DNA of 64,000 nt. It comes from Elusimicrobium sp. Its GTDB lineage: Bacteria > Elusimicrobiota > Elusimicrobia > Elusimicrobiales > Elusimicrobiaceae. A program made the position numbers and the translations under genes. Shown one piece after another: positions 1 to 64,000 of the stretch (its first letter is position 1; each line of letters starts with the position of its first letter). Under the pieces are notes generated by a model that saw nothing but the letters and a program-made list of their open reading frames with translations, did no database searches and was not told the origin of the DNA. The DNA lies in assembly GCA_015062115.1 (NCBI GenBank), contig SUVG01000004.1:62001-126000 (forward strand), in the 5' to 3' direction.

Positions 1-170
1 CTGCCGGGACAGATCCTGCCCAGGCCGCTATGTTTAAGTATATGCCGGTGTTTTTTACCGTGCTTTTTATGAACTTCCCGTCCGGCTTGGTGTTGTATTG
101 GTTGACCAACAGCTTGCTTACTTTCGGGATTCAAACACTTGTTAACCGCAAAATAGCGAAAGCCAACTAA
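1..170 (+). CDS. yidC: YidC/Oxa1-family membrane protein insertase, 3' end only
   Basis: Only the last 55 codons are in the window, read in the frame that stops at 168-170. The peptide carries the hallmark end of YidC: a hydrophobic stretch with FKYMPVFF, then MNFPSGLVLYW, then a basic tail ending NRKIAKAN. YidC inserts and folds proteins in the inner membrane, alone or with SecYEG. It is followed 14 bases later by jag, the usual neighbour of yidC, which supports the call. The N-terminal and periplasmic parts lie upstream of the window. Confidence 0.9.
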   Translation, partial: AGTDPAQAAMFKYMPVFFTVLFMNFPSGLVLYWLTNSLLTFGIQTLVNRKIAKAN

Positions 171-184
171 AGGAGTATTTTATT

Positions 185-1534
185 ATGGCACACAAAATTA
201 AAGTAGAAGCCAAAGAAGTAGCCGATGCAATCGCAAAAGGCTTAAAAGAATTGGGTTTAAGAAGAGATCAAGTAGAAGTAACCGTCTTAAAAACGCCGAA
301 GAAAGGTTTTTTGGGCATAGGTTCCCGCCCGGCTGTGGTAGAATTGCGCCAAAAACGCTGGAGCACGGCTGATTTAGATGCGCAAATCTATATGGACGTC
401 CCGAAGCGCAAATCTAAACCTTCCCGCGGCGGCCGCAAAGACCGCAACTCCCGCGGCGGTCGCAGAGGGGCTCGCCGTACCTCGGATTTGGAAATCCGTA
501 TTCCTCGCGTAGAAAAAGGCCCCAAAGCCAACGAAGCGCAACTTTTGCCCAGTGAGGCTATCCAGAACGCCGTTATCCCGGAAAACTTGAAAGCCCCCAT
601 GCAAGAAGCCAAAGATCACTTGGCCAATGTGTTAAGCCACATGGGCGTAAAAGTGGAAAACTTAAACGTGTGGTGGGACGAAAAACAACAACGCATCTTA
701 CTTACTTTCGATTGCGACCACCCGGCCATTGTTATCGGTAAAGAAGGCAAAACCTTGGAGGCTATTCAATATCTGTCCACCTTGGCTATCAGCCGTCATT
801 TTGATAAACCGATTTCCGTCATCACGGATACGCAAAACTATTGGAGAAAAGCGGAAGATAAAATCGATGCCGAAATTGCCAAAGGTATTGATGCAATTAA
901 GCGTGGGCACAGTGTGTTCCGTTTCCGCCCCATGAGTGCCCAACTGCGCCGCTATATTCACCGCGCGGTGGAAGGCCACGAATATGTGGTAACTGCTTCG
1001 GAAGGGGAAGGCAAATGGCGTAAAGTTACCTTCCGCCCTACCGATAAAGCCACGGCTGATTTCCAAGCCGGTAAAGCCCCGGCAGATTTTGTTCCCGGTG
1101 TAATCGGTGAGGATATCCCCGAAGAAACACAGGAACAAGCCCCTGTTCAGCCCGTGGAAGAAACCCCGGTGCAACCCGTAGAAACAGCCCCCGTTGCCGA
1201 CACTACCCCGGTTGCTGAAACGGCTCCCGTAGCCGAAGAAAACCCGGCGGAAACCACTGCCCCGGAAGCGGTCGCACAAATGCCTGTTGCAGTTGAAGAA
1301 ACGGTGGAAGTAGTCGTGGCGCAAGAACCCGTGGAAGAAAAACAAGAATCTTCTTGCTCTTGCTGCAGCGGTTGTTGCGGTTCCTGCGGGGAAGAACCTG
1401 CCCCGGCTGAAACCCCTGTTGGAGAAGAGGTGGCGCAACCCGCACCTGAAATGCAAGCCCCCGTGGCGGAAACGCCCACTTGCGATTGCGGCCCGTTATT
1501 TGAAACTCCCGCCAACACGGAAGAAAATAAATAA
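185..1534 (+). CDS. jag: Jag/KhpB-type RNA-binding protein (Jag_N-KH-R3H) with long acidic Cys-bearing tail
   Basis: The protein has 449 residues. The Jag_N domain spans about residues 1-52. A basic Arg/Gly-rich linker follows, then a KH domain with the IGKEGK loop near 183-188 and an R3H motif (RRYIH) near 256. The family binds RNA in the cytoplasm and is nearly always coupled to yidC. The usual Jag is about 200-300 residues. Here roughly 150 residues are added after the R3H domain, made of Pro/Val/Glu/Thr repeats (variants of PVAETAPV) with a cluster of seven cysteines in CSCCSGCCGSCG and a later CDCG. The tail is unexplained and may bind metal or be a flexible acidic linker. The start is set by AAGGAG ten bases upstream. 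A hairpin terminator follows the stop. Confidence 0.9.
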   Translation: MAHKIKVEAKEVADAIAKGLKELGLRRDQVEVTVLKTPKKGFLGIGSRPAVVELRQKRWSTADLDAQIYMDVPKRKSKPSRGGRKDRNSRGGRRGARRTSDLEIRIPRVEKGPKANEAQLLPSEAIQNAVIPENLKAPMQEAKDHLANVLSHMGVKVENLNVWWDEKQQRILLTFDCDHPAIVIGKEGKTLEAIQYLSTLAISRHFDKPISVITDTQNYWRKAEDKIDAEIAKGIDAIKRGHSVFRFRPMSAQLRRYIHRAVEGHEYVVTASEGEGKWRKVTFRPTDKATADFQAGKAPADFVPGVIGEDIPEETQEQAPVQPVEETPVQPVETAPVADTTPVAETAPVAEENPAETTAPEAVAQMPVAVEETVEVVVAQEPVEEKQESSCSCCSGCCGSCGEEPAPAETPVGEEVAQPAPEMQAPVAETPTCDCGPLFETPANTEENK

Positions 1535-1552
1535 ACCAATTGTTTTTAAGAT

Positions 1553-1586
1553 AAACAGGCACAGGTAAAAACTGTGCCTGTTTTTG
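1553..1586 (+). terminator. Rho-independent terminator after jag
   Basis: AACAGGCACAG pairs with CTGTGCCTGTT around a short A-rich loop and is followed by a T tract. It separates yidC-jag from mnmE. Confidence 0.8.
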
Positions 1587-1667
1587 TTTTCCAGAGTCTA
1601 TAAAATACCTTTCGTTTTTCTTTGCGCGCGTGCGTACGGAAAATATCCTAAAAAAGCCCCTCAAAAA

Positions 1668-1682
1668 TGATAAAATATATCT
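1668..1682 (+). promoter_or_regulatory. Extended -10 promoter next to the mnmE start
   Basis: TGATAAAAT fits an extended -10 element. Its hexamer ends six bases before the mnmE ATG and there is no Shine-Dalgarno sequence, so the transcript may be leaderless. No good -35 is visible. Confidence 0.45.
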
Positions 1683-3026
1683 ATGCAAACAACCATCTGC
1701 GCATTGGCAACGGGTGCGGGCGGAGCGGTGGCTTTAGTGCGCCTTTCCGGCCCGGACGCTTTGTCTATTCTTTCTAAAGTTACCCGTCGGCAAACCGCCT
1801 GGTCTCCCCGTGTGCAAACTTTTTGCACTATCTACGACGGAGAAACCGTATTGGATAAAGCCCTCGTTACCTACTTTCAAAGCCCTCACTCTTTTACCGG
1901 GGAAGATGTAGTGGAATTTGCCCTGCACGCTTCCTCTTACATCAAAGGCAGACTGTTGGAACTTTTGTGCGAAGCCGGTGCCGTGCCTGCCAAAAGGGGG
2001 GAATTTTCCCAACGGGCTTTTTTGAACGGAAAAATGGATTTGTTGGAAGCACAAGGTTTGTGCGATTTGATTGCCTCGGGTAACAAAGCCGCTCATAAAT
2101 TGGCGATGGACAGTTTGGACGGAAAATTGACCGCGGAAGTGGAAAAAATCCGCACCACCCTAGCGGAACTGTTGGCCCAAATAGAAGTGCGTTTAGATGA
2201 TGTTGATGAAGAAATGGTACCGCTTGCGCAAAGTTTTGTAGCAGAAGAAATAAACAAAGCCATGTGCGTAATTAAAAAATTAGCGGATACTTTTTCCGTC
2301 GGTAAATTTATTAAAGAAGGCCTCAAAGTGGCTATCGTGGGCGTGCCCAACAGCGGTAAGTCCAGTTTGCTTAATGCCCTTGTGGGCTTTGACCGTGCCA
2401 TCGTGGCCGATGCGTGTGGTACCACGCGCGACACGGTGGAAGAAACCTTGGAAATCAACGGTCAAAAAATTATTTTAACCGATACGGCCGGTATTCGCGA
2501 ACATGCGCTTGACCCGGCCGAACAGGAAGGTATGCGCCGCAGTATGCGTGCCATGGAGCAGGCTGATGTGGTGGTGTTTGTGTTAGATTCTTCCCGTCCG
2601 CTTACAGAGGAAGAAAATGCTTTGTGGCAGGATATCAAAGCCCAAGAAAAGCGCGTGCTTATCGTGCATAACAAAACCGATTTGTCGGCTAAAGGAAATC
2701 TTCCGCAAGGGGCGGAAAAATATCAAACTCTGCCTGTTTCGTGCAAAACGGGTGAAGGGCTTGCGGAATTAAAAAAAGCCCTCACGGCCGATGTAACCGC
2801 CGCCCAAACCGAAGGCGGGTTAATGATTTCCAATCTGCGCCATTTTGAGGCGCTCTTGCGCGCTCAAACCGAATTGGAAAGCGCACTCCTTCGCCAAGAA
2901 GACGGAGGCGAAATCGTGGCCGAGCATTTGCGCGGTGCGATTATTTACTTAAAAGATTTAATCGGCGAAGTAACCCCGGACGATGTTTTGGGGATTATCT
3001 TTTCCAAATTCTGTATGGGAAAATAG
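1683..3026 (+). CDS. mnmE: tRNA uridine-5-carboxymethylaminomethyl modification GTPase MnmE (TrmE)
   Basis: The protein has 447 residues, full length for the family. An N-terminal tetrahydrofolate-binding TrmE domain (about 1-120) is followed by a helical domain interrupted by a G domain. The G domain has the P loop GVPNSGKSS near 220-228, DTAG near 270 and NKTD near 330. The C terminus ends FCMGK with the conserved cysteine at 444. With MnmG it installs cmnm5/nm5 groups on wobble U34 of several tRNAs in the cytoplasm. mnmG starts two bases after its stop, so the partners are co-expressed. The start lacks a ribosome binding site and lies six bases after a TAAAAT hexamer. Confidence 0.96.
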   Translation: MQTTICALATGAGGAVALVRLSGPDALSILSKVTRRQTAWSPRVQTFCTIYDGETVLDKALVTYFQSPHSFTGEDVVEFALHASSYIKGRLLELLCEAGAVPAKRGEFSQRAFLNGKMDLLEAQGLCDLIASGNKAAHKLAMDSLDGKLTAEVEKIRTTLAELLAQIEVRLDDVDEEMVPLAQSFVAEEINKAMCVIKKLADTFSVGKFIKEGLKVAIVGVPNSGKSSLLNALVGFDRAIVADACGTTRDTVEETLEINGQKIILTDTAGIREHALDPAEQEGMRRSMRAMEQADVVVFVLDSSRPLTEEENALWQDIKAQEKRVLIVHNKTDLSAKGNLPQGAEKYQTLPVSCKTGEGLAELKKALTADVTAAQTEGGLMISNLRHFEALLRAQTELESALLRQEDGGEIVAEHLRGAIIYLKDLIGEVTPDDVLGIIFSKFCMGK

Positions 3027-3028
3027 AA

Positions 3029-4825
3029 ATGTTTGTTTGTGAAGAAAAATATGATGTGATTGTAATTGGCGGCGGGCACGCCGGTTGTGAAGCGGCACTT
3101 GCTTCAGCCAAATTGGGTGCTAAAACCCTTCTCTTAACCCAAAGCCTGGATACCGTAGCCCAAATGTCCTGCAACCCTTCTATCGGCGGAATTGCCAAAG
3201 GGCAAATCGTGCGTGAAATTGATGCCTTGGGCGGCGCCATGGGCCGCGTGACTGATTATTCTGCCTTGCACTACCATATGCTTAACACCGGCAAAGGCCC
3301 GGCGGTACACTCCCCGCGTGTCCAATGCGATAAAAAAGTTTATCAATTTACTTTCAAACATCTTTTGGAATTGCAACCCAATTTGGATATCATGCAAGAC
3401 GAAGCCGTACAAATCGCCACGACCGATAACGGAGTTGGCGGCGTAAGAACTTTGCGTAATACTTTCTATCAGGCTAAAACGGTAATACTTACTTGCGGAA
3501 CTTTTTTGGCGGGCAGTATCCACATCGGTACGGAGCAGTTCCGCGGCGGACGCTACAACGATATGCCCTCGGACGAACTGGCCAAAGATTTGCGCGAAGG
3601 TTTGGGCTTAAATATCTTACGCTTTAAGACGGGCACTCCCATGCGTATCAATGCGCGCGGGTTAGATTATTCCAAATTCCGTCTGCAACCGTCGGACGAT
3701 CCCCTGCAACCCATTTCCCACTTTACGGATGTAAACGAACAGAAAAAACGCAAGTTTCTAAGTTGCTATGTTACCCGCACGACTTTGGAAACGGATAAAA
3801 TTTTGCGCGAGAACTTCCAACGCTCCGCTATGTATAGCGGAAATATCCATGGCTTGGGGCCGCGGTATTGTCCGTCGGTAGAAGACAAAATTAAAAAATT
3901 TCCCGATGTTACCAGCCACCCGCTCTTTTTAGAGCCCGAAGGGTTTGATACCGAGGAGTATTATATCCAAGGTTTTTCTACCAGTATGCCCGAAGAAGTA
4001 CAGCGCGCCCTTATTAAATCTGTTCCCGGTATGGAAAATGCCACTATCACGCGCCCCGGATATGCTATCGAGTACGATTTTTCCGACCCGATGGATCTTT
4101 ACCCTCACTTGGAAAGCAAGCGTATTCCCGGCCTGTTTATGGCAGGGCAAATTAACGGCACCACCGGCTATGAAGAAGCCGGCGGACAGGGGCTGATTGC
4201 CGGTATCAATGCGGCGCGTAAAGTGCAAGGCAAAGAGCCTTTCGTCTTGCGCCGCGACGAAGCCTATATCGGGGTGTTGATTGATGACCTGGTCAACAAA
4301 GGGGTCAATGAGCCTTACCGCATGTTTACTTCCCGCGCGGAATATCGTATTTTACTCCGTAATGATAATGCCGACTTGCGCCTTACTCCTCATGCGTTGG
4401 AATTGGGTATGTTGGACGAAAAATACAAAGTGCCCTTTGAAAAATACCGTGCCCTTACGCAAAAACTAATCGAACACCCCAATGCCGATGTAACGCAAGA
4501 ACTGGCGGACGATTTTGCCCCGTGGACGGTGGAAAAAGCCCGTACCCATGCGGATATTCATTTGAAGTATGCCGGTTATTACGAACGGAATAAAAAAGAT
4601 GCCCAGCGCTTGGCGGATATGGACGCCGTTAAAATTCCCGAAGGGTTCGACCCTTCCGCGGTGCGCGGTATTTTGTTTGAAAGTTCCCAAAAATTACGCG
4701 AAGTAAAACCGCAAACCTTGGGCCAAGCCAGCCGTATCCCGGGGGTAACGCCGGCCGATATTCAGTTGTTGGCCGTACACATAGAACGCTTTAGGAGGCT
4801 GAAAAATGTTCAAAAAACTAACTGA
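3029..4825 (+). CDS. mnmG: tRNA uridine-5-carboxymethylaminomethyl modification enzyme MnmG (GidA)
   Basis: This is an FAD-dependent partner of MnmE in U34 tRNA modification. The 598 residues start with a Rossmann FAD motif, GGGHAGCEAA (about 14-23). The GidA signatures follow: SCNPSIGGIAKG near 46-57, CGTFLAGSIHIG, and GLGPRYCPSVEDK near 275-287 with the functional cysteine. The C-terminal helical domain that docks MnmE and tRNA is present, slightly short of the ~620-630 of many relatives. Only a weak GGAAAATAGAA precedes the start, consistent with translational coupling to mnmE. The 3' end overlaps rsmG by 20 bases. Confidence 0.96.
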   Translation: MFVCEEKYDVIVIGGGHAGCEAALASAKLGAKTLLLTQSLDTVAQMSCNPSIGGIAKGQIVREIDALGGAMGRVTDYSALHYHMLNTGKGPAVHSPRVQCDKKVYQFTFKHLLELQPNLDIMQDEAVQIATTDNGVGGVRTLRNTFYQAKTVILTCGTFLAGSIHIGTEQFRGGRYNDMPSDELAKDLREGLGLNILRFKTGTPMRINARGLDYSKFRLQPSDDPLQPISHFTDVNEQKKRKFLSCYVTRTTLETDKILRENFQRSAMYSGNIHGLGPRYCPSVEDKIKKFPDVTSHPLFLEPEGFDTEEYYIQGFSTSMPEEVQRALIKSVPGMENATITRPGYAIEYDFSDPMDLYPHLESKRIPGLFMAGQINGTTGYEEAGGQGLIAGINAARKVQGKEPFVLRRDEAYIGVLIDDLVNKGVNEPYRMFTSRAEYRILLRNDNADLRLTPHALELGMLDEKYKVPFEKYRALTQKLIEHPNADVTQELADDFAPWTVEKARTHADIHLKYAGYYERNKKDAQRLADMDAVKIPEGFDPSAVRGILFESSQKLREVKPQTLGQASRIPGVTPADIQLLAVHIERFRRLKNVQKTN

Positions 4826-5453
4826 TTTTGCCCAAAGCGTCTGTTTGACCGTTAGCGAAGAACAAGCCAAACTGTTGGTTGCTTATGCGGAGCGTGTGTG
4901 GCAGAAAAAAGATTTTTTGAATTTAACCAGTGCCGCTGATTTGCAGGAAGTCCTCTCCCGCCATATTTGCGACGGGCTCGCAGGAGCCGCCAAAGTGTAT
5001 GCCATGTCCCGTGTAAAAGGATTGGAAACTTTTACCTTGGCCGATGTCGGCTCGGGGGCGGGGTATATCGGCTTAACCATGGCGATATCCTTGCCTCAAG
5101 CGCAAATAACCTTGGTGGAAAGCATCGAAAAACGCTGTTCGTTTATGAACTGGGCCATTATGAATTTGGGCCTTAAAAATGTGAAAGTAAAAAATGCGCG
5201 TTTAGGTCAACACGGTCATTTCCAGTTTGATTTCGTAACCGAACGCGCGATGGGCCAACTTCCCGATATTTTGGGAATTTGTTTGAGTGCCGTTCGCCCG
5301 GGCGGGGTATTTATGGCCTACCAGGGGGAACACCCGCAGGCCGACCAAACCGACCCGGCCAAATACGGTGCGCAATTGCTGGGCGTGGAAAAATATACAC
5401 TCCCTGCCGATGACAAAAAAAGACATTTTACCTTATTTGGAAAGAACGAGTAA
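4806..5453 (+). CDS. rsmG: 16S rRNA (guanine-527-N7)-methyltransferase RsmG (GidB)
   Basis: The 215-residue class I SAM methyltransferase methylates G527 of 16S rRNA; loss in other bacteria gives low-level streptomycin resistance. The SAM-binding motif ADVGSGAGYIGL lies near residues 77-88, followed by the acidic strand end TLVESIEKR. The start is supported by AGGAGG eight bases upstream, inside the end of mnmG. The order mnmE-mnmG-rsmG is the conserved one found near many replication origins. Its stop shares one base with the next ATG. Confidence 0.93.
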   Translation: MFKKLTDFAQSVCLTVSEEQAKLLVAYAERVWQKKDFLNLTSAADLQEVLSRHICDGLAGAAKVYAMSRVKGLETFTLADVGSGAGYIGLTMAISLPQAQITLVESIEKRCSFMNWAIMNLGLKNVKVKNARLGQHGHFQFDFVTERAMGQLPDILGICLSAVRPGGVFMAYQGEHPQADQTDPAKYGAQLLGVEKYTLPADDKKRHFTLFGKNE

Positions 5454-6745
5454 TGGATATTGTTAGGAAGATAACGGTTATTTTATGGATTTTAGCGGGC
5501 ATGCTCATCATGCCGCCGCTTCTGCGCTCTTTTGGCTTAAAACCTGCCGAAATGGTGAAATCCTTTTTCTCTTCCAAAACCGAAACCCCTTCCGCCCAAC
5601 AGGATCTCGCAAAAGAAGCACCTGTTCCTGCCGAAGAAAAACCTGCAGAAAAGCCGAAACCGCTTGCCCATGAAGAAGAAATGCAACCTTACGACCCGGA
5701 AGATGAAAAAGCCTTTAACGAGATGATTTCCGGGTTGGAAGAAATATCCCATGTAGCGCCCGAACGGGGATTGGAACTGTTGCCCACGCAAGTACACCGT
5801 CCGGCTGATTCCGCCAAAAAGGTGCGTTGGTCTCCGCCGCCTCCCGGTTTTTTAACGGACGATACTTTTAACTATCTTATTTATCGGGAAAAAAATCCCG
5901 TTACGCCCAAAATTAAAACCGTGCTCGACACTATCCACGGGAATTTAATGTTGGACTTAACCCCCTTTACCATTTTGATTAAGCCCAATAAAATTTTGGT
6001 AATGATTTTCGGCCGAAAAGAAAGTTACATGGATTTTACCAAACACCCTTCGTGGTCGGGGGCATCGTCGGATTTGCGCTCCGATACTATGTATGTAATC
6101 GAAGGACACGATTTTTATGCCTTATCCGTACACGAACTCACCCACCTTTATTTTGACGGATACTTTTTGCCTACCATTTCGCCGTTGTGGCTTTCGGAAG
6201 GCATGGCTGTTTATATGCAGATTCACTCCACAAAGCAAAAACCGGGGTGGTTGGATAGAAGTATGCGCCGCATCGTAAAGGGGGATATTATCCCGTTGGA
6301 GGAGATGACGGTTACCGAGGACTTAAGTTCCCTTTCCACGCGACAGGCCGAATTGTGGTACACGCAGGCTTACAGTTTAATGGATTATTTACTTAACAAA
6401 CGCACCCGCGACGAATTTTATAAATTTTGTAATGAACTGAAGGCCAAAACGCCTATTCATCAGGCCTTGTATCGTGCCTATGGTATGCCTTTTAACAAAG
6501 TGAGCGTGCTTCAAAATGTATGGTTGCACGAACTTCAACGGGCTTATAAAGCGGGGGAAATCTTGCAGCAAAAACCTGCTCCCAAGCACGCCCCGCATCA
6601 CACAGGGAAACCGCCGCGCACCTCACCGCCGCCCAAACCGAGCGCAAAACCGCCCCACCGAAAAGGGCCGCCGCCACCTCCTAAAAAAACGAAAATAAAC
6701 AAATTGGAGATGGTACCCACCAATGCATATAAGGGAGGATTTTAA
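5453..6745 (+). CDS. Membrane-anchored peptidase-MA-like (gluzincin) HExxH metallopeptidase
   Basis: The protein has 430 residues. One hydrophobic segment at about 5-25 probably anchors it in the inner membrane with the rest outside. An acidic Pro/Glu/Lys linker follows, then a catalytic region with HELTH at 227-231 and a glutamate in WLSEGMA at 249. The spacing HExxH-17-E is the gluzincin (peptidase MA) zinc pattern. The last ~60 residues are an extreme Pro/Lys/His-rich tail. The gene is embedded between rsmG and rsmH with one-base overlaps on both sides, so it is co-expressed with rRNA methylases and division genes. Its substrate is unknown; the linker could suit a cell-wall-spanning location. 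Confidence 0.7.
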   Translation: MDIVRKITVILWILAGMLIMPPLLRSFGLKPAEMVKSFFSSKTETPSAQQDLAKEAPVPAEEKPAEKPKPLAHEEEMQPYDPEDEKAFNEMISGLEEISHVAPERGLELLPTQVHRPADSAKKVRWSPPPPGFLTDDTFNYLIYREKNPVTPKIKTVLDTIHGNLMLDLTPFTILIKPNKILVMIFGRKESYMDFTKHPSWSGASSDLRSDTMYVIEGHDFYALSVHELTHLYFDGYFLPTISPLWLSEGMAVYMQIHSTKQKPGWLDRSMRRIVKGDIIPLEEMTVTEDLSSLSTRQAELWYTQAYSLMDYLLNKRTRDEFYKFCNELKAKTPIHQALYRAYGMPFNKVSVLQNVWLHELQRAYKAGEILQQKPAPKHAPHHTGKPPRTSPPPKPSAKPPHRKGPPPPPKKTKINKLEMVPTNAYKGGF

Positions 6746-7629
6746 TGAATCAAATTTGGACGCATATTCCTATCATGGCGCCAGAAATTGCCGACTTGTT
6801 GCTGACCAACCCTTCCGGTGTGTATGTGGACGGTACGCTGGGGTTAGGGGGACATACCAAGTACTTTTTATCCCGTTTGTCCGCCCAAGCGCGCGTTTTA
6901 GGGTTTGATAAAGACGAGGAAGCCTTGAAAATGGCCCAAGAACGGGTGGGAGATGCCCGCCTGCAGGTTTATCACAAAAGTTACACAGAAGCCCCGCAAG
7001 TGCTTCAAGAATTGGGCATTGGCGGCGCGGACGGAGCATTATTTGATTTAGGTTTGAGTTCTTATCAGTTGGATAACCCTGCCCGCGGTTTTAGCATCAT
7101 GGGAAACGGCCCTTTGGATATGCGTTTTGATTTACAAAACCCGCTTTCGGCATCGGTAATCGTAAACACTTGGCCCATGGCCGAGTTGGAAAGAATTTTG
7201 AAAGATTACGGCGAAGAACGCAACTATACCAAAATCGCTTTGGCTATTATGCGTGCCCGCAAAGAAGCCCCCATTGAAACCACCGAACAGTTAAAAAATG
7301 TGGTGGAAAGTGTTTGCCCTCGCCACGGTAAAACCCACCCGGCTACGCAAACTTTCCAAGCCTTGCGTATTGCTTGTAACCAGGAACTCCAAACGGTGGA
7401 AACGGTGCTTAATTCGTTGGGGGCAATCCTTCGTCCCGGCGGGAGAGCCGCCGTGCTAACCTTTCACTCATTGGAAGACCGCTTGGTAAAAAATTATTTT
7501 AAGATGCTTTCCAAAACGGGCGATTGGAAACTGATTAACAAACATGCTTTGGCTCCTTCTTACGAAGAAGTACGCCAAAACCGTCGTTCCCGCAGTGCCA
7601 AATTACGGGTGATAGAGAGAATAAAATGA
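6745..7629 (+). CDS. rsmH: 16S rRNA (cytosine-1402-N4)-methyltransferase RsmH (MraW)
   Basis: This 294-residue SAM methyltransferase modifies C1402 of 16S rRNA. Recognisable family blocks are MAPEIADLLL near the start, YVDGTLGLGGHT (SAM site), FDLGLSSYQLDNPARGFS, and TFHSLEDRLVKNYF near 240. GGGAGG sits upstream of the ATG, which overlaps the previous stop as TAATG. It is the first gene of the dcw (division and cell wall) series, as in most bacteria; mraZ, often just upstream, is missing and the peptidase gene is in its place. Confidence 0.96.
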   Translation: MNQIWTHIPIMAPEIADLLLTNPSGVYVDGTLGLGGHTKYFLSRLSAQARVLGFDKDEEALKMAQERVGDARLQVYHKSYTEAPQVLQELGIGGADGALFDLGLSSYQLDNPARGFSIMGNGPLDMRFDLQNPLSASVIVNTWPMAELERILKDYGEERNYTKIALAIMRARKEAPIETTEQLKNVVESVCPRHGKTHPATQTFQALRIACNQELQTVETVLNSLGAILRPGGRAAVLTFHSLEDRLVKNYFKMLSKTGDWKLINKHALAPSYEEVRQNRRSRSAKLRVIERIK

Positions 7630-7886
7630 AGAAATATTTTGTCTTGTTGTTTGTTTTGTGTCTGTTTGTATTTGGGGTAGCGGTACTTCGCACCGAAATA
7701 AACCGTTCCGGGCGCGAAATCAGCCACTTGCAAAACGAAGTGGAAGTGAAAGAAGCCCGTAACCAATATTTGCAGTTGCAAATTTCCCGTTTGGCAAGCC
7801 CCGGCAATATTTCTGCCTTGGCACAGGAAAAATTGGGTTTGGTTCCGGCTAAACCCCACCAAGTGATTATATTGGATAATAAATAA
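7626..7886 (+). CDS. ftsL: FtsL-like cell division protein
   Basis: The 86-residue bitopic protein has a short basic N terminus, one membrane segment (about 4-22) and a heptad-patterned region suited to a coiled coil (about 27-60). This is the architecture of FtsL/DivIC proteins that scaffold the FtsQLB-FtsWI complex. Sequence conservation in the family is low; the call rests on shape and position between rsmH and ftsI. The ATG overlaps the rsmH stop by four bases (ATGA). Confidence 0.8.
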   Translation: MKKYFVLLFVLCLFVFGVAVLRTEINRSGREISHLQNEVEVKEARNQYLQLQISRLASPGNISALAQEKLGLVPAKPHQVIILDNK

Positions 7887-7887
7887 T

Positions 7888-9609
7888 ATGTTTAAGAAAA
7901 AATCTTCTTCCCCGTTCGTGTTTAATGTTAAAAAACGTATGCGCGTGATAGGGTTGTGTATTTTGGTTTCTCCGCTTATTATTTTCAGCAGGCTTTTTTA
8001 TGTGCAGACATTTCTGTATGAAGAATATTCCTCGCAGGCGGAAAAATCTATTTATACCTATTTGGCCGAAGACCGTTTGAGAGGGAAAATTTTAGATGTG
8101 AACGGACGCGAGTTGGCGGAGTCCGTGCGGACACATTCTTGCGGTATCAGCAAGAAATATGTGAAAGATAAAAATAAAACCATTTCCTTTCTGGCGGAAA
8201 CATTGGGCATGAGCAAAAAAGAAATCACGGACGAGTGGAATAAACCTAATCGTAAGTTCTTTTTTGTCGCTAAGAAAATCAAGCCGGATAATTACATTAA
8301 AATTTCCAAAATCTTGCGTACTCCTTTGGGCCAAGGGTTAGATTTAACCCCGGAATACGAGCGTATCCACCCGTATGGGGAAAGCGCGTTGGATATCGTC
8401 GGTGCGGCAAATTCCAAAAATTTAGGGCTTTCCGGAGTGGAACAAATGTTCAACCGCGAACTCAGCCAAGACATCAGCAAAAAACGCGCTAAACGGGTGC
8501 GCCGCGGCGAGATTATTTACGACCGTAAACTAAAAGAAGAACTTTCCGTGGCCAATGTTTATTTAACCATTGACGAAGTGGCCCAATACTATGTGGAAAC
8601 GGCCCTTAAAAAGGCTGTGGAAAATGTAGGTGCGGAACATGGTATTGCGCTGGTGCAGGAACCTTCTACCGGTAAAATTTTGGCGGCGGCTTCCTTTTTT
8701 GAAGAAAACGGAAAATATGTTATTAAGGACGGACAATCGTTAGCGTTCCAATTTGCATATGAACCGGGCTCTACTTTTAAGACCATTGCTATTGCTTCGG
8801 CGTTAGATGCAGGCGCGGTGAACATCACCGACAGTATTGATATGGAAAATCGCCGTTGGGAAGTGGCCCGCGGTTTTACCGTGCGTGATAATCAGCACGA
8901 TAAAGACTATCTTTCCATACCGGAAATTATGCAACTTTCTTCCAATATCGGGGCCGGTAAAATTGCCGTGGAAATGGGGGCCAAGGAACTTTATAAATAT
9001 ATTAAAAGTTTCGGTTTCGGTACCAAAACGGATATCAATTTCCGCGGGGAATCTAAAGGGAGCGTGTTGGCTTATAACAAATGGACGCGGGTGGACTTGG
9101 CCACCAAAGGATATGGCTATGGGGTGCTTTTAACACCTATACAGTTAATCGGGGCTTATTCCGCTATTGCCAACGGGGGAACTTTGATGCAACCGCACCT
9201 GATTGACCGCGTGGAATATGCGGGCGGCAAGGTGGAAAAACGCTCCAAACCCGTTAAAATCCGCCGCGTGCTGACGCAGGAAACCACCGATATTATGAAA
9301 AAAGTTCTCCAAAGTGTAGTGGAAAACGGTTCGGGTAAGCGTGCGCAAATTACCGGTTACAATGTTGCCGGTAAAACGGGGACTGCAGAAAAATTAAGTA
9401 AAGAAGGAACCTACGGCAAGAGAAACCACGTGGTTTCCTTCTGCGGGTTTGTGCCGGTGGCAGACCCTCAATTTACCATTTTGATTATTTTGGATAATCC
9501 CACCAAATACACTTTCGGTGGTACGGCAGCGGCTCCCGTATTTAAGGAAATTGCCGAACGCTTGCTTGTAATGAAAGGCGTAAAGCCCGACCAGGTAGAT
9601 TTTGAATAA
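7888..9609 (+). CDS. ftsI: Division-specific peptidoglycan transpeptidase (class B PBP, FtsI/PBP3)
   Basis: The protein has 573 residues. A membrane anchor lies at about 17-37, then the PBP dimerisation domain, then the transpeptidase domain. All three active-site motifs are seen: STFK at 295-298 (nucleophile Ser295), SSN at 351-353 and KTGT at 496-499. It crosslinks septal peptidoglycan in the periplasm with FtsW. No PASTA domains follow, so it is FtsI-like rather than SpoVD-like. It begins one base after ftsL ends. Confidence 0.95.
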   Translation: MFKKKSSSPFVFNVKKRMRVIGLCILVSPLIIFSRLFYVQTFLYEEYSSQAEKSIYTYLAEDRLRGKILDVNGRELAESVRTHSCGISKKYVKDKNKTISFLAETLGMSKKEITDEWNKPNRKFFFVAKKIKPDNYIKISKILRTPLGQGLDLTPEYERIHPYGESALDIVGAANSKNLGLSGVEQMFNRELSQDISKKRAKRVRRGEIIYDRKLKEELSVANVYLTIDEVAQYYVETALKKAVENVGAEHGIALVQEPSTGKILAAASFFEENGKYVIKDGQSLAFQFAYEPGSTFKTIAIASALDAGAVNITDSIDMENRRWEVARGFTVRDNQHDKDYLSIPEIMQLSSNIGAGKIAVEMGAKELYKYIKSFGFGTKTDINFRGESKGSVLAYNKWTRVDLATKGYGYGVLLTPIQLIGAYSAIANGGTLMQPHLIDRVEYAGGKVEKRSKPVKIRRVLTQETTDIMKKVLQSVVENGSGKRAQITGYNVAGKTGTAEKLSKEGTYGKRNHVVSFCGFVPVADPQFTILIILDNPTKYTFGGTAAAPVFKEIAERLLVMKGVKPDQVDFE

Positions 9610-9641
9610 TTTACAGATTTATAAGAAGGAGAAGTAAAGAA

Positions 9642-10988
9642 ATGAAACTTAATTTAGCACTTCATAAAATCGCGGAGATTATGCGCGCAGAGTTGTTTTC
9701 AAACGACCCCGAGCAAAAAGTATCTTCGTTCGTTACCGACAGCCGCGTAGTTTCGCCCGGAGATGCCTTTATTGCATTAAGAGGGCAAAAGCACGATGCG
9801 CGGGCGTTTATCCCTCAAGTATTGGAAAAAGGTGCCGCCGTAGTGGTGGCGGAAGCCGAAGGATTTACTGTCCCCCGGGACACAAAGGCTTCTTTTCTGT
9901 TGGTGGAAAATGCCTTAAAATCTTTACAGGCCCTTTCCAAATATCACCGCATGAACAGTACCTTAAAAGTGGCGGCCATTACAGGTTCCAACGGTAAAAG
10001 TACTACCAAACAAATGTTGCGTGCCATCTGTCAAACGGCAGGGGAAACCGTGGCCAATATGGGAAATTTTAACAATCAATTTGGGGTTCCTTTTTCCCTC
10101 TTGGAAATTCAACCCAAGCACGAGTACGGCGTCTTTGAGTTGGGGGCTTCTCACCCCGGGGATATTGAGGAAATTGCCTCCTTGGCTGTGCCCGATGTGG
10201 CGGTAATTACCAATGTGGCGCCGGCGCATTTGGAATTTTTTCACGATTTGCAAACCGTCTATCAAACCAAAACCGAAATTGCCAAATGCTTAAACTATGG
10301 CGGTACTTTGGTGTATAACGCCGACGACGAAATGTTAAGCCGCCTCAAAACGGAATTTAAGGGGAAAAGTATTTCCTTTGGTTTTGCTCCCGGGGCGGAT
10401 TTGCAAATTCTGGAAACAGAAGTTTTTTCCTTCATTTATAAAGGTGAAGCCTATATCGTGGATATCAAGTTGGAACGCCACGATAAACTAAACGCGGCGG
10501 CTGCCGCGGCTGCGGCGATTGCCTTGGGGCTTTTTATGGACAATATCCAAAAAGGTCTCTTGTCTTTTACGCCGATGCCTATGCGTTTGGAACGGGTGGA
10601 AAAAAACGGTATCCGCTTTATTTTAGATTGTTACAACGCCAACCCGGCCAGTATGAAAAACGCTTTGGAAATTTTAGGGCGGGAAAAAGTCCTTCCCCGG
10701 GTGGCCGTACTGGGAGATATGAAGGAACTAGGCGAAAATGCTAAAGAATATCACCGTTTGGTAGCGCAGCAAGTGCTTGCTAACGGTGTGGAAAGTGTAT
10801 TTTTAGCCGGGGAACAAATGCAGTATGCGTACGAAGTATTGCAAAATAATCCTGCCGTTAAATGCTTCTACGGGCTTACCCCGCAAGCCTGGACGCAAGA
10901 CTTGGCCCTCACCTTAAAAGATGGGGGCACGTGCCTGGTGAAAGCCTCGCGCTCGATGAATTTTGAAAATATCTTAAAGGAGATCTAA
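9642..10988 (+). CDS. murF: UDP-N-acetylmuramoyl-tripeptide-D-alanyl-D-alanine ligase MurF
   Basis: The 448-residue Mur ligase adds D-Ala-D-Ala to the UDP-MurNAc-tripeptide in the cytoplasm. The ATP loop is GSNGKST at 115-121; NMGNFNNQFGVP and the ELGAS block that follow are typical of MurF, as is ILDCYNANPASM in the C-terminal half. The ATG has an AAGGAG site ten bases upstream. In most dcw clusters murE precedes murF; here ftsI does, and no MurE is present in the window. Confidence 0.94.
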   Translation: MKLNLALHKIAEIMRAELFSNDPEQKVSSFVTDSRVVSPGDAFIALRGQKHDARAFIPQVLEKGAAVVVAEAEGFTVPRDTKASFLLVENALKSLQALSKYHRMNSTLKVAAITGSNGKSTTKQMLRAICQTAGETVANMGNFNNQFGVPFSLLEIQPKHEYGVFELGASHPGDIEEIASLAVPDVAVITNVAPAHLEFFHDLQTVYQTKTEIAKCLNYGGTLVYNADDEMLSRLKTEFKGKSISFGFAPGADLQILETEVFSFIYKGEAYIVDIKLERHDKLNAAAAAAAAIALGLFMDNIQKGLLSFTPMPMRLERVEKNGIRFILDCYNANPASMKNALEILGREKVLPRVAVLGDMKELGENAKEYHRLVAQQVLANGVESVFLAGEQMQYAYEVLQNNPAVKCFYGLTPQAWTQDLALTLKDGGTCLVKASRSMNFENILKEI

Positions 10989-10991
10989 CCC

Positions 10992-12077
10992 ATGCTGTAT
11001 TATTTGTCACTGTTCAAAGATGATATTAGTTTTCTAAATATCTTCAGTTACATTACCTTTCGCACGGGCGCGGCGATTTTCACCTCGTTCCTGCTTACGC
11101 TTCTTATCGGGCCGAAAGTGGTGGCTAAATTGCGTTCTTATAAAATTCAACAAATCGAGCGCGAATACGGGCCGGCTTCCCACTTATCCAAAAGCGGAAC
11201 TCCCACCATGGGCGGTATCTTAATTTTTATCAGTTTAATTGCCAGCGTACTTTTATGGGCACGGTTGGACAGCAATTACATTTGGTTACTTGTTTTTACC
11301 ACCTTTACTTTGGGCGTTGCCGGTGTGATGGACGATTACACAAAACTCGTTAAAAAGAATCCGGAAGGTATGAAATCTTCCATTAAATTGGCAATTCAAC
11401 TTTTTACGGCTGTGGTGGTGGTGGGCTATTTGGCCCTTAACCCGCCCAACGGAGAATACAGCACTTCCCTGATTATTCCGTATATGAGCAAAATGTTTAT
11501 TGATTTGTCCGTCTTTTACTTTGCTTTTGCCATGCTGATTATTGTGGGTTCCTCCAATGCTACCAACCTGACAGACGGCTTGGACGGGTTAGCCAGCGGG
11601 TGCATGGTTTTTACGGCGGCCACTTATGCTATTTTTGCCTACTTGGCGGGAAACATCAACTTTGCCGATTATCTAAAAATTATTTATGTGCCCGGTGCGG
11701 GAGAAATCACGGTGTTTATGGGCGCGTTAATCGGGGCTTGTTTGGGCTTCTTGTGGTTTAATGCGTACCCTGCCCAAGTGTTTATGGGCGATACGAGTTC
11801 TTTGTTTTTAGGGGGGGTAATCGGCACGGCGGCTTTGTGCGTAAAACAAGAACTCCTGCTGCCTATTGCGGGGGGTATTTTCGTATTGGAAACGCTTTCC
11901 GTTATGCTTCAAATGGGGTATTTTAAGTTAACTCACGGTAAGCGTCTTTTTAAGATGGCTCCGATACATCACCATTTTGAACTGTTAGGTGTACCGGAAC
12001 CGAAAGTAATTGTACGGTTTTGGATTATCGGCGCAATGCTGATGTTATTGGCGTTGGCTTCGTTAAAAATCAGGTAA
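10992..12077 (+). CDS. mraY: Phospho-N-acetylmuramoyl-pentapeptide-transferase MraY
   Basis: The 361-residue polytopic protein (about ten membrane segments) makes lipid I on the inner membrane. Signatures present are GTPTMGG near 72-78, MDDYTK near 115, NATNLTDGLDGLA near 189-201 and the C-terminal APIHHHFEL loop near 323. AAGGAGATC precedes the ATG, within the end of murF. In the canonical order murD follows, but here ftsW does. Confidence 0.96.
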   Translation: MLYYLSLFKDDISFLNIFSYITFRTGAAIFTSFLLTLLIGPKVVAKLRSYKIQQIEREYGPASHLSKSGTPTMGGILIFISLIASVLLWARLDSNYIWLLVFTTFTLGVAGVMDDYTKLVKKNPEGMKSSIKLAIQLFTAVVVVGYLALNPPNGEYSTSLIIPYMSKMFIDLSVFYFAFAMLIIVGSSNATNLTDGLDGLASGCMVFTAATYAIFAYLAGNINFADYLKIIYVPGAGEITVFMGALIGACLGFLWFNAYPAQVFMGDTSSLFLGGVIGTAALCVKQELLLPIAGGIFVLETLSVMLQMGYFKLTHGKRLFKMAPIHHHFELLGVPEPKVIVRFWIIGAMLMLLALASLKIR

Positions 12078-12082
12078 TAGTT

Positions 12083-13327
12083 ATGCCTACTTTATTTAAT
12101 AACTCGTCTCGACGGCGCAATACCTATATCAAAAAATCTCCGGGGATTTTTTCGGGGAGGGACTCGTTCCGCCCGGAACCGAATAAAGACGATTGGCATT
12201 TCTTAAAATTGGATATGCCTATCGCGTTTATTGTATGCGCGTTTGTATTATCCGGGCTTATTTTTACTTATTCTTCCAGCGCTTTCGATTCCACTTCCTT
12301 TTTCACGCGCCAGTTGGTATTTGATATTATCGGTGTAAGTGCGGCATTGTTTTTATCGCAGTTTTATTCCAAGTTAATAAAAGTAAAGTTTTTATCGCCT
12401 GCGGTGCTGCTGGGTATTTCTTGGGTGTTGCTGGTGATTGTGCTTTTCTCGCGCGAACAGGCCAATGTGCACCGTTGGATTGATTTAGGTTTCTTTAAGG
12501 TGCAACCTTCCGAAATTGCCAAAGTAACTTTGGTTATTTACATCGCGCATTATTTGGACAGTGTTACCGGTAAAATAGCCAAAAATATAAAACTTCTTTT
12601 TAAGCCCATAATTGTAGCAGGTATTACGCTTGCTTTGATTTTGGCGGAAAAAGATATCGGCACGCCGACCTTAATGGGAGTTGCCTTTTTGTTTATGCTT
12701 ATTATTGCCGGTATGACCTTTAAGCAATTTCTTAAAATCTCTGCGTGTTTGGCTCCGTTTGCTATCGGGTTGGCAGTCCATCAGTTATTTATGGTTGATT
12801 ATCGTCGTAGGCGCATCATGATTTTCTTAGATCCTTTTTCCGATTTGGGAGGGGACGGATACCAGTTGGGCCATTCGTTGTATGCGGTGGCTTCCGGCGG
12901 GTGGTTCGGTAAAGGAATTGGAAACAGCGAACTGAAATTGGAATATCTGCCCGCCGCCCATACGGACTTTATTTTTTCCGTTATGTGCGAAGAACTCGGG
13001 TTGTTTATCGGGACTATTATTTTGGTTTTTTTCTGTTGGTTTTTATGCCGCGGAATTGCCCTTGCGTGTGTAGCCAAAAAACATGTCCACGCGTACACCA
13101 TTTTCGGCCTTACCATTACAATTTGTATGCAGGCTTTTTTTAATATGGCTATGGCGATCGGGTTACTGCCTACCAAAGGGATAGCTTTTCCGTTTTATTC
13201 CTATGGCGGGTCGTCGGTTATTATGACCTTGGCCATGGTCGGTATTATCTTTAATTTGGCGGCGGTGGATAATACCCAAAAAAATCTCCGTCAAGATATT
13301 TCACAATATAAGAACAGGAATAAATAA
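12083..13327 (+). CDS. ftsW: Septal peptidoglycan glycosyltransferase FtsW (SEDS family)
   Basis: The start at 12083 gives 414 residues beginning MPTLFNNSS; an upstream in-frame ATG at 12020 lies inside mraY and adds non-conserved sequence, so I reject it. A cytoplasmic N-terminal arm of about 45 residues leads into roughly ten membrane helices. The SEDS signature PAAHTDFIFSVMCEELG and the late GIAFPFYSYGGSS block are clear. FtsW polymerises glycan strands from lipid II and pairs with FtsI, two genes upstream of it bar murF and mraY. Confidence 0.93.
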   Translation: MPTLFNNSSRRRNTYIKKSPGIFSGRDSFRPEPNKDDWHFLKLDMPIAFIVCAFVLSGLIFTYSSSAFDSTSFFTRQLVFDIIGVSAALFLSQFYSKLIKVKFLSPAVLLGISWVLLVIVLFSREQANVHRWIDLGFFKVQPSEIAKVTLVIYIAHYLDSVTGKIAKNIKLLFKPIIVAGITLALILAEKDIGTPTLMGVAFLFMLIIAGMTFKQFLKISACLAPFAIGLAVHQLFMVDYRRRRIMIFLDPFSDLGGDGYQLGHSLYAVASGGWFGKGIGNSELKLEYLPAAHTDFIFSVMCEELGLFIGTIILVFFCWFLCRGIALACVAKKHVHAYTIFGLTITICMQAFFNMAMAIGLLPTKGIAFPFYSYGGSSVIMTLAMVGIIFNLAAVDNTQKNLRQDISQYKNRNK

Positions 13328-13329
13328 TT

Positions 13330-14412
13330 ATGAACAGACGCTTTTTGATTGCTTCCGGCGGAACCGGCGGCCATTTTTACCCGGGTTTTGCCTTGGGAAA
13401 ACAACTGCGAAAGCAAGGTATGCAGGTGCTTTTTATCGTGCGTAAAAACGACCCTGCCGCTCAAATTTTGGAAACCCATAAATTGCGCTACCAAGAAATT
13501 GATTTTACGGGCCTTCCGCGTTCCGTTAATCCGTTCCGCCATTTGCGTTTTATGGGGAAATTGTTTAAGTCTTTGCATCAAACGCGCCAAATTATCAAAA
13601 AATTTCGCCCGGAAGTGGCCATCGGTACGGGGGGATATATTTCTTTTCCGCTTATTTTTGTGGCTCATTTTATGGGTATTAAGACGGCCGTGCACGATTC
13701 CAATGCCCGTTTGGGACTTTCCAATAAAATCTGCGGGAAATTTGCCGATTTGTTTATGCTGGGGTTACCTGTAGATAAAAAAATTAAAAACTCGGTGCTT
13801 ACCAGCACGCCGATTCGCAAAGAATTTACCTATCCTGCTGATAGAACGGCTTTGTTGGAAGGATTGGGCTTAGATGCCACCAAAAAGACCGTTTTGGTAG
13901 TGGGGGGTAGCCAAGGAGCCAAGGGCCTTAATGCGGCGGTTGTAAAGGCTGTTAAGAAGTTTAATTCCTGGCAATTTATTCATATCACGGGTGATCGGTG
14001 GTATGGAATCATGCGGGAAGAATATAGCGGCCTTAAAAATGTAGCGGTGTTGCCCTACAGCCACGAAATTTATGCGCTTATGAAAGTGGTAGATTTGGCC
14101 GTTTGCCGTAGCGGAGCCAGCACACTTGCGGAATTGATTTACTGCCGTGTTCCCTCGGTATTGGTTCCTTTTCCGCACGCAACGGCCGACCACCAATACT
14201 ACAATGCCAAAATTTTGGCCGATGCCGGTTGTGCCAAAGTGGTACGCGAAGATAAAGATTTGGAAAGAAACCTCCTGGGGGTTCTTTCCGGCCTGGTTCA
14301 ACGCCGTGGAAACGGACGCTTGGCGGCCATGCACCGTGCTTATCGCAGGCTTAAGATTCCCAACCCGATTACTTCTGCTAAGAAAATTGCGGATATTTTG
14401 CGTAAGTTATAA
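13330..14412 (+). CDS. murG: UDP-N-acetylglucosamine-N-acetylmuramyl-(pentapeptide) transferase MurG
   Basis: The 360-residue GT28 enzyme adds GlcNAc to lipid I, giving lipid II on the cytoplasmic face of the membrane. It has the N-terminal ASGGTGGHFYPG loop (8-19), the second glycine loop VVGGSQGAKGLN near 194, and the UDP-GlcNAc site with CRSGASTLAEL near 257-267 and PFPHATADHQYYNA. AGGA lies upstream of the ATG, two bases after the ftsW stop. It is the last gene of this dcw series. Confidence 0.95.
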   Translation: MNRRFLIASGGTGGHFYPGFALGKQLRKQGMQVLFIVRKNDPAAQILETHKLRYQEIDFTGLPRSVNPFRHLRFMGKLFKSLHQTRQIIKKFRPEVAIGTGGYISFPLIFVAHFMGIKTAVHDSNARLGLSNKICGKFADLFMLGLPVDKKIKNSVLTSTPIRKEFTYPADRTALLEGLGLDATKKTVLVVGGSQGAKGLNAAVVKAVKKFNSWQFIHITGDRWYGIMREEYSGLKNVAVLPYSHEIYALMKVVDLAVCRSGASTLAELIYCRVPSVLVPFPHATADHQYYNAKILADAGCAKVVREDKDLERNLLGVLSGLVQRRGNGRLAAMHRAYRRLKIPNPITSAKKIADILRKL

Positions 14413-14414
14413 TA

Positions 14415-14446
14415 AAAAACCCCGGGTTTCACAACCCGGGGTTTTT
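14415..14446. terminator. Strong bidirectional terminator after murG
   Basis: AAAAACCCCGGGTT pairs with AACCCGGGGTTTTT around a four- to five-base loop. A-tract and T-tract on both sides let it serve murG (plus) and the convergent pilin gene (minus). Confidence 0.9.
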
Positions 14447-14459
14447 ATGTCGGTAAAAA

Positions 14460-14903
14460 TTAAATACCGGTAAAGAATCTGCACAAGGCTGCCGTATCTT
14501 CGGTAGCTTTGCTGCCTTGGGTACAGGTTTTGTTGTTATCCACATCTTGCGTTAATTTATAAATGTAAGAAGAGGTGGAACTTTCGTCAGAGCGGTAAGC
14601 GGACACCGTGCCGAAAGTGGAAATATCGTAAACAAACAGATCGGTAACAAATTGGGTGTTCGTTTTCCAAGTGCCGCCTTTCATTTCGACATCGGCAATG
14701 TTGGCTTTCGTAACGGTGGTAGCGTTCGGGTCGGCTTGTTGATAGCGTTGTACGGCGCTTACCAATGTTTTGAGGTTAACCAATCCTTCCGACATGCGAG
14801 ATTTTTCTACAGCCGCTTCGTATTGGGGAAGGGCGATGGCAGACAAAATGCCGATAATCAGTACTACTACTAACAATTCAATTAAGGTGAAGCCTTTATT
14901 CAT
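14460..14903 (-). CDS. Type IV pilin-like protein (prepilin with N-terminal methylation motif)
   Basis: The 147-residue protein starts MNKGFTLIELLVVVLIIGIL, a class III prepilin signal: cleavage after Gly4, Phe5 as mature +1 and Glu9 as mature +5. The hydrophobic helix is followed by a short globular domain with two cysteines near the C terminus that could form the pilin D-loop. It is monocistronic with its own sigma70-type promoter and AGGAG site, far from any assembly genes in this window. It may be a major pilin, a minor pilin or a secretion pseudopilin; sequence alone does not decide. Confidence 0.85.
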   Translation of the reverse strand: MNKGFTLIELLVVVLIIGILSAIALPQYEAAVEKSRMSEGLVNLKTLVSAVQRYQQADPNATTVTKANIADVEMKGGTWKTNTQFVTDLFVYDISTFGTVSAYRSDESSTSSYIYKLTQDVDNNKTCTQGSKATEDTAALCRFFTGI

Positions 14904-14933
14904 GTTTTTCTCCTGTAGTTAAGTTCTCTGTAT

Positions 14934-14962
14934 AGTATATCCGTTTTAGTTTTCTTTTTCAA
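14934..14962 (-). promoter_or_regulatory. Sigma70-type promoter of the pilin gene
   Basis: On the minus strand TTGAAA (14962-14957), a 17-base spacer and TATACT (14939-14934) lie about 30 bases upstream of the pilin ATG. This is the best housekeeping promoter match in the window. Confidence 0.75.
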
Positions 14963-14987
14963 ACTGTATTTTTGCGGGAGGAAAGAA

Positions 14988-16292
14988 TTATTTTTCTTCC
15001 CAAAAGTTTTCATCTTTTTTCGGTAGCCCGTTTTGCTCGAAATGTTGAGCCGCTTGAGGGTGAGCCTTCAAAGCGTTTTGTTGATATTCGGCCCAATCTT
15101 CGGCAGGCGAAGACGGGTTTTCGTATTCGGCTCCTGCCAATCGAAAATCTTGCAGGGACAAATCTTTTTCTTTCGCTTGGAAAAAGGCTAATAATTTTTT
15201 ATTTCCGTTGGCTTGGTTGAAAGCGAAAAGTTCCACCAGCCCGTAAGGGGCCAAAGTAAAGAGGATAGCGTCCCACTCTGCGTCTGAATTCATAATTTTT
15301 TCTTTTATTTCTTCAAAAGGAAGAAATGCCTGTAACAAGTAAGATTTGTTTTCGATAATGGAATACCAAATTAAATCTATTTTATGAGGGAGCGGTTTTT
15401 CGTTTTCCAAACGGATACTGTTTAGGTTCCCTCCGTTTTGAATATAAATTTTCGGGTAAGAGTAGCGCATCTCCTCATCGGTGGGGGAAAGTTGAAACTC
15501 GGCAAAAAAGATTTCTGCCGGGTAAAGTTTCGGTGCTTGAAAATGAACGGTATATTCCGCGATGCCTCTTTCTTCTTTTTTTTCTTGTATAAATTCTTCG
15601 CTCGATTTGCCGCTTTTCAATCTGTTTAATTCTTGTTTATATGCTTCCAAAAAGGCTTGGCGAGTCGGGGCAAAGGTGTCCGGCACATCTTCTATCCATT
15701 GTAACGACATTTCTTTTTGTTGGGCTAAATCTTCATCGGAAATTTCCGCAAGTCCCGTTTGCGCCAAATATTCTTCTTTGGTTGTGTTTTTTATTTTTTG
15801 GCGGGCTTCTTCCACTCCTTTTTGAGGATTGAAGGGGAAGGTTTCCTCGTAGCGGATAACATCTGCAAAAATGGTTAAGCCTTTCTCCGGGTTTTGTTCA
15901 ATAAAAGAGAGGAAAGGAGATTGCATCATTTCGGTATAGGCTGCTCCCAAGCGCATATCATCTATTTGATGCGGGCCGATTTCTTCCATGATGCGAAAGC
16001 GCAGACGGAATAAATAATACCAAAAGGTTTGTTGCTCTATATTGTTTCCAAAGACTTCGGGGCCTTTATCCATAAGGGTTTGAAACATGACGAAATAAGA
16101 GGCCGTTTCAAAAAAATCTTCGGGGATAGGGGTATTTGTATTGTAGATATTTTTAGCAATTTGTTGTTTTATTTCGGGCGTGGCATACGGAAAAGAAGGG
16201 GCCGTTTCCCCGGGTTGGGGTTGTTTTCCTACGCAACCGTAGGAAGAAGCTAAAATGGAAAACGCAAGGGTGAGATTTAGAAATTTATTCAT
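14988..16292 (-). CDS. Predicted lipoprotein of unknown function
   Basis: The 434-residue protein has a signal segment ending in a lipobox-like SSYGC (Cys20), so it is probably lipid-anchored. The rest is soluble, acidic and rich in Glu/Gln/Lys with mixed helix-like stretches. I recognise no domain, HExxH or other catalytic motif. GGAGGATAAAG precedes the ATG. It stands between the pilin and mltG, all on the minus strand; there is a terminator upstream after mltG, so it is likely transcribed alone. Confidence 0.75.
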   Translation of the reverse strand: MNKFLNLTLAFSILASSYGCVGKQPQPGETAPSFPYATPEIKQQIAKNIYNTNTPIPEDFFETASYFVMFQTLMDKGPEVFGNNIEQQTFWYYLFRLRFRIMEEIGPHQIDDMRLGAAYTEMMQSPFLSFIEQNPEKGLTIFADVIRYEETFPFNPQKGVEEARQKIKNTTKEEYLAQTGLAEISDEDLAQQKEMSLQWIEDVPDTFAPTRQAFLEAYKQELNRLKSGKSSEEFIQEKKEERGIAEYTVHFQAPKLYPAEIFFAEFQLSPTDEEMRYSYPKIYIQNGGNLNSIRLENEKPLPHKIDLIWYSIIENKSYLLQAFLPFEEIKEKIMNSDAEWDAILFTLAPYGLVELFAFNQANGNKKLLAFFQAKEKDLSLQDFRLAGAEYENPSSPAEDWAEYQQNALKAHPQAAQHFEQNGLPKKDENFWEEK

Positions 16293-16324
16293 ACTTTATC
16301 CTCCAAAAGAATTTTTATTGTAAC

Positions 16325-16352
16325 AAAAAAGGGAAACTCTATTTCCCTTTTC
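16325..16352 (-). terminator. Terminator after mltG
   Basis: Read on the minus strand, AAAAGGGAAA pairs with TTTCCCTTTT around TAGAG and runs into T residues, just after the mltG stop. Confidence 0.75.
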
Positions 16353-16359
16353 AAAAGTA

Positions 16360-17328
16360 TTATTTTTTCCCGCGGATTCGGCGAATATTTTTGCGGTGTT
16401 CGTTAAAGGTTTTGGAAAAGACATGGCGTCCGCCCGATTCGGCCACAAAGTATAAATTTTCGAAATTGGGTTCCGGTTGCAAAACGCCCAAAACGCTTTC
16501 GTAACTGGGGTTGCAAATCGGCCCCGGCGGAAGCCCCGCATTGCGATAAGTGTTGTAGGGCGATTTTACCTTTAGGTCTTTGTAAGTAAGTCCTTTTTTC
16601 CAGTAACGGTTTTCCTTCAGGTTGAATCCCAATGCATATTGGACGGTAGGATCTGCCTCTAAGCGTTTGCCGATGCGAAAACGGTTTAAGTACACGGCGG
16701 CAATTTTAGGCCGTTCGTCATGCACGACGGCTTCGCGTTCTACGATGGAGGCCACGGTCAGCACTTGTTTTTCCGTAAGGTCGGTGGGATATTTCTTAAA
16801 AAGCGGTGCGATTTTTCGTTTATATTGGCCCAGCATTTCGTTTATCACTTTGCGCGGAGGCATATTTTCGGAGAAGAGATAAGTGGAGGGGAACAAATAT
16901 CCTTCCAGTTGTTCTTTGCGGACGATATCCAAAAACTCGTGCGGGTTTGTAATGCCGCGCGCGCCCAATTCTTCGGCAATTTCTTCGCTTCTCCAACCTT
17001 CCAAAAAGGTTACTTTCTCGTAGTGGGTACAGCGGCCCGATTTAATGCAGTTAATTACTTCGAAGGCCGAAGTATTTTTGCGCAAATCAAAACGCCCTGC
17101 TTTCAAATCGCGTGCGGAAGAGGTGAGTTTAAGAATTATTTTGAATAATACTTCACTGCGGATCACTCCTTTCTTTTTAAGCATTTTGGCTACGGAGTTA
17201 CCGCTTTGTCCCGGTTCGATTTTTACGACGGTAAGAGGCCCCTTGCTGAAAAAATAAACCTTAGTTGCCCAGGCTCCCAGGCCCAGCATCAATAGAAATA
17301 AGGTTATAAACAAGAGGAATCTTTTCAT
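16360..17328 (-). CDS. mltG: Endolytic murein transglycosylase MltG (YceG-like)
   Basis: The 322-residue protein has an N-terminal membrane anchor (about 4-25), a LysM-like segment and the YceG catalytic domain. The catalytic glutamate is Glu197 in ASIVEREA, followed by the conserved AAVYLNR. Other family blocks are LEGYLFPSTY near 141-150 and NTYRNAGLPPGPICNP near 266. It cleaves nascent glycan strands in the periplasm and is thought to set glycan length. It lies four bases after tyrS on the same strand. Its ATG has no clear ribosome binding site. Confidence 0.93.
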   Translation of the reverse strand: MKRFLLFITLFLLMLGLGAWATKVYFFSKGPLTVVKIEPGQSGNSVAKMLKKKGVIRSEVLFKIILKLTSSARDLKAGRFDLRKNTSAFEVINCIKSGRCTHYEKVTFLEGWRSEEIAEELGARGITNPHEFLDIVRKEQLEGYLFPSTYLFSENMPPRKVINEMLGQYKRKIAPLFKKYPTDLTEKQVLTVASIVEREAVVHDERPKIAAVYLNRFRIGKRLEADPTVQYALGFNLKENRYWKKGLTYKDLKVKSPYNTYRNAGLPPGPICNPSYESVLGVLQPEPNFENLYFVAESGGRHVFSKTFNEHRKNIRRIRGKK

Positions 17329-17332
17329 GTTG

Positions 17333-18493
17333 TTATTTTACCAGTTTGAAGAAATGGCGTTTCCCGGCTTGTAACACATCACCGTTTTCAAAGGTTAACG
17401 GGCCGTCTTGCGTTACCTTTTCGCCTTTTAAGCGCACAGCCCCTTGCTCGATTAGCCCGCGGGCTTTGTTTTTACTTTGGGCGGCCCCGGCGGCAAACAG
17501 AACAGCCGATAAAGTGGCCCCTTCTTCGGGTTTGAATTCGGGGATATCGGTGGGGAGTTCTTTTTTAGAAAATACTTTTTCGAAATTTGTAAGCGCGGCT
17601 TGGGCGGCTTCTTCGCCATGGAAGCGGGTTACCAACAACCCGGCCAATTTCTTTTTGGCGGCCATGGGGTGCATAGATTTAATTTCGTCCATATTTTCGC
17701 TGGTCAAAAGTTCGTAGTACATGGGCATCAGTTCGTCGGGAATAGACATGAGTTTACCGAACATATCGCCCGGTTCGTCGTTAAGACCCACATAGTTGCC
17801 ATAAGATTTGGACATTTTTTTCACTCCGTCCAAGCCCACTAAAAGCGGTACGGTAATGGCCACTTGCGGTTCTTGCGCGTGGTTCTTTTGTAGTTGGCGG
17901 CCGACGAGTAAGTTGAAAATTTGGTCTGTTCCGCCCAATTCGATATCGGCCTCTAAGGCCACGGAATCTTGGCCTTGGAATAAACTGTAAAGTACTTCAA
18001 GCATGCTAATAGGGCTCCCGGCGGCCATGCGTTTTTTGAAATCGTCGCGTTCCAATACTTGCGCCACCGTTACTTTTTGTAACGTTTGCAACAATTCCTT
18101 CCCGCTGACAAACGGATCCAACCACTCGCTGTTAAAGCGAATTTCGGTTTTGGCAGGATCTAAAACCTTGAAGGCTTGTTCCGTATAGGTTTTGGCGTTT
18201 TCTAAAATTTGTTCTCGTCCTAAAACAGGGCGGGTGGAATCGCGCCCGGAAGGATCACCCACTGCGGCGGTAAAATCGCCGATGACGAGTACGGCCGTGT
18301 GGCCTAAATCTTGAAAGCGGCGTAACAGGGAAAGCGCCACGCTGTGGCCTAAGTGCAAATCGGCACTGGTCGGGTCGCACCCGAGTTTTACTTTTAATTT
18401 TTTACCGCTTTCTAATTTTTTGGTTAAATCGGCTTTGGATACAATATCTACGCAACCGCGCGTTAAAAAGGAAATTTGTTCTTCAATCGTCAT
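17333..18493 (-). CDS. tyrS: Tyrosyl-tRNA synthetase
   Basis: The 386-residue class I synthetase charges tRNA-Tyr. The HIGH-type motif is HLGH at 47-50 and the KMSKS motif is KKMSKS near 225-230. The C-terminal ~65 residues form an S4-like RNA-binding domain. The spacing and the start resemble the TyrZ-type rather than the E. coli TyrS subgroup. The ATG has AAGAGAG upstream. mltG follows four bases later. Confidence 0.94.
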   Translation of the reverse strand: MTIEEQISFLTRGCVDIVSKADLTKKLESGKKLKVKLGCDPTSADLHLGHSVALSLLRRFQDLGHTAVLVIGDFTAAVGDPSGRDSTRPVLGREQILENAKTYTEQAFKVLDPAKTEIRFNSEWLDPFVSGKELLQTLQKVTVAQVLERDDFKKRMAAGSPISMLEVLYSLFQGQDSVALEADIELGGTDQIFNLLVGRQLQKNHAQEPQVAITVPLLVGLDGVKKMSKSYGNYVGLNDEPGDMFGKLMSIPDELMPMYYELLTSENMDEIKSMHPMAAKKKLAGLLVTRFHGEEAAQAALTNFEKVFSKKELPTDIPEFKPEEGATLSAVLFAAGAAQSKNKARGLIEQGAVRLKGEKVTQDGPLTFENGDVLQAGKRHFFKLVK

Positions 18494-18527
18494 TATTTTT
18501 TCTCTCTTGTAAATGGATATTTCTTAT

Positions 18528-18533
18528 ATTTTA
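18528..18533 (-). promoter_or_regulatory. Candidate -10 box of the tyrS-mltG unit
   Basis: TAAAAT on the minus strand, about 35 bases upstream of the tyrS ATG and directly downstream of the DUF805 terminator. A convincing -35 is not evident. Confidence 0.35.
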
Positions 18534-18544
18534 CCATATACAAA

Positions 18545-18578
18545 ACAAAACCGCCCGGTCTGTTTTCCGGGCGGTGTT
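18545..18578 (-). terminator. Terminator after the priA-DUF805 unit
   Basis: On the minus strand ACCGCCCGG pairs with CCGGGCGGT around AAAACAGA and is followed by TTTTGTTTTG. Confidence 0.85.
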
Positions 18579-18592
18579 TTGCGGGTTGGCTT

Positions 18593-18919
18593 TCAGTATA
18601 AATCGAAACGATTAAAAGCTAAAGTGCCGGGCCAAAACCATAACACGAACAGCAGTGCCGGTACTAAATATACCAGTAATGACCACATCCCCGACAGGTT
18701 GATATCATGTAACCTCCTCACCGTGGCAGACCACAACCACGCAAAGGCGATAATTCCCACAATCGCCCCCAGTACATTAAGCGACATTTCCGGCGATAAA
18801 AAGACCGCCGGCGGTGCTACTTGCAGGAAAATAAAACTGCTCAAAGCAAGCATTACCCCGCAAGCACATGTAGTTATAAAATAGGCCATACGGCCCATGC
18901 GTCCTTGTAATGTAAACAT
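18593..18919 (-). CDS. DUF805-type small membrane protein
   Basis: The 108-residue protein has three to four membrane segments. It carries the DUF805 (YhaH) pattern: GRMGRMAYF near the start and ATVRRLHDINLSGMW in the middle. The function of the family is unknown. It lies 64 bases downstream of priA on the same strand and is probably the last gene of the gmk-rpoZ-udg-priA unit. A small palindrome (CCTGTT-ATCA-AACAGG, 18930-18945) sits just upstream of its GGGGGT ribosome binding site. Confidence 0.8.
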   Translation of the reverse strand: MFTLQGRMGRMAYFITTCACGVMLALSSFIFLQVAPPAVFLSPEMSLNVLGAIVGIIAFAWLWSATVRRLHDINLSGMWSLLVYLVPALLFVLWFWPGTLAFNRFDLY

Positions 18920-18983
18920 ACGCTACCCCCTGTTATCAAACAGGATAAGCGCAGAACTTTCTTTTGGAAGGGGAAAAAACAGG

Positions 18984-20954
18984 TTAGTAAAAATCGTAAG
19001 GGTCTGCCGTGATTTTTAAGGATACTTTTTTTGCCGGAACAAAAGTTTCCACCTCTGCTAATAATTGGGCGCGTTTTTCTTCGGTGGTTTTGAAGAGTAA
19101 ATATTGTTTTTTTAAGGTATCCGTTTTTTTGGCACACCATACGGGGCCGAGTATTTCCGTTGCCCAGTTTTTGCAAGCCTGTTTTAGGCGGTGGGTTTCG
19201 GTGTTTAAGAGGTCTGTCTCTTTAGTTTTTAAAGTCACACGCAATAAATGCACAAAGGGCGGATAGGTAAAACTTTCTCGAAGCATCATTTCCGTGTCGG
19301 CACAGGCAGCATAGTCGTTAGTGAGGAGCGGTTCATAATCGTAGCCTTGCTCGTCGGCTGTTTGGATAATGAGGCGTCCGTTTTTAAGCCCGGACAAATG
19401 CCCGCGCAAACCAAATAACAGTTGTGCAAATTTTTCGGTGGTGCGAAAGTCCGGCCCGTCCAGTTCCAATTCGGCATCAACAATGGCGGCCAGGGTTACT
19501 TTGGCCCCGCGCAAAGCGGCCGAAGCCATGCGTGTGCCCACAATTATATCGGCATTTCCCGTTTTTAAGGCTTCCAACGCTTCAAACCCTTGGCCCGATT
19601 TCTTTTTTAAGGTGTCCGATTCCAAACGAAGTAACCGTGCTTGCGGAAAGAATTTGGTAATTTCGGCGGCCAGTTTTTGAGTTCCGCCACCGCGGGACTT
19701 AAAAATCAGATTTTGGCATTGGGGGCATTTCTGTTGGATAGGTTCTGCCGTGCCGCATTTCTTACAAACCAACCTTTCTCCCGTGTCTGCAGATTTTTCG
19801 TGTGTTAAAATGGCCCCGCATTTTTTACATTTGGCATAAGCCCCGCAGTTTAAGCAGTAATAAGCATTGGCATAACCTCGACGGTTCAAAATGAGAAGTA
19901 CCGTTTCTTTTTTCCGTAAATTTTGTGCGAGTTCTTCAAGTAAAAAGTCCGAAAGGAAACGAGATTTCTTCCCTTTTTTAGGGGTTATCTTGATTTGGGG
20001 GGTAAAGGTATGGCCCGGTACTTGTTCTTGGAAAGGAAGGGATAAAACCCGGCCGTCCTTCACAGATTTTAGAATTTCCACACTCGGGGTAGCCGATACG
20101 AATAAAAGCGTGGCTCCGTGCATTTTGGCGCGGAAAGAAAGCAGTTCCCGTAAATGGTAATAAGGTTTGTTTTCCTCTTGTTTATAATTTTCGTCCCCTT
20201 CGTCCAGCACGGCGGCCAAGCGCAGGTTTTTGAACGGGAGAAGGGCCCCCGAACGGGTTGAAATAACCACACAGGGAACTCCGTTGGAAATAGCCGAGAA
20301 AAATTTTTTCTTTTTGGATAGGAGCATTCGACTGTGCCAACAAAAAACATTATGCGCGCCGAAGCGTTGCTCGGCTTCTTTAATAAATTGTCGGGCCGCT
20401 ACAATATCGGGCACGGTAATAAGCGTTTGCCCGTAACCGGCCAAAACTTCTCCGGCCAGGCGAAGTACTGTTTCGGTTTTACCCGTGTAAGCGGGCCCGC
20501 TTAAAAGAACAGGGTGATACTCATAAGCGGCAAAAGCATGCATGGTGTCCAACGCTTTTTGTTGCGAGGGAGTTAACTGAAAAGAGGGCGTTTTTACCTC
20601 AATGCTAATGGCGGCGGGGGGAGTATCCAACTTAAAATAAGGTTGGGGGGGAACTAATGCAAAAAGAATCTGCCCGATAGGGCAACCCCAGTTGCTTTTC
20701 ATAAACTTGGCCAATGGGAATAAGTCGGAACCGAAAATAGGGCGGGTATCCACCACGGAAGTGATTTCTTTTAAGGATATGCCTTCCGGAGCGCCGGAAA
20801 CCTCGGTTACTTGCGTAACCATACCCCCCGTTAAAACATGGCCGAAAGGAGCCGTTACACGCACGCCGGGACGGACTTTGTCTTCCAATTCCGCGGGAAT
20901 TGCGTAGTCAAAATCTCTGTCCAAGGGAACATCAAAGGCTACTTTACAAAACAT
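18984..20954 (-). CDS. priA: Primosomal protein N' (PriA) with degenerate helicase motifs
   Basis: The protein has 656 residues, shorter than the ~730 of E. coli PriA. It keeps the N-terminal DNA-binding region, the Walker A loop GPAYTGKT (153-160) and eight zinc-site cysteines (367, 370, 376, 379, 397, 400, 410, 413). It also keeps the DFRxxE block. Walker B reads DEGD (251-254) rather than DEEH. Motif VI, normally QVAGRAGR, reads LFGLRGHLSG (513-522), so the arginine-finger region is lost. The TQMxxKGHxF block also diverges. PriA reloads the replisome at stalled forks. This one may load DnaB without unwinding DNA. It follows udg by seven bases with no ribosome binding site. Confidence 0.88.
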   Translation of the reverse strand: MFCKVAFDVPLDRDFDYAIPAELEDKVRPGVRVTAPFGHVLTGGMVTQVTEVSGAPEGISLKEITSVVDTRPIFGSDLFPLAKFMKSNWGCPIGQILFALVPPQPYFKLDTPPAAISIEVKTPSFQLTPSQQKALDTMHAFAAYEYHPVLLSGPAYTGKTETVLRLAGEVLAGYGQTLITVPDIVAARQFIKEAEQRFGAHNVFCWHSRMLLSKKKKFFSAISNGVPCVVISTRSGALLPFKNLRLAAVLDEGDENYKQEENKPYYHLRELLSFRAKMHGATLLFVSATPSVEILKSVKDGRVLSLPFQEQVPGHTFTPQIKITPKKGKKSRFLSDFLLEELAQNLRKKETVLLILNRRGYANAYYCLNCGAYAKCKKCGAILTHEKSADTGERLVCKKCGTAEPIQQKCPQCQNLIFKSRGGGTQKLAAEITKFFPQARLLRLESDTLKKKSGQGFEALEALKTGNADIIVGTRMASAALRGAKVTLAAIVDAELELDGPDFRTTEKFAQLLFGLRGHLSGLKNGRLIIQTADEQGYDYEPLLTNDYAACADTEMMLRESFTYPPFVHLLRVTLKTKETDLLNTETHRLKQACKNWATEILGPVWCAKKTDTLKKQYLLFKTTEEKRAQLLAEVETFVPAKKVSLKITADPYDFY

Positions 20955-20961
20955 AAGGGAG

Positions 20962-21894
20962 TTATTTGGCGGCGCCTTTCAGGCCCAATTCGGCCATAAC
21001 CATTTGCAGGTCGGCCCAGGCATCTTTTTTCCAACCGGGGTTACGCAAAAGGGCAGCCGGGTGGAAAGTGGCCAAGATTTTTACCGGACGGGGAAGGGTG
21101 ACGGTGTCTAAACTTAAATCGTAAAATTTACCGCGCAACGCCCCGAGCGACTTGGCATCGGCAATAAGTGCTTTGGCAGATACTCCGCCCAAAGCCACAA
21201 TATATTTGGGGCAGATAATAGAAATTTGTTGTTCCAGGTATTTGCGGCAACAGGCAATTTCGGTAGCGTTCGGGGCCCGGTCATTGCCGTGTTTTTCGGG
21301 GTGCAAGGGGTCGGTCATGGGGTGGCATTTGGCAATATTGGCAATAAATACATCTTCGCGTTTAAGCCCCATGGCGGCAATCATTTTGTCCAGCAGTTGC
21401 CCGGCACGGCCCACAAACGGGCGGCCTTGGCGGTCTTCATCAAAACCGGGGCCTTCTCCCACAAACATTAAATCGGCGTCCACATTTCCTTCTCCCGGCA
21501 CGGCGTGAATACGGGTAGCCCCCAGCGGGCAACGGGAACAATTACGAATTGTTTGGGACAATTCTTCCAAGGCGGCTGTTTTTTGGGCGGTGTTCATCAT
21601 AGGGGCAAACTCCTGATTGGGGGTAGTGGGTACGGCTTCGGGGGTCTTAGCCGGTATGGAGGCTTTTTCGGCACGCTGGCGTGCGCGCGAAAATTCCACC
21701 GTTAAGGTTTCGCCTTCCGCCATGCGCGTAAGAGCGGCGGAAACAGGGGCCTTAGCAGGCTGGGCACTTTCCGGGCGTGAAACATCGGCGGCCGCAATGT
21801 GTGCAGCCGCCGGTGTAATAAATTCGTCTTCGTCCTGGGAGGCCAAAAAATGTTTTAATTCTTGTGCCAACCGGCCCAGCGAATCTTGTGCCAT
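20962..21894 (-). CDS. Uracil-DNA glycosylase, family 4, with N-terminal extension
   Basis: The protein has 310 residues; the conserved family 4 domain occupies about 108-305 and the first ~107 are a low-conservation Ala/Glu-rich extension. The iron-sulphur cysteines begin in CSRCP, the active-site motif reads GEGPGFDED followed by GRPFVGRAG, and the late motif HPAALLRNP is clear. The enzyme removes uracil from DNA. Its ATG overlaps the rpoZ stop by one base and priA follows seven bases after its own stop. Confidence 0.9.
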   Translation of the reverse strand: MAQDSLGRLAQELKHFLASQDEDEFITPAAAHIAAADVSRPESAQPAKAPVSAALTRMAEGETLTVEFSRARQRAEKASIPAKTPEAVPTTPNQEFAPMMNTAQKTAALEELSQTIRNCSRCPLGATRIHAVPGEGNVDADLMFVGEGPGFDEDRQGRPFVGRAGQLLDKMIAAMGLKREDVFIANIAKCHPMTDPLHPEKHGNDRAPNATEIACCRKYLEQQISIICPKYIVALGGVSAKALIADAKSLGALRGKFYDLSLDTVTLPRPVKILATFHPAALLRNPGWKKDAWADLQMVMAELGLKGAAK

Positions 21895-22190
21895 TATAAT
21901 CTCATGGGTTCTTTGGCTTTGCGTTCCGCTTCTTTGCGGGCTTCTTCTTGGGCGCGCAATTCGGCTTCCAAGTTTTCCTTGCTGATGCGGAGTACTTCGT
22001 CTTTAGAAACGCGGCCGGAAAGAATGTCGTCCAAGGCTACTTTGATGACCACGGCATGGGGTTGGTTTTTGTATTCTTGTTTTTTCTTGAGTTCTTTGGC
22101 CCAAGTAGAAGCCAACACCACGATGTCGTAGCGGTCTCCGTCGTAGTTCATCAGTTTAGCATCAAATTCTTTGTCGTTCTTTACGGACAT
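21894..22190 (-). CDS. rpoZ: RNA polymerase omega subunit
   Basis: The start at 22190 (MSVKNDKEFD) gives 98 residues and has GGGAG five bases upstream; a GTG two codons earlier would overlap that site and is rejected. NYDGDRYDIVVLASTWAKEL matches the omega core that reads NRYELV-x-A-x-RA in relatives. A Glu/Lys/Arg-rich helical tail follows. Omega promotes beta' folding and polymerase assembly. The order gmk-rpoZ is conserved widely and supports the call, which would be weaker by sequence alone. Confidence 0.85.
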   Translation of the reverse strand: MSVKNDKEFDAKLMNYDGDRYDIVVLASTWAKELKKKQEYKNQPHAVVIKVALDDILSGRVSKDEVLRISKENLEAELRAQEEARKEAERKAKEPMRL

Positions 22191-22208
22191 ATTCACTCCC
22201 TCTGTTTT

Positions 22209-22805
22209 TTACTTCAGATTTTTAATCTTCTTCAAATCTTGTCTATTTACGCGGCACTGTTCGGCGGCTACAATGCCGGCCATATCGTCCACGGCTTTTT
22301 TTAAGTCATCGTTAAGCAAGGCATAGTTGTAATGTTCCAACTCTTGCATTTCCTTTTTGGCCGTTTCCAAGCGGATTTCTATATCTTGGGTGTTATCATT
22401 GCGGCCCAAAATGCGTTTTTTAAGTTCTTTCAAACTGGGCGGCACGATAAACACGGTGGCGGCTTCGGGATATTGTTGCTTAACGGTACGGGCACCTTGC
22501 ACATCAATAACCAAAATGGGGCAAATCCCTTTTTTCATCAAATCATCAACAGATTTTTTGGGGATTCCGTAATAATGAGTATGCACTTGGGCCCATTCCA
22601 ACATTTGGCCTTTTTTAATGGCCTGTTCGAACTGTTTAATCGTCCAAAACAGGTAATCCACCCCATCTTTTTCGCCTTTTCTCGGCGAACGAGTGGTGGC
22701 GGTAATGACACGCGAAACGGTTTTGTTACGCTTCAGTACCGCATCTACGATAGTCGTTTTTCCCGCCCCGGAAGGCGAAGATACAATAATGGGAAAGGCT
22801 TTCAT
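22209..22805 (-). CDS. gmk: Guanylate kinase
   Basis: The 198-residue enzyme phosphorylates GMP to GDP. The P loop SSPSGAGKTT is at 9-18, TTRSPRKGEKDGVDYLF (GMP-binding) near 37-53 and VIDVQGA near 99-105. It heads the minus-strand unit gmk-rpoZ-udg-priA-DUF805. There is no ribosome binding site; the ATG is six bases after a TAAAAT hexamer. Confidence 0.95.
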   Translation of the reverse strand: MKAFPIIVSSPSGAGKTTIVDAVLKRNKTVSRVITATTRSPRKGEKDGVDYLFWTIKQFEQAIKKGQMLEWAQVHTHYYGIPKKSVDDLMKKGICPILVIDVQGARTVKQQYPEAATVFIVPPSLKELKKRILGRNDNTQDIEIRLETAKKEMQELEHYNYALLNDDLKKAVDDMAGIVAAEQCRVNRQDLKKIKNLK

Positions 22806-22840
22806 TGTTATATTTTAGTAAATTATTGGCGGGCTAGCAA
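22806..22840 (-). promoter_or_regulatory. Promoter of the gmk operon, probably leaderless
   Basis: On the minus strand TTGCTA, 17 bases, TAAAAT (22817-22812), then six bases to the ATG. The predicted +1 falls at or next to the initiation codon. Confidence 0.6.
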
Positions 22841-22865
22841 ATACAACTTCCGCCTTTGGGTTATA

Positions 22866-24194
22866 TTAAATATACCCTGGCGGAACGGCGGCACGCGTTT
22901 GCGGGCCGGCCAATTCGTCTAATAATTTGATAATACCGGGTACTACGCGTTGGCAATCAAAATCTTCTTCGTAGTATTGATGAATTACCTTTTTATAAAA
23001 ATCGACTTGCTGTTCATTTTTGTTAAACTCAAAAGACAATCTTTCCTGGGACAGGGCACTTAAATCTTCTTCCGGGAAAAAACCGAACAAAATCTTGTTC
23101 CCTTGTTTATACAAGAACGAGATATGCGGGTCTTTTGAAATCGTGTTCAGTTCTTTTTTTATGGTATCATCGTCGGCATTAAAAACAGATTTATTTTGCT
23201 TAAAATAAGATTTATAGAATTTGCGCGTTTTAATATAAGAAGCAACCCCGAAAGAACCAAAAGCCCCATTTTCAACGGATGCAAGTTTTTTTTCCCAAAT
23301 TTCTTTTCCAAAAAATTTGCTTAAGAAATCTTGATGTGCAAACGCGTCTAATAGGCGGTTTTCGCCGGGTAAGGCGGGCAACTGTTTTCCTTCCAAATAA
23401 TAGCAAAGAGATTTTTCCTCGGGGAAACTTCCGCTTTCAAAAATTTCCATGCCGTATAGCGGGGTGACAATGCAGGAAGTGTATTCTTCCATAAGATGCG
23501 TTATGGGGACACCTCTTTCGTACGATACGCGAAAGTCCCTCACGCCTGCAAAAAAGTAGTTTTTCGGTTTAATGGGTAATGCCCATAAATTTTGTGCTTT
23601 GCAGGTGGCTGCTTCGGGCAGGGAAGAGTGTTTATCCCACTTTCGTAAATCGGTGGAAAAAAGGTGGACGGCTTCGTGCAGGGCAATGTTAAAGAAGGCG
23701 ACGGAATCCAAATGATTAAACCCACCCAAGGTAATGGTGTTTTTAGCGGGAGTCGCATAACATTTAGTTTCTTTGCACAGGGCAAAGGTATAGCGATTTA
23801 ATACTTGCCCGTTTAACCCGTAACGACTAAATGCATAGTGAGCCCCCAAATATCCCCAAAAAATTTTTTGGTCATCTTTTTCGGGGCTGGAGTGTAACTC
23901 GGTAAGAGGGATTCTTTTATCGGTTAAACGAACCGTTTTGTACTTTAAGATTTTTTCGTTTTCCTTCAACCATTTGAGAAAATCGTCCACGCGGTACCAG
24001 CCTGTTTGGCGGTTTTCATCTTCGAAGGAGGTGCGCCCGTAATAGTCTTGTATATCTTTGAGTACAGGCTCAAAAAGAGCGTGTTGGGCTTGAAAAACAG
24101 CGGATTCCAAATGAATCTCGTGCGCGCTTGTGTTGCAAAAAGCCGCCAAGATAAAAAAGGAAAGGAAAAGTACAATTGTTTTGTACGGTTGCAT
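22866..24194 (-). CDS. Secreted HExxH protein, putative zinc metallopeptidase
   Basis: I start it at 24194 (442 residues, MQPYKT...) because a classic signal peptide follows (hydrophobic to about 19, cleavage near TSA-HE); an ATG seven codons upstream adds only a short leader. HEAVH at 173-177 sits in a hydrophobic strand-helix setting (FFNIALHEAVHLF), and a glutamate in SLPEAATC at 194 could be the third zinc ligand. The rest shows no family I know. It is divergent from another secreted enzyme-like gene at 24285, with 90 bases between starts. Confidence 0.6.
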   Translation of the reverse strand: MQPYKTIVLFLSFFILAAFCNTSAHEIHLESAVFQAQHALFEPVLKDIQDYYGRTSFEDENRQTGWYRVDDFLKWLKENEKILKYKTVRLTDKRIPLTELHSSPEKDDQKIFWGYLGAHYAFSRYGLNGQVLNRYTFALCKETKCYATPAKNTITLGGFNHLDSVAFFNIALHEAVHLFSTDLRKWDKHSSLPEAATCKAQNLWALPIKPKNYFFAGVRDFRVSYERGVPITHLMEEYTSCIVTPLYGMEIFESGSFPEEKSLCYYLEGKQLPALPGENRLLDAFAHQDFLSKFFGKEIWEKKLASVENGAFGSFGVASYIKTRKFYKSYFKQNKSVFNADDDTIKKELNTISKDPHISFLYKQGNKILFGFFPEEDLSALSQERLSFEFNKNEQQVDFYKKVIHQYYEEDFDCQRVVPGIIKLLDELAGPQTRAAVPPGYI

Positions 24195-24249
24195 ACTGAA
24201 AGTATAGGAAATCAAGTTCTTATTTTCAAGGAACGCGAACGAAGATGTC

Positions 24250-24284
24250 TTGATTATTCACTCAAAAATACTAAAATAAGTAAT
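24250..24284 (+). promoter_or_regulatory. Promoter of the 24285 gene, probably leaderless
   Basis: TTGATT (24250-24255), 16 bases, TAAAAT (24272-24277), seven bases, ATG. No Shine-Dalgarno sequence is present. Confidence 0.55.
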
Positions 24285-25541
24285 ATGAAGAAAATTTTTC
24301 TATTTATTTTATGGGCCGTTTTACCGGCTTATTTGTGGGCCGCCGGCGATTTCCCTTCCTTGGAAAACCAAATTAAAAAATCTTTACAAGAGAAGCGGAT
24401 ATCGTCTTTTTTGTCCTTGGTTATTGAGGTGGAAGAACCCACCGAATATCAACGGGAGGAAATGATTAAGCTGGAAAATAAACTCTACCGTTTAGCCAGC
24501 GAACAAGAATTTAAGGACTTTGCCCAACTGGCTAAATTTTTAGATGATTTAATGCCCGAAGCCGAGAATGATACTATCTTCATTAAAGATGCTTTCCCTG
24601 TGCAAGAAGGGGAAGAACCGAAAGGAGATTTAGATTGCGACGGCAGAACCTTCTATGCACTGGGGGTGTTGGAGCGCTTGGGAAACCCTTTTAAGGTGTA
24701 TGCCGTGTCGCAAATTGACCACATGTTACTTACTGACGGGAACTTGTTTTATGATTTGTTATACAAAGAGTTTGGCCGTAAACCGATGAAAAACGAGTGG
24801 TCATTTTCGTTCCCTTTCATCACCAAACAGGAACTGTACGGGCATCTGCTTGCCAACAAGGCCATCTATTTTTGGAAAGGCGGGGGAAAAATGTTTTATG
24901 ATGAACAACTCCCTTTCATCGAAAAGGGATTTCCCCTTGCGGAAAAAGCCTACGAGAAAAACCCGAAAAATGTATCGCTTTTGCTTAACTGGTACAAAAT
25001 GTTAAACGAAAATAAAGATGACTTTTCCTTTCCTCAAATTTTGGAAGCTTTAGGCCTTTTGCTTGGCCGTGCGGAAACGGAAGGATTAACCTATAAACCT
25101 GTCTATGTGCCACAAGGGTTTTACATGGACGGGAACGACCGGGGAAAAATTATAAAAGAAAAGATAAAAGAAACCCTTACCCTCAACAAATGGATCGCCT
25201 ACACCTTGCAACGCGTCGGAAATTTGTACGGTCTTGATGCTGAGAAGTTTATTTTGGAACTTTATATGGAAGCCACCCCGGATATTTACGGACAAAATCA
25301 ACGGACCTATGCGTGTGTTCTTCATGCTTTGGGGCATTCGCATGAAGAGGTATTAGCGCACCGGAAGCAAGCTGATGAAAAATTCTATAAGTATATGGAA
25401 ACTCTTGATCAAGAAGAGACTCCGGTAGAAGAGTTATTTTCGCTTAATATAATTTATAAATATCAAGTGAAAGTGACGGAACAGGAATTTTTAAGTTATT
25501 GTGAAAGGACTTTCCGCCCCCGTGAAAAGAGCTTTAACTAA
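24285..25541 (+). CDS. Secreted transglutaminase-like cysteine protein with helical C-terminal half
   Basis: The start at 24285 gives 418 residues beginning with a signal peptide (cleavage near LWAA-GD, residue 20); the longer open frame upstream runs antisense into the divergent gene and is not credible. Residues 113-160 fit the transglutaminase-like fold: Cys118 in GDLDCDGRTF, His146 in QIDHMLL and Asp157 in NLFYD, with the spacing of the Cys-His-Asp triad. The remainder looks alpha-helical and TPR-like (FPLAEKAYEKNPKNVSLLLNWYKML). Substrate unknown. It is paired divergently with an HExxH protein, so both may act on exported proteins. Confidence 0.6.
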   Translation: MKKIFLFILWAVLPAYLWAAGDFPSLENQIKKSLQEKRISSFLSLVIEVEEPTEYQREEMIKLENKLYRLASEQEFKDFAQLAKFLDDLMPEAENDTIFIKDAFPVQEGEEPKGDLDCDGRTFYALGVLERLGNPFKVYAVSQIDHMLLTDGNLFYDLLYKEFGRKPMKNEWSFSFPFITKQELYGHLLANKAIYFWKGGGKMFYDEQLPFIEKGFPLAEKAYEKNPKNVSLLLNWYKMLNENKDDFSFPQILEALGLLLGRAETEGLTYKPVYVPQGFYMDGNDRGKIIKEKIKETLTLNKWIAYTLQRVGNLYGLDAEKFILELYMEATPDIYGQNQRTYACVLHALGHSHEEVLAHRKQADEKFYKYMETLDQEETPVEELFSLNIIYKYQVKVTEQEFLSYCERTFRPREKSFN

Positions 25542-25546
25542 AATAA

Positions 25547-25574
25547 AAAACCCCGGTAAATTTACCGGGGTTTT
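25547..25574. terminator. Bidirectional terminator
   Basis: AAAACCCCGGTAAA pairs perfectly with TTTACCGGGGTTTT, between convergent genes. Confidence 0.88.
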
Positions 25575-25850
25575 CTATTGTTTTTGAATAAACTTTTCCA
25601 GTAATTTTTTATTCTCGTCCCAATTGCTTTTTGTGCATTTTGTCCATATCCGGGCAATCAAATAGATCGCTCCTATTATTACCCCTGACAAAAGGGTTAT
25701 AAATATCTCTTTCGCCAACGGGAGTTGGGTTATGGCCGTACGAGCAAAGCGGTTCCAAAGGTGCCCGAAACCTACAATACACCCGACGAAAAAAACCCCG
25801 GCTATGGCTCCCCAAAAAAACAACAAACAGAGGTCTTTTAATTTTTTCAT
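25575..25850 (-). CDS. Small two-span membrane protein, function unknown
   Basis: The 91-residue protein has membrane segments at about 7-28 and 46-66 and a basic C-terminal tail (WTKCTKSNWDENKKLLEKF). No family is recognised. It is isolated between two terminators, so it has its own transcript; I cannot point to a promoter. Confidence 0.6.
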   Translation of the reverse strand: MKKLKDLCLLFFWGAIAGVFFVGCIVGFGHLWNRFARTAITQLPLAKEIFITLLSGVIIGAIYLIARIWTKCTKSNWDENKKLLEKFIQKQ

Positions 25851-25865
25851 ACTGTATATACTAAC

Positions 25866-25901
25866 AAAAAACCCGCTCCGTTAAAAGAGCGGGTTTTTTA
25901 G
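25866..25901 (-). terminator. Terminator after ppdK
   Basis: AAAAAACCCGCTC pairs with GAGCGGGTTTTTT on the minus strand, just past the ppdK stop. Confidence 0.88.
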
Positions 25902-25913
25902 GTTTAGAACCGA

Positions 25914-28739
25914 TTATTTGCGTTTGGCAGCCAACACATCTTTGGCGGCGGCTTGCGCAGCAGCCAAGCGGGCTATCGGCACGCGGAAGGCAGAGCAGGA
26001 CACATAGGTAAACCCTTCGCGGTGGCAGAATTCCACGCTTTCGGGGTCACCGCCGTGTTCACCGCAGATGCCTACTTTCAGGTTGGGTTTCTGGTCACGG
26101 CCTTCGGTTACGGCGTGCTGAATAAGCATGCCTACACCGCGTTGATCCAAGGTTTGGAACGGATCCGCTTCCAAAATACCTTGTTTGAGGTATTCGGGGA
26201 GGAAGGAGCCGATATCGTCGCGGGAGAAACCAAATGTCATTTGCGTAAGGTCGTTGGTGCCGAAGGAGAAAAAGTCCGCTTCCGCAGCCACTTCGTAAGC
26301 GAGGACGGCCGCACGCGGAATTTCAATCATGGTACCCACAGAGTAGTTGAGTTTTTTAACTTTCGTTTTGGCTACTACGGCTTCGTAGGCGGCGCGGATG
26401 AGTTTTTTCTGGGTGATAATTTCGTTTACATCGCAGGTAAGCGGAATCATCACTTCCGGAATCGCTTTTACGCCTTCTTTAATAAGTTCGGCAGCCGCTT
26501 CGAAAATAGCGCGGGATTGCATGGAAGTAATTTCCGGATAGGTAACACCCAAGCGGATACCGCGGTGACCCATCATGGGGTTTACTTCGTGCAAGCCGGC
26601 GGCGCGTTCCTTAAATACAGCCATGGAAATACCAAGGGCTTTGGCCAATTCTTGTTGTTTTTCGGGCAAGGTGGGCACAAATTCGTGGAGCGGCGGATCC
26701 ATCAAGCGGACGGTTACGCCGTATCCTGCCATGGCTTTCATCGTGGCTTTGATTTCTTTCTTCATGTGGGGGAAGAGTTCTTCCACCGCGGCTTTGCGTT
26801 CTTCTTCGCTGCCGGAAAGAATCATTTTGCGCAAGATGAAGAGCGGTTTTTCGGAATTTTTACCGTAGAACATATGTTCAATGCGGAACAGACCGATACC
26901 TTCAGCCCCGAATTTGCGGGCTTTCACGGCATCATCTTCCGTATCGGCATTGGCACGAACTTTCAGTTGGCGTACTTTATCGCACAAACCGAGGAAAGCG
27001 GTAAGGTTTTTGTTTCCTTCACCGGCACCTAACATTTTAAGCGCACCGGCATAAACATAACCTTTTGTACCGTTCAAGGTAAGTTCGTCGCCTTCTTTAT
27101 AGGTTTTGCCACCCATTTTAACGGTTTTGGCGTTCAAATTGATTTCCAATTCGCCGCAACCCACAATACAGCATTTACCCCAGCCGCGGGCAACCAAGGC
27201 CGCGTGAGAAGTCATACCACCGCGTTGGGTCAAAATACCCGCCGCAGCACGCATACCTTCAATATCTTCGGGGTTGGTTTCTTCGCGTACTAAAATAACG
27301 CTTTGGCCTTTTTCTTGAAGTTTAATAGCATCGGTGGAGTTGAAAACGATTTTACCAGCCGCACCGCCGGGGCCCGCAGGCAAGCCTTTGGCAACCGGGG
27401 TTACACCGGCTTCGGCTTTGGGGTCGATGGCCGGAAGCAACAGTTCGCCCAACTGGGCAGGCGTAACGCGCAAGACGGCTTCTTCTTTGGTAATCAAGCG
27501 TTCTTTTACCATGTCCAAGGCCATTTGCACGGCAGCGGTACCGTTGCGTTTCCCTACGCGGCATTGGAGCATCCAAAGTTTTTGGTTTTCAATGGTGAAC
27601 TCAATATCCAACATATCATGGAAGTGTTTTTCCAATTTCTTTTGGATAGCGTCCAACTCTTTATATACCTTGGGCATTACTTTTTCCAAGGTCGGTAAGT
27701 GTTTGGAGTGGGCGTTCGTAGACCATTTGTTCATGGGGGAGGGAGTGCGGATACCGGCTACTACGTCTTCCCCTTGGGCGTTGATTAAATATTCGCCGTA
27801 GAAATGGCTGTCGCCGTTGCCTGGGTTGCGGGTAAAGGCTACGCCGGTAGCACTGTCCGTACCCATGTTGCCGAATACCATGGTTTGCACGTTAACGGCT
27901 GTACCCCAATCGTGCGGGATATTTTCAATGTTGCGGTAGGCAATGGCGCGTTTCCCGTTCCAGGAAGCAAATACCGCCCCGATAGCACCCCAAAGTTGTT
28001 CCATCGGATTGTCCGGGAAGTCTTTTTTAAGAACTTTTTTAACGGTTTTCTTAAATTCTACGCACAATTTTTTAAGTTCTTCGGCAGGAATTTTGGTATC
28101 GTCGGATACGCCCAATTTGGCTTTTACATCACCGAGCATACCATCTAAAATTTTGCGGATACCTTCGCCGTCTTTGGGTTCAATGCCGGCGGCTTTTTCC
28201 ATTACTACATCGGAATACATCATAATCAAGCGGCGGTAGGCATCATATACAAAGCGTTCATCACCGGTTTTGGCAATCATACCGGGGATTGTTTTTTCGG
28301 TTAAACCGATGTTCAAAATGGTTTCCATCATGCCGGGCATGGAAGCACGGGCACCGGAGCGAACGGATACCAAAAGCGGATTTTTATCGGAACCAAATAC
28401 TTTTTTGGTTTCTTTTTCCACTTTTTTCAAGTTTGCTTCTACATCGGCTTTTAAGGTTTTGGGATAGGTGCGTTTGTTGTTCCAGTAGTAGGTGCACACT
28501 TCGGTAGTAATCGTGAAACCGGGAGGAACGGGCAATTTTAACTGGCCGGACATTTCAGCCAAGTTGGCCCCTTTTCCACCTAAAATTTCTTTCATTTTAC
28601 CATTACCTTCGGCTTTACCGGCACCGAAGTAATAGACATTTTTCGTAACTTTTTTGAGAACGGCTTTCTTAACGGCTGCTTTTTTTACAGTCTTTTTCGC
28701 GGCCGGTTTAGCCGCTTTTTTGACGGTCTTTTTTACCAT
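25914..28739 (-). CDS. ppdK: Pyruvate, phosphate dikinase with Lys/Ala-rich N-terminal tail
   Basis: The 941-residue enzyme interconverts PEP, AMP and PPi with pyruvate, ATP and Pi; in anaerobes it often works in the glycolytic direction. The nucleotide domain starts GKMKEILGGKGANLAEM. The phosphohistidine loop is GGMTSHAALVARG with His512, and the C-terminal TIM barrel has GTNDLTQMTFGFSRDD and ends with the CGEHGGDP loop. The first ~33 residues are a histone-like run of lysine, alanine and valine (repeats of KKTVKKAA) that ordinary PPDKs lack. The GGGAG site lies 12 bases upstream of the ATG. Pyruvate kinase is also encoded (60441), so both PEP-to-pyruvate routes exist. Confidence 0.95.
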   Translation of the reverse strand: MVKKTVKKAAKPAAKKTVKKAAVKKAVLKKVTKNVYYFGAGKAEGNGKMKEILGGKGANLAEMSGQLKLPVPPGFTITTEVCTYYWNNKRTYPKTLKADVEANLKKVEKETKKVFGSDKNPLLVSVRSGARASMPGMMETILNIGLTEKTIPGMIAKTGDERFVYDAYRRLIMMYSDVVMEKAAGIEPKDGEGIRKILDGMLGDVKAKLGVSDDTKIPAEELKKLCVEFKKTVKKVLKKDFPDNPMEQLWGAIGAVFASWNGKRAIAYRNIENIPHDWGTAVNVQTMVFGNMGTDSATGVAFTRNPGNGDSHFYGEYLINAQGEDVVAGIRTPSPMNKWSTNAHSKHLPTLEKVMPKVYKELDAIQKKLEKHFHDMLDIEFTIENQKLWMLQCRVGKRNGTAAVQMALDMVKERLITKEEAVLRVTPAQLGELLLPAIDPKAEAGVTPVAKGLPAGPGGAAGKIVFNSTDAIKLQEKGQSVILVREETNPEDIEGMRAAAGILTQRGGMTSHAALVARGWGKCCIVGCGELEINLNAKTVKMGGKTYKEGDELTLNGTKGYVYAGALKMLGAGEGNKNLTAFLGLCDKVRQLKVRANADTEDDAVKARKFGAEGIGLFRIEHMFYGKNSEKPLFILRKMILSGSEEERKAAVEELFPHMKKEIKATMKAMAGYGVTVRLMDPPLHEFVPTLPEKQQELAKALGISMAVFKERAAGLHEVNPMMGHRGIRLGVTYPEITSMQSRAIFEAAAELIKEGVKAIPEVMIPLTCDVNEIITQKKLIRAAYEAVVAKTKVKKLNYSVGTMIEIPRAAVLAYEVAAEADFFSFGTNDLTQMTFGFSRDDIGSFLPEYLKQGILEADPFQTLDQRGVGMLIQHAVTEGRDQKPNLKVGICGEHGGDPESVEFCHREGFTYVSCSAFRVPIARLAAAQAAAKDVLAAKRK

Positions 28740-28862
28740 ATCAGGTCGTTTCTCCCATATAAAATATCAACAGGCGGGTTATGCCCGCGTAAGTCAACTA
28801 TATTGTAATACATTTCTGCTAGAAAATAAAATTTTTTTTATGAGGAATCGAAAGAAAGGATA

Positions 28863-28889
28863 AAAAAAGGGGGAAAGTCATTTCCCCTG
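28863..28889 (-). terminator. Terminator after hydE
   Basis: On the minus strand AGGGGAAA, TGAC, TTTCCCCC, then a T tract, downstream of the hydE stop. Confidence 0.75.
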
Positions 28890-28912
28890 AATATATTATA
28901 TATAGGTAAAAG

Positions 28913-29965
28913 CTAATTAGTTTTCTGGCTTAAATACTCCCCACGAAAACCATACGCATGGGAAACTTCCCTTCCCAAAGAACGAATTAAGTTTTCTGCC
29001 GAGCGGGTGGTATCGTCCGGGGATAGGGTGGTGGCGGTTTTGCCGGGGTAGAGATCGTAACGGGCGCGGTAGCAGGTTTCCGTTAAGTTGGGCATAATTA
29101 CATTGGCTCCGCACCCAAGCGCGAGGGCTCTGCCTTGCGGGTGTAAAGTTTCCATGGCTGTGGTAGCCGGGATATTGATATCCGGCAGTAATAGGCGCAT
29201 CAGGGCCATCATTTTTAAGGAAAGTTCAAAATGACCGTTAGAGGTTTCTTCGGCCAAAGGTGTGTGCGGGTGAGGAATAAACGGGCCGATGCCTGCCATG
29301 TCCACCGGTAAATTTTTGAAGAAGAGTAAATCTTCCGCTAAACTTTCCGTTGTTTGCCCCGGAAGGCCTACCAAGGAACCGGAGCCGACTTCATAGCCTA
29401 ATTCTTTTAGCATATGCAGGCAATTCAGGCGGTTTTCCCAACTCATGCCCGGATCCATTTTTTCGTAGAGGGTTTTGTCGGTCGTTTCAATGCGTAGCAA
29501 GTATCTGTCGGCACCGGCTTGGCGGTATGCCTTATACTCTTCGTAAGTTTTTTCGCCGATGCTTAAGGTGACTGCCATATCCAATTTTTTTATTTCGCGG
29601 ATTACTTCACACAACTTATCGGTATCAAACCAACCGTCTTCTCCCGATTGCAATACCACGGTTTTATAACCGTATTGGGCGGCTCTGTGTGCGGTGTTTA
29701 AGATGTCTTGCGGGGTAAGGCGGTATCTGTCCGCCGCCAGATTGGAACGACGGATACCGCAGTAAAGGCAATCGTTTTTACAATGATTGGAAAATTCTAT
29801 CAGTGCGCGCAGATATACGCCGTTTCCCACAAACTGTTGGCGTACCCGGTCGGCTTTTTCAAAAAGAGGGGTCGGGTCTTGTAGTGATAATAAATCTACC
29901 AATTCTTGTTTTGAAAAAGTTTTTTGTGTTAATAATTTTTCCAATCTTTCGCGCGCGTTCGTCAT
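28913..29965 (-). CDS. hydE: [FeFe]-hydrogenase H-cluster maturase HydE (radical SAM)
   Basis: The start at 29965 gives 350 residues beginning MTNARERLEK; the open frame runs 42 codons further but into the regulatory region. The radical SAM cluster motif is C62-x3-C66-x2-C69 (CKNDCLYC) followed by GIRRSN, typical of HydE rather than BioB. LQSGEDGW and IGEKTYEEY further support HydE. The enzyme helps build the dithiomethylamine bridge of the H-cluster, implying an [FeFe]-hydrogenase elsewhere. hydF and hydG are not adjacent. TATACT ends six bases before the ATG and no ribosome binding site is present. Confidence 0.88.
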   Translation of the reverse strand: MTNARERLEKLLTQKTFSKQELVDLLSLQDPTPLFEKADRVRQQFVGNGVYLRALIEFSNHCKNDCLYCGIRRSNLAADRYRLTPQDILNTAHRAAQYGYKTVVLQSGEDGWFDTDKLCEVIREIKKLDMAVTLSIGEKTYEEYKAYRQAGADRYLLRIETTDKTLYEKMDPGMSWENRLNCLHMLKELGYEVGSGSLVGLPGQTTESLAEDLLFFKNLPVDMAGIGPFIPHPHTPLAEETSNGHFELSLKMMALMRLLLPDINIPATTAMETLHPQGRALALGCGANVIMPNLTETCYRARYDLYPGKTATTLSPDDTTRSAENLIRSLGREVSHAYGFRGEYLSQKTN

Positions 29966-29971
29966 ACACAC

Positions 29972-30005
29972 AGTATAGCAAATTGAAAAATGGGTCAAAA
30001 GACCC
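29972..30005 (-). promoter_or_regulatory. hydE promoter with overlapping GGGTC-TTTT-GACCC inverted repeat
   Basis: On the minus strand an extended -10, TGCTATACT (29980-29972), is preceded by the perfect repeat GGGTCTTTTGACCC (30005-29992) covering the -35 region. The same element recurs at 30061, 30413, 34400 and 35339. An operator or activator site is inferred. Confidence 0.6.
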
Positions 30006-30020
30006 AAAAATCGGTAGGAC

Positions 30021-30044
30021 GGGCCCAACTTTGCAAAGGGGCCC
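30021..30044. repeat. GGGCCC pair flanking a CTTTGCAAAG palindrome
   Basis: GGGCCC (30021-30026) and GGGGCCC (30038-30044) surround CTTTGCAAAG (30029-30038), midway between the divergent hydE and small-protein promoters. Possibly further regulator sites. Confidence 0.45.
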
Positions 30045-30060
30045 AAATTCCGGTGTATTT

Positions 30061-30078
30061 TAGGACTAATGACCCTGT
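30061..30078 (+). promoter_or_regulatory. Fifth copy of the GGNC-TTTT-GACCC element, upstream of the small protein
   Basis: TAGGACTAATGACCCTGT matches the element seen at hydE, 30413, 34400 and 35339 with two changes in the central T tract. The small-protein ATG is 67 bases downstream. Confidence 0.45.
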
Positions 30079-30144
30079 TTTTTCCTCTCATAAAACGATA
30101 AATTAAATGTATAAGAAGGAAAATTTTAATCGGGAGGTGCTGTT

Positions 30145-30315
30145 ATGAACGTAACCATGAACGAAACTTTAACCACGCAGTTAATTAAAAAACAGCGCCT
30201 GGATCGCGAATTTTCGTGGATCAGCCGCGAGTTTGACGATTATCACACCCTGAGCGATTTGGAACTTGATAATGTAGAACGCTATGTGGCTCTGCATTTA
30301 GGATATAGTTTCTAA
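30145..30315 (+). CDS. Small 56-residue protein, unknown
   Basis: An ATG with GGGAGGTG seven bases upstream opens 56 codons ending TAA at 30313. The peptide is soluble, charged and helix-prone (QLIKKQRLDREFSWISREFDDY, then TLSDLELDNVERYVALHLGY). The strong ribosome binding site, the sensible amino-acid mix and the regulator-like element upstream argue for a real gene. It faces away from hydE and shares a control region with it. No family is recognised. A GC-rich hairpin follows. Confidence 0.65.
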   Translation: MNVTMNETLTTQLIKKQRLDREFSWISREFDDYHTLSDLELDNVERYVALHLGYSF

Positions 30316-30353
30316 AAAGTGTTTCTCTAAACCTCCTACAAGAAAACACCCTG

Positions 30354-30378
30354 CGCCCGCCCTTATCTCCGGCGGGCG
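30354..30378 (+). terminator. GC-rich hairpin after the small protein
   Basis: CGCCCGCC pairs with GGCGGGCG around a nine-base loop. Only a weak T-rich run follows, so termination may be partial. Confidence 0.5.
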
Positions 30379-30412
30379 TCTTACTATAGTCCCATTGGGT
30401 AGGGGAAAAATA

Positions 30413-30461
30413 GGGCTTTTGTCCCTTGCGGAAAAAACAGGCTAATTTCTAAAATATATAT
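30413..30461 (+). promoter_or_regulatory. GGGC-TTTT-GTCCC element and promoter of the repeat protein
   Basis: GGGCTTTTGTCCC (30413-30425) abuts TTGCGG (30426-30431), an 18-base spacer and TAAAAT (30450-30455); the ATG is six bases later with no ribosome binding site. Confidence 0.5.
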
Positions 30462-31748
30462 ATGAATAAAAACAAAATTTATATATCCTTGTTACTGATT
30501 TGTTTGGGAACTCAAACGATTTTTGCAAATTCCCTCAAAAAATATTATTCCGTTGTAAAAGCCATGGGCAGTACGCCGCATAAATTACTGGGGACGGGAG
30601 TGATAGATGCCTCTTGTAATACTTTGCCCAGTGTCGCGGCTTTGAACCGGGTGCTTCAACAAAAAGCCCTTACAGCCGTTCCGCTTAATTTTAATGCGGC
30701 GGCTTTCCCTTTGGAATTTATTGCTTCCCCTCGCAACGGTGTGGAAACTTTACGCAATTTGGCTCCTGCGTGGAAGACGCGCATGCGCCCGCTTTTTACG
30801 GAAGAACAACTGGAACTGGTAACCTTGGCTTTGGGTAATACCGATAAACTCCTTTTTAGAGAAGATGCTTCCTCTCTTACCCTTGTAAACCACGAGTGGG
30901 ATTACGCTTCGCATTTTGCCCGGGAATTAGTCACGCTGGCCGAAGAAAAAGGGATTCTTTTTTCCAATAAACAGTACAAGTACTTGCTGGGGGGGAGAGG
31001 CGCCCCCGAAAACGGTTTGTGGATGGCGCTGCACCTAATGAGTTTGGAAGGCTGGCTTCTCCATAGCAATTATACCTTTCCGCGGCAAACCTATTGGAAG
31101 GACGGAAAACAAGTCCCGGCGGCAGAATTATCGGAAGAAGAGTTAACACAGCGCCTTTTGGCTAAAAGAGTGGATTTTTTGATTCGTACCGGAAACCCTG
31201 CCAATCCTATCATATCCCGCCTGATCTATTTAAGGGAAAGTACCCGCGTAAATGCGTTGGTGCGTACACCGAAAGAGTGGTTGGAGGAACTGGAAAAATG
31301 GCTGGAAAACCATGAGGGTGCTTTTCCTAAAGGCAGCTTTTTGAAGGACGGGGTTATTATTCCGCACGAAGAACTGACGCCAGCCCAATTGGAGGAAGTC
31401 CGCTTGGCCAGCGGTATCGACCGCACCCTTTCTATGGGAGACCCGGCCGATCCCGTGATTATTCGCATAAAAGAACTTCGCGATAGCGGCCGCGTGTACA
31501 GTAAGCGCCGTACTCCGCAAGAGTGGCTTGTTCTTTTAGAAGAATTTGTGTCGCGCACCGGACGCTTGCCGCGCGGGAGTTTCTCGGTCAACGGGAAGAA
31601 CTTAAAGGCGGCTGAACTTTCGCCTGCACAATTAGATGAGCGGAATTTGAGCAGTGCCTTGCGCCATTACATCTCTAAAGGCGACCCGCAAGACCCTACC
31701 ATTGCCCGTATGATTGAGATTCGCGACACTTACTCCACCCGCAAGTAA
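30462..31748 (+). CDS. Secreted protein with three ~80-residue tandem repeats, unknown
   Basis: The 428-residue protein begins with a signal peptide (cleavage near FANS, residue 22-24). Three tandem units fill the C-terminal 57 percent: about 184-269, 270-351 and 352-428. Each has EWLxxLE near its start (degenerate in the first), then GSFxxDGK or a variant, then ELSPAQLxER, then GDPxxPxIxRxxxLRD. The N-terminal 180 residues show no repeat. The repeat resembles no family I can name; its strong Trp/Leu pattern suggests a compact helical unit. The gene is monocistronic, with a terminator after it and a shared control element before it. Confidence 0.75.
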   Translation: MNKNKIYISLLLICLGTQTIFANSLKKYYSVVKAMGSTPHKLLGTGVIDASCNTLPSVAALNRVLQQKALTAVPLNFNAAAFPLEFIASPRNGVETLRNLAPAWKTRMRPLFTEEQLELVTLALGNTDKLLFREDASSLTLVNHEWDYASHFARELVTLAEEKGILFSNKQYKYLLGGRGAPENGLWMALHLMSLEGWLLHSNYTFPRQTYWKDGKQVPAAELSEEELTQRLLAKRVDFLIRTGNPANPIISRLIYLRESTRVNALVRTPKEWLEELEKWLENHEGAFPKGSFLKDGVIIPHEELTPAQLEEVRLASGIDRTLSMGDPADPVIIRIKELRDSGRVYSKRRTPQEWLVLLEEFVSRTGRLPRGSFSVNGKNLKAAELSPAQLDERNLSSALRHYISKGDPQDPTIARMIEIRDTYSTRK

Positions 31749-31774
31749 TTTGCTATAATAAAAAAAGATAAAAC

Positions 31775-31813
31775 GCCTCTATGGAAAAGGATACCCATAG
31801 AGGCTTATTTTTT
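31775..31813 (+). terminator. Terminator after the repeat protein
   Basis: GCCTCTATGG (31775-31784) pairs perfectly with CCATAGAGGC (31795-31804), followed by TTATTTTTTT. Confidence 0.9.
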
Positions 31814-31821
31814 GCTATAAT
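31813..31821 (+). promoter_or_regulatory. Extended -10 promoter of rpsO-pnp
   Basis: TGCTATAAT at 31813-31821 is a consensus extended -10, about 117 bases upstream of rpsO, leaving room for a structured leader. No clear -35. Confidence 0.6.
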
Positions 31822-31856
31822 TATTATGTACTTTAGTAAGTATAAAAATTAAACAT

Positions 31857-31924
31857 AGGAGAAGGTTGGACTCCGGCTCGGTACTCCTTCGGATAAAGAG
31901 TGCTTGGTCAGCAGTTTTCAACCT
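31857..31924 (+). promoter_or_regulatory. Structured rpsO leader, candidate S15 autoregulatory element
   Basis: AGGTTG (31863-31868) can pair with CAACCT (31919-31924), enclosing a hairpin GTACTC/GAGTGC around a CTTCGGATAAA loop. S15 represses its own mRNA in several bacteria through unrelated leader folds; function here is inferred from position and folding only. Confidence 0.4.
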
Positions 31925-31938
31925 AAGTGTACAATAAA

Positions 31939-32208
31939 ATGGTACTTTCCATTCAAGACAGAAAAGACATCATCAGCAAGTTCCAATCCAGCGCCAACGA
32001 CACCGGCTCCGCCGCTGTTCAAATCGCTCTTATCACGGAACGCATTCAATATATTTCCAACCACCTCAAAGCCAACCCGAAAGATTTTGCCGGCGAAAGA
32101 GGCTTGAACAAATTGGTCGGTCAACGCAAACGCTTGCTTGCTTACTTGAAAAGAACCGACTTTGAAAAATATCAAAAAGTAACTCAAGAACTCAAATTAA
32201 GGAAATAA
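31939..32208 (+). CDS. rpsO: 30S ribosomal protein S15
   Basis: The start at 31939 (MVLSIQDRK) gives 89 residues, exactly the usual length; an in-frame GTG four codons upstream is not conserved. The protein shows DTGSAAVQIALITERI and LVGQRKRLLAYLKRTD, the S15 RNA-binding signatures. S15 binds 16S rRNA helices 20-22 and nucleates the platform of the small subunit. Only a poor ribosome binding site is seen. pnp starts six bases after its stop, the conserved rpsO-pnp pair. Confidence 0.96.
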   Translation: MVLSIQDRKDIISKFQSSANDTGSAAVQIALITERIQYISNHLKANPKDFAGERGLNKLVGQRKRLLAYLKRTDFEKYQKVTQELKLRK

Positions 32209-32214
32209 TCCCTA

Positions 32215-34326
32215 ATGCAAAATTTCAACCACAAATTTGACATCCAAAATGTGGAAGTTACTGTCGGCAACGAAACGATTAAACTGGAAACCGGTTTAAT
32301 TGCCAAACAAGCCGACGGTGCGGTTGTGGCCACCATGGGTGAAACCATGGTTATGGCGGCTGCCGTTTCCACTAAAGAGCAAAAACCGGGTATTTCCGAT
32401 TTTATGCCCCTTACGGTCAATTACAAAGAAAGAACCTACGCCGCGGGTAAAATCCCCGGCGGTTTTTTCAAACGCGAAGGAAGACCGAGCAAAAAAGAAA
32501 CCCTGTCTTCCCGCATTATTGACCGCACCATCCGCCCTATCTTCCCGGAAGGCTTTGCCTGCGAAACGGGTGTAACGGCCATGGTTATCTCCAGCGACGA
32601 AAAGCACGATGCCGACATTTTGTCCGTCCTCGCTTCTTCCGCTGCGTTAGTAATTTCCAACATTCCGTTTAACGAACCCGTCGCCGCCGTGCGTATTGGC
32701 CGCAAAGACGGTGTGTATATCGTTAACCCCACCAAAGAAGAACAAGAATCTTGCGATATGGACCTCGTTATTGCCGGTTCCAAGCAAGGTCTTTTGATGG
32801 TGGAAGGCGGTGCCAAAGAAGTAGAAGAAGAAGCCATCATCAAAGCGATGGAAACCGCCAAACCGGAAATTGACAAAATGTGCGATGCGCAACTTAAATT
32901 GCGCGAACTGGCCGGTAAACCGAAATTTGAATATGTGGTCGAACGCTTACCCCAAGAAGTAACCGATTTGGCCAACGGCAAATTCCGCGAAACCGCCAAA
33001 CAAATTTTGCATGCTTTTTCCGATAAGCAAACCCGCGACAACCAAGTGGCCCAACTCAAAAAATCTTTCACGGAAGAGTTGACCGCTAACTACGGCGACA
33101 ATGCCGCCACCTATGCCGGTATTGCTTTGGAAAACATTATGTACGAAGAATCTCGCAACCTCGTCTTGCACGAAGGGGTGCGTGTAGACGGCCGCAAACC
33201 CACCGAAATCAGACCCTTGAGTTCCATGGTCGGCTTGTTGCCTCGCGCTCACGGTTCCGCCTTGTTTACCCGCGGTCAAACCCAATCTTTGGCTGTTGCC
33301 ACCTTGGGTACCCCGGATGATAAACAAATGGTAGAAGGGTTGGATGAAACTTCCTACGAACGCTTTATGTTGCACTACAACTTCCCCGGTTTCTCTACCG
33401 GTGAATGCAAACCCGATCGCTCTCCGGGCCGTCGTGAAATCGGCCACGGGGAATTGGCCCGCCGCGCTTTAATGCCGCTTATCCCCAGCGAAGAAGTATT
33501 CCCGTACACGATTCGTGTCGTATCCGACATTATGGAATCTAACGGTTCTTCCTCTATGGCCAGCGTCTGCGGTGGTTCCTTGGCTTTGTTTGATGCCGGC
33601 GTGCCGATGAAATCGCCTTGTTCCGGTATTGCCATGGGTGCCATTTCCGGCGAAGGGAAATTTGTGGTACTTTCCGATATCATGGGCTTAGAAGACCACT
33701 TGGGCGATATGGACTTCAAACTGACCGGTTCCCGCAACGGTATTACGGCCTTCCAAATGGACGTAAAACTTAAAACCGGTATCCCGTTGGACGTCTTAAC
33801 TCAAGCCATCAGACAAGCCACTGAAGGCCGCATGCACATCATGGATCACATGGAAAAAACGATTGCCGCTCCGAAAGAAAATATCTCTCGCTATGCGCCG
33901 ATCATTTTCAAAATGCGTATCCCGGTGGACAAAATCGGTGCTTTGATTGGCCCCGGCGGTAAGAACATTAAACGCATTACCGAAGCCACGGAAGCCAAAA
34001 TCGATATCGAAGAAGACGGTACCGTTACCATCGCGGCTGCCAACAGCGACCGCTTGGATCAAGCCAAAGCCGAGATTGAAATGATGACCGCCGAAGCGGA
34101 AGTCAACAAAATCTACAAAGGTAAAGTGGTTTCCATTCAGCCCTTCGGCGCTTTTGTGGAAATCTTGCCCGGTAAAGATGGTCTCTTACACATTTCTGAA
34201 ATCGAAAAACACCGCATCAATAAAGTAGAAGATGTTCTCCACTTGGGGGATATCGTCGAAGTAAAATGCGTTGAAATCGACAACAACGGAAAAGTTCGTC
34301 TTTCCCGCAAGGCTTTGCTTAAATAG
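32215..34326 (+). CDS. pnp: Polyribonucleotide nucleotidyltransferase (PNPase)
   Basis: The 703-residue phosphorolytic 3'-5' exoribonuclease is complete. Two RNase PH domains (about 10-225 and 310-535) flank a helical domain. The second contains the [23 protein letters not shown] region and [20 protein letters not shown] with catalytic acidic residues. A KH domain follows with [11 protein letters not shown] near 580, then an S1 domain ([20 protein letters not shown]). It degrades mRNA in the cytoplasm, often with RNase E or helicases. A terminator follows. Confidence 0.97.
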
Positions 34327-34340
34327 CATCTTGCAGAAAT

Positions 34341-34379
34341 AAAAAATCCCTACCTCTTCGGAGTGTAGGGATTTTTTTT
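34341..34379 (+). terminator. Terminator after pnp
   Basis: AAAAATCCCTAC pairs with GTAGGGATTTTT, with an inner CTC/GAG pair around TTCG-like loop bases, followed by a T tract. Confidence 0.88.
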
Positions 34380-34380
34380 G

Positions 34381-34442
34381 AAAGACCTATTGTTTTTTTA
34401 GGTCTTTTGACTCTTGTGCAACGTAAGCATAATTACTATTCT
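34381..34442 (+). promoter_or_regulatory. Promoter and inverted-repeat element upstream of the first secreted paralogue
   Basis: AAAGACCTA (34381-34389) and TAGGTCTTT (34399-34407) form a perfect nine-base inverted repeat. Its right arm runs into TAGGTCTTTTGACTC, the shared element. TTGTGC, 17 bases and TATTCT (34437-34442) make a plausible sigma70 promoter directly downstream. Confidence 0.55.
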
Positions 34443-34475
34443 GTAAAAAGCAGTTATTAAAAAATGGAGAAAAAA

Positions 34476-35219
34476 ATGAAAAAACAAGTTTTGTTGTTCA
34501 GCCTGTTGTTGCCGTTTGCCTTTAGTCCGTCTTGGGCACGGGAAAGCTTAAAAACTGATTCCGCCCAAGCGGCTCGCCTAAAAGATACTATCACCCAAAA
34601 AGCCTATCAGGTGCTTCATGCCAATAAAAGTAAAGACTCTCTTTCCAAAACCCTTGAGCAAGATATCGTGGATACCTTAAAACAAGAATATCCCCAAGCA
34701 GAGGGTATTTTTAATGCGGGTCAAATCTACTATCAATATGTACAAAATGCCTCTTTGCCTAACGAAACTACTGCGGGTTACTTGTTTGCGGTAAAGGAAG
34801 AAAAACAAGTTACTTATTATATGGTATCCACTTATTTGCGCCAATCTTGGAGTAAACCGGTATTGAGTGATTTTAATTTGCTATCCCGGGTAGATGCTGC
34901 GCAGGCCCTTCCTTTGGATATATTAACCGCTAAAATCAAATTGCTTAAATATGAATTGGAAGAACTTTCCGCAGATTCCAACTTGTTAAAAGTTATGTTT
35001 TCGGCGGCAGATATTAACGAAATAAAATCCGTTTTGAAAGTGCATAAAGGGGAAACCTTTGTGGAAGAAGAACAAAACAGACCTGCCTATGAAGGACAAG
35101 TTGAAATTTTGTTAATGAACGGGGAGCACAGAACCCTGCATTTTACTTGTGTGCCCGCCGGAGCCACCGAAGATAAAGAACTTACCTTTGAAAAAGACGA
35201 GTTCCAATTAAAAGCCTAA
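34476..35219 (+). CDS. Secreted protein of unknown function, tandem paralogue 1
   Basis: The start at 34476 (MKKQVLLFS, 247 residues) is chosen because TGGAGA sits eight bases before it; an ATG four codons upstream would bury that site. The signal peptide is cleaved near SWA-RE (residue 21). The mature protein is helix-rich at first, then has TAGYLFAVKEEKQVTYYMVS, LPLDILTAKIKLLKYEL and, near the end, VEILLMNGEHRTLHF. The same order of blocks occurs in the next gene, so the two are probably paralogues. No catalytic motif or known domain is seen. Confidence 0.7.
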   Translation: MKKQVLLFSLLLPFAFSPSWARESLKTDSAQAARLKDTITQKAYQVLHANKSKDSLSKTLEQDIVDTLKQEYPQAEGIFNAGQIYYQYVQNASLPNETTAGYLFAVKEEKQVTYYMVSTYLRQSWSKPVLSDFNLLSRVDAAQALPLDILTAKIKLLKYELEELSADSNLLKVMFSAADINEIKSVLKVHKGETFVEEEQNRPAYEGQVEILLMNGEHRTLHFTCVPAGATEDKELTFEKDEFQLKA

Positions 35220-35240
35220 ACTCTTCCGGGAAAAATATAT

Positions 35241-35269
35241 AAAAAGCACCTCAAAAAGGGTGCTTTTTT
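35241..35269 (+). terminator. Terminator between the two secreted paralogues
   Basis: AAAAGCACC pairs with GGGTGCTTTT around TCAAAAA; T tract follows. The two paralogues are therefore separately controlled. Confidence 0.85.
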
Positions 35270-35287
35270 ATTGCCTGATTTTTACAA

Positions 35288-35352
35288 GACCCAGAAACAG
35301 GGCCCTCAAAAAATAGGAAGTTAGGCCCACTAAAAAATGGGCCCTTTGACCC
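35288..35352 (+). promoter_or_regulatory. Cluster of GACCC/GGGCCC sites upstream of the second secreted paralogue
   Basis: GACCC (35288), AGGGCCCT (35299-35306), GGCCC (35324-35328) and GGGCCCTTTGACCC (35339-35352) occur in 65 bases. The last matches the shared element and abuts TTGTGA, a possible -35. An A+T-rich TATATC/TATATA stretch follows before the ATG. Confidence 0.55.
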
Positions 35353-35401
35353 TTGTGAATTTTACCTTCAATTTATATCTTATATATAAGAGAGCAAAAC
35401 T

Positions 35402-36178
35402 ATGAAGAAACTTCTTTCCTTTATCTTAATGGCTTTATTCATGTGGACGGCCGCTTTCCCGGCTTATGCCAATATGAACTCCCTCTACGGAAAGAAATCT
35501 CGTCAATTTGCTAATGCCATTGAAAGAGCGGTCGCCTCAGTCCGTATGGAACTGGGGTCGATTCTTTCTTCTGCCAGTTTGGATATTCCCGAAGAAATAT
35601 TCCCGCAACTTTTACTCTTTTTTTCCGAAGAACACCCGCAAGACAGTATCATCGATAATTTTGGGGAAATTTATAAACAAACCGTTGTTGAAGACCTAGT
35701 CGTTCAATCTAAAATTCACGGTTATTACTTCCGTGTGACGGAGGGAGATACCTATTATTATTACTATGTTCAAATTGTTATAGATCGGGAAGGAAAATTT
35801 ACCCTTCTTCCTGTTGAGTTTTTGAACGAAGAAAAAATTGCAGACGGATTACCCAGCGATGAGTTATTCCAGCACATTATTCGCTTAAAATCTTCCTTGT
35901 CTTTAATTCTCTGTGCGGGAAGTGATGTTTCTTTGCCGAAAAATGCCCTGAAAGCCTTTGCCAAAAAGCTGCCTTTGGGAAGCCTTTTAGAGATATACAG
36001 TGCCACGGTTTTGAAGGAACGCAAAAGTTGGAATAAGTACAGAGAAAGAACTTTGGAAGTAAAAGTTAAATATCGTCTAAGAAACGGTCTTATTGAAGAA
36101 GAATTTTTTAACCTGATTAAGCCCCTCCAAAACAATTATACAAAAGACTATTATTACGAAACCGAATTTGTGTTATAA
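35402..36178 (+). CDS. Secreted protein of unknown function, tandem paralogue 2
   Basis: The 258-residue protein has a signal peptide ending near AYA-NM (residue 24). Blocks that line up with the previous gene are IHGYYFRVTEGDTYYYYYVQ, LPSDELFQHIIRLKSSLSL and VKVKYRLRNGLIEEEFF near the C terminus. Identity is low, so common origin is inferred from size, signal peptide, block order and shared control element. The ribosome binding site is weak (AGAGAG). A terminator follows. Function unknown. Confidence 0.7.
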   Translation: MKKLLSFILMALFMWTAAFPAYANMNSLYGKKSRQFANAIERAVASVRMELGSILSSASLDIPEEIFPQLLLFFSEEHPQDSIIDNFGEIYKQTVVEDLVVQSKIHGYYFRVTEGDTYYYYYVQIVIDREGKFTLLPVEFLNEEKIADGLPSDELFQHIIRLKSSLSLILCAGSDVSLPKNALKAFAKKLPLGSLLEIYSATVLKERKSWNKYRERTLEVKVKYRLRNGLIEEEFFNLIKPLQNNYTKDYYYETEFVL

Positions 36179-36197
36179 CTGTTCATGCTATCGTAGA

Positions 36198-36223
36198 GCC
36201 CCGTGAAAAACGGGGTTTTTTTA
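36198..36223 (+). terminator. Terminator after paralogue 2
   Basis: GCCCCGT pairs with ACGGGGT around GAAAA-type loop, followed by seven T residues. Confidence 0.88.
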
Positions 36224-36236
36224 TGTTTTATGCGTT

Positions 36237-36250
36237 TGATATAATAAAGT
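36237..36250 (+). promoter_or_regulatory. Extended -10 next to the trypsin-like lipoprotein start
   Basis: TGATATAAT (36237-36245) ends five bases before the ATG at 36251, with no ribosome binding site: a leaderless arrangement. Confidence 0.5.
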
Positions 36251-37627
36251 ATGCTTTCCTTTTCCGTTCTGCGCAAAGGGAGTTTGTTTCTCTTTTTGCT
36301 TGTGTTTTGCTTACTTGTGAGTGCTTGCAGTTATCATGGACGGTTACGGCGGGGTATTTATAAAACCCCTTCTTTTCCCGATAAAATAGAAGCAAGCGTG
36401 CTTGTCGTTTCGGATTATTTTATCCAACACTCTTTTTCTTTTAAGGACGATAACCTTTCTCCCGTTAACGAATACTCCTTCCGCACGGATGATGGCGCCG
36501 CCGTAGCCGCGGCCGATGCCTTGGGAACCCTTTTCTCCAGGGTGGACGCCGGAGAAAAACGGTTGTCTTCCCGGTACGATTTGCTTGCTGAATTGGATTA
36601 CCAAATAGAGGAAGACAGAAGATTATATGTAAATAAAGTGGAAACGGAAGGCCGCTTCTTATGGGTAAGACGCCAATATCTCCCGGGCTTTACCACGCGG
36701 GTAACGCTTACCTTGCGCTATCCTCACAACAAAATGCCGCTTTTGTCTTTTTCCGCCCGTCGGCACAGCAATTTAGCTTATAACAATCTGGCCGTAGGGC
36801 TTTATTGGTTTAACGAACTGACTTTTTCGCTCTTTTTCCCGGTGGTGGCTCCGGCTTATGTGCAAGCCTCGGGGATAAGTGCCCGCTCCATTTTAGAGCG
36901 TGATTTGCGTTCCGCGTTAAAGGAAATTATGAAAAAAGTGGAAGAAAACCGCTTGGTATTTTACCCGCTGGGGGATCCCTTCCTGCCGCGCCGGGACGAC
37001 CCCTACAAAGAATATTTGCGCAAAACCGTATATTTGGAACTTCCGGACGGACACGGAACCGGTTTTTTTATCAGTGCGGACGGATATTTGCTTACCAACG
37101 CTCATGTGTTGGGCAATTCCCGCGATGCACGCTTCTACCTGTATGAAGATTTGCCCTTCTTGCCGAACCGTGCCGATCCCCCGTTTCGGTATGCACGCGT
37201 GATAAAGGTAAACAAGTCGCGCGATTTAGCCCTCTTAAAAGCAGAGGGGGAATATCCTTACTTTGAACTGGACGATGACCGTTCCCACTATCAAACAGGC
37301 AAAACGGTGCTTGCGTTGGGCAACCCGCAGGATAAAATGTGGACGATGACCCAAGGCATCATCAGTGCGGTTCATAATTATAACGGAACGGACGAAATCC
37401 AAATTGATGCCGCCATAAACCCAGGCAACAGCGGCGGGCCTTTGGTTTTGAAAGATTCGGGGAAAGTGATAGGGGTAACCAGCCGCTCGATAAACCCCGT
37501 TCAGGGAAGCGGCCTTGGGTATGCGATATCTGCGTTTGAGGTGCTGCGTACTTTGGGTATAGACCCCGCAAACCATCTGTTCCCGTCGGTGGAAGAAGGG
37601 GAAAAAGAGCCCCAACCCAAGAACTAA
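36251..37627 (+). CDS. Lipoprotein with C-terminal trypsin-like (HtrA/Deg-type) serine protease domain
   Basis: The 458-residue protein has a signal peptide with lipobox LVSAC (Cys26). Residues ~30-250 form an unrecognised domain. Residues ~265-440 are a chymotrypsin-fold protease of the Deg class: His285 in TNAHV, Asp325 in SRDLALLK and Ser394 in GNSGGP, all present. No PDZ domain follows, unlike DegP or DegS; the protein stops soon after SGLGYAIS. It is likely an envelope protease tethered to a membrane. The N-terminal domain probably confers targeting or substrate choice. Confidence 0.85.
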   Translation: MLSFSVLRKGSLFLFLLVFCLLVSACSYHGRLRRGIYKTPSFPDKIEASVLVVSDYFIQHSFSFKDDNLSPVNEYSFRTDDGAAVAAADALGTLFSRVDAGEKRLSSRYDLLAELDYQIEEDRRLYVNKVETEGRFLWVRRQYLPGFTTRVTLTLRYPHNKMPLLSFSARRHSNLAYNNLAVGLYWFNELTFSLFFPVVAPAYVQASGISARSILERDLRSALKEIMKKVEENRLVFYPLGDPFLPRRDDPYKEYLRKTVYLELPDGHGTGFFISADGYLLTNAHVLGNSRDARFYLYEDLPFLPNRADPPFRYARVIKVNKSRDLALLKAEGEYPYFELDDDRSHYQTGKTVLALGNPQDKMWTMTQGIISAVHNYNGTDEIQIDAAINPGNSGGPLVLKDSGKVIGVTSRSINPVQGSGLGYAISAFEVLRTLGIDPANHLFPSVEEGEKEPQPKN

Positions 37628-37707
37628 AAAGCCAATCGTCTTAAAATTATGTAAAATAAATAAAAGTAGTTTTTTGTTATTATCAAGGAACAGAGGTACC
37701 TTTTGTT

Positions 37708-38223
37708 ATGAAAAAAACAACTGTAAAAAAAGCGGCTACCGCCAAGAAAGCCAAAGTAACCGCCAAAACTGCCGTAAAAGAATCGCCGATTTTGAAAGAA
37801 GTAAAACAACTTTACGGCTTCATGCAGGACAATAACATTGACACCATTGAATACGATCAAAAGGGTTTGTATTTGCGCTTGGTAAAAGCGAAACCGGCCG
37901 TTGTACCCGTGCCCGTAAATATGGGGGGCATGGTGTCCGCCTCCGCCGGTAACGGGGCCGTTGCTCCGGAGCAGGAACAATACAAAGAAGTTATTAAATC
38001 TTCTCTTATGGGTATTTTCTTCCGCGGCTCCACTCCGTCCGCTCCGCCTTTTGTAAAAGAAGGTGCCCGTGTGAATAAAGGCGATGTTATCTGCTTGGTG
38101 GAAGCCATGAAGGTTTTCAACGAAATGCGTGCCGAATTCCCTTGTATTATTAAAAAAGTATTGGTGGAAAACGGCAAGCCGGTTAAACAAGGCGATGCTC
38201 TTTTTGCCATTGAACGGGTATAA
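37708..38223 (+). CDS. accB: Biotin carboxyl carrier protein of acetyl-CoA carboxylase, with Lys-rich tail
   Basis: The 171-residue protein ends in a biotinyl domain with EAMKVFNEM, Lys135 being the biotin site, and the AccB thumb-like segment FFRGSTPSAPPFV. It carries the carboxyl group in malonyl-CoA synthesis. The first ~27 residues are Lys/Ala/Thr-rich (KKTTVKKAATAKKAKV), very like the tail of PPDK at 28739. accC is not adjacent. GAGG lies upstream of the ATG. A winged-helix protein follows three bases later. Confidence 0.9.
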   Translation: MKKTTVKKAATAKKAKVTAKTAVKESPILKEVKQLYGFMQDNNIDTIEYDQKGLYLRLVKAKPAVVPVPVNMGGMVSASAGNGAVAPEQEQYKEVIKSSLMGIFFRGSTPSAPPFVKEGARVNKGDVICLVEAMKVFNEMRAEFPCIIKKVLVENGKPVKQGDALFAIERV

Positions 38224-38225
38224 GT

Positions 38226-38480
38226 ATGAGTCCTTTACAAGAAAATATCCAAATTGCCGTCAGTCGTATTTCGGAATATTTAACCCAACATAAAACGGCC
38301 ACCTCCTGGCAGTTGAAAGTGGTATGCCGTTTGTCGTCTTCCGTTCTTTATTTAGCCTTGGGAGCGCTTTACGAACAAGGCAAAATTGTGCTGGAAGCCG
38401 ACGGAATTAACTACAACATCACTTGGGGAACCGTGCCGGCTCCCCAGCCGCCTGCCGCACCCATTGCGCAGGATATGTAG
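38226..38480 (+). CDS. Small winged-helix protein (DUF2582-like)
   Basis: The 84-residue protein has the layout of the DUF2582 winged-helix family: an N-terminal helix (QENIQIAVSRISEYL), a helix-turn-helix (SWQLKVVCRLSSSVLYLALGALYEQGKI) and a short wing (VLEADGINYNITW). A Pro/Ala tail ends it. Such proteins are presumed nucleic-acid binding but have no known targets. It begins three bases after accB and ends before a terminator, so it is the second gene of an accB unit and might regulate lipid synthesis; that is only inference. Confidence 0.65.
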   Translation: MSPLQENIQIAVSRISEYLTQHKTATSWQLKVVCRLSSSVLYLALGALYEQGKIVLEADGINYNITWGTVPAPQPPAAPIAQDM

Positions 38481-38495
38481 TATAATTTTTACCTG

Positions 38496-38529
38496 AAAAA
38501 AAGAGCGGAAAAATACTCCGCTCTTTTTT
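38496..38529 (+). terminator. Terminator after accB unit
   Basis: AAAAGAGCGGA pairs with TCCGCTCTTTT around a short loop, with a T tract. Confidence 0.88.
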
Positions 38530-38565
38530 TATCTTTTTTATATCCCATTTACTCCCAAAAAAAGG

Positions 38566-38578
38566 TAAAATAAGATAT
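38566..38578 (+). promoter_or_regulatory. -10-like box next to the ftsK start
   Basis: TAAAAT (38566-38571) is seven bases before the ftsK ATG; no ribosome binding site and no clear -35. Confidence 0.4.
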
Positions 38579-40915
38579 ATGCCAAAGTATTATTACACCG
38601 CTAAAAAATCTAAAAGAAAAACCAAAAAAACTTCCTCCCGTGCGTGGATTCGTACCGCTCTCTATATTTTCGGTTGGGCGTTGTGCGTATGGCTATTTTG
38701 TATTTTATGGTTCAATGTATCCATGGGTACCGTCGGGGAAGAAGTTTCTAAAGGACTTTTTGGCCTTTTGGGCCAAGCCAAAGGACTGCTCCCTTTGTTT
38801 TTAGCGTATTGGCTTATTCAAACCGTGCGTAAAAAAAGTGCCTCTTTTCTGTTTTTCCTTATCGGTACTACCATCACTTTGTTGGGGGCGTCCAGTTTAC
38901 TTGCTTTTCTAAAACTTATCTTTACCGATTCTTTAATCTCCGGCGGTGCCGTAGGGCAGAAAGTTTTTTATGCGCTCAAAGGCATCAGCGGAACGGTGGG
39001 TGCCACCTTGTTCTCTTTAGCGATAGTTCTGGTGGGGTTGCACCTTTTGTTTGCTATTCCGTGGTCAGTTGTTTTGCAGAAGACGGTGGAATTTGTCCGT
39101 AACGATTTTAACGGTTGGATGGACGCACGTGCCGAATTGAAGGAGCGCGTAAAAGAAGGCCGCGAGGCTATAAAAGAAAAGGCCGAAAAGGAACCGAGTG
39201 TTTCCCGCCCGGTAGCGGAAGAAATTCACGAAACTCCCGAAATCCGCCGCACGAAGCCCGTGATTCGCCGCCCGGTAGCCGAACCGATTACCTTGCCCAG
39301 CCGCGAAGAATTATCCTCCACCAAAGCACCCTCGGCCCAAGCGGAAAAACCCGCTGCGCAAGAGAACTCGCAAGAAAACGGTGAAGTGAAAAAATTTGAT
39401 CCTAAAACTTTCCAACTTCCGTCTTTGGATTTATTGAATAATCCCACCGGGGACGGCCTTGTCGGCCCGACGGACGACGAAATTGCCCAAGCCACCAAGC
39501 GGTTGGAAGATACTTTGAAAAGTTTTAAATTGGGCGCTCATGTTATGGGGGTTTCTCCGGGCCCGGTAGTTACTCGATATGAAGTGCAACCTGATGACGG
39601 GGTTAATATATCATCGATTGCCTCTTTGGCGCAAGATATTCAAGCCCGTATGGAGGCTCGTTCCATTAATATTCAAGCCCCCATTCCCGGTAAAAATGCT
39701 GCCGGCATTGATATTCCCAATGATAAATCTGTTACGGTAACCATGCGGGAAATTTTGGAATCTCCCGTCTATGCATCTTCCAATGCGGTATTGCCGATTG
39801 CACTTGGTCGCCATGCTAATGGAGACCCGGCGGGAACGGTGGCTGAAAAGTGGCCTCATATTTTAATTGCCGGTGCTACTAACAGCGGTAAATCTATCTG
39901 CGTACATACGATTATTATGTCTATTTTATTTAAGCATAAACCTGATGAGGTCAAGTTTTTACTTGTCGATCCTAAACGCGTGGAACTGACTCTTTACGAA
40001 GGGATCCCTTATTTGTACGATCCTAAAACTTCCTGTGATGATGCTGACATTGTAACGGATGCCAATGGGGCCGTTAAATCCCTACAGATGCTTGTTAAAG
40101 TGATGGAAAAACGCCTGAACATTATGCAATTGGCAAAAGTAAAAAACATTGAAGGCTATAACGCTTGGGCCAAAGAACACAACGAAGAAAAAATGTTTTA
40201 TATTTTTGTAATTATTGATGAAATGGCCGATTTAATGTTACAGACAAAAGCCGCTATCGTTGATTCCGTCCAACGCCTGGCCCAAATGGGGCGCGCTTTT
40301 GGGATTCACTTAATTTTGTGTACACAACGCCCTTCTGTGCAAGTGATTCCGGGTATTATTAAATCCAATTTTCCTTCGCGCATTGCGTTAAAAGTATCTT
40401 CAGGAACTGACTCCAGAGTTATTTTAGATGGTGTAGGGGCTGAAAATTTGCTCGGCCGAGGAGATATGTTGTTGATAGATTCTTCTACGGATCTTCCTAT
40501 GCGCATTCAAGGGGCTTATGTTTCCGAGAAAGAAATTAAAGCCGTGGCGGACTTTCTCCGCGCACAAGGCGGGCCGGATTATCCTGTCCAAATCGTAGCG
40601 GAAGCGGCCCCCGGTGCCCAACAACGCCCGCAGGACGGCTTGGGAACAAAGCCCGAAGAACAACTGCAAGCCCTGCGCCTGATTAAAGAGCGCCGCCGCG
40701 TATCGCAAGATTTATTAAAAGCCCACTTCGGTTCCAGTGCCCGTGCAACCAATATGCTTAGTGTGCTGGAAATGAAAGGCTATATTTCCAAGCCGGAAGG
40801 TTCCAACCGTTGGGAAATTCACTATGAACTGATTGACCAAGGCATTGAGGAACTTTCCAGCCTTCCGTATGAAAAAAATTACGAGGAACCCTCTTATGAA
40901 ACTGTCTATAAATAA
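38579..40915 (+). CDS. ftsK: DNA translocase FtsK/SpoIIIE
   Basis: The 778-residue protein has about four N-terminal membrane segments (25-175), a charged linker (~190-275) and the alpha-beta motor domains. The Walker A loop GATNSGKS is at 432-439, Walker B is VIIDEMADLM near 545, and LCTQRPSVQVI and LLGRGDML follow. The C-terminal gamma winged helix (~705-770, SARATNMLSVLEMKGYI) reads orienting KOPS-like sequences in relatives. It pumps chromosome ends through the closing septum and activates XerCD. The linker is short compared with E. coli FtsK. The 3' end overlaps the lolA-like gene by 20 bases. Confidence 0.95.
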   Translation: MPKYYYTAKKSKRKTKKTSSRAWIRTALYIFGWALCVWLFCILWFNVSMGTVGEEVSKGLFGLLGQAKGLLPLFLAYWLIQTVRKKSASFLFFLIGTTITLLGASSLLAFLKLIFTDSLISGGAVGQKVFYALKGISGTVGATLFSLAIVLVGLHLLFAIPWSVVLQKTVEFVRNDFNGWMDARAELKERVKEGREAIKEKAEKEPSVSRPVAEEIHETPEIRRTKPVIRRPVAEPITLPSREELSSTKAPSAQAEKPAAQENSQENGEVKKFDPKTFQLPSLDLLNNPTGDGLVGPTDDEIAQATKRLEDTLKSFKLGAHVMGVSPGPVVTRYEVQPDDGVNISSIASLAQDIQARMEARSINIQAPIPGKNAAGIDIPNDKSVTVTMREILESPVYASSNAVLPIALGRHANGDPAGTVAEKWPHILIAGATNSGKSICVHTIIMSILFKHKPDEVKFLLVDPKRVELTLYEGIPYLYDPKTSCDDADIVTDANGAVKSLQMLVKVMEKRLNIMQLAKVKNIEGYNAWAKEHNEEKMFYIFVIIDEMADLMLQTKAAIVDSVQRLAQMGRAFGIHLILCTQRPSVQVIPGIIKSNFPSRIALKVSSGTDSRVILDGVGAENLLGRGDMLLIDSSTDLPMRIQGAYVSEKEIKAVADFLRAQGGPDYPVQIVAEAAPGAQQRPQDGLGTKPEEQLQALRLIKERRRVSQDLLKAHFGSSARATNMLSVLEMKGYISKPEGSNRWEIHYELIDQGIEELSSLPYEKNYEEPSYETVYK

Positions 40916-41684
40916 AGGTTTATGGGCCCTTGTTTTGGCCTGCGGGGTGAGTGCCTGTTCCAATTCGGCCGAACCGACTTTGGTGCCCGAAACCTCGGCC
41001 CAGCCCCAACAAACGATAGCGGAAACCGCACCCGTCAAACAGGAAAAGCCCGTTGCCCCTGCGCCGGAAACAACCCCTGCTCCCGCACCGAAACCGACTG
41101 CCGAAAAAACCAAAGCGGTAAAAACTTTTTCGGCGGAAGAGTTGGCGGAAGAATTGAAAGCCTGGGATAAAAAATTGACTTTCTTGTCCACCTCTTTTGA
41201 ACAATCTACTTCGTATGACGGGGTTCTCGTCAGCCAATCTCAAGGAACTTTATCCTACGATAAAGCAAAAAATTTCTTGCGTTTGGATACATTGGACAAA
41301 CAAGGAGAGGCGGAACAATCGGCCATTACCGATAAAAAAGAAATTATCATTTTAGATAATGCCGGCAACCAAGTAACCACCCTTTCTTGGACGGATTGGC
41401 AAGAAGGCCAACCCAACCAGGCCTTGTACGATTTCGGCAATTATACGGCTTTAGTAAACCGTCATCAGGCTTCCTTAAAAAGCCAAACGGAAGACGAAGC
41501 CGTTTTGCTCTTAACCCCCAAAGCTGGGGAAGAATACAAACTCTATTTAACGCTTGATAAAGCGGACTTTTTTCCGAAAACGATTGCCATTGAGGCCGAC
41601 TTGATGCTCACTCGGGCGGAGTTAAAAAATACCCGTAAAAACCAATCGCTTCCGGCGGATACTTTTGGAGGATTCTTTCAATGA
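40896..41684 (+). CDS. LolA-like lipoprotein (outer-membrane lipoprotein carrier fold)
   Basis: The start at 40896 gives 262 residues with GAGGA upstream; the frame extends 21 codons into ftsK but the signal peptide starts here. Lipobox VSAC (Cys19) implies lipidation, unusual for LolA, which is soluble and periplasmic. A Pro/Ala/Thr/Lys linker (~20-75) leads to the LolA domain (~80-260): FLSTSFEQSTSY, SQGTLSYDKAKNFLRLD, DKKEIIILDN. ftsK-lolA adjacency is common. It may carry or sort lipoproteins from an anchored position, or be a LolB-like receptor; sequence does not decide. Confidence 0.75.
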   Translation: MKLSINKGLWALVLACGVSACSNSAEPTLVPETSAQPQQTIAETAPVKQEKPVAPAPETTPAPAPKPTAEKTKAVKTFSAEELAEELKAWDKKLTFLSTSFEQSTSYDGVLVSQSQGTLSYDKAKNFLRLDTLDKQGEAEQSAITDKKEIIILDNAGNQVTTLSWTDWQEGQPNQALYDFGNYTALVNRHQASLKSQTEDEAVLLLTPKAGEEYKLYLTLDKADFFPKTIAIEADLMLTRAELKNTRKNQSLPADTFGGFFQ

Positions 41685-42301
41685 TGACACTTCCCAATAA
41701 AATCACACTCACGCGTGCCGCGCTGTCTATTGTTATGTTTATCTTTATTTTGATTCCGTGCGGTTGGACGCGCCTTATTGCCACGCTTATTTTTATCGTG
41801 GCGGCCAGTACGGACTGGGTGGACGGCAAAATCGCTCGCGAAACCAACACCATTACTCCCTTCGGCGCGATTGTGGATCCGTTTGTGGATAAAATTTTAG
41901 TTTCTGCGGCACTTTTTGCGTTTGTGGGTATTCGTGAATTAGATGTACCCATTTGGGCTGTATTCTTTATTATCTTGCGTGAACTCATGATTTCCACTTT
42001 GCGCGTAATTGCCGCGTTGGAAGGCAAAGTGATGGCGGCCGAACGCTGGGGAAAATTCAAAACCGTTATTCAAATGGTGGCAGTCGGCACTATTTTCTTT
42101 GTAGTAGATGTGTACCATTTATCCCACATTTTAACGGGTTGTGCCCAACAAGTGTGCGTAATTCTTTTCCTTACGCTTAAAAAGGTTCCGTATGCCATTA
42201 CCGCTATTGCGGCTGTAATTACCTGGATCAGTGCCGTTTCCTATTTGAAAAACAACTGGGAACTGCTTAAAAAATCGTGGAGTTTGCCTCAATGCAAATA
42301 G
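41681..42301 (+). CDS. pgsA: CDP-diacylglycerol-glycerol-3-phosphate 3-phosphatidyltransferase
   Basis: The 206-residue membrane enzyme makes phosphatidylglycerophosphate. The CDP-alcohol phosphotransferase motif is complete: Asp48-Gly49-x2-Ala52-Arg53-x8-Gly62-x3-Asp66-x3-Asp70. About five membrane spans are seen. GGAGG lies nine bases upstream of the first ATG; a second ATG follows immediately, so the start is uncertain by one residue. It overlaps the lolA-like stop by four bases and pgpA by ten, and PgpA performs the next step. Confidence 0.94.
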   Translation: MMTLPNKITLTRAALSIVMFIFILIPCGWTRLIATLIFIVAASTDWVDGKIARETNTITPFGAIVDPFVDKILVSAALFAFVGIRELDVPIWAVFFIILRELMISTLRVIAALEGKVMAAERWGKFKTVIQMVAVGTIFFVVDVYHLSHILTGCAQQVCVILFLTLKKVPYAITAIAAVITWISAVSYLKNNWELLKKSWSLPQCK

Positions 42302-42774
42302 TCATCAAAGCCTTGGCTACCGGACTTTTTATCAGTTATCTGCCGCCGTTGGTATTTTCCTTCAAAAAAAATACGGGAGCCGGATTTTTGGGCACTTTAA
42401 TGGGGATTCCTTTGGTGCTTTGTTTTCCCAAAGACCCCATGCTCTACGGCATATTGATGCTGGCTTTTTGGGTATTTGCGGTGGTAATATGTAAAAAAGT
42501 AAAATTTAAGGGATATACCGGGCACGATAACCCCAAGGTAGTTATTGACGAAGTGGCCGGGTATGTAACGGCTATGGCTTTTTTACCCAGAGAGTGGCCT
42601 TATTTGTTAGCGGCCTTTGTGTTATTCCGCACCTTTGATACGCTAAAGCCGTGGCTTGTAAAAACTTTTGACAAAATGGAAAACCCCGTCGGGGTTGTGT
42701 TTGATGATGTGGCCGCCGGGTTAATGGCTAACATTTTAATTCAACTTTTTATTATATTTGTTGTTCGGGCATAG
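42292..42774 (+). CDS. pgpA: Phosphatidylglycerophosphatase A
   Basis: The 160-residue membrane protein dephosphorylates PGP to phosphatidylglycerol. The start at 42292 (MQIVIKALATG) is taken, inside the pgsA 3' end, rather than five codons upstream. Family blocks are GAGFLGTLMGIPL near 29, HDNPKVVIDEVAGY near 83-96 (acidic catalytic site) and FRTFDTLKPW near 117-126. Adjacent to pgsA, it completes the pathway to phosphatidylglycerol. Confidence 0.92.
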   Translation: MQIVIKALATGLFISYLPPLVFSFKKNTGAGFLGTLMGIPLVLCFPKDPMLYGILMLAFWVFAVVICKKVKFKGYTGHDNPKVVIDEVAGYVTAMAFLPREWPYLLAAFVLFRTFDTLKPWLVKTFDKMENPVGVVFDDVAAGLMANILIQLFIIFVVRA

Positions 42775-42795
42775 ACCCAAGGAGAAAGAAAGAGT

Positions 42796-43446
42796 ATGGA
42801 ATTTTCCAACATGACAAACTTGCGCGAATTGTTCGCCGCCGGTGGGCCGGTATTGATTATTTTGTTACTGCTGTCCGTCTATTCTATTTCGGTAATTTTG
42901 GAACGCTTTTTTAAGTTGCGCTCCGCCATTTCCTTATCCCGCAAACTTATTACATATTGCCGCCATCCGCTCCGCTCGGAAAACTACACCAAGGCCGAAG
43001 AAGCCTGCCGCAAAGAAGTAGTCAAAAACACCCCCGGTGCCGCGTTAATCGGCCGTTTGTTGCAAGAACGCAACCGTCCGCAAGCCGAGCAGGAAAAAGT
43101 AGCTGCCAATGTGATTGATTGGGAAATTTCCAAGTTGCAACGCCGCTTGTCCGTGTTGGGTACCTTGGGCAGTATTACTCCTTTTATCGGTCTTTTCGGT
43201 ACGGTTATCGGGGTTATGCATGCTTTCAAAGATTTGGCTTCCAACACTGCCGCCAACGCCGGTGCTTCCGTAGTGGCTGCCGGTATTGCCGAAGCGTTAA
43301 TTAACACGGCCGCAGGGCTTTTTGTGGCTATTCCGGCCGTTATCGCGTACAACTACTTTCTCTCTAAAACCGATTATTTTGCTAAAGAGTTGGAAAACGC
43401 CGCCAACGAATTTATTTACCGCAAAAATGAAACGGGTGAATTTTAG
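42796..43446 (+). CDS. exbB: ExbB/TolQ-family proton channel protein
   Basis: The 216-residue protein has three membrane spans (about 14-36, 113-140, 158-180) and the MotA/TolQ/ExbB core: LSVLGTLGSITPFIGLFGTV and AGIAEALINTAAGLFVAIPAV. It forms the proton-driven motor with ExbD. AAGGAG lies ten bases upstream. exbD and a TonB/TolA-like gene follow in order. No Pal or TolB is near, so ExbB is preferred over TolQ, without certainty. Confidence 0.9.
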   Translation: MEFSNMTNLRELFAAGGPVLIILLLLSVYSISVILERFFKLRSAISLSRKLITYCRHPLRSENYTKAEEACRKEVVKNTPGAALIGRLLQERNRPQAEQEKVAANVIDWEISKLQRRLSVLGTLGSITPFIGLFGTVIGVMHAFKDLASNTAANAGASVVAAGIAEALINTAAGLFVAIPAVIAYNYFLSKTDYFAKELENAANEFIYRKNETGEF

Positions 43447-43449
43447 TTT

Positions 43450-43854
43450 ATGAGCACACATAAAAAAAGAACCGTCATGGCAGAAATCAACATGGTGCCG
43501 TTTATCGACATCACGCTGATTTTGTTGATTATTTTTATGGTTATGAGTCCGCTTCTTGTCCAAATGCAACTGACGGTGGATCTTCCCAAATCTACCGCTA
43601 TTAACACCCAGGCGGAAGATGATGTAATAAGGGTAGAAGTGCAAAAAAACGGTACCATTACCGTAATGAATAAAAAATTGACTCTTAAAAATTTAGAGCG
43701 CGAACTTATTTTGCGCATGGGAAAAGCAAACAAAAAAACCATTTTGGTTCAGGCCGATAAAGATGTGCCTGTGCAACAAGTGGTGGATGTGTTTGATGTA
43801 GCCAAAAAACTTGGCGCGGCCAAGTTAGGAATCGGGGTTTTATCTAAAAACTAA
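43450..43854 (+). CDS. exbD: ExbD/TolR-family protein
   Basis: The 134-residue protein has one membrane span (about 18-36) with the functional aspartate in NMVPFIDITLILLIIFM, then a periplasmic ExbD/TolR domain ending in VVDVFDVAKKLGAAKLGIGVL. It is the second motor component with ExbB. It starts three bases after exbB with only a weak ribosome binding site and overlaps the next ATG by one base. Confidence 0.92.
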   Translation: MSTHKKRTVMAEINMVPFIDITLILLIIFMVMSPLLVQMQLTVDLPKSTAINTQAEDDVIRVEVQKNGTITVMNKKLTLKNLERELILRMGKANKKTILVQADKDVPVQQVVDVFDVAKKLGAAKLGIGVLSKN

Positions 43855-44576
43855 TGAACAAGTATTTGGCATATTCCGGCGGACTTCATGTGTTAGCGGC
43901 ACTGTTTTTACTGTTGCTGCTGGCTCCGTCTGCCAAAAAACCGCAAGCCACCTATACCATTGATTTCATCGGTTCCGGCAAAGTGGTAGCCACCACCGGG
44001 CAAGAAGCGGCCGCTTCTGTGCCCAAGGCTCCCAAAGCCGCCGTACAAGCCCCCGAACCCGTAAAAGAAACCCCTAAAGCGACTCCCAAAAAAACGGCTA
44101 AAAAGGCTTATAGTTCCAAATCGGAAATTACTACTAAAAAACAGCCTGCCAAAAAAGAACAACCCAAGGCCCCGTCTTTAGCCGCTCCCAGCGTGTTGGA
44201 CGAGGACGGGAAAGATTCAACAGATGCCAAGAGTAGTCTTTCTTCTTCCAAAGAAGGGGAATTTGCGGGGGGAAATATCCAAACCGATTTTGCCAATTTC
44301 CCTTATCCTTGGTATATCACGCAGGTGCGTAACTCCCTGTGGATTGAGTGGGAAAAACGCCGTCCGGCGGGCAATACCCTTTCCGCTTTGGTTTCTTTTG
44401 CGATTGCGCGCGACGGTAAAATTAAAGATTTACAGTTAGATAGAAAATCCGGCGATGACACTTTTGACTTCGCCGCCACTTCGGCTGTCATCAATGCGGG
44501 GCCCTTTGCGCCGCTTCCTATGTATTACGAAAAAGATGAACTGACCGTAAGTGTAGAATTCAAACAGGAGATATAA
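43854..44576 (+). CDS. TonB/TolA-like energy-transducing protein
   Basis: The 240-residue protein has an N-terminal membrane anchor (about 5-26) and a long Ala/Pro/Lys linker (~30-125). The C-terminal TonB-like domain (~140-240) includes YPWYITQVRNSLWIEW, VSFAIARDGKIKDLQL and SAVINAGPFAPLP. It would transmit the ExbB-ExbD motor force to outer-membrane proteins. Tandem position after exbD gives the role. TonB and TolA forms are hard to separate; the AVINAGPFAPLP end is nearer TolA/TonB hybrids. Confidence 0.85.
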   Translation: MNKYLAYSGGLHVLAALFLLLLLAPSAKKPQATYTIDFIGSGKVVATTGQEAAASVPKAPKAAVQAPEPVKETPKATPKKTAKKAYSSKSEITTKKQPAKKEQPKAPSLAAPSVLDEDGKDSTDAKSSLSSSKEGEFAGGNIQTDFANFPYPWYITQVRNSLWIEWEKRRPAGNTLSALVSFAIARDGKIKDLQLDRKSGDDTFDFAATSAVINAGPFAPLPMYYEKDELTVSVEFKQEI

Positions 44577-44578
44577 TT

Positions 44579-45067
44579 ATGAACGGTTGGCAGCGTTTTG
44601 GTATGTTGATTGTATGTTGTTTTTTGGTAATGGTTTTGTATCCCAATTTTGAGTCCAATGCCTGGACTTTTATGGCCATTGTGGCCGGGTTGTGGACAGG
44701 CGTGATTATGGTGTGGTCCATTATTTCCAACATTTTCGGGCTTTACCGCTTTGAAGGACTTAACAAAATTATCACCATTATTCTTTTGGGCGGAATTATC
44801 TATTCCCTGTTGTGGTACTTCCCGCAAACGGATAAGGTGTCTCCTATCAATAAATTAAAACACGGCGAGTTCCCTACCAAAGAAGATTTGGATAAAGGCT
44901 TAAAACGCTTTACCTTCAATTTCGATTTTGTCCGTCGTAATGTAAACAGGGACGAAAACTTTATCAACCAAGATATGAATAAAGAAAAAGTGAAGAAAGA
45001 AATTAAAAAGAAAGTTACCAAAAAAACCGATGAAATGATTGACGAATTGGATATTCACGTAGAATAA
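44579..45067 (+). CDS. Three-span membrane protein with basic coiled tail, unknown
   Basis: The 162-residue protein has membrane segments at about 7-22, 28-52 and 60-80. Its cytoplasmic or periplasmic tail (~85-162) is highly charged, ending in a Lys/Glu-rich helix (MNKEKVKKEIKKKVTKKTDEM). AGGAGAT precedes the start, two bases after the TonB-like gene. It is probably co-transcribed with exbB-exbD-tonB. No family recognised. Confidence 0.65.
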   Translation: MNGWQRFGMLIVCCFLVMVLYPNFESNAWTFMAIVAGLWTGVIMVWSIISNIFGLYRFEGLNKIITIILLGGIIYSLLWYFPQTDKVSPINKLKHGEFPTKEDLDKGLKRFTFNFDFVRRNVNRDENFINQDMNKEKVKKEIKKKVTKKTDEMIDELDIHVE

Positions 45068-45069
45068 GT

Positions 45070-46026
45070 ATGAAGAAAACCATTTTAATTACCGGCGGAA
45101 ACGGATTTATCGGGCGGGCCCTGACGGATAAACTCCTCCAGGAAGGGTTTAATGTGCGCGTGGTTACGCGCCGTGCCCCCAAGCATCAACCCGCTAACCC
45201 GGCCGTTACGCTCGTGCAAGCCGATTACAACGATGTCGTTTCTTTAGAAAAAGCCTTGGACGGATGTTGCGGTGTTTTCCATTTAGCGGCGGCTATCTTT
45301 GGCTTTAACCGCCAAGATTTCGAGAAAGCGAATATCACCGCTACTAAAAATGTGGTTGCGGCGGTAAATAACACTCCTTCGGTGGAAACTTTTGTTCATG
45401 TATCCAGTTTGGCCGCCAGTGGGTTTGCAACGGAAAAAACTGCGCCCCGTACCGAAGAGATGACCCCTGCCCCCGTGTCCGATTACGGCATTACCAAGTT
45501 GGGGGGAGAACAAGAGGTTAAAAAACTTCGCCCGGGTGTGAAATGGACGATTATTCGTCCTCCCATTGTGTACGGAAAAAATGATTCCGGCGTATCCAAA
45601 ATTGCCTTGTGGGTAAAACGAGGGATTATGGTTAACACCTCCGGAAACGGTTTTTTCAGTTTTGTCCATGTAGCCGATTTGGTCTCTGCCCTGTGGCAAG
45701 CATTTAGCCGCACGGATACGGATAAAGAAACTTATTTCGTCTGCGAAGAAGAAATTTATTCTTGGGATTATTTTATCACCGAAATGGCGGCGGCTATGGG
45801 GTGCTCTAAACCTTTTATGCCCAATGCTCCGGTGTGGGCCATGCGTTTAGCGGCTTGGGTGTATGAAGTAGCCGCCCGTGTGACAGGAGCCCAACCGGCG
45901 CTTAATTACGATAAAGTAACCGAAGCTGTTATCCCGGGGCATTGGATATGTTCCGGCAAGAAGTGGGCTTCTCTTACCGGGCAAAAATTTACCCCGTTAA
46001 AAGAAGGACTTAAGAAAAGTTTCTAA
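45070..46026 (+). CDS. NAD-dependent epimerase/dehydratase (extended SDR)
   Basis: The 318-residue enzyme has the Rossmann motif GGNGFIG (9-15), the catalytic YGITK near 139-143 and a substrate-domain FVHVADLVSALW block. Such enzymes oxidise, reduce or epimerise nucleotide sugars, steroids or aldehydes; VHVSSLAASGF resembles 3-beta-hydroxysteroid dehydrogenase/flavonol reductase-like members more than GalE. Substrate unknown. It follows the membrane protein by two bases and precedes tRNA-Ser. Confidence 0.75.
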   Translation: MKKTILITGGNGFIGRALTDKLLQEGFNVRVVTRRAPKHQPANPAVTLVQADYNDVVSLEKALDGCCGVFHLAAAIFGFNRQDFEKANITATKNVVAAVNNTPSVETFVHVSSLAASGFATEKTAPRTEEMTPAPVSDYGITKLGGEQEVKKLRPGVKWTIIRPPIVYGKNDSGVSKIALWVKRGIMVNTSGNGFFSFVHVADLVSALWQAFSRTDTDKETYFVCEEEIYSWDYFITEMAAAMGCSKPFMPNAPVWAMRLAAWVYEVAARVTGAQPALNYDKVTEAVIPGHWICSGKKWASLTGQKFTPLKEGLKKSF

Positions 46027-46034
46027 AATTTTGT

Positions 46035-46040
46035 TATAAT
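46035..46040 (+). promoter_or_regulatory. Extended -10 of the tRNA-Ser gene
   Basis: TGTTATAAT (46032-46040) is an extended -10, 30 bases before the mature tRNA 5' end. Confidence 0.6.
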
Positions 46041-46070
46041 ATATCTGTTGGTTATAAATAACAAGATTTT

Positions 46071-46161
46071 GGAGAGGTGGCCGAGAGGCTGAAGGCAGCG
46101 GTTTGCTAAACCGCCATACAGGTTAATTCCTGTATCGAGGGTTCAAATCCCTCCCTCTCCG
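46071..46161 (+). tRNA. tRNA-Ser (anticodon GCT)
   Basis: GGAGAGG pairs with CCTCTCC as acceptor stem with discriminator G at 46161. The anticodon stem GCGGT/ACCGC holds the loop TTGCTAA with GCT at 46105-46107, reading AGC/AGU. The long variable arm (TACAGGT...CCTGTA) marks a class II tRNA, and GGTTCAAATC is the T loop. CCA is not encoded. Confidence 0.96.
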
Positions 46162-46167
46162 TATGGA

Positions 46168-46197
46168 TTACAAAACCCTGCGAAAGCGGGGTTTTTT
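46168..46197 (+). terminator. Terminator after tRNA-Ser
   Basis: AACCCTGC, GAAA tetraloop, GCGGGGTT and seven T residues. Confidence 0.85.
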
Positions 46198-46219
46198 TAA
46201 ATAACATAATATATTTATT

Positions 46220-47305
46220 ATGAATTTGTTACATATCGTCTATGCAAAAGTTTGGGGTGGTGGCGAGCAGTATGTATATATGCTGTGTAAAGAAGAAAAT
46301 GCTCGCGGTCATCGCAGTGTTGTTGTTTTAGATAAAAAACAAGATCACCTTGTTAAAAAATTTCAAGAGGTGGCAACAGTATGCCCTATTTCCTTATATG
46401 GAATTGGTAAATTTTTTGCCATATTTCGCCTTCTAAAAATACTAAAAAAATTTAAGATAGATATTTTGAACTGTCATAGCGGAACAATGGTGCCTGTATG
46501 TGCAGTTCTAAAAACATTAAAACCTAACATTAAATGGGTAATATATAGGCATAATGTAACACCTAATAAAAAAGATTTTTATCATAAGGCTATTCAAAGA
46601 AAAGCAGATGCTTTTGTTTGTGTTTCTCGGTTAGTATATGATTTACAAAAGCAAACGGCTACTACGGAACTTATTGATAAATTTCACTTAATATACAATG
46701 GAATTGACATTAAACGATTTATCAAAAGAATTCGTTCTCAAGTTCGGTTCCCTGTCAAGATAGGTTATGCCGGCCGTATGGAAGAAAATAAGGGAGTAGG
46801 GGTTTTATTACAGGCTCTTAAAATACTGAATTTACAGGAAAAAGTACCCTGCCATTTGTATATTGCTGCCAGTTCTCAAACAGCCTTCACAGAAAAATGT
46901 AACCAGTTTATAATAGAAAACGGATTGACGAGAAATTATCATTTAATGAACGATGTGAAGGATATGGGACAATTTTATAATGAGATAGATTTGTTTGTTC
47001 TTCCTTCCTTAGTTAAGGAATCTTTTGGTTTAGTTCTTTGTGAAGCTATGTATAGCGGTGTTCCAACAATTTCTACCAATAATGGAGCACAAGGGGAAAT
47101 AATAGAAAATAATATCAGTGGACTTTTAGTAAATCCTAATGACCCCTGTGCTATTGCAGAAAGTATTAAAAGTTTAATCTCTTCTCCGGCGAAATACGAA
47201 CAAATAAGTTTGGAAGGGAATAAACGAGTAGAAGACTCTTTTGCACTATCCATTATGGTAGATAAACTAAACGGATTGTTTAACCAACTTTTACAAATAA
47301 AATAA
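46220..47305 (+). CDS. Glycosyltransferase family 4 (GT-B)
   Basis: The 361-residue GT-B enzyme starts HIVYAKVWGGGEQYVYML, the glycine-rich acceptor loop. The C-terminal domain has VKIGYAGRMEENKGVGVLLQAL and the EX7E motif in KESFGLVLCEAMYSGVPTI, with the retaining GT4 signature. It transfers a sugar, probably from a nucleotide donor, to a growing envelope glycan. The ATG is preceded by A+T-rich sequence without a ribosome binding site. Its coding sequence is visibly more AT-rich than genes before the tRNA. Confidence 0.88.
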   Translation: MNLLHIVYAKVWGGGEQYVYMLCKEENARGHRSVVVLDKKQDHLVKKFQEVATVCPISLYGIGKFFAIFRLLKILKKFKIDILNCHSGTMVPVCAVLKTLKPNIKWVIYRHNVTPNKKDFYHKAIQRKADAFVCVSRLVYDLQKQTATTELIDKFHLIYNGIDIKRFIKRIRSQVRFPVKIGYAGRMEENKGVGVLLQALKILNLQEKVPCHLYIAASSQTAFTEKCNQFIIENGLTRNYHLMNDVKDMGQFYNEIDLFVLPSLVKESFGLVLCEAMYSGVPTISTNNGAQGEIIENNISGLLVNPNDPCAIAESIKSLISSPAKYEQISLEGNKRVEDSFALSIMVDKLNGLFNQLLQIK

Positions 47306-47359
47306 CTTATAAAAATTCCGGTCTTGCTTTTGAAATACTGAAATTTATTTGAGGTTTGT

Positions 47360-48313
47360 ATGAAAGAAAGAATTAATATTTGTTTTGCTTCTGACAACAA
47401 CTATGCCCCATATATGGGCATGGCCCTTTTTTCTGTTTTGCGTAATGCCGGGGTCGAAGAAACTTTCCATTTTTATATTTTAGATATGGGAATTGCTGAA
47501 GAAAATAAACAAAAAATTGCTTCTTTGAATAATACTCATGAATTTGACATAACCTACATACCCATAGACCGTTCCCGTTTATCCGGGTGTGACCCCAAAA
47601 AATTATCTCTAGCTACCTTTGGGCGCTTTTTTATTCCCGAACTAATCCCGCAAGATAAAGTTCTTTACTTAGATTGCGATATAATGGTCTGCGCTTCATT
47701 GCTTCCCATGTGGAAAACGGATTTGGCAGGTTTTTATTTGGCTGGTATAGCGGACTGGGGGGAGATTTCCCGTGGGCGTTTACAAGAGCGTTTTGGGCAA
47801 GATTTTAACGCGCAAGAATATGTTAATGCCGGGGTGTTGTTAATTAACAACAAAAAATGGCGGGAAGACGGAATTTGTGAAAAACTTTTGCAGTATTCTA
47901 TTGAGAATGCAAAAAACCTTCCATTGGCAGACCAAGATGCAATTAATTTTATTTGCCGTTCCCATAAAAAAATATTGATGGAAAGATGGAATATGTTTGG
48001 GCAGTTTTATAAAACAGATTTATTCTATCATTTGCCTGTTTTTTCCCGAATGGAGGAAGAACAACAGCATACAGTCATTCGTCACTTTCACCCGTGGAAG
48101 AAAAACTACTTTGCCCCTCATCGGGAAGAATATGTTTCTTTGATGAAAATAAGCCCATGGGCTGAATTTGCCCCTAAGGATGATTTGAAATGGATTGCTT
48201 GGAGTAAAATTGTTTTGCGTTATTTGTGGAAACATCCTTTCTGCTTTTTACTTCCTAAGTTTTACAAACGTTGGAAAATGCGCGGAAGTGCCTGTTTATT
48301 TATGGATCACTAA
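47360..48313 (+). CDS. Glycosyltransferase family 8, copy A
   Basis: The 317-residue GT-A fold enzyme has INICFASDNNYAPYMGMAL at the N terminus and the metal-binding DCD at 105-107 (VLYLDCDIMV). VNAGVLLINNKKWRE and the acidic QDAIN follow, then HFHPWKK with the C-terminal metal histidine. GT8 includes LPS alpha-galactosyl and glucosyltransferases (RfaI/RfaJ-like). Copy B at 48355 shares most blocks, so they are tandem duplicates. GAGGTTTG lies upstream. The last ~35 residues, basic and aromatic, may bind membrane. Confidence 0.88.
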   Translation: MKERINICFASDNNYAPYMGMALFSVLRNAGVEETFHFYILDMGIAEENKQKIASLNNTHEFDITYIPIDRSRLSGCDPKKLSLATFGRFFIPELIPQDKVLYLDCDIMVCASLLPMWKTDLAGFYLAGIADWGEISRGRLQERFGQDFNAQEYVNAGVLLINNKKWREDGICEKLLQYSIENAKNLPLADQDAINFICRSHKKILMERWNMFGQFYKTDLFYHLPVFSRMEEEQQHTVIRHFHPWKKNYFAPHREEYVSLMKISPWAEFAPKDDLKWIAWSKIVLRYLWKHPFCFLLPKFYKRWKMRGSACLFMDH

Positions 48314-48354
48314 TAATTAAATTTTATATTAAAATTTTTTATAGGATAAGAAAT

Positions 48355-49317
48355 ATGATAGAAAAAATAAATATCTGCTTTGCTTCTGACGATAATTATG
48401 CACCTTATATGGGTATGGCCCTATTTTCCGTATTAAAAAATGCAGGAGAGGAAGAAACTTTCCATTTTTATGTTTTAGATAATAAAATTTCGGAAAAAAA
48501 TAAACAAAAAATTGAAAAATTAAAAGAACTCTATTCCTTTGAGATTACTTATCTTACTTTAGACGAAAAAATCTTTAAAAATTGTGATCTAAAACGTTCT
48601 AATTGGACGTTATCCATCTTCGGTCGTTATTTAATTCCTGAATTAATTTCTGAAGACAAAGTTCTCTATCTGGATTGTGATGTCTTTGTAAGAAGCAGTT
48701 TGTTGCCCTTGTGGAAAGAGGATATATCCGAGTATTATATAGGTGGTGTGCCGGATTACAACGTTATATTACGAGGAAAACTTACAAAACGTTTCGGCAA
48801 AGATTTTAAACCGGAAGAGTATGTCAACTCTGGGGTTCTCCTCATTAATAATAAAAAATGGAGAGAAGAACATCTCTTTAACACCTTATTGGATTATTCC
48901 GTTAAGAACGCCTCTTTGCTACAATGGCCCGACCAAGATGCCATAAATGTTATTTGCCAAAATCGCAAGAAACTACTGCCGGAACGTTACAATGTGATGG
49001 GTTTCTTATATAAGCCGGATTTATTTTTATCTCATCCGCGTTTTAATGAAATTGTAGAGGAGCCCAAACACACAGTTATTCGACACTTCCACCCTTGGGA
49101 AAAGAATTCTTTTTCTCCAAATAGGGAAGAGTATCTATCCTTAATGAAAGTAAGCCCTTGGGCTGATTTGATGCCGAAAGACGACCCTTATGTCTTGGCA
49201 TGGATCAAAATGATTGCCAGATATTTATGGAGACATCCGTTCTGTTTTCTGTTGCCTAAATTCTACAGATACTGGAAATATCGCGGAACGAAGTGTTTGT
49301 TTTTTGATTACAGATAA
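48355..49317 (+). CDS. Glycosyltransferase family 8, copy B
   Basis: The start at 48355 (MIEKINICFAS, 320 residues) follows AGGATAAG; the longer frame overlaps the previous gene. DCD is at 107-109 (VLYLDCDVFV), NSGVLLINNKKWREE, DQDAINVI and HFHPWEKN follow. It parallels copy A along the whole length, including the basic C-terminal tail (RHPFCFLLPKFYRYWK), with differences concentrated in the acceptor-facing middle. The two may add successive sugars of different kinds. Confidence 0.88.
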   Translation: MIEKINICFASDDNYAPYMGMALFSVLKNAGEEETFHFYVLDNKISEKNKQKIEKLKELYSFEITYLTLDEKIFKNCDLKRSNWTLSIFGRYLIPELISEDKVLYLDCDVFVRSSLLPLWKEDISEYYIGGVPDYNVILRGKLTKRFGKDFKPEEYVNSGVLLINNKKWREEHLFNTLLDYSVKNASLLQWPDQDAINVICQNRKKLLPERYNVMGFLYKPDLFLSHPRFNEIVEEPKHTVIRHFHPWEKNSFSPNREEYLSLMKVSPWADLMPKDDPYVLAWIKMIARYLWRHPFCFLLPKFYRYWKYRGTKCLFFDYR

Positions 49318-49385
49318 AGGAATTTCTTCTTTTGGGAATTTTAAATACTTTTTCCTAAAATCGGATTGTATATTTCGGTTGGGAA

Positions 49386-50339
49386 TTAGTATTTAAAATT
49401 TTGTAAAACCTTTATTTTGGCTTTTAAAAGGGCATACTTCTGCCGATATATTTTTCTTTTCTCTCCCCAAAATAACAGACTCATCAGCGCATAACGCCAT
49501 AATTTCTTTTTATCGGCGGGGTTGTATTTTTCTTCAAAATAAGCCCCATTCATTTCTATGATTTTGACGGAAGGATTTTTTTGTAACTTCATGACAAATA
49601 TTGTTAATAAGTACTCCCCTAAATAACCCAAAAAGCGAAGTTTAGCGCCCGTAAAAGCGGAAGAATCTATCCGACTGTCCACCTCGGCTAAAACTCCAAA
49701 CAAAAAGGAAGAGTATTCTTCAAACAGTTCTTTATTCATTACAAACATATTGCAAAGATACTGTTTATCCCCTTGCCAAAATTCATTTAATTCTGAAGAA
49801 TAAGAAGGGTATTTTTCGCGCAGAACATTTGCAAAAACATCAAAAATTTCCGGATTTTCTAAACCAAAACTTTTGGTAATCCTTTTTCCAAAAGGAACTT
49901 CCGGTTCATTGTACCCTTTGATAACCATACAATCGTATTGTGGGAAATAAGCAGCAATCTTTTCCTCGGAAAGATGTTTTAGGTAGTTGTCGGTTATAGG
50001 GGGAAAAATGTAAAAATGAGAATTAGGCAACCAAGTAGCATCGGCGGACGGAATGGGTAACTCCGTATCAAACATAAAATGACGGCGGTTATGCATCAAA
50101 CCAATATAATGGGGATTTCCTAATTTATCCTGATTTTTCCATGCCCAATAATGCGCCGATAGCTCGCAATAACGTGGATTGTCCTTGGATATGTTCTCGC
50201 CTTCATTATCACGTAGCATATCCGGCAAAAGAGCCGTAGCACGGGCGCACCCCGTTTGAATAGGGCATAAAATGCTATTTTTAACCACGCCGCGCAATTC
50301 CCGATGCGCCACTAGGATTTTGATGTTTAAAACATTCAT
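49386..50339 (-). CDS. DUF4422 putative glycosyltransferase
   Basis: The 317-residue protein shows the DUF4422 pattern: ILVAHRE near the start, GENISKDNPRYCELSAHYWAWKN near 48-70 and YIGLMHNRRHFMF near 78-90, with LCNMFVMNKELFEEY and FLGYLGEYLLTIF later. Family members sit in capsule and LPS loci and are thought to be glycosyltransferases. The Arg/Lys-rich C terminus may touch the membrane. It is the last gene of the minus-strand glycan unit; its ATG overlaps or abuts the previous stop. Confidence 0.8.
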   Translation of the reverse strand: MNVLNIKILVAHRELRGVVKNSILCPIQTGCARATALLPDMLRDNEGENISKDNPRYCELSAHYWAWKNQDKLGNPHYIGLMHNRRHFMFDTELPIPSADATWLPNSHFYIFPPITDNYLKHLSEEKIAAYFPQYDCMVIKGYNEPEVPFGKRITKSFGLENPEIFDVFANVLREKYPSYSSELNEFWQGDKQYLCNMFVMNKELFEEYSSFLFGVLAEVDSRIDSSAFTGAKLRFLGYLGEYLLTIFVMKLQKNPSVKIIEMNGAYFEEKYNPADKKKLWRYALMSLLFWGEKRKIYRQKYALLKAKIKVLQNFKY

Positions 50340-52474
50340 TATTTATTTTTAATTTTAAGTTTCAGCTTAGATTCTTGAGCTTTTTTCTTATATATACTTT
50401 TTTTCTCAGAAGACGTCAGCATGCTTAAAATCTTATATAAACGATATTTAAAATAAAAAACAACTTTTTCTCCACCAGAAAGATCTCTTTGGTGTTCTTG
50501 CAAACTCAACATTAGATCTTCATAAAAAGGAGTTTTTTTTGCATAATTCCACCAGAGATCTGCCATATCATCTTCAGGGGAGAACCAAGGCTTACTTTCT
50601 CCAGCAAAATGTATAATAAATGGATTGCTCTTATCCTTTAAATACTGCTCAAAAAATTCAGACGGCATGAGAGAAACCAAATGCTTATATATACCACCCG
50701 AAGTCGGCACGTTCCAAGCAGTATCAAGATATTTAATCCCCGTCTGAAAAAATGCATTTAAACCGTCTTGTTCCAAAATTCTAAAATTATTTTTGCTGAC
50801 AAATTCCAACATTTTTTTAGAATACTCTTTCTCATTAAAAGTTTTTACATCCAGCAAGAGAACTCCTGTATTATAATAACGGAAAGGTTCTTTTAAATGT
50901 AGAACTTCTTGGGCATATTGCGCCCAGTCACTTTCTTGACAATTTAAGAAAGCTCCCCACATTAAATCTTTACAAGCACCAAAAGGATATCCTTGCAAAT
51001 CCTCGTCTGCCAAAACAGTGATGTCTGATTGTAAAACTAAATCTACATCTGTAAAAATAATTTTGGAATAATTTTTCAGTATCAACGGAGATGTCAACCG
51101 AAAAAAGCACTCCAAAGCATAATTAGCTGGATAAGTAAGGTTATATTCTTTTAACAAAGCCGTTGGATTCACAAAACGAAGCGAAAAATTTCCCAACCCT
51201 TGAATTTGTGCTAAGAGTTTCTTTTTGTTATCTTGCGTAATGGAACGTTCAAACACTACAATATCGTATTTTTTTTGAGAGGAAGAATTAATTTTAATAG
51301 ATTCCAAACAAACTGATAAATAAGGCACATATTCATTAGAACAACTCATTGCAATTGCCACTTTGTTTTCAGAGAAAGCGGGCTCTAAAAAATCGCAAAC
51401 ATTTTCCATTTCTCTGATTTCAAACTTTTTTTTAGGAAAAAACTCTTCTTCAATAAAATTGGCTTTTTCATGATATCTCATTTTTCTTTTTCCAAAAGAA
51501 ACAAGAGAAAGAAAACGATACCGATTATATTTTATTTTAAGTTTCATTTCCTCTTTAAAAGCAAGTGGTTTTTGCTTTTCAATAAGATCAGCAAAAATTT
51601 TATCATAAAAAGGTGTTTTTCTAGCATACGACCACCACACATATCCTTTTGGTAAACGATGATAAAACCATACTTTTTTAGCAGCTAAAAAATGATACAT
51701 CACTGCAGAGTCTATCTTTTCCGAATAATCTTGAAATGTTTTATTTTTCCCGTTAAAAATAGTGTTAATGATCTCGAAATTATATTTTAAAGATAAAGTA
51801 AAAAATTTATCTTTAAACACTTTGTTTAAAACATCTTGTTCTTGACAAAAAAATCGTTCCTTTTTAGACTCTTCTAACAATAATGAGAAAGGGGCTATTT
51901 GATTAAATTTTTCTGGATTAATAAGAATTAAGCCAGTATTATAGTATATACTAGGAGAACCTAGTTTTTTTAAATACTCAGAAACGCTCCAATCTCCATA
52001 AACTTTCTCTTTTCTATTTTCTTCAGCCCAAAGCACCTCTTCGCAGGCAGCAATAGGGGCATCTCCTATATCTACATTAAAAATTTGAAAAAGATCTTGA
52101 ATGCAAACCAAATCTATATCCGTAAACAAAGCTCTCTTATATTTTCTAAAAACTTCTCCACACGCTAAGCGATAATAACATTGTGGAGCAAAATAAGAAG
52201 CAGCTATGTGCAACTTAGTATCAAATGTTTTTTGCAAATTATAAAAACGAATAGAAATATTTTTTGAGGTTGTAAGAGACTTCAACTTTTCCTTATTTTC
52301 ATCGGAAATATCAGTCTCAAAAACTACAATATCGTAATAATTTTTCTCTTTTGCATTATCTATAATAGATTTGAGATAAACTGACAAGTACGGGACATAT
52401 TGATTACTGCTGCTCATACCAAATACAAAGGGAGCATTCTTAAAAATAGGAGAAATTGCTTCTAATTTTGACAT
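50339..52474 (-). CDS. Double GT8 protein (two glycosyltransferase family 8 domains)
   Basis: The 711-residue protein is an internal duplication. Domain 1 (about 15-345) has FGMSSSNQYVPYLSVYLKS and DID at 119-121 (LFTDIDLVC). Domain 2 (about 365-705) has AMSCSNEYVPYLSVCLES and a second DxD (IFTDVDLVL). Both halves repeat YYNTGLILIN or YYNTGVLLLD and a late glycine-histidine region. One chain could add two alternating sugars or one half may be regulatory; both metal motifs are intact. It is very AT-rich. The family is usually single-domain (~300 residues), so the fusion is notable. Confidence 0.85.
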   Translation of the reverse strand: MSKLEAISPIFKNAPFVFGMSSSNQYVPYLSVYLKSIIDNAKEKNYYDIVVFETDISDENKEKLKSLTTSKNISIRFYNLQKTFDTKLHIAASYFAPQCYYRLACGEVFRKYKRALFTDIDLVCIQDLFQIFNVDIGDAPIAACEEVLWAEENRKEKVYGDWSVSEYLKKLGSPSIYYNTGLILINPEKFNQIAPFSLLLEESKKERFFCQEQDVLNKVFKDKFFTLSLKYNFEIINTIFNGKNKTFQDYSEKIDSAVMYHFLAAKKVWFYHRLPKGYVWWSYARKTPFYDKIFADLIEKQKPLAFKEEMKLKIKYNRYRFLSLVSFGKRKMRYHEKANFIEEEFFPKKKFEIREMENVCDFLEPAFSENKVAIAMSCSNEYVPYLSVCLESIKINSSSQKKYDIVVFERSITQDNKKKLLAQIQGLGNFSLRFVNPTALLKEYNLTYPANYALECFFRLTSPLILKNYSKIIFTDVDLVLQSDITVLADEDLQGYPFGACKDLMWGAFLNCQESDWAQYAQEVLHLKEPFRYYNTGVLLLDVKTFNEKEYSKKMLEFVSKNNFRILEQDGLNAFFQTGIKYLDTAWNVPTSGGIYKHLVSLMPSEFFEQYLKDKSNPFIIHFAGESKPWFSPEDDMADLWWNYAKKTPFYEDLMLSLQEHQRDLSGGEKVVFYFKYRLYKILSMLTSSEKKSIYKKKAQESKLKLKIKNK

Positions 52475-52485
52475 ATATTTTCCTT

Positions 52486-53748
52486 TTATACATTTTTTCC
52501 GCTTTCAAAAGCTTGGTGTGTCCAAAAGTATTCCCAACGGCCAAACCGACCGATGCTTTCTATGCCCACCTGCGCTAAATAATCCAGCACCACCTGACGA
52601 TTTTTGTAAATATCATGGTCAAAAGTGATATTAGCGTATTTTTCAAAACGGATATCTTTTACCACAATTTCTTCTTTTTCAAAAAGGCCCATACTCACCA
52701 GTTTATCAATCGTTTTTTCCAACACTTCTTCTGCCGGAGGAATAGGCGAGTGGCAATCAAAAAAGATTTCCGCTTGCAAAGAACTACAACCCGCAGGTAC
52801 ATTGTCCGGCGATTTTAAGTTGGGCGAATAGACCCGAGCGGGGGGGATATCCTCATCATAAATATAAAACCATAAATGTTTGGCTACGTCCGGCCGTTTA
52901 AAACCCAAAGAAACCATGTATCCGCACGTATTGTGCAAAGAAGCAGCTGCTTTTTGTACATTTTCCGGCATTCCTTCTACCAATCTGGCCATTTCCGGCA
53001 AAGGCACGCTGGAAATCAAACGTTCGTAGGAAGCACATGACCCGTCTTGGAAAGTGATTTGCTTTGCTTTAGGGTCTATTTTCACCACTTCTTTGTTAAA
53101 GCGGATATCCAACCCTTCGCGACAAGTATCCAAAATAGATCTAAATCCGCCTTTTTTGGGATAGCGCATATATTTGGTGTAATAGAAAATTTCCTTTTGT
53201 TCACTAAAAGCACCTTTTAACACTTGTCCCAAATCCGGTGCGTGCATACGACTGCCCACCCATTTTGTTTCTAAATCTTTAGGTTCTAAGCCCCAGTATT
53301 TACGAGTATAACGGAATGGAAAATTTTCTGCAAAATAATCCCCGTATTGTACGCGGAGCCACTGCTCATAATTTTGGATTTCCGTTATTTCTTTTTGAGG
53401 ACGATTTACAAAATCCAAAATAATTTTGGTTTTTTCTTCAGCACTAAGCGGAGCCAAATTGTTTTGGGCAGGGTGTTTTAACCAGTAACCCTGATAATAA
53501 TTACTGGAGACAGACGGATGCTCATACAAAGGAGAAGATTTTTCAAACAAACCCTTGATATAAGGATCGTCGGTAAAGGTAAAGTGGACAAAGCGGTCAA
53601 AACGAAAACCGTCTATACTGAAATTTCCGCACAGACCGCCCCAATCTCCGTCTTTTTCATAGATACAGACGGATTTATTTTTCTTTTGTAAATGGAAAGC
53701 GGCGGACAAACCCGCCACGCCGCTTCCTAAAATAACTGTTTGAGACAT
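52486..53748 (-). CDS. FAD-dependent oxidoreductase of the amine oxidase/PPOX-like class
   Basis: The 420-residue protein starts with the FAD fold motif VILGSGVAGLSAAFHLQKK (about 5-23), then YEKDGDWGGLCGNF, the pattern shared by protoporphyrinogen oxidase and UDP-galactopyranose mutase-type flavoproteins. The end has GRFGRWEYFWTHQAF, close to sequences annotated in O-antigen loci. It lies between rfbG and the double GT8 gene in one run, so a role on a nucleotide sugar or lipid-linked glycan is likelier than in haem synthesis. Not assignable further. Confidence 0.7.
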   Translation of the reverse strand: MSQTVILGSGVAGLSAAFHLQKKNKSVCIYEKDGDWGGLCGNFSIDGFRFDRFVHFTFTDDPYIKGLFEKSSPLYEHPSVSSNYYQGYWLKHPAQNNLAPLSAEEKTKIILDFVNRPQKEITEIQNYEQWLRVQYGDYFAENFPFRYTRKYWGLEPKDLETKWVGSRMHAPDLGQVLKGAFSEQKEIFYYTKYMRYPKKGGFRSILDTCREGLDIRFNKEVVKIDPKAKQITFQDGSCASYERLISSVPLPEMARLVEGMPENVQKAAASLHNTCGYMVSLGFKRPDVAKHLWFYIYDEDIPPARVYSPNLKSPDNVPAGCSSLQAEIFFDCHSPIPPAEEVLEKTIDKLVSMGLFEKEEIVVKDIRFEKYANITFDHDIYKNRQVVLDYLAQVGIESIGRFGRWEYFWTHQAFESGKNV

Positions 53749-53752
53749 AAAA

Positions 53753-54835
53753 TTATTTTTTGCTATTGTGGGCTTGGATTTGTTTCACACAATAATCCCA
53801 CATGTCTTGATTGGACAAGGCCTCTTTATACCAATCTACCGTAAACTCAATGGCTTCATCAAAAGATAAACGAGCATGCCATTTATCCAACATGCGGTAG
53901 GCTTTCGTCACGTCCAAACTAAGCAAGGTGTTTTCATGTACGGCACCGGGCTGAGATTTGTCTACCACTTTTCCTTTTCCGTAATAAGACACCACTTTTT
54001 CCACCACTTCCCAGACAGTGCGATTGCTTTCGATTTGAGGTCCGAAGTTAAAGCCTGTGCTGTAAGTAACCGGATCTTCCACCAATTTTTCTCCTACTTT
54101 CAAATAACCGGAAAGAGGCTCCATCACGTGTTCCCACGGTCTAGTAGCGTGCGGACTGCGGATTTCAATATCTTTTCCTTCTTCAATATAGCGGATACAA
54201 TCGGGAATTAAGCGGTTGTCACTCCAATCACCGCCACCGATTACATTCCCTGCGCGCACACTGGCAATGGCTTTGCCGTGTTTGGCATAATCTTTGGGAT
54301 TAAAATAAGAATTGCGCCAAGATGCAATCATTAATTCGGCACAACCTTTAGAAGAAGAATAAGGGTCGTATCCGCCCATACGGTCCGTTTCACGATAACC
54401 CCAAATTTGTTCTACGTTTTCGTAGCATTTATCAGAAGTAATCATGATGACTTGTTTAATAAAATCAAATTTGCGTACGGCTTCTAACACGTTTAAAGAA
54501 CCCATTAAGTTTGTTTCATAGGTTTCTTTGGGACAATCATAAGAAGTGCGCACTAAGGCTTGAGCCGCCAAATGAAAAATCATGGAAGGTTTGTATTTTG
54601 CGATAATCTCTTCCAAACGGGCACTATCACGCACGTCCCCACGTTCATCGGCAAACAAACGCTCTTTTAAGTGAGAGGCACAATAGTTGCTTCTATCAGA
54701 ATAAGGATCTAAAGCATAGCCTACTACATTGGCTCCCAAAGCGGTTAACCAAATAGAAAGCCAAGATCCTTTAAAACCGGTATGGCCCGTCACCAAAATT
54801 GTTTTACCTTGATAAACATTATTAAACGTGTCCAT
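53753..54835 (-). CDS. rfbG: CDP-glucose 4,6-dehydratase
   Basis: The 360-residue SDR enzyme converts CDP-glucose to CDP-4-keto-6-deoxyglucose. The start at 54835 (MDTFNNVYQGKT) shares one base with the upstream stop. GHTGFKGSW (17-25) is the NAD motif peculiar to this dehydratase group; YSSSKGCAELMI holds the catalytic Tyr-Lys, and VRAGNVIGGGDWSDNRLIPD is a strong CDP-glucose dehydratase signature. rfbF, which makes its substrate, is two genes upstream. Confidence 0.93.
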   Translation of the reverse strand: MDTFNNVYQGKTILVTGHTGFKGSWLSIWLTALGANVVGYALDPYSDRSNYCASHLKERLFADERGDVRDSARLEEIIAKYKPSMIFHLAAQALVRTSYDCPKETYETNLMGSLNVLEAVRKFDFIKQVIMITSDKCYENVEQIWGYRETDRMGGYDPYSSSKGCAELMIASWRNSYFNPKDYAKHGKAIASVRAGNVIGGGDWSDNRLIPDCIRYIEEGKDIEIRSPHATRPWEHVMEPLSGYLKVGEKLVEDPVTYSTGFNFGPQIESNRTVWEVVEKVVSYYGKGKVVDKSQPGAVHENTLLSLDVTKAYRMLDKWHARLSFDEAIEFTVDWYKEALSNQDMWDYCVKQIQAHNSKK

Positions 54836-55737
54836 TATAGAGTCTCCTTCCACCAATTAATAGTTTGTAATAATCCTTCTTCTAAGTTATATTTAGGTTT
54901 CCATCCTAAAGAAAGCAGTTTGGCGTTATTGCCAACCACAACTTCATCTCCAAAAGCGGCAGGGACAGCCCCCCACGAAATTTTGCCTTTAAAACCAGTT
55001 AACTGTGCTATTTTTTCCACGATGTATCGTAGTTGTACCGGCTTTGCCGAGCAAATATTCACCGCTCCTTGCAAATTGCTTTCAAATACGGTGACGATGC
55101 CACTGGCGGTATCTTCTACATGCAAGTAATCTTGAAATTTTAAACAGTCGCTAACTTTTACGTCTTCTCCCTTTAAACAAGAAAGGATGACAGAAGGCAT
55201 CAAACGTTGCGGCTTTTCATTGGGGCCGTATAAATTGAAAATGCGAGGCCATTTGAACTCAATATTGTTTTGTTTGCAAAAAACTTTAGCGATATTAAAA
55301 ATGGCATTTTTGCTATTTCCATACATGGTGCGCGGATCGGTAGGAGTCATGTCTTCCGTAAAGAAACCATACTTATATTCATATTCCGAAATGGTTCCCG
55401 CACCTAAAAACTTTTTGCCGCCATTTTCCTTAAAGAATTTAAGTAAATTTAAGGTGGCCACCGTCCAATCCAAATTTAAATCCGAGCCATGACATCCTTT
55501 TCCTACATACCAAGCCAAATGAATTAAATTTTCAAACTTATGCTCCTTCAAAAAACGACCGACAGCGACCGTATCCATCAAGTTCATTTCATGCTGAATT
55601 AATCCGGCTTGTTCTTCGGCAAACGGCGGATATACCAAAGAATGGACTTCATATCCTTTGGCTAATAATTGAGATACTACTTGGCGGCCGATAAAACCCG
55701 TGCCGCCCGTAATTAAAACTCTTTTGTCAGTTGGCAT
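54835..55737 (-). CDS. NAD-dependent epimerase/reductase of the CDP-sugar pathway
   Basis: Starting at 55737 (MPTDKRVLITGG, 300 residues) keeps the Rossmann strand at the N terminus; an ATG five codons upstream is equally possible. The NAD motif is GGTGFIG (11-17) and the catalytic YGNSK follows near 140. WPRIFNLYGPNEKPQR and FQDYLHVEDTASGI resemble CDP-paratose, abequose or related 4-ketoreductase and epimerase enzymes. Between rfbF and rfbG, it probably acts on CDP-4-keto-6-deoxyhexose. Product identity cannot be read. Confidence 0.75.
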   Translation of the reverse strand: MPTDKRVLITGGTGFIGRQVVSQLLAKGYEVHSLVYPPFAEEQAGLIQHEMNLMDTVAVGRFLKEHKFENLIHLAWYVGKGCHGSDLNLDWTVATLNLLKFFKENGGKKFLGAGTISEYEYKYGFFTEDMTPTDPRTMYGNSKNAIFNIAKVFCKQNNIEFKWPRIFNLYGPNEKPQRLMPSVILSCLKGEDVKVSDCLKFQDYLHVEDTASGIVTVFESNLQGAVNICSAKPVQLRYIVEKIAQLTGFKGKISWGAVPAAFGDEVVVGNNAKLLSLGWKPKYNLEEGLLQTINWWKETL

Positions 55738-55739
55738 GT

Positions 55740-56519
55740 TTAGTTTTCCCATACTTTCCACGGAGCAGTGCCTTTTTCCCACATGGAGTTTAAATCTAGC
55801 TTGTCTTTCAGCGTGTCCATCGGGTGCCAAAAACCATCGTGCTTGTAGGAATTGAGTTGCCCGTCATCGGCTAAAGACATTAAGGGTGTTCTTTCCCAAA
55901 TGACATCATTTCCTTCCGGAATATAGTCAAATACTTCGGGTTGACACACAAAGAACCCACCATTAACCCAAGAACCGTCACCACGCGGTTTTTCTTGAAA
56001 GTGGGAAATAGTTCCATCTTGTTCAATATTCAAGGCACCAAAACGGCCCGAAGGTCGAACCGCCGTCAACGTTGCTAATTTCCCGGATTTTTCATGACAT
56101 TCCAATAATTTTTTAATGTTAACATTGGATACCCCGTCGCCATAGGTCAACATAAAAGGATTTTTTCCTACATAATGACGTGCCTGACGAATGCGAGAAC
56201 CCGTCATGGCGTCACGTCCGGTGTAAAGCATGGTCACTTTCCAAGGTTCGCAGCGGTTGCGATGAATATCTATTTGATTGTTTGAAAAATCAATTGTAAC
56301 ATCGGAATTATTGGTGTAGTAGTTTAAGAAGTATTCTTTGATTACTTCGCTTTTATAACCGCACAAAACCATAAAGTCAGTAAAACCATAGTGTGTGTAA
56401 AGTTTCATAATGTGCCACAAAATAGGATAACCGCCGATTTCTACCATCGGTTTGGGACGGAGGGATGTTTCTTCTCCCAAACGGGTTCCTAATCCACCGG
56501 CTAATAACAATACTTTCAT
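55740..56519 (-). CDS. rfbF: Glucose-1-phosphate cytidylyltransferase
   Basis: The start at 56519 has AGGAGG seven bases upstream and gives 259 residues beginning MKVLLLAGGLGTRLGEE. The nucleotide loop GGLGTRL (8-14) and RPKPMVEIGGYPILWHIM are the family signature; GDGVSNVNI holds the metal aspartate. It forms CDP-glucose from CTP and glucose-1-phosphate. It heads the rfbF-epimerase-rfbG-FAD-GT8-DUF4422 run. Confidence 0.95.
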   Translation of the reverse strand: MKVLLLAGGLGTRLGEETSLRPKPMVEIGGYPILWHIMKLYTHYGFTDFMVLCGYKSEVIKEYFLNYYTNNSDVTIDFSNNQIDIHRNRCEPWKVTMLYTGRDAMTGSRIRQARHYVGKNPFMLTYGDGVSNVNIKKLLECHEKSGKLATLTAVRPSGRFGALNIEQDGTISHFQEKPRGDGSWVNGGFFVCQPEVFDYIPEGNDVIWERTPLMSLADDGQLNSYKHDGFWHPMDTLKDKLDLNSMWEKGTAPWKVWEN

Positions 56520-56677
56520 CTTTATTCCTCCTTTAAAAAATACCTCCATGAGTATCCATTCCCTTATTGTAACATAAAATAATAAAGTAAATTTTGAAAA
56601 TTAAATTGGACCACAAAACACTTTGCTGTGCATTATTCAAAATTAACACAAACGAAAATAATTTTAAATATGAGAAA

Positions 56678-57598
56678 TTACTTTATTATTTGCGAAGATA
56701 ATCCTTCCTTTAAAGTAATTGAAGGGGAAAAACCTATTTGTGTTATCTTACTTATATCTGCCGAACTTCGGCGAATATCCGTTTTCCGTTTGGGAAGAAA
56801 AACTCGTTCTAATTTCTTGCCGGAAACTTTATCCAAGGTATCGGCTACTTGCAAAAGTGAAACACTGTTCCCGCTGGCTACATTATAAATTTCTCCCGAG
56901 TCTAAACGGTGGATCGCCAATAAATTGGCTTGCACGATATCTTGCACGTGGATAAAATCTCGGCTTTGCAGGCCGTCCCATTCTATGGTTAGGGGGTGGC
57001 CGGTTTTGGCCAATTCTATAAATTTACTAATAACTGCCGCATAAGAGGAATCGGCTTTTTGCCCCGGGCCAAATACATTAAAATAGCGTAAAACAACCGT
57101 TTCCAATCCTTTTTTGGCAAATTGTAAGCAGAGTTTCTCCCCAAGCAGTTTAGACTCGGCATACGGGGAGTTGGGCCTAGGCGTGGTAGTTTCTTTGTAA
57201 GGCATGCTAGAACCGTCCCCATACACGGCACAACTGGACGCAAAAACCACGCGTTTTACTTTTGCTTGCAAGGCGGCTTCCAGCACGTTTTGCGTTCCTT
57301 GCACATTTACTTCGTGGGTTTCTTGCGGGAATTCTACGGACAACGGAACAGAAGCCAAGGCCGCGTGGTGGAGTACAAAATCAACCCCTTCAAAAGCGGA
57401 TAACAAATCGTCTTGAGAGCGAATATCGGCTTTGATGAGTTCTATTTTGTCTGCCACATCAGCCAAGGCTTCCGCTCGCCCGGTGGAAAAATTATCCACC
57501 ACGCGCACATTTTCTCCCAAATTTGCCAGTTTGCGGGTTAAGTGCGAGCCGATAAACCCGGCCCCGCCGGTAATCACCCAAGTATTTTTGCGGTTCAT
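56678..57598 (-). CDS. UDP-sugar 4-epimerase-like SDR (GalE/WbpP-like)
   Basis: The start at 57598 (MNRKNTWVITGG) gives 306 residues; the longer frame runs antisense through the gapA promoter. GGAGFIGSHL (11-20), SSCAVYGDGSSMPYKE, catalytic YAESK and RYFNVFGPGQ are the epimerase blocks. It could interconvert UDP-Glc/Gal or their N-acetyl or uronic forms; the RYFNVFGPGQ block is nearer the UDP-GlcNAc/UronA group than GalE. It is 158 bases upstream of rfbF and may be transcribed with it. Confidence 0.85.
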   Translation of the reverse strand: MNRKNTWVITGGAGFIGSHLTRKLANLGENVRVVDNFSTGRAEALADVADKIELIKADIRSQDDLLSAFEGVDFVLHHAALASVPLSVEFPQETHEVNVQGTQNVLEAALQAKVKRVVFASSCAVYGDGSSMPYKETTTPRPNSPYAESKLLGEKLCLQFAKKGLETVVLRYFNVFGPGQKADSSYAAVISKFIELAKTGHPLTIEWDGLQSRDFIHVQDIVQANLLAIHRLDSGEIYNVASGNSVSLLQVADTLDKVSGKKLERVFLPKRKTDIRRSSADISKITQIGFSPSITLKEGLSSQIIK

Positions 57599-57715
57599 TG
57601 TATTATCCGTCGTTAAAAATCTACTATATTGTACCTTATTTGAAAGAGGGAAAAATAAAAAGTAAGCGGAATATGTACGAGAACTAAAAAAAATTGTAAA
57701 ATATAGCAGAAGTAA

Positions 57716-58753
<1,038 letters not shown>

Positions 58754-58776
58754 GTTTTACTTAGAGTTTTAGAACC

Positions 58777-58806
58777 AAAAACCGCCCTTAATCGGGCGGT
58801 TTTTTT
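58777..58806 (+). terminator. Terminator after gapA
   Basis: AAAACCGCCC pairs with GGGCGGTTTT around TTAATC, then a T tract. Confidence 0.9.
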
Positions 58807-58883
58807 ATTGGCTATAAAAGTATTGCTTAAAACACAAGAAATTGTTTTAAGGGGGGGGAATGGAGCCCTTCAAAACAGGGCAT

Positions 58884-58910
58884 AAAAAAGCCCCGCCGTT
58901 AAGCGGGGCT
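58884..58910 (-). terminator. Terminator after the outer-membrane protein gene
   Basis: On the minus strand AGCCCCGC, a short loop, GCGGGGCT and six T residues. Confidence 0.85.
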
Positions 58911-58924
58911 GGGATAAAAGTAGT

Positions 58925-59812
58925 TTATTTCACTTCATCGGCTTGCTTAAAAATGTGGCTAAACGAAAAAGAAACACCTACATAAATGTTTTCTCCGCGA
59001 CCGATACCCGATTTTTCCCCTTGAGCAGTATAATAACTGATGAACGGAGCCACATAAAGGTTTTTGTAAAGTTGTACATCTAAACGGGCATCAGCTCCCA
59101 ATTCGTAGTCTAAATCGGTGGCTTGTTCGTGAGAAGATTTCAAATAATCACGGAACAATACCGAGTATTTGGCCGTTACGCCTTCGCGCACGGGTTGTTC
59201 TACTTTAAGGCCGGCTTCCCAAGCCAGTTTGTTGGAGGCCGGGTCGTAAGTAAAATCGCGTTCGCCTACTACCGCTACAAATAAGTCTTTTAGATATTTC
59301 CCTTCAAAAAGTTTAATACCGCCCGTTCCGCGCAGTACTTTTTTGCGATTCGCTCCATTGGGTTTGGTAAACTCCGTTTCATAGCCCAAATTGACAAACG
59401 GCCCTACTTCAAAACCGCCCAAAATATCTTCCACTTTCCACAAGCGTTGCGTGTAGCCGGTGGTAAGCAAAATTTTATCGGCATTTTCGTTGGTAATGCG
59501 TTCTTCGTTAATGGGACGAATTTGGGTGCGCCCATAGTCCATTAACAGTTCATTGGTCCACAAAAAGTGCTTGGCATGGTAATCGGCAATTCCGTCAAAA
59601 TTACCGCGAATGGTGCTTTGGGAATCCCCGTTTAAGCGGGCATCGGAAAATGCTTGGTATTCTGCCGCATTTTTTACTTCGGTAGAAGTAATATCAAGCG
59701 CAATTTTTTTCAGTTCCACTTGCCAACCGCGTTTGTTGTCTTGGGCGAAAAGATTACCCGCTAACAAACACAAAGCCAACAAGATGAACCCTTTTTTGTA
59801 CAAGTTCAACAT
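58925..59812 (-). CDS. Predicted outer-membrane beta-barrel protein (DUF481/DUF3078-like)
   Basis: The 295-residue protein has a signal peptide cleaved near LFA-QD (residue 23). The mature part is an alternating polar/aromatic strand pattern with turns such as GTGGIKLFEGKYLK and YELGADARLDVQLYKNLYVAPFISYY, and it ends in aromatic strands (VGVSFSFSHIF), as barrels do. The fold resembles DUF481/DUF3078 small barrels of unknown function. AGGAGA precedes the ATG. It may be a porin-like or adhesion protein. Confidence 0.75.
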   Translation of the reverse strand: MLNLYKKGFILLALCLLAGNLFAQDNKRGWQVELKKIALDITSTEVKNAAEYQAFSDARLNGDSQSTIRGNFDGIADYHAKHFLWTNELLMDYGRTQIRPINEERITNENADKILLTTGYTQRLWKVEDILGGFEVGPFVNLGYETEFTKPNGANRKKVLRGTGGIKLFEGKYLKDLFVAVVGERDFTYDPASNKLAWEAGLKVEQPVREGVTAKYSVLFRDYLKSSHEQATDLDYELGADARLDVQLYKNLYVAPFISYYTAQGEKSGIGRGENIYVGVSFSFSHIFKQADEVK

Positions 59813-59826
59813 TTGTTCTCCTGATT

Positions 59827-60291
59827 TTATTTATTTTCTAATTTAAAACGGATACGCAATTTCCCGTTTTCAAAAGTATGGCTGGAAATGACAAAATGCC
59901 CGATTTCGCTTGTGTTTTGCACATGTTTACCGATACAAGGACAGATGTCATATTCTCCTACAAATACCAAACGGACGTTATCTCCTGCATCCGGAGGAAG
60001 GGAAGACAAATCTACCAACTTGCCGGCCTCTTGCCGATTGACTACCTTAGAGAAAACAGGTAACTGGGCTTGGATAACATCATTGACTAAATGGGAAACT
60101 TCTTGCAGATCCTCTTCCGAAGGAGCGGAGGGGAGGAAATAGTCGCACTTAGATTTATTTTTTTCTATGTGGTTTACTTTGCTTCTTTCGCAACCGAATA
60201 CACGAACCATGGTTTGGTTCAGGATATGTTCGGCAGTATGCATAGGGGCGAAATAATCTTTTTTGGGGGATAACTGCGTATTTTCGTTCAT
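59827..60291 (-). CDS. AlaX-like tRNA-editing domain protein
   Basis: The 154-residue protein is a stand-alone second additional domain related to alanyl/threonyl-tRNA synthetase editing sites. Zinc ligands are His18 and His22 (HTAEH) and Cys119-x3-His123 (CIGKH), all present. It would hydrolyse mischarged Ala- or Thr-tRNA in the cytoplasm; the exact amino acid is not readable. It starts six bases after a TACAAT hexamer with no ribosome binding site and runs divergently from pyk. Confidence 0.8.
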   Translation of the reverse strand: MNENTQLSPKKDYFAPMHTAEHILNQTMVRVFGCERSKVNHIEKNKSKCDYFLPSAPSEEDLQEVSHLVNDVIQAQLPVFSKVVNRQEAGKLVDLSSLPPDAGDNVRLVFVGEYDICPCIGKHVQNTSEIGHFVISSHTFENGKLRIRFKLENK

Positions 60292-60326
60292 GTTAATATT
60301 GTAGGGATTTTGGTTTTTTTTGTAAA
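60292..60326 (-). promoter_or_regulatory. Promoter of the AlaX-like gene, probably leaderless
   Basis: On the minus strand TTTACA (60326-60321), exactly 17 bases, TACAAT (60303-60298), six bases, ATG. No Shine-Dalgarno sequence. Confidence 0.65.
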
Positions 60327-60362
60327 GATAGATGACAATTTCGTCTTAAAATAATAAAATAT

Positions 60363-60422
60363 ATGATAGAAGGGAAAAAGTGGCACTCTCGCCAACCCCT
60401 TACTTTAGAAGTTAAAGACTGA
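60363..60422 (+). CDS. Possible short upstream ORF in the pyk leader (19 residues)
   Basis: ATG at 60363 opens 19 codons (MIEGKKWHSRQPLTLEVKD) ending TGA at 60420, whose last base lies in the pyk GAGGAAAG site. The ATG closely follows TAAAAT-type hexamers. It could couple translation to pyk or be chance; no homology is claimed. Confidence 0.25.
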   Translation: MIEGKKWHSRQPLTLEVKD

Positions 60423-60440
60423 GGAAAGAAAATAGTAACT

Positions 60441-61862
60441 ATGCTTAACAATACAGACTTTTGCAAAATCGTCGCGACCATCGGTCCCGACACCAGCAAC
60501 GAAAAAGCCATTGAACAATTAGTTTTGGCCGGTGTTTCCGTGTTCCGCTGCAACTGCAGCCACGGTTCTTTGCCTGAATACCAAGAACGTGTAACCAATA
60601 TCCGTAAAATGGAAAAGAAATACAACCGCACCCTTGGTATCTTGTTTGACCTTCAAGGCCCCAAACTCCGCATCGGCACCTTCAAAGATTATCGTATTAA
60701 ATTAGAAAAAGGCGACAAATTCCAATTAGACTTAAACCCCGAACCCGGCGATACTACCCGCGTATGCCTTCCGCACAAAGAAATTTTTGATGCCATGAAA
60801 GACGGCATGGATCTTCTCTTAAACGACGGCGTAGTCCGCTTGCGTGTAGACAGCCACACCAAAGATGTGGCCCAATGCACCGTTATTGCCGGTGGGGAAC
60901 TTTCCAATAAAAAAGGCGTGAACGTGCCCGGCGTAAAATTGCCGCTTTCCGCTTTAACCGCTAAAGATAAAGAAGATTTGAAATTGGCCGAAATGTTGGG
61001 GGCCGATTTCATCGGTCTTTCCTTCGTACAAGAACCGGAAGATATCATTGAACTTCGCGGTTTGATGAAATCTAAAGCCCACATCATTGCCAAAATCGAA
61101 AAACCTTCCGCCATCGAACACTTGCGCGAAATTATCGATTTAACCGATGTTATCATGGTTGCCCGCGGTGACTTGGGTGTGGAAACCAGCCCGGAACTCG
61201 TCCCCGTCTTGCAAAAGAAAATCGTTTCCGGTTGCCGCAAAGCCGGTAAACCGGTTATCGTGGCCACGCAAATGTTGGAATCTATGATTCACAACATCAT
61301 GCCCACCCGCGCCGAAGCCTCCGACGTTGCCACCGCCGTTTATGACGGTGTGGACGCGGTTATGCTCTCTGCCGAAACCGCTCAAGGCGATCACCCGATT
61401 GAAGCCGTAACCACCATGCGCCGCATCATTGAAACCGTGGAAAGAGATCACCGCTATCGCAAAGGTCTTTCTACCTTGGAACGCAAAAACGCCTCCACCA
61501 AAGAAGGTGCTATCACCGCTGCTGCCGGTGTGGTAGCCACCAACATGGATACGGCCAACGTAATGGTAACCTTCACCGATTCCGGTTCCACCACCTTGCG
61601 CGCTTCTCAACAACGCGCCGGCGGTTTGCCGATTTTGGCTCTCACGCCCAACATCGTTACCGCTCGTCACTTGGCTTTGGTATGGGGTGTAACTCCCGTG
61701 GTCATCGAAAACCTCAAAAACTTTGAAGATATGACCAACGAAGCCAGAAAAGCCGTTCTTTCTAAAGAATTGGCTAAACAAGGCGATAACGTGGTAGTAA
61801 CGGCCGGTATTCCTTTCGGTCAAGCCGGTTCTACCAACATGTTGTACGTATTGTCCGTGTAA
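60441..61862 (+). CDS. pyk: Pyruvate kinase
   Basis: The 473-residue enzyme makes pyruvate and ATP from PEP and ADP. It starts KIVATIGPDTSNEKAI; the substrate loop reads VFRCNCSHG, keeping the usual Arg, Asn, Ser and His but with cysteines where Leu and Phe are common. IIAKIEKPSAIEH holds the catalytic lysine, ARGDLGVE the metal and substrate loop, and DAVMLSAETAQGDHP follows. The C-terminal allosteric domain is normal length. GAGGAAAG is 13 bases upstream. Works opposite or parallel to PPDK. Confidence 0.96.
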   Translation: MLNNTDFCKIVATIGPDTSNEKAIEQLVLAGVSVFRCNCSHGSLPEYQERVTNIRKMEKKYNRTLGILFDLQGPKLRIGTFKDYRIKLEKGDKFQLDLNPEPGDTTRVCLPHKEIFDAMKDGMDLLLNDGVVRLRVDSHTKDVAQCTVIAGGELSNKKGVNVPGVKLPLSALTAKDKEDLKLAEMLGADFIGLSFVQEPEDIIELRGLMKSKAHIIAKIEKPSAIEHLREIIDLTDVIMVARGDLGVETSPELVPVLQKKIVSGCRKAGKPVIVATQMLESMIHNIMPTRAEASDVATAVYDGVDAVMLSAETAQGDHPIEAVTTMRRIIETVERDHRYRKGLSTLERKNASTKEGAITAAAGVVATNMDTANVMVTFTDSGSTTLRASQQRAGGLPILALTPNIVTARHLALVWGVTPVVIENLKNFEDMTNEARKAVLSKELAKQGDNVVVTAGIPFGQAGSTNMLYVLSV

Positions 61863-61879
61863 TTACGAGAAATTCTATA

Positions 61880-61916
61880 AAAAGGCCGTCGTTTCGTAAG
61901 AAATGACGGCCTTTTT
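61880..61916 (+). terminator. Terminator after pyk
   Basis: AAAAAGGCCGTCGTTTC pairs with GAAATGACGGCCTTTTT around GTAA with one G-U pair, followed by T residues. Confidence 0.88.
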
Positions 61917-61962
61917 GCTTCCTTAAATAAATTTGTTACAATAAAAAAATCTAGGAGGTGTT

Positions 61963-63549
61963 ATGTTATCTTCTTTTATTAAAAAGGGATTGTTCCTATT
62001 TTTCTTTGTTGTGGCGTTTCCTCTGGCTGCTGAAAAATTGGTTATTTACCACACAAGTGATATTCACGGGTATTATTTTCCGCGGCCTAACAAAGAGGAA
62101 AAACATATTGGCGGTTTTGCCGTTTTGGAACAGGTATTACGGCAGGAAAAAACACCCTTCGTACTTTTGGATTCGGGAGATTTTTCCAGCGGAAACAAAG
62201 AAGCCAATTTATCCGACGGCCGTTATTCGGTAGAACTGATGAATAGGGCCGGCAATTCGTCTCTTAATATGTCAGGGCAAGGTTACGCGGCGCTGACCAT
62301 CGGCAACCACGATAGCGATTTTGGCGCCGAAACCTTGGCTAAAACGCTTTCCGAGTTTAAAGGGGATATTCTGGCTGCCAATTTAGAAAATCTCCCCTTA
62401 AAAGGCAAGACAACCCTTCCTTATAAAATTTATGTTTGGAACGGTATTAGGGTGGCTGTAATCGGTTACGCATTAGACGGCCCTGGAATGACGGGGGGAA
62501 TGACCGTACATTCTTTACACCAAACCCAATGGAAAACCTTATTAAAAGAAGTCCATTCCCACAATCCTCAGGCCGTTATCTTACTGGCGCACGATTCTGT
62601 AGCTGATGCCAGAAAGCCTTCTCAAATTATCGCCAATCTTTCCCCTGTTTTAGGAGAAAATTATCAAATAGATGTTTTTTTGGGAGGGCATGCCCATGCT
62701 TTAAAAACCCAACGTTATTTGGGAGAGAGCGGCCCGTTATTTGTGGAAAGTGCCTCTATGCTGGAGGGCGTAAATCGTATCGAATTGGATTTTGATGATG
62801 AAACAGGAAAATTAAAAAATACCTCTGCCCGATTTATTCCGCTACTATTGGATGTTTGGGGAGAAGAACCCGAAACAAAAGCAAAATTGGACGAAATTGA
62901 AGATAAATCACTCCGTGCCCCTTATGCCACGGTTCCTGTACTTCTTCCCAAGTATCCGCAAGGAAGCGATGCTTCCCCGGATCTAGCCAAATTAATGGCA
63001 GATCAAATTAAAAAGTGGATATTCTCGCAAGAAAAAGTGGATTTTGCCTTTTTTCAACTTCCCGGTGTTCGGCGGGATGTTCTCCCCGGTGTGCTAACCG
63101 GAAGAGACTTGGCGGAACTGCTCCCATATACGGAATATATATCTACTTTTAACATCAAAGGGAAACAACTGAAAAAAGCCGCAGAAGAAAGTATCAAATG
63201 TTCGCCAGACGGGACGAACTTTTCCTTGTTTGCCTATTCGTCTAATATAGAAATAGAATACCAATGCCGCCCTTTTAAGAAAGAAACCGCCAAAATTACA
63301 AACATGAAAATAAACGGGAAAAAACTTTCTTCTCGTAAAATTTATCGTGCTGCGGGGTTGTCTCATATCCCGGACGGGTATTTTGAAGGAGCGCCCTTTA
63401 AAATAAAGAAAAATGCACAAAAAAAGATATATAAAAAGACTTCCGGAGAAATTTTGTTTGATATTATCAAAGAACTTCCTGGAGAGTTTTATCAAGATAA
63501 GCAACTGTTGGCCCCCAATGATGTGAGAATAAAAGAGAAAAAAATCTAG
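61963..63549 (+). CDS. Secreted 5'-nucleotidase/UshA-type metallophosphoesterase
   Basis: The 528-residue protein has a signal peptide cleaved near PLAA-EK (residue 23). The metallophosphatase domain has Asp33 and His35 in HTSDIHG, DSGDFSSG, GNHDSDFG and GGHAHAL, the four dimetal ligand motifs. The C-terminal domain (~340-520) is the 5'-nucleotidase nucleotide-binding domain, with GVLTGRDLAELLPYTEYI and TFNIKGKQLKKA. It probably dephosphorylates extracellular or periplasmic nucleotides. AGGAGGTG lies four bases before the ATG. The next gene is convergent. Confidence 0.9.
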   Translation: MLSSFIKKGLFLFFFVVAFPLAAEKLVIYHTSDIHGYYFPRPNKEEKHIGGFAVLEQVLRQEKTPFVLLDSGDFSSGNKEANLSDGRYSVELMNRAGNSSLNMSGQGYAALTIGNHDSDFGAETLAKTLSEFKGDILAANLENLPLKGKTTLPYKIYVWNGIRVAVIGYALDGPGMTGGMTVHSLHQTQWKTLLKEVHSHNPQAVILLAHDSVADARKPSQIIANLSPVLGENYQIDVFLGGHAHALKTQRYLGESGPLFVESASMLEGVNRIELDFDDETGKLKNTSARFIPLLLDVWGEEPETKAKLDEIEDKSLRAPYATVPVLLPKYPQGSDASPDLAKLMADQIKKWIFSQEKVDFAFFQLPGVRRDVLPGVLTGRDLAELLPYTEYISTFNIKGKQLKKAAEESIKCSPDGTNFSLFAYSSNIEIEYQCRPFKKETAKITNMKINGKKLSSRKIYRAAGLSHIPDGYFEGAPFKIKKNAQKKIYKKTSGEILFDIIKELPGEFYQDKQLLAPNDVRIKEKKI

Positions 63550-63557
63550 TTATACTT

Positions 63558-63655
63558 CATCGGGCTACCCGCCTGTAAATCCCACAGAATACGCCAAAAC
63601 CCCCGGCTAACCGGGGGTTTTGGCGTATTCTAATATCTGGCCCACCTGCCCGATG
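63558..63655. repeat. 98-bp nested palindrome between convergent genes
   Basis: Outer arms CATCGGGC (63558-63565) and GCCCGATG (63648-63655). Inner arms of 20 bases each (63587-63606 and 63611-63630), GAATAC to CCGG and its exact complement, flank a CTAA loop. Between them the flanks are partly complementary. It can terminate both genes but is much longer than any other terminator here. Confidence 0.8.
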
Positions 63656-63665
63656 GAAAAATGTA

Positions 63666-64000
63666 TCAAGGATTATTTTTAGAAAAAGTATTCAACACAT
63701 TCTTCACAAGCGGTGTATTAGTTGGCGTAGAAATAGTCAGCGATTCAATTAACGGGGCAAAGGCCACCGGGTGTTTAGAAATAAAGTCCACAAACTCCAA
63801 CAAATCGGCCTGTGCCGTGTGGGCGGCGGCCAAAATGTCATCTAAATTTTTTTGCATGGCTTCGGCATACGCTTCTTGCACTTCATCTTTTTCATTACGC
63901 CATAGTAAAGAAGTACTGGCTTCTCCTAGCAATATTATATCGTCTTCCAGTTGTAACCAAGTATCGTAAGACTTTTCCAACCGGTCGCGCAAATAGGCAT
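63666..64000 (-). CDS. C-terminal part of an unidentified protein (truncated by window edge)
   Basis: The frame is open to the window end; the 5' part lies beyond 64000. At least 111 residues are visible, an acidic helix-rich chain (RDRLEKSYDTWLQLEDDIIL, AMQKNLDDILAAAHTAQADLLEFVDFIS) ending LVKNVLNTFSKNNP. No motif or family is recognised. It converges on the 5'-nucleotidase with the 98-bp palindrome between. Confidence 0.6.
   Translation of the reverse strand, partial: AYLRDRLEKSYDTWLQLEDDIILLGEASTSLLWRNEKDEVQEAYAEAMQKNLDDILAAAHTAQADLLEFVDFISKHPVAFAPLIESLTISTPTNTPLVKNVLNTFSKNNP

Follow-up and report, generated by a model that had tools for sequence, protein, structure and literature searches.

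The interval between hydE and a 56-residue open reading frame (ORF) in the 1.44-Mb genome of a gut Elusimicrobium (29965–30145) is crowded with short palindromes, which raises the question of which of the two genes they serve and which protein reads them. The window analysed is the 64,000-nucleotide stretch of DNA around this locus. An earlier sequence-only reading had regarded the interval as a palindrome-rich control region shared by both genes and bound cooperatively by one protein. Every string it quoted was found in the sequence (Table 1), and GGGTCAAAAGACCC was present as a single copy in the window and in 0 of 100 shuffles. Elsewhere in the window, the segment 46001–52000 has a G+C content of 0.33–0.35, versus ~0.45 around it, and is possibly acquired.

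Table 1. Features of the locus, further dyad promoters of the window and GerE-domain regulators of the genome
Feature	Position	Strand	Remarks
hydE, [FeFe]-hydrogenase H-cluster radical SAM maturase	28913..29965	-	TIGR03956 equivalog, 371.7 bits vs cut-off 254.6
hydE -10 element TATACT	29972..29977	-	6 nt before ATG; just before start in 11/11 tabulated hydE-adjacent loci
Outermost dyad GGGTC-AAAA-GACCC	29992..30005	.	Covers hydE -35 region; putative fourth dimer site of array
GGGTCAAAAGACCC	29992-30005		String quoted earlier
Half-site AGGAC	30016..30020	+	Array position -46
GGGCCC	30021-30026		String quoted earlier
CTTTGCAAAG	30029-30038		String quoted earlier
GGGGCCC	30038-30044		String quoted earlier
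Half-site GGGCC(C)	30039..30044	+	Array position -23
TAGGACTAATGACCC	30061-30075		String quoted earlier
Promoter-proximal dyad AGGAC-TAAT-GACCC	30062..30075	+	Array position 0; relatives' consensus GGGNCCAATGACCC
Predicted -35 element TGTTTT of small gene	30076..30081	+	Register: 23 nt from dyad edge to -10
Predicted -10 element TAAATT of small gene	30099..30104	+	TANNNT at +23 from dyad
56-aa small protein gene (type A)	30145..30315	+	Two predicted helices
Dyad AGGGC-TTTT-GTCCC	30412..30425	+	-10 TAAAAT (30450-30455); precedes 428-aa exported protein (30462); matrix score 19.5, higher than in any shuffle
Dyad AGGTC-TTTT-GACTC	34400..34413	+	-10 TATTCT; before paralogue 1 (34464-35219)
Dyad GGGCC-CTTT-GACCC	35339..35352	+	-10 TATCTT; upstream half-sites; before paralogue 2 (35402-36178)
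RR1, NarL-family response regulator	G000:C1:36490-37176		PF00072 107 bits; PF00196 65 bits
RR2, second NarL-family regulator	G000:C2:178425-179066		Kept throughout family f1

Architecture and conservation of the array

The palindromes were resolved into a single array of RGGNC half-sites placed every 23–24 bp (at 29992, 30016, 30039 and 30062), in which each end is a full 5-4-5 dyad (RGGNC-N4-GNCCY); four units are present in the window and five in many relatives. The sites noted earlier are real, but they form this one array rather than five independent palindromes. GGGCCC at 30021 and CTTTGCAAAG lie out of register, have no counterpart in relatives and were set aside as chance palindromes, a reading that was dismissed for the in-register sites, while AGGAC at 30016–30020 is an array member that had been overlooked. 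The array of the window itself carries AGGAC at positions 0 and -46 and RGGYC at -23 and -70. The palindrome of DosR/OsdR type, GGGNC-N4-GNCCC, is matched exactly at 29992–30005 and with A for the first G at 30062–30075. A matrix derived from other promoters of the genome and a few from the window itself scored 19.3 at 30005–29992 (minus strand) and 18.9 at 30062 (plus strand), compared with 15.1 for the best of five shuffled windows.

Conservation was assessed in 30 genomes with the small gene, including that of the window. Half-sites were present at position 0 in 27 of them, at -23 in 29 (as RGGYC), at -46/-47 in 26, at -69/-70 in 19 and at -93 in 17, and RGGYC occupied on average 3.10 of the four upstream register positions versus 0.026 after shuffling; these genomes are related and not independent events, yet their inter-site DNA has widely diverged. 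Mean pairwise identity was 0.71 in the site columns versus 0.40 between sites, and the array is kept in ~38 relatives, more strongly than the DNA that separates its units. The sequence-only reading could have foundered on an absence of the small ORF or of the sites from relatives, where both are kept. Its proposal that the dense spacing reflects one cooperatively binding protein appears well supported, in that the sites resemble those of a single dimeric DNA-binding protein bound in tandem.

The dyad–promoter unit across the genome

The inner dyad abuts the -35 hexamer of the small gene, and its edge lies 23 nt from the predicted -10 element. Because of this spacing, its centre is predicted at about -42.5, a position typical of activators that overlap the -35 element. 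Other proximal dyads of the form RGGNC-N4-GNCCY likewise run into TTGT/TGTT-like -35 elements. Genome-wide, the dyad pattern gave 37 matches, with consensus RGGYC-N4-GRCCY, versus 4 with a reversed control; since the pattern was devised after viewing promoters of the window and its relatives, the consensus beside the -35 element involves some circularity. This does not apply to the -10 spacing, as the -10 element was kept outside the pattern: of the 37 sites, 20 have TANNNT precisely at offset +23 nt from the dyad, versus 0–3 at any other offset.

The complete unit occurs ~30 times in the genome, mostly before genes for proteins with signal peptides, and three of the promoters lie within the window beyond that of the small gene (Table 1). 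The cluster reported before paralogue 2 is genuine, with GACCC at 35288, GGGCCC at 35300 and AGGCCC at 35323 preceding the dyad. A matrix match at 40916, which reads as signal-peptide coding sequence, was taken as chance. Signal-peptide-like N-termini, as called by a simple hydropathy rule, were found in 28 of 33 ORFs downstream of dyads versus 18 of 49 window ORFs, a background that itself includes regulon members and membrane proteins. When 20 regulon ORFs were scanned against Pfam, matches passed the curated cut-off in four (receiver domain, glutaminase-like, M20 peptidase and trypsin-like) and in none of the remaining 16. Families f2 and f7 of the class have the unit as well, at unchanged spacing and again mainly in front of genes for exported proteins.

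Three further loci were recorded. One regulon gene (L035:294-1445, minus strand) combines a signal-peptide-like N-terminus with a receiver-like domain (PF00072, residues 272–348), which is odd for an exported protein. Another short, cytoplasmic-looking ORF (54 aa; L040:1285-1446, minus strand) lies directly behind a regulon promoter. Finally, a full dyad–promoter unit at L053 ~1500 (minus strand; G000:C4:23270-23287) is followed by ~60 nt and a hairpin, with no ORF; it possibly serves a small RNA or is a site for a divergent gene.

Assignment of the array to the small gene

The -10 element of hydE lies so close to the start codon that a leaderless mRNA is predicted. The outer dyad is separated from this element by 14–15 nt in 11 of 11 loci and by 10 nt in a second branch, and its centre lies at about -34 relative to hydE here and at about -30 in another branch. 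The constancy in the 11 loci had raised the idea that a conserved distance reflects a function for hydE, which was dropped on the 10-nt spacing. With 10–15 nt, the dyad covers the -35 region and is not at an activating position, so that the array geometry fits activation of the small gene and not of hydE.

In all 14 genomes in which hydE is located away from the small gene, no dyads were found upstream of hydE, and the small gene faces ppdk (in one, another gene) with the array still in place. Because the array stays with the small gene while relocated hydE has no dyad, it belongs to the former, as judged from this comparison of relatives; ownership by hydE is weakened, and a control region specific to hydE is not supported. 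The proposed link between hydE and the small protein stands in part: two branches of the genus have hydE opposite the array, but elsewhere the array remains with the small gene. An influence of the array on hydE, if any, would most probably be negative or incidental.

Two observations concern the neighbouring genes. In the 14 relatives, the start of hydE directly follows the terminator of the preceding gene, and TATACT or a near match sits just before the ATG, as in a compact leaderless promoter (L195–L208). In relatives without hydE at the locus, the array faces ppdk (L017–L031); pyruvate phosphate dikinase is a predicted OsdR target in Streptomyces (SCO0208; PMC5069765), which is probably a coincidence.

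The 56-aa protein

Homologues of the small protein (type A) were found in 36 of 61 genomes of the genus, the named carriers being Elusimicrobiaceae and Elusimicrobiales metagenome-assembled genomes, including Candidatus Avelusimicrobium. Searches of Pfam, NCBIfam and PHROG returned no match, and the predicted structure, two helices with a pLDDT of 77 and a pTM of 0.41, had no fold match in the PDB. A type B small protein, present in 9 of 66 genomes, mostly adjoins hydE behind the same kind of array. The two types are weakly similar (lowest hmmsearch E-value 7e-6, obtained with a tiny database; hhalign P of 0.0011) and are probably fast-diverging homologues.

Few members of the regulon look cytoplasmic; the type A protein is one of them, and its gene has the longest array of all. 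A speculative role, to which we attach little weight, is that of a dedicated feedback partner: this fast-evolving, 50–58-aa two-helix protein would be strongly made only with all four or five dimers bound, and would bind RR1 or its kinase to set the output of the exported-protein regulon.

The candidate regulator

Two GerE-domain regulators are encoded in this genome, RR1 and RR2. RR1 consists of a receiver domain and a C-terminal GerE domain, the architecture of the NarL/FixJ family. Its recognition helix, KTIKN, aligns with K179-T-V-K182-N183 of DevR/DosR, in which K179, K182 and N183 contact DNA (PMC5999986). This helix is kept in RR1 orthologues (60–91% identical), and RR2 has NTIHVH at the contact positions. 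As KT[VI]KN is common among NarL-family proteins, the match with DosR is not diagnostic.

In the RR1 operon, a kinase with a Cache-like part and a receiver-kinase precede RR1, and a 387-aa protein that belongs to no Pfam family and a TadE-like gene come after it; most of family f1 keeps this operon, and it is conserved in part across the class. Domains of the adjoining kinases are HisKA, HATPase_c, receiver, HAMP and a sub-threshold Cache domain. RR1 is followed by the 387-aa protein and the TadE-like gene in most of family f1 (L132:1115-4827, minus strand), a neighbourhood that suggests a surface or pilus connection of the system.

The spread of RR1 across the phylum roughly tracks the motif, which is enriched in families f1, f2 and f7. 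Nearly all f10 genomes tested have no GerE (LuxR/NarL) protein, and the motif is also absent in f10. In one genome with the motif (G117), the sole GerE protein is an RR1 orthologue; in a single case (G166), RR1 has Asn at the K179 position, RR2 is kept and no strict motif match was found. Against this stand genus g2 and some f2 genomes, which have RR1 with KT(I/V)KN and little or no motif excess, and an f5 genome (G110) in which an RR1 orthologue (64%) is accompanied by no strict motif match. On balance of these comparisons, RR1 is the best candidate for the regulator of array and regulon, most likely with DosR-like recognition.

Proposed mechanism and rival explanations

We propose that the array is a tandem operator for a dimeric response regulator of the NarL/FixJ family with DosR-like recognition, most likely RR1, and assign this explanation as a whole, RR1 included, a probability of about 0.6. 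The sites, their register and conservation, the fixed -10 spacing and the genome-wide recurrence come from sequence and comparison; the identity of the regulator, its phosphorylation, cooperativity, the direction of the effect and any effect on hydE are what we infer. Phosphorylated RR1 dimers would bind RGGNC-N4-GNCCY dyads, with the weaker sites at 23–24-bp steps filled cooperatively. The innermost dimer, abutting the -35 element, would recruit RNA polymerase to the small gene, and the outermost would sit on the hydE -35 region, so that hydE would probably be blocked, or else be unaffected, when the small gene is activated. RR1 would also turn on the ~30 genes for exported proteins.

The strongest competitor is the same tandem operator bound by another protein, be it RR2, a Crp/Fnr protein or an uncharacterised factor, which we consider a real but minor possibility. 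The 5-4-5 geometry alone does not name the protein, FNR sites share it, and RR2, too, is kept throughout family f1. However, RR2 differs at the contact positions, and the f7 genomes with the motif (G117, G136 and G140) have only RR1-like GerE proteins. Crp/Fnr, raised on the geometry, was dropped, since Crp-type helix–turn–helix domains are absent in G029 and G015 despite many sites there; in G000 they are sub-threshold. That the dyads co-activate hydE and the small gene as a shared operator, as the sequence-only reading implied, is improbable: hydE does face the array in two branches, with a dyad 10–15 nt from its -10 element, but this spacing is 8–13 nt shorter than in regulon promoters and varies between branches, and relocated hydE is dyad-free in 14 of 14 genomes.

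Still less probable is that the sequence before the -10 element serves an alternative sigma factor as its extended -35 region and is no operator, with the upstream copies as accessory or decayed promoters. The fixed 23-nt spacing to the -10 element in many promoters would suit it, but the site is a dyad with symmetric half-sites that is repeated upstream in a 23-bp register, and the -10 element is an ordinary TANNNT; a sigma-54 promoter was rejected by eye, as the spacing does not fit. The view that the inverted repeats are an RNA terminator or attenuator, or palindromes arising by chance or from repeat elements, is largely refuted and scarcely credible. It draws on one terminator-like prediction at 30006–29991 (minus strand), but the array lies upstream of both predicted starts, and the conserved 23-bp register and the genome-wide association with promoters speak against it; Rfam gave no match at its gathering score.

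Relation to known systems

The best full-length PDB matches to RR1 are the VraR/LiaR-type NarL regulators 7ve6 and 4gvp, and by sequence RR1 resembles VraR more than DevR. VraR regulates cell-wall stress genes; unlike RR1, it has KTVKT, without an equivalent of N183. With the DosR/DevR system of Mycobacterium tuberculosis, the present one shares the GGGNC-N4-GNCCC dyad and, in the candidate RR1, a NarL-family regulator with equivalents of K179, K182 and N183 (PMC5999986). DevR promoters have closely packed boxes, with the proximal box overlapping the -35 element and secondary sites filled cooperatively (PMC3029386); here, too, several boxes are closely packed, the proximal one abutting the -35 element as judged from predicted starts. 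In contrast to DosR, the sites keep strictly to a 23-bp ladder, with up to five units, the RR1-adjacent kinases are of the HisKA type with a marginal Cache domain, no haem-GAF sensor being found, and the targets are exported proteins, mostly without Pfam family, instead of universal stress proteins, alpha-crystallin and nitrate genes. Half-sites and spacer length (4 nt) agree with the consensus of OsdR from Streptomyces coelicolor, AGGGCCGATCGGCCCT (PMC5069765). The OsdR spacer is GATC, whereas TTTT/CAAA is found here, and the OsdR targets are nitrate, universal-stress and other genes in a different phylum.

A search of openly licensed papers found no description of such a regulon. As known from sequence, the system would represent a known kind of site and regulator in new use, namely in a strict 23-bp ladder with as many as five units and for a regulon of exported proteins. 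Very little of gene regulation in uncultured Elusimicrobiota has been explored, and the analysis yields a testable regulator–motif pair in several families of the class, together with ~30 exported proteins of largely unknown function. It suggests that DosR-like DNA recognition may serve a different purpose in a distant phylum, and the evenly spaced ladder, which is better conserved than the DNA separating its sites and stays with a fast-evolving small protein, would provide a natural model of cooperative promoter logic.
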